A DNA stretch of 36,225 bases from Gemmatimonadota bacterium. GTDB lineage: Bacteria > Gemmatimonadota > Gemmatimonadetes > Longimicrobiales > RSA9. The stretch's first letter is position 1. Each line of letters opens with the position of its first letter. Both the position numbers and the translations under genes were made by a program. The stretch is from the NCBI GenBank assembly GCA_019347975.1, contig JAHWKI010000008.1, forward strand, positions 1 to 36,225, read 5' to 3'. Below, in pieces: positions 1 to 36,225 of the stretch. The notes below the pieces were generated by a model. That model was not told the origin of the DNA. It did no database searches and worked only from the letters and a program-made list of their open reading frames with translations.

Positions 1-631
1 GCTGATCGCTGTGGCGCTTCAGCTCGTCCGGCAACCCGAACCACTCGATGGTCATGGGGAACATCCAGTCCACCGCCCGCTGCAGCTTCTCCTTCGCCTC
101 CCCGCCGGCCGCGGAGAGTCGCCGCATCCAGACCTCGCCGTGCCGCAGGTGGAACGTCTCCTCCATGTCCACCTTCACCAGCGCACGCTTCAGCGGACCG
201 TAGCTCGTGTTCCTGTGCACGTCGCTCAGGAGCGTGATCCCCGCCCGGTCGAAGAACCCGTTCGCCGTCACCAGCTCCGCCCAGTTCTCCAGCGGCTGGT
301 CGAAGCCGTAGGGATGCTTGAACTCGTGTGGCTCACGGCCGTAGAGGAGGTGCTCCTTGTCCTGCCCCATGTCTTCCAGGATCCGATACGCGATGTTCGC
401 GTGCGCCAGCTCGTCCTGGATGATCGCGACCGCGCTCACCATCGTATTCGTCGACGGCGCGTCCTGCGCCGCACCCCAGTAGGCGGGCGCGCTCATCAGC
501 TCCGTGTCACCCTGCACCAGCAGCTGGATCGTGAGCGCCTTCAGATATCCCGGCGTCATCTCCTCCGGGGATTCCAGGATATAGCCTTCCTGGACCTTCT
601 TCTTGAGCTCTTCCTCGGTGTACTGCGTCAT
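1..631 (-). CDS. PaaA-like ferritin-fold diiron oxygenase subunit (C-terminus beyond window)
   Basis: About 210 codons are visible before the gene runs off the window. The translation begins MTQYTEEELKKKVQEGY. It carries two ExxH iron-ligand motifs: ELAH in QDELAHANIAYR and ETFH in MEETFHLRHGE, with a further acidic residue in GDTELMSAP. This is the diiron pattern of PaaA, the catalytic subunit of 1,2-phenylacetyl-CoA epoxidase. The tail motif of a Trp-rich helix (DWMFPMTIEWFG) also fits that family. The start at 631 is supported by GGAGAGG at 641-647. Members of the PaaA/PaaC/BoxB superfamily act on CoA-thioesters in aromatic degradation. The partner subunits, if present, would lie to the left, outside the window, so the substrate is not established. 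PaaC or BoxB relatives are the alternatives. Confidence 0.75.
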   Translation of the reverse strand, partial: MTQYTEEELKKKVQEGYILESPEEMTPGYLKALTIQLLVQGDTELMSAPAYWGAAQDAPSTNTMVSAVAIIQDELAHANIAYRILEDMGQDKEHLLYGREPHEFKHPYGFDQPLENWAELVTANGFFDRAGITLLSDVHRNTSYGPLKRALVKVDMEETFHLRHGEVWMRRLSAAGGEAKEKLQRAVDWMFPMTIEWFGLPDELKRHSDQ

Positions 632-666
632 GCGGCAGCGCCTCTCCGGTTGGATACAGGATCCGT

Positions 667-695
667 AAGCTAGTCCCGGCCCCGAACCCGTGCAA
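667..695 (-). promoter_or_regulatory. Candidate sigma70-type promoter for the PaaA-like gene
   Basis: On the minus strand TTGCAC (690-695) is followed after 17 bases by TAGCTT (667-672). The -10 lies 35 bases upstream of the start codon at 631. Both boxes match consensus only at about half the positions, so this rests mainly on spacing. Confidence 0.35.
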
Positions 696-815
696 AGGCC
701 GCGCTACCACGGCTGAACGGCGTTCTTCGTCCCGCTGCGTGCGGGCCGCCGGCTCCGGCACTGTCCTTGCCCCTCTGCATGCGTGGCCAAGGACAACCTG
801 GAGACACACAGCCCG

Positions 816-3275
816 ATGACCCTAGAGACGGAAACTCCTGATGGCCCGCAGCCAGAGCCGCCGGGGCCATTCAGCGTCCGCAGCATCCTGATCGCGCTCG
901 GCACCGTCGCGGCGGTGACGATCGTGGTCCTCTTCGCCGCCTATCACACGTGCGGCTTCGACGGGTGTCCGGACCTGGACGGCATCCGCGGCTACGTCCC
1001 CGACGAGGCGTCCCTCGTCGTGGACCGCGACCAGGAGGAGATCGGCAAGCTGTTCCGGGTGAACCGTGAGATCGTCCCGCTCGACACGCTTCCGGAGTAC
1101 GTTCCGCAGGCGTTCGTTGCCATCGAGGACCAGGACTTCTACGGCCACGGCGGAGTGGACCTCTCCCGGGTCCTCGGCGCGGCGTGGGAGAACATCCGGG
1201 CGGGAGGAATCGCCGAGGGGTTCAGCACCATCACCATGCAGGTGGCCCGGAACGTCTTCCCGGACCGGCTCCCCGCGAACCAGCGGACGCTGGCCCGGAA
1301 GATATCCGAGATCAAGGTGGCCCGGGAGATCGAGAGCCGCTACGAAAAGGACGAGATCCTCGAGCTGTACCTCAACCAGATCTACTTCGGCAGCGGCGCG
1401 TGGGGCATCCAGGCCGCCGCCCGGGAGTACTTCGGAAAGGACGCGACGGAGCTGGACCTGGGCGAGGCCGCGCTGCTGGCCGGGCTCCCCCAGGCGCCCT
1501 CACGCCTGAATCCGCGAGAGAACATGGACGGCGCCCTCCAGCGGCGCCGTACCGTGCTGCAGCGGATGGAGGAGCAGGGCTTCATCACGGCGGCCCAGGC
1601 CAGCGATGTGGCCGATTCAGAGCCGGACCTCGCCCGCAGCCGCCTCGACACGCCAGACCGCGCCGCCTACTTCATGGAGCACGTGCGGAAGATCGTGGAG
1701 GAGCGGCTCGGCGACGAGATCTATACGGGCGGCTACACGGTCCATACGACGTTGGACCTGGACGCACAGGCGGTGGCGGAGCGGGAGCTGTCGGAGCAGC
1801 TCCGGGCGATCGAGTCCGGCCAGTACGGCTCGTTCCCGCACCCGACCTACGGAAGCACGTCCGACTCCGCGGCGGCGGCGAAGGTGACGTCCCCCTACCT
1901 CCAGGGGGCCCTGGTCACGATGGCGGTGAACAGCGGAGATGTCCTCGCCCTGATCGGCGGGCGCGATTTCGATCAGTCGAAGTTCAACCGTGCCGTCCAG
2001 GCCCGCCGGCAGCCCGGCAGCGCCTTCAAGCCGTTCGTCTACGCGGCGGCCATTCAGGCGGGCTACCCGCCTAACACCATCCTGGAGGATACGCCGTACC
2101 GGCTCGCCCGGGACGGCCAGGTGTGGGAGCCGAAGAACTACGACGGCACCTTCGCCGGCCGCATCACGATGCGGCAGGCGCTGGTCAACTCCAGGAACAT
2201 CGCCACCGTCCGACTCGCGGAGAGCGTGGGGCTCAGCCGGGTGGTGGGGATGGCGCAGCAGCTCGGCATCTCCGGTGACATCCCGAACTACCCGTCCGTG
2301 GCCATCGGCGCCGCGGAAGTCACGCTGCTCGAGATGGTGGCGGCCTACTCCGCCCTCGCGTCGCTCGGCGAGCTGCCCGAGCCCCGCTTCGTCACTCACG
2401 TGACGGACCGCGACGGCGCCATTGTCTGGCAGGATCCCCCGCAGCGCCGGAACGTCCTCGGCCGGGACGTTGCGTTCCTCACCGTGGACCTCATGCGGGA
2501 CGTGGTCGACAGGGGGACCGGGAACGCGGTCCGAAGCGTCGGGTTCCGGGAGCCGGCGGCCGGCAAGACCGGCACCACCAACGAGTCCGCCGACGTCTGG
2601 TTCATCGGCTTCACGCCCGAGATCGCCACCGGGATCTGGATCGGGATGGACGACCCTCAGCGGATCATGCGCAACGCAACGGGCGGACGTCTCGCGGCGC
2701 CGGTCTGGGGCCGGATCATGCGCGGGATCAACACCGGCGGAGGAGACTGGACGCCACCCCCCGGCATCGAGAAGCTGCAGGTGGACGAGAGGGGCAATAC
2801 CCTGGCCTCCAACTGCCCCGTGCACGGCGCCGTGCGCGAGGAGTACTTCATCCGCGGGACCGCCACGGTCAGCGACTGCTTCAACTACGGCTACTCGGAC
2901 TCCCTCTACGGGGACCCGATCTACGGCACGCCCGAGGACGACTCATGGTGGCGTCGTCTGCGTGACCGGCTCCTGAGAGAGGACGAGGAGCGGGACTCCG
3001 CCGCGGACACCACCCGGCGCCGGCCTCAGAGGGACACCATCATCATGCGTGACGCCCCCGAGCCGCGGGACACCATCCGCATGCGGCCGACACCGCCCGA
3101 CACCCCCTCGAGACCGATCGGCAGGGACACCGTCCTTCGGGACACCGCGCCTCGTCGCCCACCTCCTCCGCCGGACAGCGGCGCGGCGCCCGTCGGCGCT
3201 CCGGTGGGTGGCGATGACGCCGCCACCGGAGGCGGTGATGGGACCGGATCGGGGTCCGCGGCCGGCGGCCGCTGA
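816..3275 (+). CDS. mrcA: Class A penicillin-binding protein (PBP1A-type glycosyltransferase/transpeptidase)
   Basis: Bifunctional peptidoglycan synthase of 819 residues that polymerises lipid II and cross-links stem peptides in the periplasm. A single N-terminal membrane anchor spans about residues 20-44. The glycosyltransferase domain shows EDQDFYGHGG (catalytic Glu about 104), GFSTITMQ (about 135-142) and LYLNQIYFG. The transpeptidase domain shows SAFK (Ser402, Lys405), SRN (Ser459) and KTGT (Lys584), so all catalytic motifs are intact. The last roughly 100 residues are a low-complexity tail rich in Arg-Asp-Thr and Pro, ending in Gly/Ala. I chose ATG 816 because GGAG stands 12 bases upstream. 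The in-frame GTG at 783 has no ribosome site, although it would add only 11 residues. Assignment to PBP1A rather than PBP1C/2A is by overall similarity. Confidence 0.95.
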   Translation: MTLETETPDGPQPEPPGPFSVRSILIALGTVAAVTIVVLFAAYHTCGFDGCPDLDGIRGYVPDEASLVVDRDQEEIGKLFRVNREIVPLDTLPEYVPQAFVAIEDQDFYGHGGVDLSRVLGAAWENIRAGGIAEGFSTITMQVARNVFPDRLPANQRTLARKISEIKVAREIESRYEKDEILELYLNQIYFGSGAWGIQAAAREYFGKDATELDLGEAALLAGLPQAPSRLNPRENMDGALQRRRTVLQRMEEQGFITAAQASDVADSEPDLARSRLDTPDRAAYFMEHVRKIVEERLGDEIYTGGYTVHTTLDLDAQAVAERELSEQLRAIESGQYGSFPHPTYGSTSDSAAAAKVTSPYLQGALVTMAVNSGDVLALIGGRDFDQSKFNRAVQARRQPGSAFKPFVYAAAIQAGYPPNTILEDTPYRLARDGQVWEPKNYDGTFAGRITMRQALVNSRNIATVRLAESVGLSRVVGMAQQLGISGDIPNYPSVAIGAAEVTLLEMVAAYSALASLGELPEPRFVTHVTDRDGAIVWQDPPQRRNVLGRDVAFLTVDLMRDVVDRGTGNAVRSVGFREPAAGKTGTTNESADVWFIGFTPEIATGIWIGMDDPQRIMRNATGGRLAAPVWGRIMRGINTGGGDWTPPPGIEKLQVDERGNTLASNCPVHGAVREEYFIRGTATVSDCFNYGYSDSLYGDPIYGTPEDDSWWRRLRDRLLREDEERDSAADTTRRRPQRDTIIMRDAPEPRDTIRMRPTPPDTPSRPIGRDTVLRDTAPRRPPPPPDSGAAPVGAPVGGDDAATGGGDGTGSGSAAGGR

Positions 3276-3392
3276 CGCGCGGTTCCCCACCCTCTCCATG
3301 GGCCGCCCGGCCTTGCGGCGGGACGCCGCTCCCACCATCCTCGCGCCGCCCGGCACGCTGCCGGGATGACCGAGCTGGTGTCGAGGAGAATT

Positions 3393-4544
3393 ATGAGATT
3401 CGTTGTGCTGGGCGCGGGCCTGCAGGGATCTGCCTGTGCGTTTGATCTGCTGCGGAGCGACGGTGTAGAGAAGGTCGTCCTGGCCGACCTGAACGTTTCC
3501 CGGCTGCCTCGCTTCCTCGAGGGCTACACTGGAGACGAGCGGCTGGAAACGGTGCGGCTCGATGCCAATGATGAGGACGCCGTGCGGCAGGTCCTCCAGG
3601 GCGCCGTCGCGTGCATGAACGCGCTCCCGTACTACTTCAACTTCGACATGGCCCGGCTCGCGGTCGAAGCCGGCGCTCACTACGCGGACCTGGGCGGGAA
3701 CACCGAGATCGTACGGCGGCAGCTGGAGCTGGACGAGCTGGCCCGTGACAGGGGGATCAGCGTCATACCCGACACCGGCCTCGCCCCCGGCATGGTCAAC
3801 ATCCTGGCCGAAGCGGGGATCGCCGAGATGGACTCCGTGGAGTCCGTAAAGATCCGCGTGGGTGGACTCCCCAAGGACCCGATGCCGCCTCTCAACTATC
3901 AGATCGTCTACTCGCTGGAGGGCGTGCTCGACTACTACACCACCAGGTCCTGGATCCTGAGGGACGGGAAGCCCACCGAGGTGGACGCGCTGTCCGAGGT
4001 CGAGAACGTGGAATTCCCCGAGCCCGTCGGCACTCTCGAAGCGTTCCACACAGCCGGTGGCCTGTCGACCATGGCCTGGGACTACGAGGGGAAGATCCCG
4101 ACCATGGAGTACAAGACGCTCCGCTACCCCGGACACGCGCATATCATGAGGGCCATCCGCGATCTGGGGCTCCTCGACCTGGAGCCGGTCCGCGTCGGCG
4201 ATGCGGAAGTCGCGCCTCGGGACCTCTTCATTGCCGTTACGGACCCGAAGCTCCGCCGCCCCGACTCCGCCGACCTCGTGGCCCTGCGGGTCGAGGTCAT
4301 GGGTGAGCTGGACGGGCGGCCCCGGCGTGTTCGCTACGACCTCCTCGACTACTTCAATCCAAAGACGGGGGTCAGCGCCATGGAGCGGACGACCGCATAC
4401 TCCCTCTCGATCACGGGGCAGATGCAGGCCGATGGACGCATTGGCCGGCGGGGCGTATTCACGCCCGATCAGGGCGTGCCCGCCGACGAGTACATACGGG
4501 AGCTGGGTCGCCGAAATGTGATCATCCAGCGAACGGACACCTGA
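3393..4544 (+). CDS. Saccharopine dehydrogenase / lysine 6-dehydrogenase-like oxidoreductase
   Basis: A 383-residue cytosolic protein that opens with a Rossmann fold: MRFVVLGAGLQGSACAFDLL contains the GxGxxG dinucleotide motif at residues 7-12, and VVLADLNVSRL supplies the acidic end of beta-2. The middle holds the family pattern of an Asn-Ala-Leu-Pro loop (CMNALPYYFN), a Tyr-x-Asp-Leu-Gly-Gly segment and PDTGLAPGMVNIL. This architecture is that of the saccharopine dehydrogenase NADP-binding family, including L-lysine 6-dehydrogenase. Such enzymes oxidise lysine or related amino acids. The exact substrate cannot be read from sequence. ATG 3393 is preferred over the in-frame ATG 3366 because AGGAG (3384-3388) stands four bases before it and the fold begins there. 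Confidence 0.85.
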   Translation: MRFVVLGAGLQGSACAFDLLRSDGVEKVVLADLNVSRLPRFLEGYTGDERLETVRLDANDEDAVRQVLQGAVACMNALPYYFNFDMARLAVEAGAHYADLGGNTEIVRRQLELDELARDRGISVIPDTGLAPGMVNILAEAGIAEMDSVESVKIRVGGLPKDPMPPLNYQIVYSLEGVLDYYTTRSWILRDGKPTEVDALSEVENVEFPEPVGTLEAFHTAGGLSTMAWDYEGKIPTMEYKTLRYPGHAHIMRAIRDLGLLDLEPVRVGDAEVAPRDLFIAVTDPKLRRPDSADLVALRVEVMGELDGRPRRVRYDLLDYFNPKTGVSAMERTTAYSLSITGQMQADGRIGRRGVFTPDQGVPADEYIRELGRRNVIIQRTDT

Positions 4545-4580
4545 GCCGCCCCGAACGGGAACACATGTTGCACTCCGGGC

Positions 4581-4613
4581 AGCCGGGCTGGTCGCCGGAT
4601 CCGGCCCGGCTTT
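4581..4613 (+). terminator. Weak hairpin, possible terminator
   Basis: AGCCGGGC (4581-4588) can pair with GCCCGGCT (4604-4611) over a 15-base loop, followed by only a short T stretch. It lies in the 90-base gap after the dehydrogenase gene. The poor T tract keeps confidence low. Confidence 0.35.
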
Positions 4614-4634
4614 CCACTACCGGAGCTGCAGCGC

Positions 4635-5192
4635 ATGGCTCGAATCGACGTCGAAAAGAAGCGGAAAACGGTCTGGCCCCTGGTGATCGGGCTCGCGATC
4701 CTCGTGCTGGCCCTGTGGGGCGTCACCACCCTCCTGACCGACGATCCCGCCGCGGAACCCGAGGTCACCGTTCCCACGGTGGAGGACACGCACCCGCCGG
4801 CCGCCGTGCCGGCGCCGCCCAACACCGATCCGGGGCTGACGGGCACCGAGTCCACCAGGGCCGTGGAAGAGATCGCCCCGGTCGGTGAGGAGGATGTGGG
4901 GCAGACGGTCCGCGTGGCCGGCGAGGTCGTGGCGACCGGGAACCAGGCGTTCTGGCTCCTCGCCGGCGAGGAGGTCCTCCGGGTGGATTCGACCCGCCGC
5001 GTCCGCAAGGGTGACTCCCTCTCGATCGAGGGAATCCTCCGCCCGGCCGATCCCGCGAAGACCGACGTGATCGCCTCCGATGTCCTCTCCAGAAACCCCG
5101 CCTCCCCGGAATGGAGCGTGGTGCGTGTGGTGAAGCTGGTGGAGGCCGACGGGACCGACGAGCGGACGGCCGTCCCGCGCCCGGAAGCCTGA
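4635..5192 (+). CDS. Membrane-anchored protein with a possible OB-like extracytoplasmic domain, unknown function
   Basis: A 185-residue protein with a basic start (MARIDVEKKRK), one transmembrane helix at about residues 13-34 (WPLVIGLAILVLALWGV), and a Pro/Asp/Glu-rich linker to about residue 75. A small beta-rich domain follows at about 80-165. That domain contains VGQTVRVAGEVVATG and GDSLSIEGILRP, two strands separated by about 40 residues, which resembles an OB-type fold such as the periplasmic nucleic-acid-binding-like or BOF families. No catalytic residues stand out. It is probably displayed on the outer face of the inner membrane. The gene starts with ATG after GAGCTGCAGC, a poor ribosome site. 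Calling an OB fold is inference from pattern, not homology. Confidence 0.75.
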   Translation: MARIDVEKKRKTVWPLVIGLAILVLALWGVTTLLTDDPAAEPEVTVPTVEDTHPPAAVPAPPNTDPGLTGTESTRAVEEIAPVGEEDVGQTVRVAGEVVATGNQAFWLLAGEEVLRVDSTRRVRKGDSLSIEGILRPADPAKTDVIASDVLSRNPASPEWSVVRVVKLVEADGTDERTAVPRPEA

Positions 5193-5282
5193 CCCGCCCG
5201 GAGACCCCGCCGGCGGGAAAAGGGAACCCGCGGGGCCTCTCGGCCTATCATCCGTGAGTCTTCAATGGAGGGGTCCCCTGTC

Positions 5283-6149
5283 ATGCGCAGTCTTCTTTTC
5301 GTTCTCCTCGGCCTGTCCGCCGCCGCGCCCGTGGCCGCGCAGGAGTGGCTCGTCAATCGGGAGCGGTTCCGCTACATCGGCACGCGTCTCACGGTCGACG
5401 TGGTCTCCGAGGCGGCCGGGACTCTGCGGATCCTACGCGGCCAGGATGGCTGGGTCGGAGTCGCCGGGCGAGTCCCCGCCGGATTCGCCGTCGCCGGCCT
5501 CACCGATGACGACCACCTCATGCTGAGCGCCGCCGGCGCCGGCCCGGTGGATTACATGATCACCATCCCCGACGGGGTATGGGTCGTCGTACGCCTCCCG
5601 GACCGCAACCAGGCGGAGTCGGTCGGCGGGCACACCCGGCTTCGGACGTTCGAGTGGGGCGAGGCCGTCGCCCGTGATGCCCAGGTGGCCGCTCCCCATT
5701 CCGAAGTCCTCCCCATCCTCGCGGACGAAGAGGCCGGGCCCGGCCTCTTCACTACCTACGCCGCCCCCCTCGCCCCCGCCGTCATCATGCTCCCCGACCT
5801 GCGGGCGGTCCGCACCTTTACCGTCCGCACCGGCGCCTCGCGATTCCGGATCGCCACCAGCCGCCCCCTCGCGCTCCAGGCGGGCAGCCCCGCGTCCTTC
5901 GAGATCCGCCCGGTCGGTGAGCCGATGGACATCGTGATCGACGTCCCCGAAGGCACCCCCGCCTTCGGCCTGACCGCCGCCGGCGCCCCCGTCCTCACGG
6001 TCCAGGGCGTGGACGTGACCCCGCGCTGCGGGCCGCTCACGCACCAGTGGTTGTCCGACGGGCGCCAGTGGGTCACCTTCACGCCTCAGGAGGGCCGCCT
6101 CGACTGCGTCGTGCCACCGGCCACCCCGGCGACCCGCCACAGCGGCTGA
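5283..6149 (+). CDS. Secreted protein of unknown function
   Basis: A 288-residue protein. It begins with a clear Sec signal peptide, MRSLLFVLLGLSAAAPVAAQ, ending in the Ala-x-Ala cleavage pattern before EWLVN. The mature part is beta-rich without obvious motifs. A lone C-terminal segment holds two cysteines (PRCGP and RLDCVVP) that could form a disulfide. ATG 5283 is preferred to the in-frame ATG 5265 because GGAGGGG lies just upstream of it, at 5268-5274, and the signal peptide begins there. It is in the same direction as the anchored protein before it and infC after it. I do not recognise a family. Small exported proteins of this sort fit the envelope-rich gene content of the window. Confidence 0.75.
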   Translation: MRSLLFVLLGLSAAAPVAAQEWLVNRERFRYIGTRLTVDVVSEAAGTLRILRGQDGWVGVAGRVPAGFAVAGLTDDDHLMLSAAGAGPVDYMITIPDGVWVVVRLPDRNQAESVGGHTRLRTFEWGEAVARDAQVAAPHSEVLPILADEEAGPGLFTTYAAPLAPAVIMLPDLRAVRTFTVRTGASRFRIATSRPLALQAGSPASFEIRPVGEPMDIVIDVPEGTPAFGLTAAGAPVLTVQGVDVTPRCGPLTHQWLSDGRQWVTFTPQEGRLDCVVPPATPATRHSG

Positions 6150-6270
6150 CACGCCGCACTCCGGTGCTCCGGATGGATGGATTCGTGCGTCCTTCCGACT
6201 CGGGGTCGCACGAGCCGCGGTCCGGGCCCGGCGGCCCCGCTGCGGCTCATGCTTCACGTTCTTCTCCAGC

Positions 6271-6285
6271 AGGGAGGTTGTCATA
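6271..6285 (+). promoter_or_regulatory. Shine-Dalgarno and non-canonical ATA start of infC
   Basis: AGGGAGG at 6271-6277 is a near-perfect anti-16S match. It sits five bases before an ATA codon at 6283-6285 that is in frame with IF3. No ATG, GTG or TTG occurs in this frame between here and the preceding gene's end at 6149 that would give the IF3 N-terminus. Rare start codons on infC are the basis of IF3 autoregulation in enterobacteria. Confidence 0.75.
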
Positions 6286-6801
6286 GCCAGGACCAGGACA
6301 CGCATAAACGACGACATTCGCATCAGCCCCGTTCGCCTGATCTCCGAAGACGGCGATCAGATCGGAATCGTTCCGCTCGAGCAGGCCCGCCAGCAGGCCG
6401 CGCAGGCAGGCCTCGACCTCGTCGAGGTCGCCCCCAGGGCCAGACCCCCGGTGGTCCGCGTCATGGACTGGGGCAAGTACCAGTACGAGCAGCAGAAGGC
6501 GGCGAAAGAGGCCAAGAAGAAGCAGCACACCTACGAGCTCAAGGAGCTCAAGTTCCGCCCCAAGACCGACGACCACGACATGGCGTTCAAGGTCCGCAAC
6601 GCCCGCCGCTTTCTGAAGAAGGGTCAGCACGTCCGCATAACCGTTCGCTTCCGCCGTCGCGAAATGCGCCGCCCGGAAAACGGCCAGCGAGTTCTCGAAG
6701 AGGTCGCGCAACAGCTCGACGACGTAGCCAACGTCGCCAGCCGCGACCAGCGCCTCGAAGGGCGCACCATGCAGATGATGCTGGAGCCCGCGGAGGACTG
6801 A
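6283..6801 (+). CDS. infC: Translation initiation factor IF-3
   Basis: IF3 binds the 30S subunit, blocks 50S joining and checks the initiator tRNA and start codon. The 172-residue product has the usual length. The N-domain carries RINDDIRISPVRLISEDGDQ and LDLVEVAP. The linker follows PPVVRVMDWGKYQYEQ and a Lys-rich KEAKKKQ stretch. The C-domain has LKELKFRPKTDDHD, VRITVRFRRREM and the closing EGRTMQMMLEP. Starting at the first conventional codon (GTG 6451) would delete the whole N-domain, so ATA 6283 is the supported start. Neither rpmI, rplT nor thrS is adjacent, unlike the common bacterial arrangement. The next gene is an ECF sigma factor 264 bases on. Identity is very secure and the start is well supported. 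Confidence 0.96.
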   Translation: MARTRTRINDDIRISPVRLISEDGDQIGIVPLEQARQQAAQAGLDLVEVAPRARPPVVRVMDWGKYQYEQQKAAKEAKKKQHTYELKELKFRPKTDDHDMAFKVRNARRFLKKGQHVRITVRFRRREMRRPENGQRVLEEVAQQLDDVANVASRDQRLEGRTMQMMLEPAED

Positions 6802-6956
6802 GCGCCGCACGCCCGCGGTCGCCGCGAGCCGTGGCCCCTCCGTTCCTTCAGCGGTTCTTCGCCTTTCCTCGGGAACCGTGCGCCCTCCCCGTGTGTTGGG
6901 AATCGGACCCGAAGAGCCACCGAAGCGATTGTTTCAACGACCGCTGAAGAAGGCCC

Positions 6957-6985
6957 TTGCAGGGCGGCCCGTCCGGCCCTATATT
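6957..6985 (+). promoter_or_regulatory. Sigma70-type promoter for the ECF sigma gene at 7065
   Basis: TTGCAG (6957-6962) and TATATT (6980-6985) are separated by exactly 17 bases. The local run TATATTTCAACAGGAATTGAA is AT-rich against a GC-rich background. The -10 lies 79 bases before the sigma gene, leaving a 5' leader of about 70 bases. This is among the best housekeeping promoter matches in the window. Confidence 0.7.
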
Positions 6986-7064
6986 TCAACAGGAATTGAA
7001 GGAATCGGCCCGGCGATTCGCGGCGGGGAGCCGGGCCTTCTCATAGACGGCGACAGGGGGTTGA

Positions 7065-7685
7065 ATGGCGCACATGATGTTGGACGAGAGGAATCAGGCG
7101 GTGTCGCTGCTCGACATGAGCGACAGCGAGCTCGTCGCGGCGCACCTCGAAGGACACCCGCTGGCGTTCTCGGAGCTGTACAATCGGTATCGGGATCGGC
7201 TGGTGCACTTCATCGCGCGGAAGACGGGAGACCGTGACCGGGCCGAGGACCTGGTGCAGGAGGCGTTCGTGCGGGTGACGCGACATCTCCATCGGTTCGA
7301 TCAGTCGAAGAAGTTCTCGACCTGGATCTATACGATCTGCTCGAACCTGTCGAAGAACGAGCTGCGGAACCGGTCGCGGAGTCCTCTGGTGCTGTTCCAG
7401 AAGCTGACGACGCACTGGGAGCCGGATCACCGGCCGCTGCAGTTCGAGGATTCGGCGATGAAGCCGGACAAGATGTTCCGGAACCGGTACCTGGAGGAGA
7501 TCGTCGAGAAGACCGTACAGGAGCTGCCGGAGCATCACCAGCTGGTGTTCCGACTGCGGGAGCTGGAAGGAAAGAGCTACGAGGAGATCGCGGAGATCAC
7601 GGGGGTGAACCTGGGCACGGTGAAGAGCCGTCTGCACAGGGCGCGGACAAGTTTCGCGGAGATGATCGAGCCGCTCCTCAACTAG
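7065..7685 (+). CDS. ECF-family RNA polymerase sigma factor (stand-alone)
   Basis: A 206-residue sigma-70 family factor. Region 2 (about residues 30-110) contains FSELYNRYRDRLVHFI, DRAEDLVQEAFVRV and FSTWIYTICSNLSKNELR. Region 4 (about 145-203) contains ELPEHHQLVFRLRELEG, YEEIAEITGVNLGTVKSRL and HRAR, the helix-turn-helix for the -35 element. A linker of about 35 residues joins them, with no region 3. ATG 7065 has a GGGGG stretch just upstream. The gene is a transcription unit of its own, with a promoter at 6957-6985 and a terminator at 7712-7743. No anti-sigma gene touches it, so control is probably transcriptional or by a distant partner. Confidence 0.93.
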   Translation: MAHMMLDERNQAVSLLDMSDSELVAAHLEGHPLAFSELYNRYRDRLVHFIARKTGDRDRAEDLVQEAFVRVTRHLHRFDQSKKFSTWIYTICSNLSKNELRNRSRSPLVLFQKLTTHWEPDHRPLQFEDSAMKPDKMFRNRYLEEIVEKTVQELPEHHQLVFRLRELEGKSYEEIAEITGVNLGTVKSRLHRARTSFAEMIEPLLN

Positions 7686-7711
7686 ACCGGTCCGTTGCCA
7701 CGGCACCGGCA

Positions 7712-7743
7712 GGGTCCGGCCACGAGAGTGGTCGGGCCCTTTT
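7712..7743 (+). terminator. Rho-independent terminator of the stand-alone ECF sigma gene
   Basis: A 12-base-pair stem, GGGTCCGGCCAC (7712-7723) with GTGGTCGGGCCC (7728-7739), closes over a GAGA tetraloop using two G-U pairs. It is followed by TTTT (7740-7743). It sits 27 bases after the stop codon. Confidence 0.9.
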
Positions 7744-7852
7744 CGCATCCGCTCCGCCTCCGTCGGCGGATTACTGCCATCTTGGTACGGTAGCTCAAGT
7801 TGCTGGGACGCAGCCCAACCATCCGGAGCCGGGGTCTATCAGATCATCCGGA

Positions 7853-8401
7853 ATGCCTCACATGGCCATAATGGGACCTCCGACCACGGACGCCGAAGAC
7901 GTCGCGCTCGCAACGGCGGGCGACACGGGTGCATTCGAGCGCCTGTATCGGCGGCACGCGCCGCGGATCAACGCGCTGTGCCGGCGGATGGTGGGTCCCG
8001 GGCTGGCGGAGGATACGACACAGGACGTGTTCATCCGGGCCTGGGAGAAGCTGGAGCTGTTCGAGGGCAAGTCGGCGTTCGGGACATGGCTGTACCGGCT
8101 GGCGATCAACGTCTGCCTGGCGCGGCGCACCAGGGCAGGGAAGCGGCGGGAGCGGTTTCGGAGGGACGAGATCGCGCTGGAGCGCGCAGAGTCACCTCCT
8201 CGCCGGCACATGGATCACGGGATGGACCTGGACCGGGCGATCGAGCGGCTCCCGTACCGGGCACGGCAGGTGTTCGTCCTCCATGACGTGGAGGGCTACA
8301 AGCACCGGGAGATCGGCGAGCTGCTGGGGATCTCGGCGGGGACGTCGAAGTCCCAGCTGCACGAGGCGAGGATGGCGTTGCGAGGGCACCTGAGAGCGTG
8401 A
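7853..8401 (+). CDS. ECF-family sigma factor with linked anti-sigma
   Basis: A 182-residue sigma factor. Region 2 shows FERLYRRHAPRINALCRRM, AEDTTQDVFIRAWEKL and FGTWLYRLAINVCLARRT. Region 4 shows AIERLPYRARQVFVLHDVEG, YKHREIGELLGISAGTSKSQL and HEAR. It directs RNA polymerase to its own regulon when released by the anti-sigma factor encoded one base downstream. The start is uncertain: ATG 7853, 7862 and 7871 are all in frame and none has a clear ribosome site. A -10-like TATCAG (7837-7842) lies only ten bases before 7853. The DUF4097-like genes that follow are likely members of its regulon, which is inference from position. Confidence 0.93.
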   Translation: MPHMAIMGPPTTDAEDVALATAGDTGAFERLYRRHAPRINALCRRMVGPGLAEDTTQDVFIRAWEKLELFEGKSAFGTWLYRLAINVCLARRTRAGKRRERFRRDEIALERAESPPRRHMDHGMDLDRAIERLPYRARQVFVLHDVEGYKHREIGELLGISAGTSKSQLHEARMALRGHLRA

Positions 8402-8402
8402 G

Positions 8403-9095
8403 ATGAGCATGCACTGGACGGACCGACTTTCCGACTATCTGGATGGCGAGCTCTCGCCCGAGGAGGCGCTGGCGCTGGAGCTCCACCTGGAGAGCTGCGC
8501 GCCGTGCGCTGCGGCCCTGGACGAGATCCGGGCGGTGGTCGCGGCCGCGGCGGCCCTCCCGGAGCATCCACCGACGCGTGACCTGTGGCCCGGGATCGAG
8601 GCGCGGCTGACGCCGCGTACCACGGAGGGCCTGACGGCGGACGTGGTATCCCTCGACGCGTTCCGCGCTCGTGGCCGCCGCGTGTCGGTGACCGTGCCGC
8701 AGCTCATTGCCGCCGGGCTCGCGCTGGTGGTGTTGTCGGCGGGCGGGGTGTGGCTGGCCGTGGGCTCGGACGCGCGGGCGGTGGCCGGGATGCCGCCGGA
8801 AGCGGCCGAGGCGACGGCGCCCGTCCAGAGCCCCTTCACGTACACCGCCGCGTGGGAAGAGGCGGTCACGGAGCTCCAGGGCGAGTTCGATCTGCGGCGC
8901 TCGGAGCTGGATCCGGCCACGATCATGGTGGTGGAGCGCAATCTCGCCCTGATCGACGAAGCGATCGCGGAGGCCCGGCAGGCGCTCGAGGCGGATCCGT
9001 CGAGTGGCTTCCTGAACGGCTATGTCGCGGAAGCCATGCGGAGGAAGGTCGACCTGCTGCGGCAGGCGACGCGTGTTCAACGGACGGAGACCTAG
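8403..9095 (+). CDS. Membrane-anchored zinc-finger anti-sigma factor
   Basis: A 230-residue protein. The N-terminal cytosolic part carries a ZAS/zf-HC2 type motif, His28-x3-Cys32-x2-Cys35 (HLESCAPC), in the typical context LSDYLDGELSPEE. A single transmembrane helix lies at about residues 100-122 (LIAAGLALVVLSAGGVWLAVG). The remaining 105 residues would be periplasmic and include a long helical segment rich in Glu and Arg (about 165-225) that could sense or multimerise. The protein should hold the ECF sigma factor inactive at the membrane. Its ATG lies one base after the sigma stop codon, consistent with coupled translation and stoichiometric production. Confidence 0.9.
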   Translation: MSMHWTDRLSDYLDGELSPEEALALELHLESCAPCAAALDEIRAVVAAAAALPEHPPTRDLWPGIEARLTPRTTEGLTADVVSLDAFRARGRRVSVTVPQLIAAGLALVVLSAGGVWLAVGSDARAVAGMPPEAAEATAPVQSPFTYTAAWEEAVTELQGEFDLRRSELDPATIMVVERNLALIDEAIAEARQALEADPSSGFLNGYVAEAMRRKVDLLRQATRVQRTET

Positions 9096-9106
9096 GCGGT
9101 AGAGCG

Positions 9107-9955
9107 ATGCTGATCTCCTTGATGGTTGCGGCTCTCGCGGCGGCGGCGCCCCCGATGGCTGCGCAGGATACCACGGTGACCGTGGAGCGCGGGACACGGC
9201 TCCACGTGGACAACCACCGGGGCGAGGTGCTGATCACCACCTGGGGCCGGGATGCAGTCCGCGTCCGGGCCACCGAGCTCGGTGATCGTCAGCGCCTTGC
9301 CGTGACACGGAGCGGGTCTGTTCTCCGCGTACGCCCGGACGGCTCGCGCGGCCCACAGGAGGCCGACCTCGAGATCGTCATTCCGGCGTGGATGGACGTA
9401 CGTGTGGAGGGGAACCAGCTCGACGTCGGGATCCGGGGCGGCCAGGGGGAGATCAGCATCGAGACCATCGGAGGCGACGTCGTCGTCCAGGGCGGGGCCG
9501 GTCTGGTGGCCGTGCGGACGATCCAGGGCGAGGTGACGATCCGGGGTGCGCGCGGCCGGATCGAAGCCGTCTCCGTCAACGAGGACGTCACGCTGAGCGA
9601 CATCGGCGGCGACCTGTACGTCGAGACCACCAACGGCGACATCACGCTCCACGGGATCCGATCGACCAGCGCCCGCGCCACGACGGTGAACGGCGACATC
9701 GATTACCGGGGCACGATCCGCGACAACGGCCGCTACATCTTCGCCACCCACAATGGGGACATCGGCGTTACCGTGGCGGCGGCGACCAACGCAATGGTGA
9801 CCGTGTCGACGTATCACGGCGAATTCGAGTCGGAGTTCCCCGTGCGCCTCACCGGCGCCACGCGGGATCGGCAGTTCAACTTCACCCTCGGCTCCGGCAG
9901 CGCGCGACTGGAGCTGGAGTCCTTCAATGGAGAGATCCGGCTCCGCCGGCCCTGA
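9107..9955 (+). CDS. Secreted DUF4097-like beta-repeat protein
   Basis: A 282-residue protein with a signal peptide (MLISLMVAALAAAAPPMAAQ). The mature chain is made of short beta-strand repeats, each turning at a small residue pair: GGDVVVQG, QGEVTIRG, NEDVTLSD, NGDITLHG, NGDIDYRG and NGEIRLRRP. This pattern matches the DUF4097 (putative adhesin) family, which forms a right-handed beta-helix or a flat beta-ladder. The gene begins 11 bases after the anti-sigma stop, with a poor ribosome site at GGCGGTAGAG. The product ends in a strand nearly identical to the end of the following paralogue. A role at the cell envelope downstream of the ECF switch is inference. No ligand is known. Confidence 0.8.
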   Translation: MLISLMVAALAAAAPPMAAQDTTVTVERGTRLHVDNHRGEVLITTWGRDAVRVRATELGDRQRLAVTRSGSVLRVRPDGSRGPQEADLEIVIPAWMDVRVEGNQLDVGIRGGQGEISIETIGGDVVVQGGAGLVAVRTIQGEVTIRGARGRIEAVSVNEDVTLSDIGGDLYVETTNGDITLHGIRSTSARATTVNGDIDYRGTIRDNGRYIFATHNGDIGVTVAAATNAMVTVSTYHGEFESEFPVRLTGATRDRQFNFTLGSGSARLELESFNGEIRLRRP

Positions 9956-9985
9956 TCGGCCGCGAGCCCTTCACAGGAGATCGTC

Positions 9986-10756
9986 ATGAGCAAGCTCATC
10001 GCACTGGCAGTCATCGCGGCCGCCGCCGCTCCCGCCGCCGCTCAGCAGGACTTCGAGTGGCGCGGCCGGATCGCCGCCGGGAACACCATCGAGATCCAGG
10101 GCGTCAACGGCGATGTCCAGGCGCTCCCCGCCGACGGAGACGAAGTCACCGTTCGGGCCCAGCGACGCGGCCGGCGCAGCGACCCCATGAGCGTCCGTAT
10201 GGAAGTCGTGGAGCACGCCGGCGGCGTCACCATCTGCGCGGTCTATCCGACGCCCGAGAACGCCCGTCGTGAAAACGAGTGCCGGCCGGGCGGCGGGACC
10301 AACAGCGTCCAGCGCAACGACGTCCGGGTCCATTTCATCGTCCGCATCCCGGCCGGCGTGCGGTTCACTGGCGCCACGGTGAACGGCGACATCGAGGCCG
10401 AGGGCCTCGGGGCGGACGTGAAGGCCAGCACGGTGAACGGCGACGTGGACGTGCGGACCACCGGCTTCGCGGAGGCCCGCACCGTCAACGGGGACATCTC
10501 GCTCCGACTGGGGCGAAGCACGTTGACGGAGGACGTCGAGTTCGAGACCGTCAACGGCAGCATCACCATCGAGATGCCGGAGGGGCTGAACGCGGACTTC
10601 CGGGCCAGCACCGTCAACGGGAGCATCGACTCGGACTTCCCCATCACCGTCACGGGGAAGGTGAGCCGCCGCAGTCTCCGGGGCTCCATAGGAAGCGGCG
10701 GACCCGAGCTCAGGCTCTCCACCGTCAACGGGAGCATCCGGCTGCGCAGGTTGTGA
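9986..10756 (+). CDS. Secreted DUF4097-like beta-repeat protein, paralogue of the preceding gene
   Basis: A 256-residue protein with a signal peptide (MSKLIALAVIAAAAAPAAAQ) and six TVNG repeats plus one GVNG variant: GVNGDVQAL, TVNGDIEAE, TVNGDVDVR, TVNGDISLR, TVNGSITIE, TVNGSIDSD and TVNGSIRLRRL. Repeat spacing is about 15-24 residues, as expected for stacked beta-strands of the DUF4097 family. Two cysteines (TICAVY and NECRPG) about 20 residues apart could make one disulfide near the N-terminus. AGGAG precedes the start. It is the last gene of the sigma/anti-sigma unit and is followed by a strong hairpin terminator. The two DUF4097 proteins may act as a pair at the outer envelope. Confidence 0.82.
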   Translation: MSKLIALAVIAAAAAPAAAQQDFEWRGRIAAGNTIEIQGVNGDVQALPADGDEVTVRAQRRGRRSDPMSVRMEVVEHAGGVTICAVYPTPENARRENECRPGGGTNSVQRNDVRVHFIVRIPAGVRFTGATVNGDIEAEGLGADVKASTVNGDVDVRTTGFAEARTVNGDISLRLGRSTLTEDVEFETVNGSITIEMPEGLNADFRASTVNGSIDSDFPITVTGKVSRRSLRGSIGSGGPELRLSTVNGSIRLRRL

Positions 10757-10779
10757 CCGCCGCATACGGGCGCCATGCA

Positions 10780-10816
10780 GAGAGGGCCCGGGAGCACGGT
10801 GCTCCCGGGCCCTCTC
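10780..10816. terminator. Bidirectional hairpin terminator between convergent genes
   Basis: A perfect inverted repeat: an 18-base arm at 10780-10797 (GAGAGGGCCCGGGAGCAC) and its exact complement at 10799-10816, around one central base. In RNA the stem would close over a loop of about five bases. There is no T tract on either side. It sits midway between the ends of the DUF4097 gene (+) and the lytic transglycosylase gene (-), so it probably serves both. Confidence 0.85.
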
Positions 10817-10835
10817 CTCGCTCCGCCACCGGCCG

Positions 10836-11753
10836 TCAGCCGCCGAGAACCTTGCCGGCGTACCCGTTGTCCGGGTTGCCACCCCGCTTGAGAATCTTGT
10901 CCACGGTACCGGGCCCGCGGTTGTACGCAGTGAGCGCGTTCTCCACGTCGCCGCCGTACTTGTCGATCATCATCCGGAGGTACTTGAACCCGAGGTCCAG
11001 GTTCTTGTCCCGGTTGAACAGCTCATTGGCCGAGACCGTCGGATCCAGCCACTTCGCCGTACGGGGCATCACCTGCGTCAGCCCACGCGCTCCCACGTGG
11101 CTGACCGCCCGATCACGGAACGTGCTCTCCGTGTTCACCAGCCCGAAGGCCACGTCCGCCTCGATCTGGTGCCGCTCCGCGGCGTCAAAGATCTGCTCCG
11201 CCAGGCTGCGGTCGATCCCGTAACGCGTCATCGCGCCCTCGATCGTGTGCTCCCGGACGATCTCCTCTTCCGCGTCCGCCCAGTAGTCGCCCACTTCCTC
11301 ATCGAGGTCGCCCCGCTCCGCCGTTGCGGTCCCCGCTTCGGCGGCCGCGGCCGTCGCGGCCTCGTCCCGCTCGGCCTTCGCCGTCTCCTCACCCGGATTC
11401 ACGCCCGCGTTGATCAGCGGCGCGGCGACACCCGCCAGCGTCAGGCCGATCAGCGGCTCCCGCAGGCGCCGCACGAGGCGGCGACTCTCCGTCGCCAGCG
11501 ACCCGCCGCTGCCCGAGTCCAGCACGTCCGCTCTCCGTCGACCCCTGCGCCGACGACCCGGCTCATCACCGCCGCGCGCGTCTTCAGAGGCTGCTGCCTC
11601 GAGGTCCGGCGCCCGCCGGTCACCGGTCCGCCTCCGCTCGAACGGTCCGTGGTCGCTCTCCGTGCTTTCCCACGGCCGCTCGTGAAGACTCGATCCCGGA
11701 TACGGCCCCGCCCCGGGATTTGCGAATTCCTGATCCTCGCGTCCATTGTTCAT
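10836..11753 (-). CDS. Membrane-anchored lytic transglycosylase (SLT domain)
   Basis: A 305-residue protein that cleaves the MurNAc-GlcNAc bond of peptidoglycan to give anhydro-muropeptides. The C-terminal SLT domain (about 175-305) shows catalytic Glu209 in LVNTESTF, then GARGLTQVMPRTA and NALTAYNRGPG, all family signatures. It is preceded by an unusual N-terminus: about 98 charged residues with RRRRGRRR, then a single hydrophobic segment (about 99-118, LIGLTLAGVAAPLINAGV) and an Ala/Glu-rich spacer. This suggests a signal-anchored enzyme with a basic cytosolic tail. AAAGGCGG seven bases before ATG 11753 supports the start. The 143 bases upstream are AT-richer and must hold its promoter, though I see no convincing box pair. 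Confidence 0.88.
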   Translation of the reverse strand: MNNGREDQEFANPGAGPYPGSSLHERPWESTESDHGPFERRRTGDRRAPDLEAAASEDARGGDEPGRRRRGRRRADVLDSGSGGSLATESRRLVRRLREPLIGLTLAGVAAPLINAGVNPGEETAKAERDEAATAAAAEAGTATAERGDLDEEVGDYWADAEEEIVREHTIEGAMTRYGIDRSLAEQIFDAAERHQIEADVAFGLVNTESTFRDRAVSHVGARGLTQVMPRTAKWLDPTVSANELFNRDKNLDLGFKYLRMMIDKYGGDVENALTAYNRGPGTVDKILKRGGNPDNGYAGKVLGG

Positions 11754-11896
11754 CCAGATACCGCCTTTGTTTGCTTAAATTCAAGGCTCGCTGGGAGTTA
11801 CTAGTTGCATCTATCGTGCCCCGAATCGCCTCCCGAAACGCGAAAAAAGGGGCAAAATCGTCACCTTCATGGGACACTTGGAGGGAAAACGATGGG

Positions 11897-12814
11897 TCAA
11901 TCCCTCGCGGGGGCGGAATCGGCCGCCTCGCCGCGGGGGTTACAGCGGACGACTGAAATGGTCGCGGGCACGCGTCCGCCGGCCTCGCCGGTGAGGACGA
12001 GGCGGCCATCGGTCATGAAATCCACGCCTTCTCCGAGGGGCTGTGCGGGGCCGGAAAAGTCTGCCTGTGCCACGTGCCGGAGGGTATCGGCCCCGGCGTC
12101 GAAGAAGCGGAGCCCCGCGTAGGTCCGGAGGACGACGGTGCGACCGTCCGGCGAAGCGGCGGCGGCGGTGACCTGGGCGGAGACCGACGTCGGCGGGGGC
12201 GCGAGCCCCTGGACCCGCTCGAGGGAGCGGGCGGGGGCTGCGGTGAAGGGCGGTGGGATCCTGTAGAGCTCGATGCTCCGGGTCCTTCCCTTGCTCACCA
12301 GATGGATGCCACGGTCGGTGACGTACAGGGCCTCGGCGTCCTGGCCACCGTCCGGATAGGAAGCCTGGAGGCGCACCGCGGGGCGGCTCACCGAATCGGG
12401 GCCGGGCTCCGGCTCCGGGACGATGAATACGACGACGTTCTGCCGCCTCTCCCGGTTGTCGCCGATATCGCCGATGAAGAGGCAGTCCACGCCGGAACCC
12501 GGCGAACAGGGGGCGACCGCGATGTCCTCCCAGTCGCGGTTCGTCGCGCCCCGGACGCGTACGCGGCCGATGACCGTCCCGGTGGAGTCCAGGGCGAAGA
12601 CCGCCGAATCGCCTTCCGAGTCGTTGTGGGTCCAGAAGATCCCCGGGTGAGCACGGCTCGCCGCGACGCCGCTGGTCTCCCTCACTTCGGCGGGCAGCTC
12701 GGCCCACGGCACCGGCGCCTCGCAGGCCCCGGTCACATGGACGGCTTCGTCTTCCGCTGCGTCGGGCGCGCAGGCCGCGGCGAGCGCGACCAGGAGGAGG
12801 GCCCCGGCTCTCAC
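11897..12814 (-). CDS. Beta-propeller lipoprotein (phytase-like/SdiA-regulated-type fold), unknown function
   Basis: A 305-residue protein beginning VRAGALLLVALAAAC, a lipoprotein signal with Cys15 as the likely lipidated residue. The mature region has propeller-like strands and the recurring pattern ETSGVAASRAHPGIFWTHND, DWEDIAVAPC, LFIGDIGDNRERR and EALYVTD, with several acidic residues. These resemble proteins annotated as esterase-like activity of phytase or SdiA-regulated domains. Substrate is unknown. The start is GTG 12814, whose GTGA overlaps the TGA of the mscS gene, so the longer reading frame to 13027 is not used. It ends an operon with a channel and another lipoprotein. Confidence 0.8.
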   Translation of the reverse strand: MRAGALLLVALAAACAPDAAEDEAVHVTGACEAPVPWAELPAEVRETSGVAASRAHPGIFWTHNDSEGDSAVFALDSTGTVIGRVRVRGATNRDWEDIAVAPCSPGSGVDCLFIGDIGDNRERRQNVVVFIVPEPEPGPDSVSRPAVRLQASYPDGGQDAEALYVTDRGIHLVSKGRTRSIELYRIPPPFTAAPARSLERVQGLAPPPTSVSAQVTAAAASPDGRTVVLRTYAGLRFFDAGADTLRHVAQADFSGPAQPLGEGVDFMTDGRLVLTGEAGGRVPATISVVRCNPRGEAADSAPARD

Positions 12815-14097
12815 AAGCGCTCCTCGTCGGCCGACGATCGATCTTCGTCGCGTGTAGCCCACCGTGGGGGCGGGACGGGCTGGACCTGATTGCGTGGGTA
12901 GGAGGCGAACACGCGGTCGGCGACGTCGTCGGCCGCGAGAGCCCTGTTGACGGCGAGGAGGAGCCTGGAGGACCAGCGGCGCATCTCCCGGGCAGGGACG
13001 AGATACCGGACCGTGATGTCGGTCCACGCGTCCTGGGTGGATGCGTAGACCTCAGGATCAGGCGAGACATCCCAGGCCAGGTTCGACCGCTCGAGGAGGT
13101 CCGCGTAGGCGCGCGCCGCCCCTTGCATTCGCTCGCCGATCACCTCGCCGGCGGTCTGCTGGATCACACGCGCGGCGAGGGCGATGTCGCTCTCGTTTGC
13201 CACTCCGATGGTCAGCTCGTCCCAGACGTACGGGAAGTCCCTGGTGTAGTTGACCACGTTCGAGCGCAGCACCTCGTAATTGGGGAAGGTGATCAGTGCT
13301 CCCGTGGCCTGCGCGGCCTGGACGCGCTTGTCGGGCCCTCCCGCTTCGAAGACCGTCGTCGTGAGGAAGTCGATGCGGACCACGTCGCCGAATACCTCCC
13401 CCACACCGATGCGGTCGCCGATCCGGTAATAGGAGCGAAACGAGTTCAGGAGCCACCCGGTGAAGCTCTCGATGGGAGTCTGGAGAGCCCAGGACAGCGC
13501 GAGGCCGAAGAGTCCGACGGAGCCTACCAGCGCGCGGGCGTCGCCCGCCAGAACGCTCAGGGCCGCGCCGAGCGCGAGGAGCCAGATGAGGACGGCCACG
13601 AGGGCGGCCGTGGCGTCGGCCCGCTCCCAGCTGGCGAGCGCCGCGCGAAGGCCCATGCGGACCAACCGGGCCAGCACCGCCGCCACGGCCAGCAGGGCGA
13701 GGGCTATGCCGAGGGCGGGGAGGAAGTTGAGGAAGTCGCGAAGCAGGGCGCGCAGCGTTCCGGTCGCGCGGCGGGCGGACTCGCCCGGGTCGGCGGAGAC
13801 GGTGTCGGCGGTGTCGGCGGCCGGCCCCTGTGGCGACCCGGGCAGCACGGTTTCGGCGGAGACCTGTACCGTGGCCGCGGGTGGCGGATCGGTCGTCGGT
13901 GCGGCGCCGGCCGGATCGCCGATGAGAAGGAGGACCAGCGCGGTCGCTCCGACGGCGACCATGGAGGCCTTCCGGAAGCGCGTCAGTCGGCGGCGGGCTG
14001 AGAGATGGGCGGCGCGGGCGCCCAGGTGACGCCGCCCCGGCCGCGAGCCGACTCGCCGGGTGCCCACGCGCCTGGCCTTGCCGCGCGTCGGCCTCAC
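12811..14097 (-). CDS. MscS-family small-conductance mechanosensitive channel
   Basis: A 428-residue channel that should open under membrane tension to release solutes. After a basic N-terminus and a hydrophobic stretch (MVAVGATALVLLLIGDPAGAAP, probably a signal or first helix) comes a Pro/Thr/Ala-rich periplasmic spacer. Two transmembrane helices follow, then the pore segment GLFGLALSWALQTPIESFTGWLLN. The beta domain has YYRIGDRIGVGEVFGDVVRIDFLTT and ALITFPNYEVLRSNVVNYTRD, which are MscS signatures. The C-terminal alpha/beta domain continues to the end. GTG 14097 is the chosen start: it overlaps the stop of the preceding lipoprotein gene as GTGA. Its downstream neighbour starts the same way at 12814, so all three are probably translated as a set. 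Confidence 0.9.
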   Translation of the reverse strand: MRPTRGKARRVGTRRVGSRPGRRHLGARAAHLSARRRLTRFRKASMVAVGATALVLLLIGDPAGAAPTTDPPPAATVQVSAETVLPGSPQGPAADTADTVSADPGESARRATGTLRALLRDFLNFLPALGIALALLAVAAVLARLVRMGLRAALASWERADATAALVAVLIWLLALGAALSVLAGDARALVGSVGLFGLALSWALQTPIESFTGWLLNSFRSYYRIGDRIGVGEVFGDVVRIDFLTTTVFEAGGPDKRVQAAQATGALITFPNYEVLRSNVVNYTRDFPYVWDELTIGVANESDIALAARVIQQTAGEVIGERMQGAARAYADLLERSNLAWDVSPDPEVYASTQDAWTDITVRYLVPAREMRRWSSRLLLAVNRALAADDVADRVFASYPRNQVQPVPPPRWATRDEDRSSADEERL

Positions 14098-14606
14098 CCC
14101 GCGGGTACCGTGTAGTCGAACTTGAAGAGGACGCGCAGCTCGCGCGTCCCATCGGTCACCGGACAGTCGGACTTCCCCTGGAGCCGGCGGCCCGCCTGAT
14201 CGGCCCACGCCGATGTAATGGTGATCCGGCAGGTGGAGCGGGGGGCGAACGGCGCCCCATCCGGCGGCACGAAGCCCACGTCCACGTCATCGGTGCCGGT
14301 GACCAGAACACCGGTCTGCTCGATGTCGGCGAGCGTCAGCAGCAGAGCCGAGGTCCCGGCCTCCAGGGAGGTCTCGTAGATCAGCTCGGGAAGCGGAGGC
14401 GGGGTCCTCAGCGCGTAGGCGTACTGGGTGAGCGCGCTCATGTCGTGATCGCCGCCCCCGTCGCCGAGCGGCTCCGTGAGCACCACCATGGCCGTATTCG
14501 AAGGCGGCGGGCTCAGCTCGTCGAGCGTCAGCTGCACCGGGGCGGTGCTCAGGCCGTCGCAGGCCACCAGGATCAGGAGCGGTACGATAGAAAGGGGTTT
14601 GCGCAT
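14094..14606 (-). CDS. Small lipoprotein of unknown function, first gene of the mscS operon
   Basis: A 170-residue protein with a clear lipoprotein signal: MRKPLSIVPLLILVAC, with lipobox L-V-A-C and lipidated Cys16. The mature part has no recognised motif. A second pair of cysteines (RSTCRITI and KSDCPVTD) is spaced for a possible disulfide, and the segment around them resembles a small beta-sandwich. Its stop codon overlaps the start of the MscS gene, which suggests that the lipoprotein works with the channel, perhaps at the periplasmic face or the outer membrane. This link is inference from coupling alone. A TATCTT-like box lies about 35 bases upstream of the start without a good -35. Confidence 0.72.
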   Translation of the reverse strand: MRKPLSIVPLLILVACDGLSTAPVQLTLDELSPPPSNTAMVVLTEPLGDGGGDHDMSALTQYAYALRTPPPLPELIYETSLEAGTSALLLTLADIEQTGVLVTGTDDVDVGFVPPDGAPFAPRSTCRITITSAWADQAGRRLQGKSDCPVTDGTRELRVLFKFDYTVPAG

Positions 14607-14749
14607 TGATCGGTTGTCCGTTGTTCGGATTGCGGTGGCAAAGATAACACCACGACAGGGGTATGCCCTCCCGGCCCTCCCCTTCGGCTCTTGACGCGGG
14701 GGGGCGCCCCGGGCTCGTTTACCGTTGCATCTCCACGACGAAAGGGACC

Positions 14750-15235
14750 GTGAGCAATTCGAAAATCGGCGTGCTGTTCGTCTGCCTGGGCAATATCTGC
14801 CGTTCCCCCCTGGCGGAGGCGCTGTTCCGGAAGGCGGCGGCGGAGGAAGGGGTGGAGTCCCGTTTCCGCATCGACTCGGCGGGGACGTCCGGCTATCACG
14901 ACGGCGACGCCCCCGATGCCCGTACGACGGAAACGGCCCGGATGCGCGGCGTGGAAGTCACCGGCTCGAGCCGCCGGATCATCGGCGAGGACGTCGAAGC
15001 GTTCGACTACCTGGTGGTGATGGACGCCGAGAACCTCCGGGAAGTCAGACGTCTGGTTCGGGGCGACGGGGCGCGGATTCACCTGCTCCGGGAGTTCGAC
15101 TCCGAGGCGGGGGATGACCTCGACGTCCCCGACCCGTATTTCGGCGGTCCCCGCGGGTTCGAGGACGTTCACGACATCGTGGAGCGCTCCACCCGAGCGC
15201 TTCTGGATCGGATCCGGGCGGATCACGGCTTCTGA
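14750..15235 (+). CDS. Low-molecular-weight protein-tyrosine phosphatase family protein
   Basis: A 161-residue single-domain phosphatase. The P-loop Cys12-LGNIC-Arg18-Ser (CX5R) sits near the N-terminus and the general-acid loop VPDPYFGG carries Asp128 with Pro129 and Tyr130. Both are catalytic hallmarks of the family. The GTG at 14750 gives the usual length. The longer frame to 14663 adds a residue-poor extension with no family match. AAAGGGA lies two bases before the GTG. The stop codon TGA overlaps the ATG of the fructosamine kinase-like gene as TGATG. Some family members, such as the mammalian LMW-PTP-A, dephosphorylate ribulosamine 5-phosphates on glycated proteins. This pairing makes that role plausible, although regulatory or exopolysaccharide-linked phosphatase activity is the default alternative. 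Confidence 0.92.
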   Translation: MSNSKIGVLFVCLGNICRSPLAEALFRKAAAEEGVESRFRIDSAGTSGYHDGDAPDARTTETARMRGVEVTGSSRRIIGEDVEAFDYLVVMDAENLREVRRLVRGDGARIHLLREFDSEAGDDLDVPDPYFGGPRGFEDVHDIVERSTRALLDRIRADHGF

Positions 15236-16128
15236 TGCTCCCGGTCGGCGTCCGCTCGGGGGTGGAGTCGGCGCTCTCATCGCGCGCGGGGCGCCCCGTG
15301 CGGATCACCGCGACCGAACCCGTGACCGGCGGCTGTATCAGCCCGGTCGCGCGGGTGGCCACGGAGCGCGGCGAGCGGTTCTTCCTCAAGTGGACCGCCG
15401 CAGGGCAGCCGCCGGGTCTCATCGAGGCCGAAGGCCGGGGGCTCCGACTCCTGCAAGCCACCGGCGCCGTGCGGGTTCCCGAGCTGATCGCCGCCCGGGC
15501 CTCGGAGGACCGCTGGCTGCTCCTCGAATGGATCGAGCCCGGCCCCGCTTCGCCCGCCGCGTGGCGCCGTCTCGGCGAGGACCTGGCCTCCCTGCACCGC
15601 TCCCGGGGTGATCGCTTCGGCGCCGAGCACCCGAATTTCATCGGTCCGCTCCCGCAGACCAACGAGGCGACGCCGTCGTGGCCGGCATTCTGGCGGACGC
15701 GACGCCTGGAGCCTCAGCTGCGGCTGGCGGTGGAGCGGGACATGTTCCGCCCCGCCGATGTGGATCGCTTCGAGCGTCTGCTGGAGCGCCTCGACGACCG
15801 GATCGCCGCGGGCGACGAGGAGGGCCCGTCGATCCTGCACGGCGACCTGTGGAGCGGAAACATCCATATGGCCGCGGACGGGCGACCCGCCCTGATCGAC
15901 CCCTCGGCGTACCACGGGCACCGCGAGGTCGATCTGGCCATGGCCGAGCTGTTCGGCGGGTTCGGGCGGGAGTTCCAGGACGCGTATGAGCGGGCGTGGC
16001 CCCTGTCGCCCGGGTTCGCCGCGCGTCGCGCCGTATACCAGCTCTACTATCTGCTGGTCCACGTGAACGTCTTCGGAGCAGGATACGTCGGCGGGTGCCG
16101 GAGAGCGCTTCAGGAAGCCGGCGTGTAG
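15235..16128 (+). CDS. Fructosamine/ribulosamine 3-kinase family protein
   Basis: A 297-residue kinase of the FN3K/YniA family, which phosphorylates the 3-hydroxyl of ketoamines attached to protein lysines so that they fall off. Visible motifs include a nucleotide-site lysine (FFLKW, Lys52), the family signature NFIGPLPQTN (about 134-143), the catalytic HGDLWSGN (202-209) and a metal-site IDPSAYHGHREVDLAM (221-236). It is translated directly after the phosphatase through a TGATG overlap. The final 19 bases overlap, tail to tail, the 3' end of the O-methyltransferase gene on the other strand. Bacterial family members are mostly active on ribulosamines and erythrulosamines. Confidence 0.92.
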   Translation: MLPVGVRSGVESALSSRAGRPVRITATEPVTGGCISPVARVATERGERFFLKWTAAGQPPGLIEAEGRGLRLLQATGAVRVPELIAARASEDRWLLLEWIEPGPASPAAWRRLGEDLASLHRSRGDRFGAEHPNFIGPLPQTNEATPSWPAFWRTRRLEPQLRLAVERDMFRPADVDRFERLLERLDDRIAAGDEEGPSILHGDLWSGNIHMAADGRPALIDPSAYHGHREVDLAMAELFGGFGREFQDAYERAWPLSPGFAARRAVYQLYYLLVHVNVFGAGYVGGCRRALQEAGV

Positions 16129-16757
16129 ACCGCCACCGCCAGCCCGTCGCGCATCGGGATGATGGTTCCGGTGAGCGCCGGGTGCTCCGCCAGTCGGCGA
16201 TTGAACTCCCGCACGCCGCGCGTCCCCTCCTCCTCGGGCTCCTCATCCAGGACCCGCCCGCTCCAGAAGGCGTTGTCCGCGATCACCAGCCCTCCCGGAC
16301 GCAGGAGCCGCAACGCGTGCTCCAGATACGCGGGGTAGCCCTCCTTGTCCGCGTCGATGAAGACGACGTCGAAAGGCTCCGCCGCGTCCAGCGCCTCCAT
16401 GGTGGCCGCGGCCTTGCCGGTCCGGACCTCCACCCGGTCCTGAAGCCCGGCCCGCGCGACGAACTCCCGGGCGAAAGCCGCATGCCCCGGGTCGATCTCG
16501 AGGGTGAGGAGCCGGCCGTCGGCCGGGAGAGCACGGGCCATCCAGATCGCGCTGTAGCCGCCCAGCGTCCCCACTTCCAGCACGCGGCCGGCGCCCACGG
16601 CGCGGAGCAGCACCTGGAGGAGGCGGCCCTGCTCCGCCGATATGTGGATCTCGGGGAGCCCGCGCCGGGAGATCTCGTACCGGAGCTCCTCCAGGACCTC
16701 GTCCTCGGTGGCGAACAGGCGCCGGACGTACCCCGAAAGAAGGACCTCGTCGCTCAC
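16110..16757 (-). CDS. Class I SAM-dependent O-methyltransferase
   Basis: A 215-residue methyltransferase of the caffeoyl-CoA/catechol O-methyltransferase type. Motif I is LEVGTLGGYSAIW (about residues 60-72), followed by TLEIDPGHA for the ribose, and DVVFIDADKEGYPAYL with the metal- and SAM-contacting Asp residues. The later VIADNAFWSG also matches the family. Divalent metal use is therefore likely. The start is GTG 16757, with its GTGA overlapping the stop of the aminotransferase gene. The in-frame extension to 18056 is antisense readthrough of that gene and not part of the protein. The stop at 16110 lies inside the kinase gene on the other strand. The acceptor substrate is unknown. Confidence 0.9.
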   Translation of the reverse strand: MSDEVLLSGYVRRLFATEDEVLEELRYEISRRGLPEIHISAEQGRLLQVLLRAVGAGRVLEVGTLGGYSAIWMARALPADGRLLTLEIDPGHAAFAREFVARAGLQDRVEVRTGKAAATMEALDAAEPFDVVFIDADKEGYPAYLEHALRLLRPGGLVIADNAFWSGRVLDEEPEEEGTRGVREFNRRLAEHPALTGTIIPMRDGLAVAVYTPAS

Positions 16758-17959
16758 GAGCCGAGCGCCCGCCCCAGCCGAGCGAACGCCTCCTCGAGAT
16801 CCCGTCGGGAGGCGGCGAAGGACAGGCGGACGTACCGGTCGTCTCCGAACGCCGAGCCGGGGACCATCGCTACGCCCGCGTGCTCGATCAGCCACGTGCA
16901 AAGCGCCACCGAGTCGGCACGCTCGCCGTCGAACCAGCGGTCCACCCGGAAGAAGAGGTAGAAGGCGCCCTCGGGCTCCACGCGATCGGTCCCGGGGAGG
17001 TGCCGATCGAGGAGCTCGACCACCAGGTCGCGGCGCGCCCGGAACTCGGCGGCCATGGCGTCCAGCTCCGCCGCCTGCTCCGCGGTGGCGGTGAGGGCCG
17101 CGAGGGCGGCGTACTGCGAGGGTGTGGCGGCGTTGGACGTCGTATGGCTCTGGAGGGCGCCCAGCGTGGACGCGAGGCGCGCATCGGACACCGACCAGCC
17201 GATGCGCCAGCCGGTCATCGCGAAGGCTTTCGATGCGCCGTCTATGAGGACCGCGCGCTCCAGCAGCGTGTCGGGGAAGTCGAGGATGCCGGGCGCCGGA
17301 TGCTCCAGGTAGCACAGGCGGCCGTAGATCTCGTCCGAGATCACCCACACGCCGCGCTCCGCCGCCCACGTCAGGATCGCCTCCAGCTCGGCTGGCCGGT
17401 ACACCGAACCGGACGGATTGGAGGGGGAGTTGATGAGCAGCGCCCGGACATCCGGGCTCCACGCCCCCTCCAGCTCCTCCGGGCTGATCCGGTAGCCGGT
17501 TTCCTCCCGTCCCTGCACCGCTACCGGGGTGGCACGGGCCAGCGTCACCATCTCGGGGTAGCTCGTCCAGTAGGGCACCGGCACCAGCACCTTGTCTCCG
17601 GGGCCGGTCAGGGAGAACAGGACGTTGAAGAGCGCCTGCTTCGCTCCCGCGGATACGACGACGCGCGCGGGATCGATCGGCCGGCCATGCCTCTGCTCCA
17701 GCGCGGCGGCCACCGCCGCGCGCAGCTCCGGCACACCCGGCGACGGCGTATACCGCGTTCGACCCGCCGCGATCGCCGACCGGCCCGCGTCGGCGATGAA
17801 GCCTGGAGTGGGGAAGTCCGGCTCCCCCGCGCTCAGGTCCACGATGTCGCGACCCTTCGCCTTGAGCTCCTTCGCCTTCGACGACACCGCGATGGTGGCG
17901 GAGGGCTGGAGCTTGCGGACGTTCTCGCTGAGGCGGTCGGAGGTCGTGGTGCCGGGCAT
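16754..17959 (-). CDS. PLP-dependent aspartate/aromatic aminotransferase (fold type I, class I/II)
   Basis: A 401-residue enzyme. The Schiff-base lysine is Lys244 in DGASKAFAMTGWRIGW. Asn181 (LINSPSNPSG), Asp209 and Tyr212 (VISDEIYG) complete the cofactor site. The carboxylate-binding Arg is in YVRLSFAASR near the C-terminus. The N-terminal LSAGEPDFPTP is the usual substrate lid. The family transfers amino groups from aspartate or aromatic amino acids to 2-oxoglutarate. AGGAAC precedes ATG 17959. It is the first gene of a two-gene operon with the O-methyltransferase, joined by a GTGA overlap. Substrate preference cannot be settled from sequence. Confidence 0.93.
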   Translation of the reverse strand: MPGTTTSDRLSENVRKLQPSATIAVSSKAKELKAKGRDIVDLSAGEPDFPTPGFIADAGRSAIAAGRTRYTPSPGVPELRAAVAAALEQRHGRPIDPARVVVSAGAKQALFNVLFSLTGPGDKVLVPVPYWTSYPEMVTLARATPVAVQGREETGYRISPEELEGAWSPDVRALLINSPSNPSGSVYRPAELEAILTWAAERGVWVISDEIYGRLCYLEHPAPGILDFPDTLLERAVLIDGASKAFAMTGWRIGWSVSDARLASTLGALQSHTTSNAATPSQYAALAALTATAEQAAELDAMAAEFRARRDLVVELLDRHLPGTDRVEPEGAFYLFFRVDRWFDGERADSVALCTWLIEHAGVAMVPGSAFGDDRYVRLSFAASRRDLEEAFARLGRALGS

Positions 17960-18035
17960 GTGTTCCTCGGTTCTCGATGAGTCCCCGGCCCAACATGCGA
18001 CCGGCGGCGCCGCCAGGGCAAATCCCCTGGACGCA

Positions 18036-18064
18036 TTGGCCGGGCGGTGCCAGCATTGTATGCT
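18036..18064 (+). promoter_or_regulatory. Sigma70-type promoter for the small gene at 18123
   Basis: TTGGCC (18036-18041) and TATGCT (18059-18064) are separated by 17 bases and lie 58 bases before the ATG. The surrounding bases between the divergent genes are otherwise GC-rich. Confidence 0.55.
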
Positions 18065-18122
18065 AGGTGCGGCGCCGGCGGGCGGAGGGCGCCCCGATAC
18101 GGTCCGGGCCCAGGGCGATCAA

Positions 18123-18407
18123 ATGGCTTCCTATCAGAGACTTACAGCGACGAGCGGCGCCGAGGCGGTCCGTCTTGCGGCCGAGTACCTCCGGGAGCGC
18201 ATTCCCCTCGAGGTCCAGTCCCGCGACAGCCACTCGGTCACGCTCGCCGGCGGGGACGGCACGGTGACGATCAGCGCGCACAGTCACGGCCTGGAGACGG
18301 CGGTCACGGTGTCGACGGACCAGCTCCGGACGTCGAGGATCGACATGGAGTCGCAGCACTACCTGAACCAGCTCCCGTACGAGCCGGAAGACCGGCAGCG
18401 GCGCTAA
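18123..18407 (+). CDS. Small protein of unknown function
   Basis: A 94-residue protein, acidic at the N-terminus and ending in a basic EPEDRQRR tail. It begins MASYQRLTATSGAEAVRLAA, an amphipathic helix, and continues with a beta-rich stretch (VTLAGGDGTVTISAHSHGLE, TAVTVSTDQL). No signal peptide, membrane segment or catalytic motif is visible. AGGGCGATC precedes the ATG, and a 17-spaced promoter lies upstream, both of which support a real gene. It is divergent from the aminotransferase gene and convergent with the BtpA-like gene, with only 15 bases between the stops. The reading frame open before 18123 is antisense to the aminotransferase. I do not recognise the family. Confidence 0.65.
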   Translation: MASYQRLTATSGAEAVRLAAEYLRERIPLEVQSRDSHSVTLAGGDGTVTISAHSHGLETAVTVSTDQLRTSRIDMESQHYLNQLPYEPEDRQRR

Positions 18408-18422
18408 TCGGGCGTCCCGCGC

Positions 18423-19229
18423 TCAGCTCCGGGCGGCGGCCACCAGGGCGCGCACACGCGCCGGGTCCACGCGCGCGCCGGAGATCCCATCCCGCTCCAG
18501 CGCCGTCCCCACGATGGCCCCATGGGCGGTCTGCAGGAGCGCCCGAGCCGTTTCGGCCGTGACCCCGCTCCCGACGAGCACGGGGGCCGCGGGCAGAATG
18601 CGCTGAACCCGGTCCACCTCCTCCGCCGACGTGGCCTCGCCCGTTCCAGGGCCGGACACGATCAGCCCGTCCGCGAGCCCACGCTCCCACGCGTCACGCG
18701 CGGCACGCTCCAGCGTCAGCCCGGCCGGAGGGGTGGCGTGCTTGACCAGAACGTCAGCCAGAATGGCCACCGCGGGTGCGATCCGCTCCCGCTCGCGCAG
18801 CGTGTGGGCGGCCTGCCCTTCGATCCAGCCCTGGTCCGTGACCATGGCGCCGGTATGGATGTTGACCCTGATGAAGGACGCTCCCACGGCCGCGGCCACC
18901 GCCAGCGCGGTGGCGGCGTCGTTGCGCAGCGCGTTGATGCCCAGGGGAACGGAGACCTCCGCTGCGACGGCCGCAGCCGCCACGGCGAGAGCGGCCACGG
19001 TTTCAGGGGGAAGCCGGTCCGGGTGGAACGGCGCGTCGCCGAAGTTCTCGACCAGCACGGCATCCACGCCGCCGTCCGCCAGCGCCGCGGCATCCACCCT
19101 GGCCCGGTCCACGACCGTGGCCATGGAGCCGCCCCAGCGGGGGGAGCCGGGGAGCGGCGGGAGGTGGACCATTCCGATGATCCCGCCCGGGGCCGGGCGT
19201 CGGGTCCAGCCGTCGAGTGCCGGGGTCAT
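18423..19229 (-). CDS. BtpA/SgcQ family TIM-barrel protein
   Basis: A 268-residue barrel-like protein. It has the family entry motif GIIGMVHLPPLPGSPRWGG, then GVDAVLVENFGDAPF, PLGINALRNDA, FIRVNIHTGAMVTDQGWIEG and DGLIVSGPGTG, ending PVLVGSGVTAE. These are the conserved blocks of BtpA, which stabilises photosystem I in cyanobacteria, and of SgcQ-type proteins. No photosynthesis gene is near, so a nucleoside- or sugar-phosphate-related role of the wider family is more likely than the cyanobacterial function. No good ribosome site precedes the ATG at 19229. It follows the LysM protein by 34 bases that contain a hairpin. Confidence 0.87.
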   Translation of the reverse strand: MTPALDGWTRRPAPGGIIGMVHLPPLPGSPRWGGSMATVVDRARVDAAALADGGVDAVLVENFGDAPFHPDRLPPETVAALAVAAAAVAAEVSVPLGINALRNDAATALAVAAAVGASFIRVNIHTGAMVTDQGWIEGQAAHTLRERERIAPAVAILADVLVKHATPPAGLTLERAARDAWERGLADGLIVSGPGTGEATSAEEVDRVQRILPAAPVLVGSGVTAETARALLQTAHGAIVGTALERDGISGARVDPARVRALVAAARS

Positions 19230-19237
19230 GGAGAGGG

Positions 19238-19257
19238 CGGGGCCGAAGGTGGCCCCG
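19238..19257 (-). terminator. Hairpin between the LysM protein gene and btpA-like gene
   Basis: CGGGGCC (19238-19244) pairs with GGCCCCG (19251-19257) around a six-base loop. It lies in the 34 bases between the two genes and has no T tract. It may attenuate or partly end the upstream message. Confidence 0.45.
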
Positions 19258-19263
19258 AACGGC

Positions 19264-20010
19264 TTACTTCGCCGAGATCGACGGGATCCGCAGCGTCTGG
19301 CCGGCGTAGATGCGGCTCCCCGTGAGCTTGTTGGCCGCCTTCAACGTGTCCACGTCCACGCCGTAGTCCCTGGCGATGCTCCAGAGGCTGTCCCCGCGCC
19401 TTACGCGGTGATGGGTGACCGCCGCGGGGGTGGGCAGGCTCTGGTCGGGGAGCGACGCCACGTGCCGCGCGTACGCTTCCGGGAAGACGGCGACGTGATA
19501 ATGCGGAGGATACCGCTCCCGCGTCGCCTCCAGAACCTCGTCCTTCTCCAGCTCGAGCAGCGTATCCTCCAGCCAGGACCGGCAGGTCCGGTCGGTGCTC
19601 CGCCGGAAGTCCACCGCCATCCCGGTCGGGTGAACGCTGCGCCGGGAGGCGTTGTTGGGCTGGCTGCTGCGGGGCCGCGTGAGGCTGGTCACGACGAGGG
19701 GCTCTCCGCACGCGGCCCGGTAATGCGCGGCCAGACGCTCGATGAACAGCTTGACCTCGGGACGGGCGTACGGGTGTGAGACGGAGGCGAGGACATAGTT
19801 CCCGTCCCCGGGGACCATGACCAGATAGCCCTTCGAAACGAACTCCCGGACGCCGCGGCTCGTGTTCAGAAAGGTATAGTCGTGATCGTGCGCCACCCGG
19901 TTCTGGCGCGTGATGGACCACGGTGAGCCGCGCAAGCTCTGCGCGGCCACCGGCGTCGCCAGGACGCCGAGGCAAAAACAGATGCCGATGGTACGATGGA
20001 TGGTCGTCAT
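19264..20010 (-). CDS. Secreted LysM protein with DUF5715 / M15-like peptidase domain
   Basis: A 248-residue protein, probably exported, with a signal-like start (MTTIHRTIGICFCLGVLATPVAAQ). The central domain holds the metal-site pattern of M15-type D,D-peptidases: His127 and Asp134 in SVHPTGMAVDFR, and His170-x-His172 in PPHYHVAVFP. A C-terminal LysM module (about 200-244) carries RRGDSLWSIARDYGVDVDTL and AGQTLRIPS, which binds peptidoglycan. Family knowledge places DUF5715 in this fold but not with proven activity. I chose ATG 20010 because it gives the signal peptide, though the ribosome site is weak. The longer frame to 20049 adds 13 residues without a match. Confidence 0.85.
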   Translation of the reverse strand: MTTIHRTIGICFCLGVLATPVAAQSLRGSPWSITRQNRVAHDHDYTFLNTSRGVREFVSKGYLVMVPGDGNYVLASVSHPYARPEVKLFIERLAAHYRAACGEPLVVTSLTRPRSSQPNNASRRSVHPTGMAVDFRRSTDRTCRSWLEDTLLELEKDEVLEATRERYPPHYHVAVFPEAYARHVASLPDQSLPTPAAVTHHRVRRGDSLWSIARDYGVDVDTLKAANKLTGSRIYAGQTLRIPSISAK

Positions 20011-20425
20011 CGACCGATCGTCCAAAGTTCGTGCTACATGGGCCGCCACGGGAAGACCGCGCCGGCGGGCTGGTGCGCCAAGTCCCTCTGCCGCGAGGAC
20101 TAAGCTGACTCCGCCTCACCTGCGCTGTCAACCCTTTTTCGACGGATGCGCGGCGGAGGGTGCATGGACCGGGCCATCGATGAGCCGGACCGGCCGCCCA
20201 AAGGCAAGGTGGGGAGGGCCCCATGCGCTTCTCCGCGGGCACGTCGACGTGGGGGTGATTCGCGGTTCTTTTACGGTCGCGGGTCCGCCGGCTGGCTCAC
20301 CGGCCTGGCGAGAGCGGCGGAAGGGCCCGGCAGCGGGCGGCGCGCCCAGCCACCCACTCCGGCCGACCGGCCAGCTAGCTCCCCCTCGCCGCCCGCTTCT
20401 CCGTCGCCCGGGCCCGTCCCGGGAA
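20011..20425. other. Gene-poor intergenic stretch (about 415 bases)
   Basis: No reading frame here on either strand has the codon pattern or motifs of its neighbours. A minus-strand TTGACA at 20126-20131, with TCAGCT 17 bases on (20103-20108), could drive the LysM protein gene, though the -10 is poor. Close to the right edge, the bases just after the permease stop fold into CCCGGG-ACGGG-CCCGGG and a further GGCC-rich hairpin without a T tract, which might end the ABC operon. Confidence 0.5.
20103..20131 (-). promoter_or_regulatory. Possible promoter for the LysM protein gene
   Basis: TTGACA (20126-20131, minus strand) is a consensus -35, but the sequence 17 bases downstream, TCAGCT (20103-20108), is a weak -10. 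It lies about 90 bases before the chosen start at 20010. Confidence 0.35.
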
Positions 20426-21268
20426 TCAGCCGGAGCGCCTCCAGCGAGGCAATACGTCCGGGTGACGCCGCGCCATCAGAACGACCACGCCGAGCCAGAA
20501 CAGGATCCAGAGGGGCATGGCGAGCCACCAGTCCTGCGTGTCGAACCCGTCGCCGACCGTCGAGCTGCCCCCCTGGTCGATGAACAGCTCGTGAACCCTC
20601 GCCATGGCATGGAGGAAAGGCGCGACGATGGTCATGGCGAGACCCCAGTCCCTGCTCGTGAGGGGCTTCAGTAGGAACTCCAGGGCGGGGCCGAGCCCCA
20701 GCCACTCGTCCACGAGACTGAGCGTCAGCGGCACTCCGAGCAGGATGCCGAGGAACCAGCGGATCGGATGATCGCTGGAGACGGTCAGGACCGAGATGAT
20801 GAGAAACCCGATCAGTGGCCCCGTGATCAGCGCGACCCAGGCCGTGAACCCCACGGCGCCGAACTGCGCGAGATCCCCGTCGAGGGCCGCGAACGCGGCT
20901 CCGCCCAGCACGAGTGCGCCGTACAGGACGACGAGCCAGGCGGCCCCCGCGGCCAGCCGGCCGAGGGAATGCGTCGTCCGGGAGACCGGGTGGCTCCAGA
21001 AGTAGAGCCGGTTGCCGGGTCCCTCGTTGTGCCACACGGCGAAGGCCCAGAGCGGCCCGGCCAGGAGCATCCAGATCGGCCACATGCTGAACAGGCGGGC
21101 CGCGGGTCTCTCCGTCCAGGGCTCGCCGAACAGGGCGAGGAGCCCCACGATCCCGAGCATCATGAATAGCGGTCGGCGGCTCATCCACAGCAGCCGGAAC
21201 TGCTCCGCCGTCGCCTTCCCGAACCCGACCGCGTGGTAGGCGCCCGCACGTTCCATCGCGCTCTCCAT
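20426..21268 (-). CDS. ABC-2 type transporter permease
   Basis: A 280-residue integral membrane protein with about six hydrophobic helices, among them PLFMMLGIVGLLALFG, AAGAAWLVVLYGALVLGGAAF, ALITGPLIGFLIISVLTV, FLGILLGVPLTLSLV and MPLWILFWLGVVVLM. It is the membrane partner of the ATPase encoded directly upstream. GGAGGTGAG precedes ATG 21268, and the gene begins two bases after the ATPase stop codon. A reading frame continuing upstream to 21520 is antisense or out-of-frame overlap with the ATPase gene, so the shorter start is used. Substrate is unknown. Its role is presumably exporter or bacitracin-type sensing, by analogy with ytrABCDEF systems. Confidence 0.82.
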   Translation of the reverse strand: MESAMERAGAYHAVGFGKATAEQFRLLWMSRRPLFMMLGIVGLLALFGEPWTERPAARLFSMWPIWMLLAGPLWAFAVWHNEGPGNRLYFWSHPVSRTTHSLGRLAAGAAWLVVLYGALVLGGAAFAALDGDLAQFGAVGFTAWVALITGPLIGFLIISVLTVSSDHPIRWFLGILLGVPLTLSLVDEWLGLGPALEFLLKPLTSRDWGLAMTIVAPFLHAMARVHELFIDQGGSSTVGDGFDTQDWWLAMPLWILFWLGVVVLMARRHPDVLPRWRRSG

Positions 21269-21270
21269 GG

Positions 21271-22251
21271 CTATCTCACCTCCGCCTGTGTGGCTGCGGG
21301 AGCGGGCTCCCGGGCGATCCGGTTCTGGTTCTCGCGCATGGCGAGCAGCGCCACGGCGGCCTCCTCCAGCGTCAGGGGGTCCACGTGCCGCACCGTGGCC
21401 CCACCGGCTTTCAGGCGCTCCACGACCTCTCCCTCCTCTCCCCAGACCGTCCAGGCGACCTCCCGGCCAGAGCCCGTGCGCCGGATGATGCTCTCGTTCA
21501 CCTCCGGCACGCCCTCCCATCCCTCCGCGACCTCCAGCGTGTACCGGCGCAGCCGCTGCCGCAGCGTCTCCCGGTCGAGCTGAGCCCTCAGCACTCCTTC
21601 CTTGAGCACGCCCAGATGGTCCCCCAGACCCTCCACCTCGTAGACCAGGTGCGTCGAGATCACCAGCGTGGCACCGGTGTCCGCCACGTGGTCCGACAGG
21701 ATCGCCAGCGCTTCGTCCCGCATCACGGGGTCGAGCCCGTCGGTGGGCTCGTCCAGCAGCAGGAGTGGGGGGCGGTGAGCCAGCGCCATGACCAGCTGCA
21801 CCCGCCGCGCCTCGCCCTTCGACAGCTTCCCGAACTTCGTATGATCCCGCACTTCCAGCCGCTCGACGAGCTGCGTGGCATATGCGGCGTCCCAGTTGCT
21901 CCTGAACCGCGCGTGGTGGTCGAGGAGCTGCTGCACCTTCATCCAGCCGTAGCCCGCATCCTGCCGCTCCGGCAGATACCCGCAGTGGGCGCGCACCTCC
22001 GCTCCCGCCGAGACCGTGTCCAGCCCCAGCACCCCGGCTCGCCCCGCATCCGCCCGCACCAGGTCCAGGAGGATCCTCAGCGTCGTCGTCTTCCCTGCGC
22101 CGTTCGGACCCACCAGGACGTACACGGCGCCCTGCGGCACCGTCATGTCCATTCCGTCCAGCGCCACCCGCCGTCCGTACCGCTTGGCCAGCCCGGCCGT
22201 CTCCACGGCCGGCTCGATCACACTCAGCTCCGTCGGGATCATCAGGCTCAT
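21271..22251 (-). CDS. ABC transporter ATP-binding protein
   Basis: A 326-residue ATPase. It has Walker A GPNGAGKT (about 48-55), the Q-loop YLPERQ (about 92-97), the signature LSKGE (143-147), Walker B with LLLLDEPTDGLD (about 163-174) and a switch His in ISTHLVYEVE. A further 110-residue C-terminal domain follows. The type is that of ABC-2 exporters with DrrA/YtrB-like ATPases. It starts at ATG 22251, whose ATGA overlaps the regulator's stop codon, and AGGAG is located just before. Coupling to the GntR gene indicates regulator and transporter are made together. The longer frame to 22284 is not used. Confidence 0.93.
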   Translation of the reverse strand: MSLMIPTELSVIEPAVETAGLAKRYGRRVALDGMDMTVPQGAVYVLVGPNGAGKTTTLRILLDLVRADAGRAGVLGLDTVSAGAEVRAHCGYLPERQDAGYGWMKVQQLLDHHARFRSNWDAAYATQLVERLEVRDHTKFGKLSKGEARRVQLVMALAHRPPLLLLDEPTDGLDPVMRDEALAILSDHVADTGATLVISTHLVYEVEGLGDHLGVLKEGVLRAQLDRETLRQRLRRYTLEVAEGWEGVPEVNESIIRRTGSGREVAWTVWGEEGEVVERLKAGGATVRHVDPLTLEEAAVALLAMRENQNRIAREPAPAATQAEVR

Positions 22252-22652
22252 CGAGCTCCTCCCGTATTCGGATCCTCGCTCCACCTGGTCTCCGCGTCGC
22301 GGATCGCCTCCATCAGCTCCTCGACCGTCAGCCCGTTTCGGTATGCCTCACGCAGCGCCTTCGTCGCCACCATGCCGGCCAGCTGCCGTCGCTCCCTGGC
22401 CGTCCCCCCCGCCCCATCCGGCGCGACGAACGTCCCCTGGCCCCGCCGTACATAGACCAGACCGTCCCGCTCCAGCTCCCGATAGGCCTGCTGCACGGTG
22501 TTCGGATTGACCCGGAGCTCGCTGGCGAGGTGCCGCACCGAAGGAAGCGGATCATCCGGCTTTACGGTCCCCAGGACGACCGCGCGCTTGATCTCGTCCA
22601 TGATCTGGACATAGATCGCTCGGGCATCCGAGGCATCAATGGTGATCAGCAC
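22248..22652 (-). CDS. YtrA-subfamily GntR transcriptional regulator
   Basis: A 134-residue repressor of the short YtrA subfamily. Its N-terminal winged helix contains IYVQIMDEIKRAVVLG, LPSVRHLASELRVNPNTVQQ and AYRELERDGLVYVRRGQGTF. A short helical C-terminus (about residues 75-134) serves for dimerisation, with no ligand domain. GGAGGACCGGT stands before GTG 22652. The operon continues with an ATPase and permease, which is the known context of YtrA proteins, and a YtrA-like inverted repeat lies over its own promoter at 22672-22695. It probably represses the operon until a cell-wall or membrane signal. Confidence 0.93.
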   Translation of the reverse strand: MLITIDASDARAIYVQIMDEIKRAVVLGTVKPDDPLPSVRHLASELRVNPNTVQQAYRELERDGLVYVRRGQGTFVAPDGAGGTARERRQLAGMVATKALREAYRNGLTVEELMEAIRDAETRWSEDPNTGGAR

Positions 22653-22671
22653 ACCGGTCCTCCGCCGTGTT

Positions 22672-22695
22672 GGTGTATGGGTGTTCTAATACACT
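22672..22695. promoter_or_regulatory. YtrA-type operator (GGTGTA-N12-TACACT)
   Basis: On the plus strand GGTGTA (22672-22677) and TACACT (22690-22695) flank 12 bases. The published YtrA site of Bacillus is AGTGTA-N13-TACACT, as I recall it. It overlaps the -10 of the promoter of the gntR gene and lies 20 bases before its GTG. Confidence 0.78.
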
Positions 22696-22720
22696 AAAGA
22701 AGCGGCGGCCGGCCTGTCAA
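22691..22720 (-). promoter_or_regulatory. Promoter of the gntR-ABC operon
   Basis: On the minus strand a perfect TTGACA (22715-22720) is followed after 18 bases by TAGTGT (22691-22696). The -10 shares bases with the right half of the operator, so a bound repressor would block it. Confidence 0.72.
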
Positions 22721-22748
22721 GAGGCCGATCGGTAGGCGACGCGGCGAT

Positions 22749-24062
22749 TCAGGCGTCGCGGCTGCTCCGGGAACGCTCGAGCTGGACTTCGGGAGAGCCG
22801 GTGATGAGGCGGATTCCGCGCTGATAGGTGAGCCAGGCCCACGCCCACTGGATCATGACGAGGATGCGGTTGCGGAAGCCGATGAGCTTGAGGATGTGGA
22901 CGAAGACCCAGACCAGCCAGGCGAGGTAGCCGCCGAAACGGACGCGGCCGAAATCGGCGACGGCTGCGGCACGTCCTATGGTGGCCAGGTTGCCCCAGAA
23001 CCGGTAGCGGAAGGGCTCGCGGGGGCGACGGGCGAGGTCGTAGCGGATCATACGGCCGGCGTGGCGGCCGGACTGGATGGCGACCTGCGCGACGCCGGGC
23101 AGGGGTTCCCCGTCCTGCTGGATGTGAGCCAGGTCGCCGAGCACGAAGACCTCGGGGTGCCGGGGGACGGAGCAGTCGCTCTCCACGAGGACCCGTCCGC
23201 TACGGTCGAGGGGTGCATCGAGGCTGGCCGCGAGGGGCGAAGCGGCGACACCGGCGGCCCAGTAGACGTTTCCGGCGGGAATGACCTCTTCGCCGATGTG
23301 GACGCCCTCCCCGATATCGGTGACGATGGCGCCGGTGCGTACCTCGACGCCGAGCCGTTCGAGCTGGCGCCGTGCGCTGGCGGAGAGATCGGGGGGGTAG
23401 CCGGGGAGTACGCGGTCGGCGCCCTCCACGAGGATTACGCGGGCGGAAGCGGTGTCGATGAAGCGGAAGTCACGGGGGATGGACTGGCGCGCGATCTCGA
23501 CCATGGACCCGGCGAGCTCGACGCCGGTGGGCCCGGCGCCGACGATGACGAAGGTGAGGAGGCGCCGCCGCGACGCGGGATCAGCCTCCCTCTCGGCGGC
23601 TTCGAACGCCAGGAGGAAGCGGCGGCGGATCTCGAGGGCGTCATCCACGGTCTTGAGGCCGGGAGCCCGGCCGGCCCACTCTTCGTGGCCGAAGTAGGCG
23701 TGGGTGACGCCGGTTGCGACGACGAGGTAGTCGTATTCGAGCCGGCCATCCTTGAGCTCGACGACGCGGTTCTCCACGTCCACGCCGATCGCCTCGCCGA
23801 GCCATACCTGGACGTTCCTGACCCGCTTGAGGATGGACCGGATGGGGCTGGCGATGTCGGCGGGAGAAAGGGACGCGGTCGCGACCTGGTAGAGCAGGGG
23901 CTGAAAGAGATGATAGTTGCGGCGGTCGACGAGGGTGACATCGACCGGGGCGCGTCTGAGGGCCCGTGCGCAATGGAGACCAGCGAATCCGCCGCCGAGG
24001 ATGACGACGTGTGGACGGGCGACGGTGCGGTCGGGCGGAGGCTGGAGAGGCTCGCTGCTCAC
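22749..24062 (-). CDS. NAD(P)/FAD-dependent oxidoreductase, type II NADH dehydrogenase-like (NDH-2)
   Basis: A 437-residue flavoprotein. The FAD site is GGGFAG (about residues 23-28), after HVVIL, with HLFQPLLYQVATASL next to it. A second dinucleotide fold, FVIVGAGPTGVELAG, binds NADH. FVLGDLAHI near the end completes the FAD site. The final helices (YLAWLVWVFVHILKLIGF and ILVMIQWAWAWLTY) attach the enzyme to the inner membrane face. The enzyme oxidises NADH and passes electrons to quinone without proton pumping. GTG 24062 is chosen: its GTGA overlaps the DUF309 stop. The in-frame stretch upstream to 24140 has no family match. Confidence 0.93.
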   Translation of the reverse strand: MSSEPLQPPPDRTVARPHVVILGGGFAGLHCARALRRAPVDVTLVDRRNYHLFQPLLYQVATASLSPADIASPIRSILKRVRNVQVWLGEAIGVDVENRVVELKDGRLEYDYLVVATGVTHAYFGHEEWAGRAPGLKTVDDALEIRRRFLLAFEAAEREADPASRRRLLTFVIVGAGPTGVELAGSMVEIARQSIPRDFRFIDTASARVILVEGADRVLPGYPPDLSASARRQLERLGVEVRTGAIVTDIGEGVHIGEEVIPAGNVYWAAGVAASPLAASLDAPLDRSGRVLVESDCSVPRHPEVFVLGDLAHIQQDGEPLPGVAQVAIQSGRHAGRMIRYDLARRPREPFRYRFWGNLATIGRAAAVADFGRVRFGGYLAWLVWVFVHILKLIGFRNRILVMIQWAWAWLTYQRGIRLITGSPEVQLERSRSSRDA

Positions 24063-24520
24063 GCGCTCAGCTCGGTCTCGTCGCCGCGCACCAGCACGGG
24101 ATCGAACGATATGCGCGGGATCGGGATGAGCACGGGCCACGCATCCTCGGGGGCTTCCCGGTTCTCGGCCACCAGGTGGCGGCAGATGGCGCTGTGGGCG
24201 AGTAGCCCGTCCACGTCGATGCCCAGGTAGCCGGGCCGGTGCTTCTCCAGGAGAGGATCCGCCTTTCCCAGCTGCGCGGCGATGCCGTGGCGGTTCCCGC
24301 GCTGGACGTGCACGAAGGCGCTCGCGAAGAGGATCAGCGCGTGGTAGAACTCGCTGCCGGTCCTCCGCCAGGCCGCCTCGAGCGCCTCGTGGCTCTCCCA
24401 GAACTCGCCGGCGTTGAACCGCTCGAGGAACGCCGCGAACGCGGGGTCGACGTCCGCGGGGCTCGTGACGACGCCGGACCGCGGCGGCTCGATTTCGGAT
24501 CCTGACAGGGGGTCGGTCAT
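24059..24520 (-). CDS. DUF309 domain protein
   Basis: A 153-residue cytosolic protein with the DUF309 signature FNAGEFWESHEALEAAWR (about 34-51), followed by EFYHALILFASAFVHVQRGN and a conserved His/Arg pattern. The family is helical, with a proposed but unproven metal- or substrate-binding site (Glu/His of the signature). Function is unknown. ATG 24520 follows a -10-like TAGCTT by seven bases and has no ribosome site, suggesting a leaderless message. The TTG three codons upstream lies inside that -10. It is coupled by GTGA to the NADH dehydrogenase gene, suggesting a common role. Confidence 0.85.
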   Translation of the reverse strand: MTDPLSGSEIEPPRSGVVTSPADVDPAFAAFLERFNAGEFWESHEALEAAWRRTGSEFYHALILFASAFVHVQRGNRHGIAAQLGKADPLLEKHRPGYLGIDVDGLLAHSAICRHLVAENREAPEDAWPVLIPIPRISFDPVLVRGDETELSA

Positions 24521-24527
24521 CCGGGCC

Positions 24528-24556
24528 AAGCTAGACCCGTGTCCGGCGTGGGTCCA
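24528..24556 (-). promoter_or_regulatory. Candidate leaderless promoter for DUF309 gene
   Basis: Minus strand: TGGACC (24551-24556), 17 bases, TAGCTT (24528-24533), then seven bases to ATG 24520. The transcript would begin at or within a base or two of the start codon. Confidence 0.6.
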
Positions 24557-24577
24557 GCGCCTGCGGCCCGGGAATCG

Positions 24578-25624
24578 TCACATCCCAGGGGGTCCGGACG
24601 GCGGCATCCGGGCAAGCTCGGCCTCGGCGGCGAGGAAGCCGAACGCGGGCCAGTAGCCGGTCGTCATGAGGTCCTCGTAAACCGCACGTGCGGCGGCGGA
24701 GTCGCCCCTGATGAGGTGCCAGGTGCCGAGTCCGTAGCCGTACGTGGCGAGGGCCAGCGCATCGGCGTCGGCCGGCAGCAGGGAGTCGGGGGCGATGTCT
24801 CCACGGTAGAGGCGGAGGCGGCGGTGATACGCCTGGTTCTCCAGGATGTCCATGCTGTCGGCCAGGACCTCCTGGAGGAGAGCGGTGGCGTCGGCCGAGC
24901 GACCGGTCCGGGCGAGGGCGAGCCACAGCCAGTCGGCCATGGCCACGCGCATGTCGTCGTTCGGCGAGATGGCGAGGCCGTGGCGGAACGCGTGGATGGC
25001 GCCCGGGAAGTCGCCGGCGACGTAGCGCGCGAGCCCCAGGTGATACCAGATGTTGGTGTGCAGGGTGCTGCGGGGGATCCCGGCCTCGTTGGGCTGGCCG
25101 TCGGGCTCGACCACATCGCGTTGGCCGCTGACGAGGCGGGCGGCGTGCTCCAGGTCGAGGATGGCGCTGTCGAGCTCCCGGACGCTGATGAAGCGGTGGC
25201 CCCGGTGGCGGTAGAACCGGGGATCGTCGCGGTGGCGTTCGATCCCTTCTCCGAACGCGTCGATGGCTTCGCGGTACCGGCCCAGGTACCCGAGACGACG
25301 GCCGACCCAGATCAGCGCATCGGCGTCATCCGGGTCCGCCTCGTAGGCGGCCTGGGCGCTGTCCAGCTGTTCTCCCATTCGCTCGGCCGCGGCGGAGTCC
25401 GGGAGCAGCGGGAAGAGCGGCTCTCCAAGGAGCGAGGTCCCCTCGGGGGTGGCGGTCAGGTCGCGACGGATGTCAGCGGTGCCGCCAGCCTGGTGGTCCC
25501 CCGGTGGGGCCGCGGCCGGAACCGCGCCGGGGTCCCGCCGCGGGGGATCGCAGGAGGCGAGAACGAGCGGGCACAGGGCGGCGCTCAGGATCAGGAGGCG
25601 CGTGACGATACGGGAGGCTGACAT
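24578..25624 (-). CDS. TPR-type lipoprotein
   Basis: A 348-residue protein with a lipoprotein signal (MSASRIVTRLLILSAALCPLVLASC; lipidated Cys25). The mature chain has tandem helical repeats. These include AYEADPDDADALIWVGRRL, YREAIDAFGEGIERHRDD, STLHTNIWYHLGLARYVAG, FPGAIHAFRHGLAISPN and RSADATALLQEVLADS. The Asp-Pro-Asp turns and paired helices fit tetratricopeptide repeats. It would be exposed at the periplasmic side of a membrane and may scaffold a complex. The start at 25624 comes six bases after a -10-like box. It is divergent from the large BNR lipoprotein gene, with 118 bases between the starts. No partner is known. Confidence 0.83.
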   Translation of the reverse strand: MSASRIVTRLLILSAALCPLVLASCDPPRRDPGAVPAAAPPGDHQAGGTADIRRDLTATPEGTSLLGEPLFPLLPDSAAAERMGEQLDSAQAAYEADPDDADALIWVGRRLGYLGRYREAIDAFGEGIERHRDDPRFYRHRGHRFISVRELDSAILDLEHAARLVSGQRDVVEPDGQPNEAGIPRSTLHTNIWYHLGLARYVAGDFPGAIHAFRHGLAISPNDDMRVAMADWLWLALARTGRSADATALLQEVLADSMDILENQAYHRRLRLYRGDIAPDSLLPADADALALATYGYGLGTWHLIRGDSAAARAVYEDLMTTGYWPAFGFLAAEAELARMPPSGPPGM

Positions 25625-25630
25625 GAGCGC

Positions 25631-25658
25631 AGGTTACGGGCGCAGGCGCCGCGCGCAA
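25631..25658 (-). promoter_or_regulatory. Candidate leaderless promoter for the TPR lipoprotein gene
   Basis: Minus strand: TTGCGC (25653-25658), 16 bases, TAACCT (25631-25636), then six bases to ATG 25624. Consistent with a leaderless or near-leaderless transcript. Confidence 0.45.
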
Positions 25659-25667
25659 GGTCCGGGT

Positions 25668-25696
25668 TTGCCGGCGCCGGTGCGGCGCTCTAGAAT
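25668..25696 (+). promoter_or_regulatory. Promoter for the BNR/VPS10 lipoprotein gene
   Basis: TTGCCG (25668-25673), exactly 17 bases, TAGAAT (25691-25696). The ATG at 25743 lies 46 bases downstream, leaving a leader of about 40 bases with GGAG near its middle. Confidence 0.65.
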
Positions 25697-25742
25697 TGCG
25701 CTCCACCATGCAACCCCGGCACCAACCCGGAGCCAGTCGTCG

Positions 25743-28700
25743 ATGACCTGCCGTCCCGCGCGAATCTCCGCCCCGTTCGTCTTCGTCCTGCTCGCCACCG
25801 CCTGCGCCAGCGCGGGTGCCGCCCCTCCGCTGAGCGGGCAGGAGCAACGGTCGCCGAGGGCGGTGGCGGTGGACAGCGTCTTCCACGGGCTGGATGCGCG
25901 GCCGATCGGGCCTCCGGGCACGTCCGGCCGGATCGCGGCGCTGGACGCCTGGCGGGGCGAACCCCGGGTGATCTGGGCCGGGGCGGCCACCGGCGGCCTG
26001 TGGAAGTCGGCAGACGCAGGGCTGACCTGGGCGCCCGTGACCGACTCCCTGCCAGTGAACTCCATCGGGGCCGTTTCCGTGTCGCCGTCCGCGCCCCACG
26101 TGGTGTGGGTGGGGACCGGGGAGGCGAACGCGCGGAACAGCATGGGTGTCGGCCGAGGGGTGTGGCGGACGGAGGATGGCGGACGCACGTGGACCCACCT
26201 GGGACTGGAGAGGTCGGAGCACATCGAGGCGATCGTGGTCGACCCATCCGACGCCGATGTGGCGCTGGTCAGCGCGATGGGGCCGGCGTGGAGCGATGGC
26301 GATCAGCGCGGCGTGTTCAAGACGACGGACGGCGGCCGGAGCTGGCGGAAGGTGCTGTACGTCGATGAGCGGACCGGTGCGTTCGAGCTGGTCATGGATC
26401 CGTCCAATCCGCGTCACCTCCTGGCCTCCACCTGGGAGTTCCGCCGGTGGCCGTGGTTCTTCAGCAGCGGCGGCCCGGGGAGCGGGCTATGGCAGAGCTG
26501 GGATGGTGGAGAGACGTGGCGTCGCCTGACGGAGGAGGAGGGGCTCCCGGAGGGTGAGCTGGGCCGCATCGGCCTGGCCTTCTCCGAGAGCGATCCGTCC
26601 GTGGCGTACGCGCTGGTGGAGGCGGAGAAGAGCGCGCTGCTCCGTTCGGATGATGGCGGTGTGACGTGGCGTGCGGTGAACACCGAGACCAACGTGAACG
26701 ACCGTGCGTTCTACTACAGCCGCGTCTACGTGGATCCCCGGAACGAGAACCGCGTCTACCGTGTGAGCGGCACGCTGTCGATGAGCGAGGACGGGGGCCG
26801 TACGTTCGAGGAGATCGCGCCGTGGTCGAGCGTGCACGTCGACCACCACGCATTCTGGGCACACCCGGACGGACGGACGATCATCACGGGCAACGACGGC
26901 GGCGTCTACATCAGCCACGACCGTGGCGGCTCCTGGTACTTCGTGGAGAACCTGCCGGTCGCGCAGTTCTATCACCTGGCGGTGGACACGGCCACGCCGT
27001 TCAACGTCTACGGCGGACTGCAGGACAACGGATCGTGGGTGGGGCCGAGCCAGGTGTGGGAGACGCCCTCGTTCGCCGGCTCCGCCATCGTGGCGCACCA
27101 CTGGAAGGAGATCGGGTTCGGCGACGGGTTCGCCGCCATTCCGGATCCCACCGAGCCGGGGACCGGCTACAGCATGAGCCAGGGCGGCAACCTCCGGCGG
27201 TTCGACCTGAACACCGGGGAGGAGCGGACGGTGCGACCGCCGGTGCCGGATACGGCGACGGAGCTGCGCTTCAACTGGAACGCGGGGATCGCGCTGGACC
27301 CGTTCGACCCGCGCGTGGTCTATTACGGCAGCCAGTTCGTGCATCGCAGCCCGGACCGGGGCGAGAGCTGGGAGATCATCAGCCCGGACCTGACCACGAA
27401 CGACCCTGAAAAGCAGCGTCAGCACGAGTCCGGTGGTCTGACGCTGGACGTCACGGCGGCTGAAAACCACACCACGATCCTCACGATCGCGCCGTCCCCG
27501 GTCGAGCCGGGGGTGATCTGGGTCGGGACGGATGACGGGAACGTCCAGATCACCCGCGACGGCGGGCGCAGCTGGATGAACGTGGTGGACCGGATTCCCG
27601 GCGTGCCGGACGCGACCTGGGTCCCGCACATCGAGGCGTCGAAGCACGCGCCGGGGACCGCTTACGTCGTCTTCGACAACCATCGTCGAGGCGACTGGAC
27701 GCCATACGTCTACCGCACGGCGGATTACGGGCGAAGCTGGCGGGCGCTCTCACCGGGACAGATCGATGGCTACATCCACGTCATCGAGGAGGATCCGGTC
27801 GAGCCGGGGCTTCTCTTCCTCGGCACCGAGTTCGGTCTCTACGTGTCGCCGGACGCCGGGCGGAGCTGGTGGAAGTGGACCCACGGCGAGTACCCGGCCG
27901 GCGCCCCGACGCGGGCGCTGGTGGTGCACCCCCGGGATCACGATCTGGCCATCGGAACCCACGGCCGGGGCGCGTGGATCATCGACGACATCCGCCCGGT
28001 CCGCGCCATGGCCCGGGACGCGCGGATCGCCGCGTCGCCGCTCTACCTGTTCGACGTGCCGGAGGCGATCCAGCACACCCGCGGCATGAGCGGCCCGTTC
28101 TACTTCCCCGGCGACACCAAATACCAGGGCCCGAACCGCCCGTATGGCGCGCTGATCTCGTACTACGTCGGCGCTCGGGATGACTCCGCCGAGGCGAAGA
28201 TCGAGATCATCGAGGCCGACTCGGTCATCAGGACGCTGGACGGGCCGGCGAAGGCGGGGGTGAACCGCGTCGTATGGGGGCTCGAGCGCAGGGGATTCCC
28301 GCGCCCGGACGCGGCGCCCGAGGACCCCGAGCCGGCGGGCCCGGAGGCGCTCCCGGGCACGTATGGCGTGCGAGTGACGGTGGGAGACCACGTCTCCGAG
28401 GGAACGGTGAGCGTTCGAGCGGACCCGCGGGCCACGCGGTCGGTGGCGGCGATGCGGCAGAACCTGGAGACGGTGATGCGCGGGCAGTCCCGCCAATCGG
28501 AGCTCCGCGCGGCGATCTCCCGGCTGGACGCGACCAGCGAGACGCTGTCGCTCTACGAGAAGGCGTTGCGCCGCTGGGAGCCGGCCGACTCGGCGCAGAA
28601 GGCCGAGCTGCTGGAGCTCACGGACAGCGTGCAGGCGAAGGCTTCGGCTCTGCTGGACCGGCTACGCCTCCCGCCCGACACGAAGGGCATCGTGCGGAAC

Positions 28701-28907
28701 AACACGGTCACGGCGCGGCTCGGTCAGGCGCTCGGCCGGGCGACATCGACGCCAGGCGCGCCGGCCGCCGGCCGGCTCCAGGAGCTGGAATGGGCACTGG
28801 GGGCGGCCGAGTCCATGCTGGCCGAGGTCGAGGCGTTCTACGCGGCGGAGCTGCCCGCGTACCGCCGCGCTCTCGAGGCCGCGGGCTTCGACCCGCTAGG
28901 GGGATGA
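25743..28907 (+). CDS. Large BNR/VPS10-sortilin-like beta-propeller lipoprotein
   Basis: A 1054-residue exported protein with a signal of lipoprotein type (MTCRPARISAPFVFVLLATAC; Cys21). It is made of repeated propeller strands with Asp-box/BNR motifs: KSADAGLTWAPV, RTEDGGRTWTHL, KTTDGGRSWRKV, QSWDGGETWRRL, RSDDGGVTWRAV, MSEDGGRTFEEI, ISHDRGGSWYFV, RSPDRGESWEII, ITRDGGRSWMNV, RTADYGRSWRAL and VSPDAGRSWWKW. These follow the S-x-D-x-G-x-T-W pattern seen in sialidases and VPS10 domains. The propeller(s) end near residue 760. The C-terminal 290 residues contain a beta-sandwich-like segment and a helical region. Proteins of this kind are abundant in Gemmatimonadota and are often called glycosyl hydrolases, although catalytic residues are not evident. 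Confidence 0.88.
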   Translation: MTCRPARISAPFVFVLLATACASAGAAPPLSGQEQRSPRAVAVDSVFHGLDARPIGPPGTSGRIAALDAWRGEPRVIWAGAATGGLWKSADAGLTWAPVTDSLPVNSIGAVSVSPSAPHVVWVGTGEANARNSMGVGRGVWRTEDGGRTWTHLGLERSEHIEAIVVDPSDADVALVSAMGPAWSDGDQRGVFKTTDGGRSWRKVLYVDERTGAFELVMDPSNPRHLLASTWEFRRWPWFFSSGGPGSGLWQSWDGGETWRRLTEEEGLPEGELGRIGLAFSESDPSVAYALVEAEKSALLRSDDGGVTWRAVNTETNVNDRAFYYSRVYVDPRNENRVYRVSGTLSMSEDGGRTFEEIAPWSSVHVDHHAFWAHPDGRTIITGNDGGVYISHDRGGSWYFVENLPVAQFYHLAVDTATPFNVYGGLQDNGSWVGPSQVWETPSFAGSAIVAHHWKEIGFGDGFAAIPDPTEPGTGYSMSQGGNLRRFDLNTGEERTVRPPVPDTATELRFNWNAGIALDPFDPRVVYYGSQFVHRSPDRGESWEIISPDLTTNDPEKQRQHESGGLTLDVTAAENHTTILTIAPSPVEPGVIWVGTDDGNVQITRDGGRSWMNVVDRIPGVPDATWVPHIEASKHAPGTAYVVFDNHRRGDWTPYVYRTADYGRSWRALSPGQIDGYIHVIEEDPVEPGLLFLGTEFGLYVSPDAGRSWWKWTHGEYPAGAPTRALVVHPRDHDLAIGTHGRGAWIIDDIRPVRAMARDARIAASPLYLFDVPEAIQHTRGMSGPFYFPGDTKYQGPNRPYGALISYYVGARDDSAEAKIEIIEADSVIRTLDGPAKAGVNRVVWGLERRGFPRPDAAPEDPEPAGPEALPGTYGVRVTVGDHVSEGTVSVRADPRATRSVAAMRQNLETVMRGQSRQSELRAAISRLDATSETLSLYEKALRRWEPADSAQKAELLELTDSVQAKASALLDRLRLPPDTKGIVRNNTVTARLGQALGRATSTPGAPAAGRLQELEWALGAAESMLAEVEAFYAAELPAYRRALEAAGFDPLGG

Positions 28908-28936
28908 GGCAGAGGGGCGCCGTCGTCCCGCTTCCA

Positions 28937-29308
28937 TCACGCCTCGGAAGGCGCGGCCAGCGGGCTCGGGTCGAGGTGGATCAGGTAGTCTCTGATCCGG
29001 TCGCCTTCCATGTGGAAGACGTTGCAGAACGGCGTGGGGATCTCCCGGCCGTCCTGCATCAGATAGGTGACCTCGCCGCGGCATACCCGGGTATCGCCAC
29101 TCTCGAGCGTCTCCAGCACCACGTGCTGGGTGCCCCGGAACATGCCGAGGAAGGCGTCCACGTAGTCCTGGACGGCGCGCTTGCCGTGGACGGGCTCCTG
29201 GGCGCCCCACGTGAAGGTCGCATCGTCGGTCAGGTAGGAGACGAAGCCGGCGGAATCTTTGGTGTCCACCGCGCTGAGAATCCCCTCGTACCAGCTGTTG
29301 TCGCGCAT
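28937..29308 (-). CDS. SnoaL-like / NTF2-fold protein
   Basis: A 123-residue protein of the cystatin-like NTF2 superfamily. The start MRDNSWYEGILSAVDTKD is the usual first helix, followed by FVSYLTDDATFTWG, QDYVDAFLGMF, HVVLETLESGD and FCNVFHMEGDRIRDYLIHLD. These are the strands of the cone-like fold. AGGGGG lies seven bases before ATG 29308. Members bind small hydrophobic ligands or catalyse isomerisation or cyclisation. No catalytic residues can be named with certainty here. The frame open to 29596 is antisense or spacer. It follows the gene for a CxxC membrane protein on the same strand by 76 bases. Confidence 0.82.
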   Translation of the reverse strand: MRDNSWYEGILSAVDTKDSAGFVSYLTDDATFTWGAQEPVHGKRAVQDYVDAFLGMFRGTQHVVLETLESGDTRVCRGEVTYLMQDGREIPTPFCNVFHMEGDRIRDYLIHLDPSPLAAPSEA

Positions 29309-29384
29309 CCTACGCCCCCTGATCAGGATCGAAACGGCTTGGGCTGCCGAGTGTAGCGCCGCCGGGCCCGCCGGTCCACCCCCG

Positions 29385-30380
29385 CTACTCGTGTGGCCGG
29401 ATCGGGTCGAGGGAGGGTGTGAGGAGGCTGTCGGCGATGGCTGCGATCTCCTCCTCCTGCCTCCAGCGGGTCTCGAGCTCCGCCAGCTCCATCTCCAGGA
29501 GGCGACGCTCCGCGTCCTCGTTGAGCGCGATCTCCAGCGCGATGGCGTGCGTCCGGCGCTCGGAACTGAAGAGGTGGTCGAGACGGAGCCCGGCACGGGT
29601 CATGTCCCTGGCGAGGGCGTCCGGAGAGCCGATGCGGTCGATGTAGTCCGTGGCCGCGCGAACGCGCGACTCGGAGGCGCCGTGGAAGTGGTGGTAGGTC
29701 ATCACCCGGCGGAGCACGTGCTCCGCCACGATCCCCTCGAGCTGATGCTCCCCCACCCTGCGCTCGGACCGGCAGTAGCCGCAGCGCATGTGCAGCGCCA
29801 GCCCCGTGCCGGCGTTGTCCCGTGTCAGGTGCATGAATTTCGACCGGCGGAAGCTGATCTGCTGGAGGAGGGCTCCGCACGTGATGCAGGCCGTCTCGCC
29901 CTGCCAGGCCACGGGACCGAACTTCTGGTAGCGCACGGCGTTGTTGAGGATGTTGCCGCCGAACATGTACAGGAGCCCGCCCGTAGTGACGGAGGCGCCG
30001 ACGAGCGCGGCGGTCTCGGTCCAGCGGAGGACGCGATGGCGGGAGCGCCGCCGGAGCATCTCCTGGCCGTACCGCCACCAGGCCTCCTCCGTCAGGCGGG
30101 CCTTTCCGACGCGGACCAGCTCGACGTCGTTCGCCTGGACGAGAGCGATGTTGTCGGTGCTGGAGAGGACCCGCCCCCGGTCCCGCCGCGCGCGCTCCAG
30201 CTCCTCCAGCGCCTCCCACCGGTCCTCGAACGGAGCCAGGTTCCAGCGGGTGCACGACGGACAGACCGCCCACAGTCGGCCGCGGTGGGGATCGTAGGCG
30301 ATGCGCCGGCCCACCGGGAAGTGCTCGACGGAATCGTTCGCGGGCAGCTTCCCGTGACAGAAGATGCAATGCTGGAACAC
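29385..30380 (-). CDS. Membrane protein with four CxxC pairs (two zinc ribbons), unknown function
   Basis: A 331-residue protein. Cys pairs lie at residues 5/8 (HCIFCHG), 40/43 (VCPSCTRW), 165/168 (ACITCGAL) and 200/203 (RCGYCRSE), which pair naturally as two zinc ribbons on either side of one hydrophobic helix (about 125-147, AALVGASVTTGGLLYMF). The last third is helical with long Glu/Arg-rich stretches. GTG 30380 is chosen since GGAAGG precedes it and the first CxxC follows at once. The longer frame to 30509 only adds Arg-rich sequence. I do not know the family. A heme or metal role is possible but cannot be shown. Confidence 0.72.
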   Translation of the reverse strand: MFQHCIFCHGKLPANDSVEHFPVGRRIAYDPHRGRLWAVCPSCTRWNLAPFEDRWEALEELERARRDRGRVLSSTDNIALVQANDVELVRVGKARLTEEAWWRYGQEMLRRRSRHRVLRWTETAALVGASVTTGGLLYMFGGNILNNAVRYQKFGPVAWQGETACITCGALLQQISFRRSKFMHLTRDNAGTGLALHMRCGYCRSERRVGEHQLEGIVAEHVLRRVMTYHHFHGASESRVRAATDYIDRIGSPDALARDMTRAGLRLDHLFSSERRTHAIALEIALNEDAERRLLEMELAELETRWRQEEEIAAIADSLLTPSLDPIRPHE

Positions 30381-30598
30381 GGCGGTCCTTCCGGCGTCGT
30401 GGCAGGGGCGCGCGGAGCGGGCCCGTGCCCGCGTGCCGGAAATCAAGCGGCGAGTCCATGGGCGGGCAAGGGGCCGCGACCCCGCGAAAGCGTTCGGGAC
30501 ATTCTGCACGGCTCCTCACCCGGTCACCTTCCCGGCCGTGGCACCGCCGTTGCACCCCCTGCGGCGGCGGGGCGGGAAATCCGAACATGGGAGGCGAC

Positions 30599-31222
30599 AT
30601 GAGACTCGCGATGAAGGTCGTGCCGATGCTGGCGCTCGGGCTGGCGACGGGTGCCTGCAGCGGTGGCGGGCTCGCCGACGTGCTGGGCGGCGTCCTCGGC
30701 GGGGGCGGCCAGGGCCAGGCGCAGAGCGGCACGGTGACGGTGGAGGTGCAGGAGGTCCGTCAGCAGCAGCAACAGATCGTCGTGCTCACCCAGGACGGGA
30801 AGACCGGACCGATCCTGTACGACGCGAACACCCAGGTGATCTACAACAACGAGAACTATCCCGTGCAGGCGCTGGAGTACGGGGATGTGGTGGACATGCG
30901 GGTGCAGCAGGTCCAGCAGGGCTACTACACGGATCTGATCCAGGTGTGCACGCCCGTTCAGGAGCGGCAGGGAGGGACGCGCCGATCGGCGGCCCCGGAC
31001 GTCTACCGGGTAGAGGGCACGATCGGTCAGATCGACGTTTCCCGGAGCATGTTCACGCTGAACATGACGCAGGGTGGCACCGTTCCCATCTACCTGCCGT
31101 CGAACGCGACGACGGCCATGCGGGAGCGGCTGCGGGAGTACCGGGAGGGCGACTATGTGCGAGTGGAGATGAGGGCGCTCGATCAGGAGAGCGCGGAGCT
31201 GGTACGCTGGGGCTGGTCCTGA
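30599..31222 (+). CDS. Lipoprotein with two DUF5666-like beta domains
   Basis: A 207-residue protein with a probable lipoprotein signal (MRLAMKVVPMLALGLATGAC; Cys20). After a Gly-rich linker there are two similar beta domains of about 70 residues. The first (about 40-115) contains VTVEVQEVRQQQQQIVVLT, VIYNNENYPV and GDVVDMRVQQ. The second (about 135-205) contains YRVEGTIGQIDVSRSMFTL, PIYLPSNAT and GDYVRVEMRAL. Both follow the strand order of DUF5666. GGGAGG lies four bases before ATG 30599. A structural envelope role is a guess. It is divergent from the zinc-ribbon gene. Confidence 0.7.
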   Translation: MRLAMKVVPMLALGLATGACSGGGLADVLGGVLGGGGQGQAQSGTVTVEVQEVRQQQQQIVVLTQDGKTGPILYDANTQVIYNNENYPVQALEYGDVVDMRVQQVQQGYYTDLIQVCTPVQERQGGTRRSAAPDVYRVEGTIGQIDVSRSMFTLNMTQGGTVPIYLPSNATTAMRERLREYREGDYVRVEMRALDQESAELVRWGWS

Positions 31223-31256
31223 CGCCCACCTTCTCGCACCGGCGCGGGGGCCTGCG

Positions 31257-31262
31257 TATCTT
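31257..31262 (+). promoter_or_regulatory. Candidate -10 element for leaderless corA message
   Basis: TATCTT (31257-31262) is eight bases before ATG 31271, and no ribosome site exists. No good -35 lies at the usual distance, so the call rests on the -10 and on the absence of a Shine-Dalgarno. Confidence 0.4.
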
Positions 31263-31270
31263 CACCGCCC

Positions 31271-32491
31271 ATGTCCGAGCCCCATCCGACTGACCCGGCC
31301 GCGAAGCGAGGCGGGACGTCACCCCAGCGTAGCGTCGCCGAGGTAGTGCAGCGACGCTTCACGTGGACGGCTCTCTGGGGAGCCCGGCGTCTGCGCCAGG
31401 GTCTCCGGCGCGCCGGCGTCCCGGTCCCGCGCGTGCACACGTTCCGGCGGCGGTCTCCCATAGGGACGCCGCCGGGAACTCTCATCTCGCACCCGGAAGC
31501 GGCGCCGCCCTCCATTCGCGTGATCGGTTTCTCGGCGGACGGCTTCGAGGAGATGGACGCGACCGTGGAGGGGCTGGCGGGGTTCAGGGCGCGATGGCCC
31601 GTGGTCTGGGTGGACGTCGGAGGGGTCGGCCATGCCGAATCGGTGGCGTCGATCGGCGCCGAGTTCGCGCTCCACCGGCTGGCGCTGGAGGATGTCATGA
31701 ACGTGCACCAGCGGCCGAAGGTGGAGGAGTACGCGAGCTATCTGTTCGCCGTCGCGCGGATGGCGTCGCTGGGCGACCGGGTGGACACGGAGCAGATCAG
31801 CCTCTTCCTCGGCCCCAGCTGGGTCCTGACGTTCCAGGAGGCGCAGGGCGACTGCTGGGATCCCGTTCGCGACCGGCTCCGGCTGGGGAAGGGGAAGATC
31901 CGGACGGGCGGGGCGGACTACCTGTTCTACGCGCTGCTGGACGCCATCATCGACAACTTCTACCCCCTGCTGGAGGAGTTCGGCGCGCGGCTGGAGCAGC
32001 TGGAGGAGGCGGTGATCGACGACCCGCACGAGAGCCTGGTCGGCGTGATCCACGGGGCCCGACGGGACCTGCTCGCCCTGCGCCACGCCCTGTGGCCGAT
32101 GCGTGAGGCCGTCGGCCAGCTGTATCGCGACCCGTCCAAGTACATCACCGACGACAGCCGGATCTACCTCCGGGACGCCTACGACCACACGATCCAGGTG
32201 ATCGACCTGCTGGAGAATTTCCGGGAGATGGCCAGCGGGCTGCTGGATGTGTACCTGTCCAGCGTCAGCCATCGAATGAACGAAGTGATGAAGGTCCTCA
32301 CCATCATCGCCACCATCTTCATTCCGCTGACGTTCATCGCCGGGGTGTACGGCATGAATTTCGATACGTCAGTGAGCCGGTGGAACATGCCGGAGCTACA
32401 CTGGGAATACGGATACCCGGTGGTGATGGGGATCATGCTGGCGATCGGACTGTCGCTGCTGGGCTACTTCAGATGGAAACGGTGGATATGA
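31271..32491 (+). CDS. corA: CorA-family magnesium/cobalt transporter
   Basis: A 406-residue member of the CorA family, which imports Mg2+ as a funnel-shaped pentamer. The C-terminal two helices are VLTIIATIFIPLTFIAGVYG (about 340-360) and PVVMGIMLAIGLSLLGYF. The first ends in the GMN motif (Gly361-Met-Asn363) that forms the selectivity filter. The cytosolic domain has the usual FLGPSWVLTFQE and long stalk helix (about 280-340). The first 85 residues, rich in Arg and Pro, extend beyond the usual family start. The message may be leaderless. The stop overlaps the start of the BNR lipoprotein gene as ATGA. Confidence 0.93.
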   Translation: MSEPHPTDPAAKRGGTSPQRSVAEVVQRRFTWTALWGARRLRQGLRRAGVPVPRVHTFRRRSPIGTPPGTLISHPEAAPPSIRVIGFSADGFEEMDATVEGLAGFRARWPVVWVDVGGVGHAESVASIGAEFALHRLALEDVMNVHQRPKVEEYASYLFAVARMASLGDRVDTEQISLFLGPSWVLTFQEAQGDCWDPVRDRLRLGKGKIRTGGADYLFYALLDAIIDNFYPLLEEFGARLEQLEEAVIDDPHESLVGVIHGARRDLLALRHALWPMREAVGQLYRDPSKYITDDSRIYLRDAYDHTIQVIDLLENFREMASGLLDVYLSSVSHRMNEVMKVLTIIATIFIPLTFIAGVYGMNFDTSVSRWNMPELHWEYGYPVVMGIMLAIGLSLLGYFRWKRWI

Positions 32492-33762
32492 CGACGCGCT
32501 TCCCACACCTTCTCGCCGCGCTGTGCCTCCTCGTGCTCCCTGCCTGCGGGCCCGATGACGCGGATGGCGGACAGGTGGCCGCGGCGGACAGCGCCGCGCC
32601 GCCCGTGCAGATCGAGCCTCTCGCGTCTCCGGCGGGGCCAGGCAGCGCGGAGCCGGAGCTCGCCGCCGGTCCTGACGGGTTCTACCTGAGCTGGCTGGAG
32701 CGGACCGGCCCCGATCGGCACGCGCTGCGCTTCGCGCGGCTGGGGCCCGACGGCTGGACCGAGCCCCGCACGGTCATGGAGCGATCGGGTTTGTTCGTGA
32801 ACTGGGCCGACTTCCCCTCGCTGCTGGTGCTCGAGGACGGCACGCTGGTGGCGCACTGGCTCGAGAAGAGCGGAAGCGGCACGTACGCCTACGACGTCCG
32901 GGCGGCCGTCTCCACCGATGGCGGGCGGACGTGGGGGGACGACGTGATCCCGCACACCGACGGGCTCCAGGCCGAGCACGGCTTCGTCTCGCTCTTCCCC
33001 GTGGATGGCCGCGCGGGCGCGGTCTGGCTGGATGGGCGGGAGACGGTGAGCGGGGACCCCATGACGCTGCGCTTCGCGACGCTAGGGGTGGACGGGGCAT
33101 CCCCGGATGAGCTGCTGGACGAGTCGGTCTGCGACTGCTGCCAGACGAGCGCGGCGATCGCGGCGGACGGGCCGGTGGTCGTCTACCGGGACCGGACGGA
33201 GGACGAGATCCGCGACATCTACGCGGTTCGACGCGTGGACGGGCAGTGGACCGAGCCGCGGCCGGTGCACGAGGACGGGTGGGTGATCAGCGCCTGTCCG
33301 GTGAACGGCCCCGCCGTGGCGGCGGACGGCCGCCGGGTGGTCGTCGCCTGGTTCACCGGGGCCCCGAGCGCCCGCGTCCAGGTCGCGTTCTCCGACGACG
33401 CGGGCGCCACGTTCGGGCCGCCGGTCCGCGTCGACGATGGCGAGGCTCAGGGCCGGGTCGATGTGGTGCTCCTCGACGACGGGACGGCGCTGGTCTCGTG
33501 GCTCGAGCGCGCGGGCGGCGGCGGCCAGGCCGAGATCCGGCTCCGGCGAGTCTCGCCCTCCGGCGCCGGTGCCGTCCTGCGGCTGGCCGACACCTCTCCG
33601 GAGCGCGCGAGCGGCTTCCCGAGGATGCTGAGACGGGGCGACGAGCTGCTGTTCGCGTGGACGCAGGCGGGCGATCCGTCGCAGGTGCGGACGGCGATCG
33701 GCCGGCTCACGGGCGACGGGGCGCCGCGGGCGGCGGGAGCCGCCGTAGGGCCGGCGTCGTGA
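32488..33762 (+). CDS. BNR/sialidase-like propeller lipoprotein with CxCC motif
   Basis: A 424-residue lipoprotein (MTTRFPHLLAALCLLVLPAC; lipobox L-P-A-C, Cys20). The mature part is a propeller of sialidase type. Asp-box-like blocks include VSTDGGRTWGDD and FSDDAGATFGPP, and further strands are LVAHWLEKSG and VVVYRDRTEDEIRDIY. A conserved cysteine cluster, ESVCDCCQTSAA (about 210-215), stands in the centre. The full set of sialidase catalytic residues is not evident. ATG 32488 overlaps corA's stop as ATGA, and its own stop overlaps the TlpA start as GTGA. Co-translation with a thioredoxin and a Mg/Co transporter suggests a redox- or metal-sensitive substrate. Confidence 0.83.
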   Translation: MTTRFPHLLAALCLLVLPACGPDDADGGQVAAADSAAPPVQIEPLASPAGPGSAEPELAAGPDGFYLSWLERTGPDRHALRFARLGPDGWTEPRTVMERSGLFVNWADFPSLLVLEDGTLVAHWLEKSGSGTYAYDVRAAVSTDGGRTWGDDVIPHTDGLQAEHGFVSLFPVDGRAGAVWLDGRETVSGDPMTLRFATLGVDGASPDELLDESVCDCCQTSAAIAADGPVVVYRDRTEDEIRDIYAVRRVDGQWTEPRPVHEDGWVISACPVNGPAVAADGRRVVVAWFTGAPSARVQVAFSDDAGATFGPPVRVDDGEAQGRVDVVLLDDGTALVSWLERAGGGGQAEIRLRRVSPSGAGAVLRLADTSPERASGFPRMLRRGDELLFAWTQAGDPSQVRTAIGRLTGDGAPRAAGAAVGPAS

Positions 33763-34274
33763 GGGTTCCGGCGCCGGCCGCGGTATTCGGGGTGGTGCTC
33801 GCCCTGGCCGCGTGCGGTAACGGCGGCGACGGGAATGATGCGGAGGGGACGCTCAGCCCCGAGGCCCCGGCTTTCGCCGCCGTGACGCTCGAGGGAGACA
33901 GCGTACGGCTCGCCGACCTGCAGGGCGCTCCGGTGCTCCTGAACGTGTGGGCGACCTGGTGCGCGCCCTGTCGGGAGGAGATCCCGGAGCTCCAGGCTCT
34001 CCACGAGACGTTCGGCCCCCGGGGGCTGCGCGTGATCGGCGTGACCGTCGACTCGCGTTCGGCGGCCGAGGACGTCCGGCGATTCATGGATCAGTTCGGC
34101 ATGACGTACGAGATCTGGTGGGACCCGGACCAGACGTCGGTCTCCGCGTTCGAGGCGATGGGTGTGCCCCTCACCGTCCTGATCGGCCCCGACGGGCGGA
34201 TCCGCTGGCGCCACATGGGGGCGGTGCCACCCGGCGACCCCGAGCTGAGAGAAGCGGTCGAGGCGCTCCTCTAG
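33759..34274 (+). CDS. TlpA-family thioredoxin-like lipoprotein
   Basis: A 171-residue protein. It has a lipoprotein signal (VRVPAPAAVFGVVLALAAC; Cys19) and a thioredoxin fold of the TlpA/ResA type. The active site is WC68APC71 in LLNVWATWCAPC. GLRVIGVTVDS and the cis-proline MGVPLTVLIGPDG follow. The protein would face the periplasm and reduce disulfides, typically in cytochrome c assembly or a specific partner. GTG 33759 overlaps the BNR gene's stop. The cysteine-rich BNR protein made just upstream is a candidate substrate, which is inference. Its stop codon shares the palindrome CTAG with the convergent hydrolase gene. Confidence 0.92.
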   Translation: MRVPAPAAVFGVVLALAACGNGGDGNDAEGTLSPEAPAFAAVTLEGDSVRLADLQGAPVLLNVWATWCAPCREEIPELQALHETFGPRGLRVIGVTVDSRSAAEDVRRFMDQFGMTYEIWWDPDQTSVSAFEAMGVPLTVLIGPDGRIRWRHMGAVPPGDPELREAVEALL

Positions 34275-34936
34275 GGCCAGTGTACGGCGAGGACCTCCGG
34301 CTCCACGCGGTGACCGCCGGGGAACTCGATCCTCCGCGTCTCCACGCCGAGCCGCTCGAGCAGCGGAAGCCCGGCGGCGGCGCGCTCCCGAGCCCAGCGA
34401 TCCGCGTCCCCCACGACGAAGGTGACGATCGTGCGGGCGAGGGCCGCGGCGGCCTGGCTCTGGTCGAGGTCCGCGGCCAGGCCCCCGCCCCAGAGGATCA
34501 GCTCGTCGGGGGGCGCGCCGCCGAGGACGGCCCACCGGGAGGCGGTCTCGGCTCCCTGGGAGAACCCGAGGACGACGAGCCGGTCGGCGGGGGTGGCGAT
34601 GTGGTCACGCAACCGGTCCAGATAGTCGACGTAGTCGCGGATCTCGGCGTCGCGGTCGTGCCGCGTCATCCACGCGGCGCCGACGCGGGATCCGGGGCCA
34701 TGGGGGCCCGCCGCCTCCCGCTCGATGTAGAACCGGTTCAGGGCTTCGGGCGCGATCACCGCACGCCTCCCATCCGAGATCCCCGGCAGGTCGGAGAATC
34801 GGTGGATGAATCGCCCGGCCAGCTGGCGGTAGCCGTGGAGAACGAACCAAGGCTCCGGGGCGGTGGCGGGGTCGCCGCACACCGCGTATCGGGCCGTGCG
34901 GGAGATGCGGAGGGAGTGCTCGCGGATGCGTGACAT
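34271..34936 (-). CDS. Alpha/beta hydrolase (phospholipase/carboxylesterase type)
   Basis: A 221-residue esterase-like hydrolase. The nucleophile elbow is GFSQG with Ser126. The general acid is Asp177 in VVGDADRW and the catalytic base is His209 in FPGGHRV. The oxyanion strand is FVLHGYRQLAG. The order of motifs fits the acyl-protein thioesterase/carboxylesterase family. ATG 34936 lacks a ribosome site but follows a -10-like TATCTT by seven bases. The 610-residue frame to 36103 is antisense to the aminotransferase beyond this start. The gene starts 18 bases from the divergent class V aminotransferase gene. Confidence 0.85.
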   Translation of the reverse strand: MSRIREHSLRISRTARYAVCGDPATAPEPWFVLHGYRQLAGRFIHRFSDLPGISDGRRAVIAPEALNRFYIEREAAGPHGPGSRVGAAWMTRHDRDAEIRDYVDYLDRLRDHIATPADRLVVLGFSQGAETASRWAVLGGAPPDELILWGGGLAADLDQSQAAAALARTIVTFVVGDADRWARERAAAGLPLLERLGVETRRIEFPGGHRVEPEVLAVHWP

Positions 34937-34943
34937 GGCCGAC

Positions 34944-34949
34944 AAGATA
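34944..34949 (-). promoter_or_regulatory. Candidate -10 element for leaderless hydrolase message
   Basis: On the minus strand TATCTT (34944-34949) is followed by seven bases and ATG 34936. No -35 is evident. It sits in the 18-base gap between two divergent starts. Confidence 0.4.
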
Positions 34950-34954
34950 GGACG

Positions 34955-36175
34955 ATGACGGAAATCCCCACCACGGACCCGGCGGAGCTGAGGCGCTGGC
35001 GGGCCGATACCCCGGCGGCCGGAGCGGGGCGGATTCACCTGAACAACGCCGGCGCGGCGCTGATGCCGCTCCCCGTCTTCAACGCCATCCATCACCACCT
35101 GGACCGAGAGATGCGCCTCGGCGGATACGAGGCGGCGGCCGAGGTCGAGGGGCGGATCGGGCGTGTCTACGACGAGGTCGCCGGGCTCCTCCACGCCCCC
35201 GGCGCGCACAACATCGCGCTCGTGGAGAACGCCACGGTCGCGTTCGCGCAGGCCCTCTCCGCGTTCGATCCGGGTCCGGGGGACGTCGTGCTCACCACCC
35301 GGAACGACTACGCGTCCAACCAGCTCATGTACCTCTCCCTCGCCGAGCGGCGGGGGGTCGAGATCGTCCGGGCCGACGACCTGCCGGAGGGTGGCGTCGA
35401 TCCGGACAGCATCCGTACCCTGCTCCGCCGGCACCGGCCCGCGCTGGTGGCGGTGACCTGGGTGCCGACCAACTCCGGGCTGGTGCAGCCGGTGGAGGAG
35501 GTCGGGCGGATCTGCGCGGAGGAGGACGTGCCGTATCTGGTGGATGGCTGCCAGGCGGTGGGGCAGATGCCCGTCCATGTCGAAAGCCTTCGCTGTGACT
35601 TCCTGGCGGGCACCGGTCGGAAGTTCCTGCGGGGGCCGCGCGGCACCGGCTTCCTCTACGTCTCCGACCGTGCGCTCGCCGCAGGCCACAAGCCGCTCTT
35701 CCTGGACATGCGCGGCGCGGACTGGGTCGGGGCCGACCTCTACGAGCTCCGCGCCGACGCCCGCCGGTTCGAGAACTGGGAGTTCGCGTACGCGCTGCTG
35801 ATGGGGCTGGGTGAGGCCGCCTGGTACGCGCGGGGTGTGGGCGTTGCAACGGCGTGGGAGCGGGCGAGGGCGCTGGCGCTCAGGGTCCGGCGGCGCCTCG
35901 AGGAGATCGACGGGATCCGCGTCCTCGACCGGGGCGCCGAGCTGTGCGCCATCGTCACGGCGGAGGTGGAGGGGCGGGCCGCCGGGGACGTCGTGGTGAG
36001 CCTGCGGGAGCAGGGGATCAACACCAGCGCCATCGACCGCGTGTCCGCCGTGATCGACATGGACGAGAAGGGGGCGGCCACGGCGCTGCGGATCTCGCCC
36101 CACTACTACAACACCGAGGCGGAGATCGACGCGGCGCTCGCCGCGCTCGAGTCCCTGGTGCGGGGCCCGCCCTAG
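34955..36175 (+). CDS. Class V PLP-dependent aminotransferase (desulfurase-fold, no active-site Cys)
   Basis: A 406-residue enzyme of the fold-type I class V group (SufS/IscS/isopenicillin epimerase relatives). The Schiff-base lysine is Lys223 in TGRKFLRGPRGTGFLY, with Asp197 and Gln200 (LVDGCQAVGQ) contacting PLP. The C-terminus has the class motif RISPHYYNTEAEID. The mobile loop that in SufS-type desulfurases holds the catalytic cysteine (RTGHHCA) is replaced by GINTSAIDRVSAVID, without a cysteine. Cysteine desulfurase is therefore unlikely, and an epimerase or lyase of the family is preferred. AGGACG precedes ATG 34955. The gene is divergent from the hydrolase. Confidence 0.88.
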   Translation: MTEIPTTDPAELRRWRADTPAAGAGRIHLNNAGAALMPLPVFNAIHHHLDREMRLGGYEAAAEVEGRIGRVYDEVAGLLHAPGAHNIALVENATVAFAQALSAFDPGPGDVVLTTRNDYASNQLMYLSLAERRGVEIVRADDLPEGGVDPDSIRTLLRRHRPALVAVTWVPTNSGLVQPVEEVGRICAEEDVPYLVDGCQAVGQMPVHVESLRCDFLAGTGRKFLRGPRGTGFLYVSDRALAAGHKPLFLDMRGADWVGADLYELRADARRFENWEFAYALLMGLGEAAWYARGVGVATAWERARALALRVRRRLEEIDGIRVLDRGAELCAIVTAEVEGRAAGDVVVSLREQGINTSAIDRVSAVIDMDEKGAATALRISPHYYNTEAEIDAALAALESLVRGPP

Positions 36176-36225
36176 TGTCCTGAGTTAGAAATTCATAGGC
36201 AGTTTTTGGGGGAGGTTGTATCTTG
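36176..36225. mobile_element. Possible start of an insertion element (cut by window end)
   Basis: The last 50 bases, from TGTCCTGAGTTAGAAATTCA directly after the aminotransferase stop codon, are about 40 percent G+C in a window that is otherwise near 70 percent. The terminal TGT is common for insertion-sequence ends. No transposase or inverted repeat partner is visible, so this is a weak call. Confidence 0.3.

Follow-up and report, generated by a model that had tools for sequence, protein, structure and literature searches.

The window analysed here (36,225 nt of a Gemmatimonadota contig) contains three consecutive open reading frames on the + strand, whose coordinates we confirmed. They encode CorA, a CxCC protein predicted to fold as a beta-propeller and a TlpA-like thioredoxin, and the last two carry lipoprotein signals (Table 1). 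The sorting of such lipoproteins may or may not bring the propeller to the surface, where the sequence-only reading had placed it. The sequence-only reading described the three genes as joined by ATGA and GTGA overlaps and the positions of the ORFs agree with this, with a 4-nt ATGA between corA and the propeller gene and a 4-nt GTGA between the propeller and TlpA genes. At least three further same-strand gene pairs in the window overlap by 4 nt (12811-12814, 16754-16757 and 24059-24062). Since overlaps of this length are commonplace in this genome, they indicate likely co-translation of corA, propeller and TlpA and not a shared function, and by themselves they are weak evidence for a functional unit. 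A small lipoprotein gene without Pfam match (30587-31222), located on the same strand 48 nt 5' of corA, possibly begins the operon. On the other side, a gene for an FSH1-type serine hydrolase (34271-34945) lies on the opposite strand and overlaps the TlpA gene tail-to-tail by 4 nt (34271-34274). A second, unrelated propeller protein of 1054 aa with Sortilin-Vps10/BNR repeats is encoded upstream in the window (25743-28904).

Table 1 Features of the corA, propeller and TlpA genes (positions in the window)
Feature	Position	Strand	Evidence
corA, predicted Mg2+/Co2+ channel, standard TIGR00383 type	31271..32491	+	TIGR00383 score; alignment with T. maritima CorA 2bbj
Predicted CxCC beta-propeller lipoprotein ('sialidase'-like), 424 aa	32488..33762	+	lipobox; 118-member alignment; AlphaFold
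Propeller lipobox Cys20	32545..32547	+	LLVLPAC (lipobox LPAC)
Propeller His164	32977..32979	+	118/118 in CDCC family; mostly kept in CPCC family
Propeller CDCC motif, residues 215-218 (Cys215, Cys217, Cys218)	33130..33141	+	118/118 homologues; 13/13 CPCC paralogues
Propeller Cys270 (CPVNG), fourth invariant cysteine, predicted next blade	33295..33297	+	alignments; AlphaFold strand positions
TlpA/ResA-like thioredoxin lipoprotein, 171 aa, last operon gene	33759..34274	+	AhpC-TSA; ResA/TlpA structure matches
TlpA-partner lipobox Cys19 (LAAC)	33813..33815	+	conserved in 49/52 partners
TlpA-partner thioredoxin active site WCAPC	33957..33971	+	WATWCxxC in 52/52 partners

CorA and its place at the locus

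Judged by its sequence, CorA is an ordinary Mg2+/Co2+ channel. It matches the NCBIfam model TIGR00383 over its full length (315.7 bits, cut-off 200.75), its residues 62-406 align with Thermotoga maritima CorA (2bbj, E 3.7e-97) and its pore region contains the GMN motif, VYGMNFDTS aligning with YGMNF of the T. maritima protein. The extra basic N-terminus of 85 residues that had been singled out does exist but is shorter, the leader being about 61 residues longer than that of T. maritima CorA, with PPGTL of the window protein aligned with the canonical CorA N-terminus. Related CorAs have shorter leaders that are likewise basic, and in-frame alternative starts exist for the window CorA. The alignment, the basic leaders of the relatives and the alternative starts rule out the N-terminus as a special feature.

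The earlier reading went further and proposed a coupled trio in which the redox pair is linked with Mg/Co transport. In its favour, all three genes are joined by 4-nt overlaps in this genome, but overlaps of this kind are ordinary in the window. At none of the 80 loci with a homologous propeller, which span about eight phyla, did CorA adjoin it, and in 60 related genomes, about half of which encode CorA and most of which encode the propeller, none of 45 CorA matches lay within 30 kb of a propeller. The trio is therefore not conserved and corA occurs independently of the propeller in relatives. Together with the canonical character of CorA itself, this makes a functional operon tying CorA transport to the redox pair highly improbable, and we excluded CorA from the functional unit. 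Its position next to the pair looks accidental and corA is probably a lineage-specific neighbour. The propeller and TlpA genes, by contrast, are associated beyond chance (see below), and this part of the proposal was retained. In a single gammaproteobacterium, a protein of the CNNM/CorC type, which has a link with Mg/Co efflux, is encoded next to the propeller gene on the opposite strand (locus L070, 6366-7628).

The propeller family and its TlpA partner

The propeller protein scores 28.2 against Pfam BNR_2, below the gathering score of 31.4, and is likewise below the cut-off for BNR. It contains one clear Asp box, has no match to the DUF411 domain in Pfam and matches no NCBIfam family. On these scores we rejected a sialidase assignment. 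Its AlphaFold model (pLDDT 93.4, pTM 0.92) has the GH145 enzyme BT3686 as best whole-chain Foldseek match (TM 0.65), and sialidase and GH145 propellers are found with E values of 1e-8 to 1e-9, the identity to sialidases being 11-18%. We are confident from this model in the prediction of a beta-propeller fold, and its strand order indicates that the propeller is probably seven-bladed. The CDCC cluster noticed in the sequence-only reading was borne out at residues 215-218 of this predicted propeller. C215, C217, C218 and C270 are invariant in all 118 aligned homologues, as are several Arg, Asp and Glu, which may or may not correspond to the Arg triad, Tyr/Glu and Asp of sialidase catalysis. In the strand order of the model the motifs NWADFP, EHGF, CxCC, CPVNGP, GRV and SGFP each stand ahead of an inner strand in successive blades. 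This suggests that they form one central site in the classic propeller position, and by the same strand order the four cysteines would belong to a single site.

The downstream protein matches AhpC-TSA in Pfam (90.8 bits, cut-off 26, E 8.5e-26) and the solved structures of ResA and TlpA. Its partial matches to the ResA/TlpA/DsbE models of NCBIfam are all below cut-off, with a ResA equivalog score of 93.3 against the required 170. Because no equivalog cut-off was reached we class it as a TlpA-like thioredoxin only. Its active site reads WATWCAPC, and WATWCxxC together with P137 near the active site is found in 52 of 52 partners.

Propeller homologues were found in Gemmatimonadota, Acidobacteriota, Rhodothermota, Bacteroidota, Pseudomonadota, Planctomycetota, Zixibacteria and KSB1. 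They are also encoded on at least 64 plasmid records, most of them from Roseobacteraceae, and are annotated there as sialidase family protein. The contigs were scanned with six seeds, one of them a peptide containing CDCC, and the resulting set is biased toward the motif. However, 29 loci (L084-L112) came from a whole-protein search without a CxCC seed and carry the motif nonetheless, so that their CxCC is not a selection bias. Our literature search found no published study of this propeller family, including in copper loci.

A divergent subfamily from the same taxonomic order, with 31-41% identity, has CPCCRT in place of CDCC and keeps the four cysteines in 13 of 13 paralogues, with R184, R234, R242, D243 and, mostly, H164. 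In 12 loci (L154-L167, related genomes of that order) the CPCC-type propeller follows a TonB-dependent receptor of about 775 aa, with 46-58% identity between loci, and in five loci of the subfamily a TlpA then follows, giving a TonB receptor-propeller-thioredoxin operon. We considered the receptor as a copper receptor and rejected this because its best solved-structure match is PqqU/YncD instead.

Conservation and fusion of the propeller-TlpA pair

A TlpA gene directly 3' of the propeller gene and on the same strand was found at 52 loci (about 48 distinct after removal of identical rows), all of them in Gemmatimonadota and five of them of the CPCC subfamily. Of the 50 pairs encoded as separate genes, 43 overlap when the start codon nearest to the propeller stop is taken for TlpA; the overlap measures 4 nt in 29 of them and 1 nt in the other 14. 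On the propeller tree (n=132) the pairing requires 12 changes against 39.7 in shuffles, with none of 500 shuffles as low; near-copies inflate this result, and two fusions (L089 and L091) were counted as unpaired. The TlpA-paired propellers fall mostly in one Gemmatimonadota clade and the pairing had one main origin on this tree. In the two fusions, which come from genomes G055 (L089) and G054 (L091) of one genus and are probably one event, the propeller (CDCC) and TlpA (WCAPC) are in one open frame behind one lipoprotein signal. Outside Gemmatimonadota the propeller gene mostly lacks a TlpA neighbour, indicating that neither the fold nor the site requires a dedicated TlpA.

In all, the propeller and TlpA as a conserved functional pair are well supported. 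Of the redox partner pair put forward by the earlier reading, the partnership is thus upheld by adjacency, overlap, main origin and fusion, while reduction of the CxCC by TlpA is a matter of inference.

In a layout that recurs in Gemmatimonadota (L027, L029, L050, L055, L060 and others), the pair is surrounded by MlaE/MlaF/MlaD-type genes and a divergent gene (product of about 1030-1060 aa) on the propeller side, and by a gene for a protein of about 330-370 aa resembling alanine-racemase-type enzymes, then RidA, on the TlpA side.

Copper context and possible function

On Roseobacteraceae plasmids the propeller gene lies within or adjoins copper-resistance clusters at 6 of the 8 loci read, with multicopper oxidase, plastocyanin/azurin, TolC, CusA, a copper P-type ATPase, CopC and CopD as neighbours. 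In the other two loci, which are identical, truncated multicopper-oxidase fragments immediately precede the propeller gene, and a heavy-metal P-type ATPase is encoded close by. Heavy-metal P-type ATPases were found near 6 of 41 non-Gemmatimonadota loci, where 0.25 would be expected from their density in the same genomes (p ~3e-7, treating related loci as independent); since five of these six loci are from Acidobacteriota, they are not fully independent. We had expected a copper marker at every propeller homologue and this was not found. Some three quarters of the loci outside Gemmatimonadota have none in the flanks examined and several clades have unrelated neighbours, such as the carboxypeptidase-like protein, aromatic lyase and CNNM/CorC next to propellers of Flavobacteriaceae and several Gammaproteobacteria. 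A gene of roughly 470 aa found upstream of the propeller in several phyla was taken for TolC, an idea that proved wrong. The position of the CPCC subfamily behind a PqqU-like TonB receptor does not point to copper. Near members of the TlpA-paired clade, the window included, there are essentially no copper genes, and copper is consequently transferred to this clade by homology. Copper would thus be the leading but unproven candidate ligand, with the comparative evidence coming from outside the TlpA-paired clade.

We give about an even chance to a thiol pair in which TlpA reduces the four-cysteine centre of the propeller for a ligand, most likely Cu(I). The two proteins, the propeller lipoprotein and a dedicated TlpA/ResA-type thioredoxin lipoprotein, would both sit at the outer face of the inner membrane. 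The centre would consist of C215-x-C217-C218 and C270, with H164 and several arginines. TlpA would reduce disulfides among these cysteines and leave the centre free to bind its ligand, probably Cu(I). The role of the propeller would then be to bind periplasmic copper, to oxidise it, or to work as a thiol enzyme that depends on copper. CorA would share the transcript in this genome and stand outside the mechanism. The direction of electron flow, with TlpA as reductant, the choice of copper as ligand and the final reaction of the propeller are all inferred, the first by analogy. In Bradyrhizobium, TlpA reduces the cysteines that form the copper sites in ScoI and in CoxB (COX II) before metallation (PMC6696091), and in CopG a CxCC motif takes part in binding a tetranuclear Cu cluster (PMC7558416). 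By analogy with these precedents, the TlpA partner would keep the propeller centre reduced for Cu(I).

The propeller might instead be a thiol-based or copper-dependent small-molecule enzyme, for instance a thiol oxidase, whose active-site disulfide TlpA re-reduces at each turnover, copper handling not being its role. The invariant cysteines, arginines and histidine do resemble an active site, the arginines could bind an anionic substrate, Foldseek retrieves enzymes with sialidase- and GH145-type propellers as neighbours and SELENBP1 is a copper-dependent thiol oxidase (PMC10362175). We nevertheless consider this unlikely, since the TlpA-paired clade shows no recurrent neighbour specific to a substrate and the copper clusters elsewhere favour metal handling. 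Still less probable to us is an ordinary sialidase-like glycosidase in which the cysteines are structural, as disulfides or a zinc site, and disulfide repair of TlpA or DsbC-like type explains the pairing. The sialidase-type fold, the one clear Asp box and the weak BNR_2 match would fit such an enzyme, but the protein falls short of the Pfam cut-offs for BNR_2 and BNR and has no match in NCBIfam, an invariant CxCC plus one more cysteine is a rare form for structural disulfides and the plasmid and island context is one of copper and not of glycan use.

Returning to the proposed Cu(I) thiol pair, the Bradyrhizobium system resembles it in having a membrane-attached periplasmic thioredoxin of the same family and an exported partner (ScoI, CoxB) with copper-ligand cysteines (PMC6696091, PMC7558416). 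It differs in that here both partners are lipoproteins and the presumed client, which TlpA would reduce, is a propeller with CxCC and a fourth cysteine encoded by an adjoining or fused gene. CopG (DUF411) is likewise an exported protein with an invariant CxCC at copper-resistance loci (PMC7558416), but it has a thioredoxin-like domain where a propeller is predicted here, and the CxCC likeness would be convergent. The predicted propeller fold is shared, according to Foldseek, with sialidases (GH33) and GH145 BT3686, from which the protein differs by its 11-18% identity, its score below the BNR_2 cut-off and its copper rather than glycan context. To our knowledge the invariant cysteine centre is absent from the GH33 sialidase and GH145 families. 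SELENBP1/methanethiol oxidase and nitrous oxide reductase are copper proteins built on a propeller scaffold. Both have other ligand residues and we found no sequence similarity between them and the propeller.

It is possible, though we hold it for less than an even chance, that the CxCC propellers are a new class of extracytoplasmic Cu(I)-cluster proteins or copper-dependent thiol enzymes, which a TlpA encoded alongside them, and in some cases fused to them, matures or recycles, and that their CPCC sisters are the same behind a TonB receptor. Public records call the propeller a sialidase; its defining feature is the invariant four-cysteine centre, and should it prove to be a copper or thiol protein, it is misannotated in many soil and marine bacteria. 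The propeller and TlpA form an apparently unstudied pair of a thioredoxin with a dedicated cysteine-site client, here a propeller, and this would put a name to the client of one of the orphan TlpA-like proteins that are numerous in Gemmatimonadota. Under a copper or thiol function the fused propeller-TlpA proteins would offer a single-chain system for testing how a thioredoxin services a metal site. Human NHLRC2 also combines a thioredoxin-like domain and a beta-propeller in a single chain (PMC6107167), like the L089 and L091 proteins, but it is cytosolic, its propeller is of the NHL type and its domains are in the reverse order.
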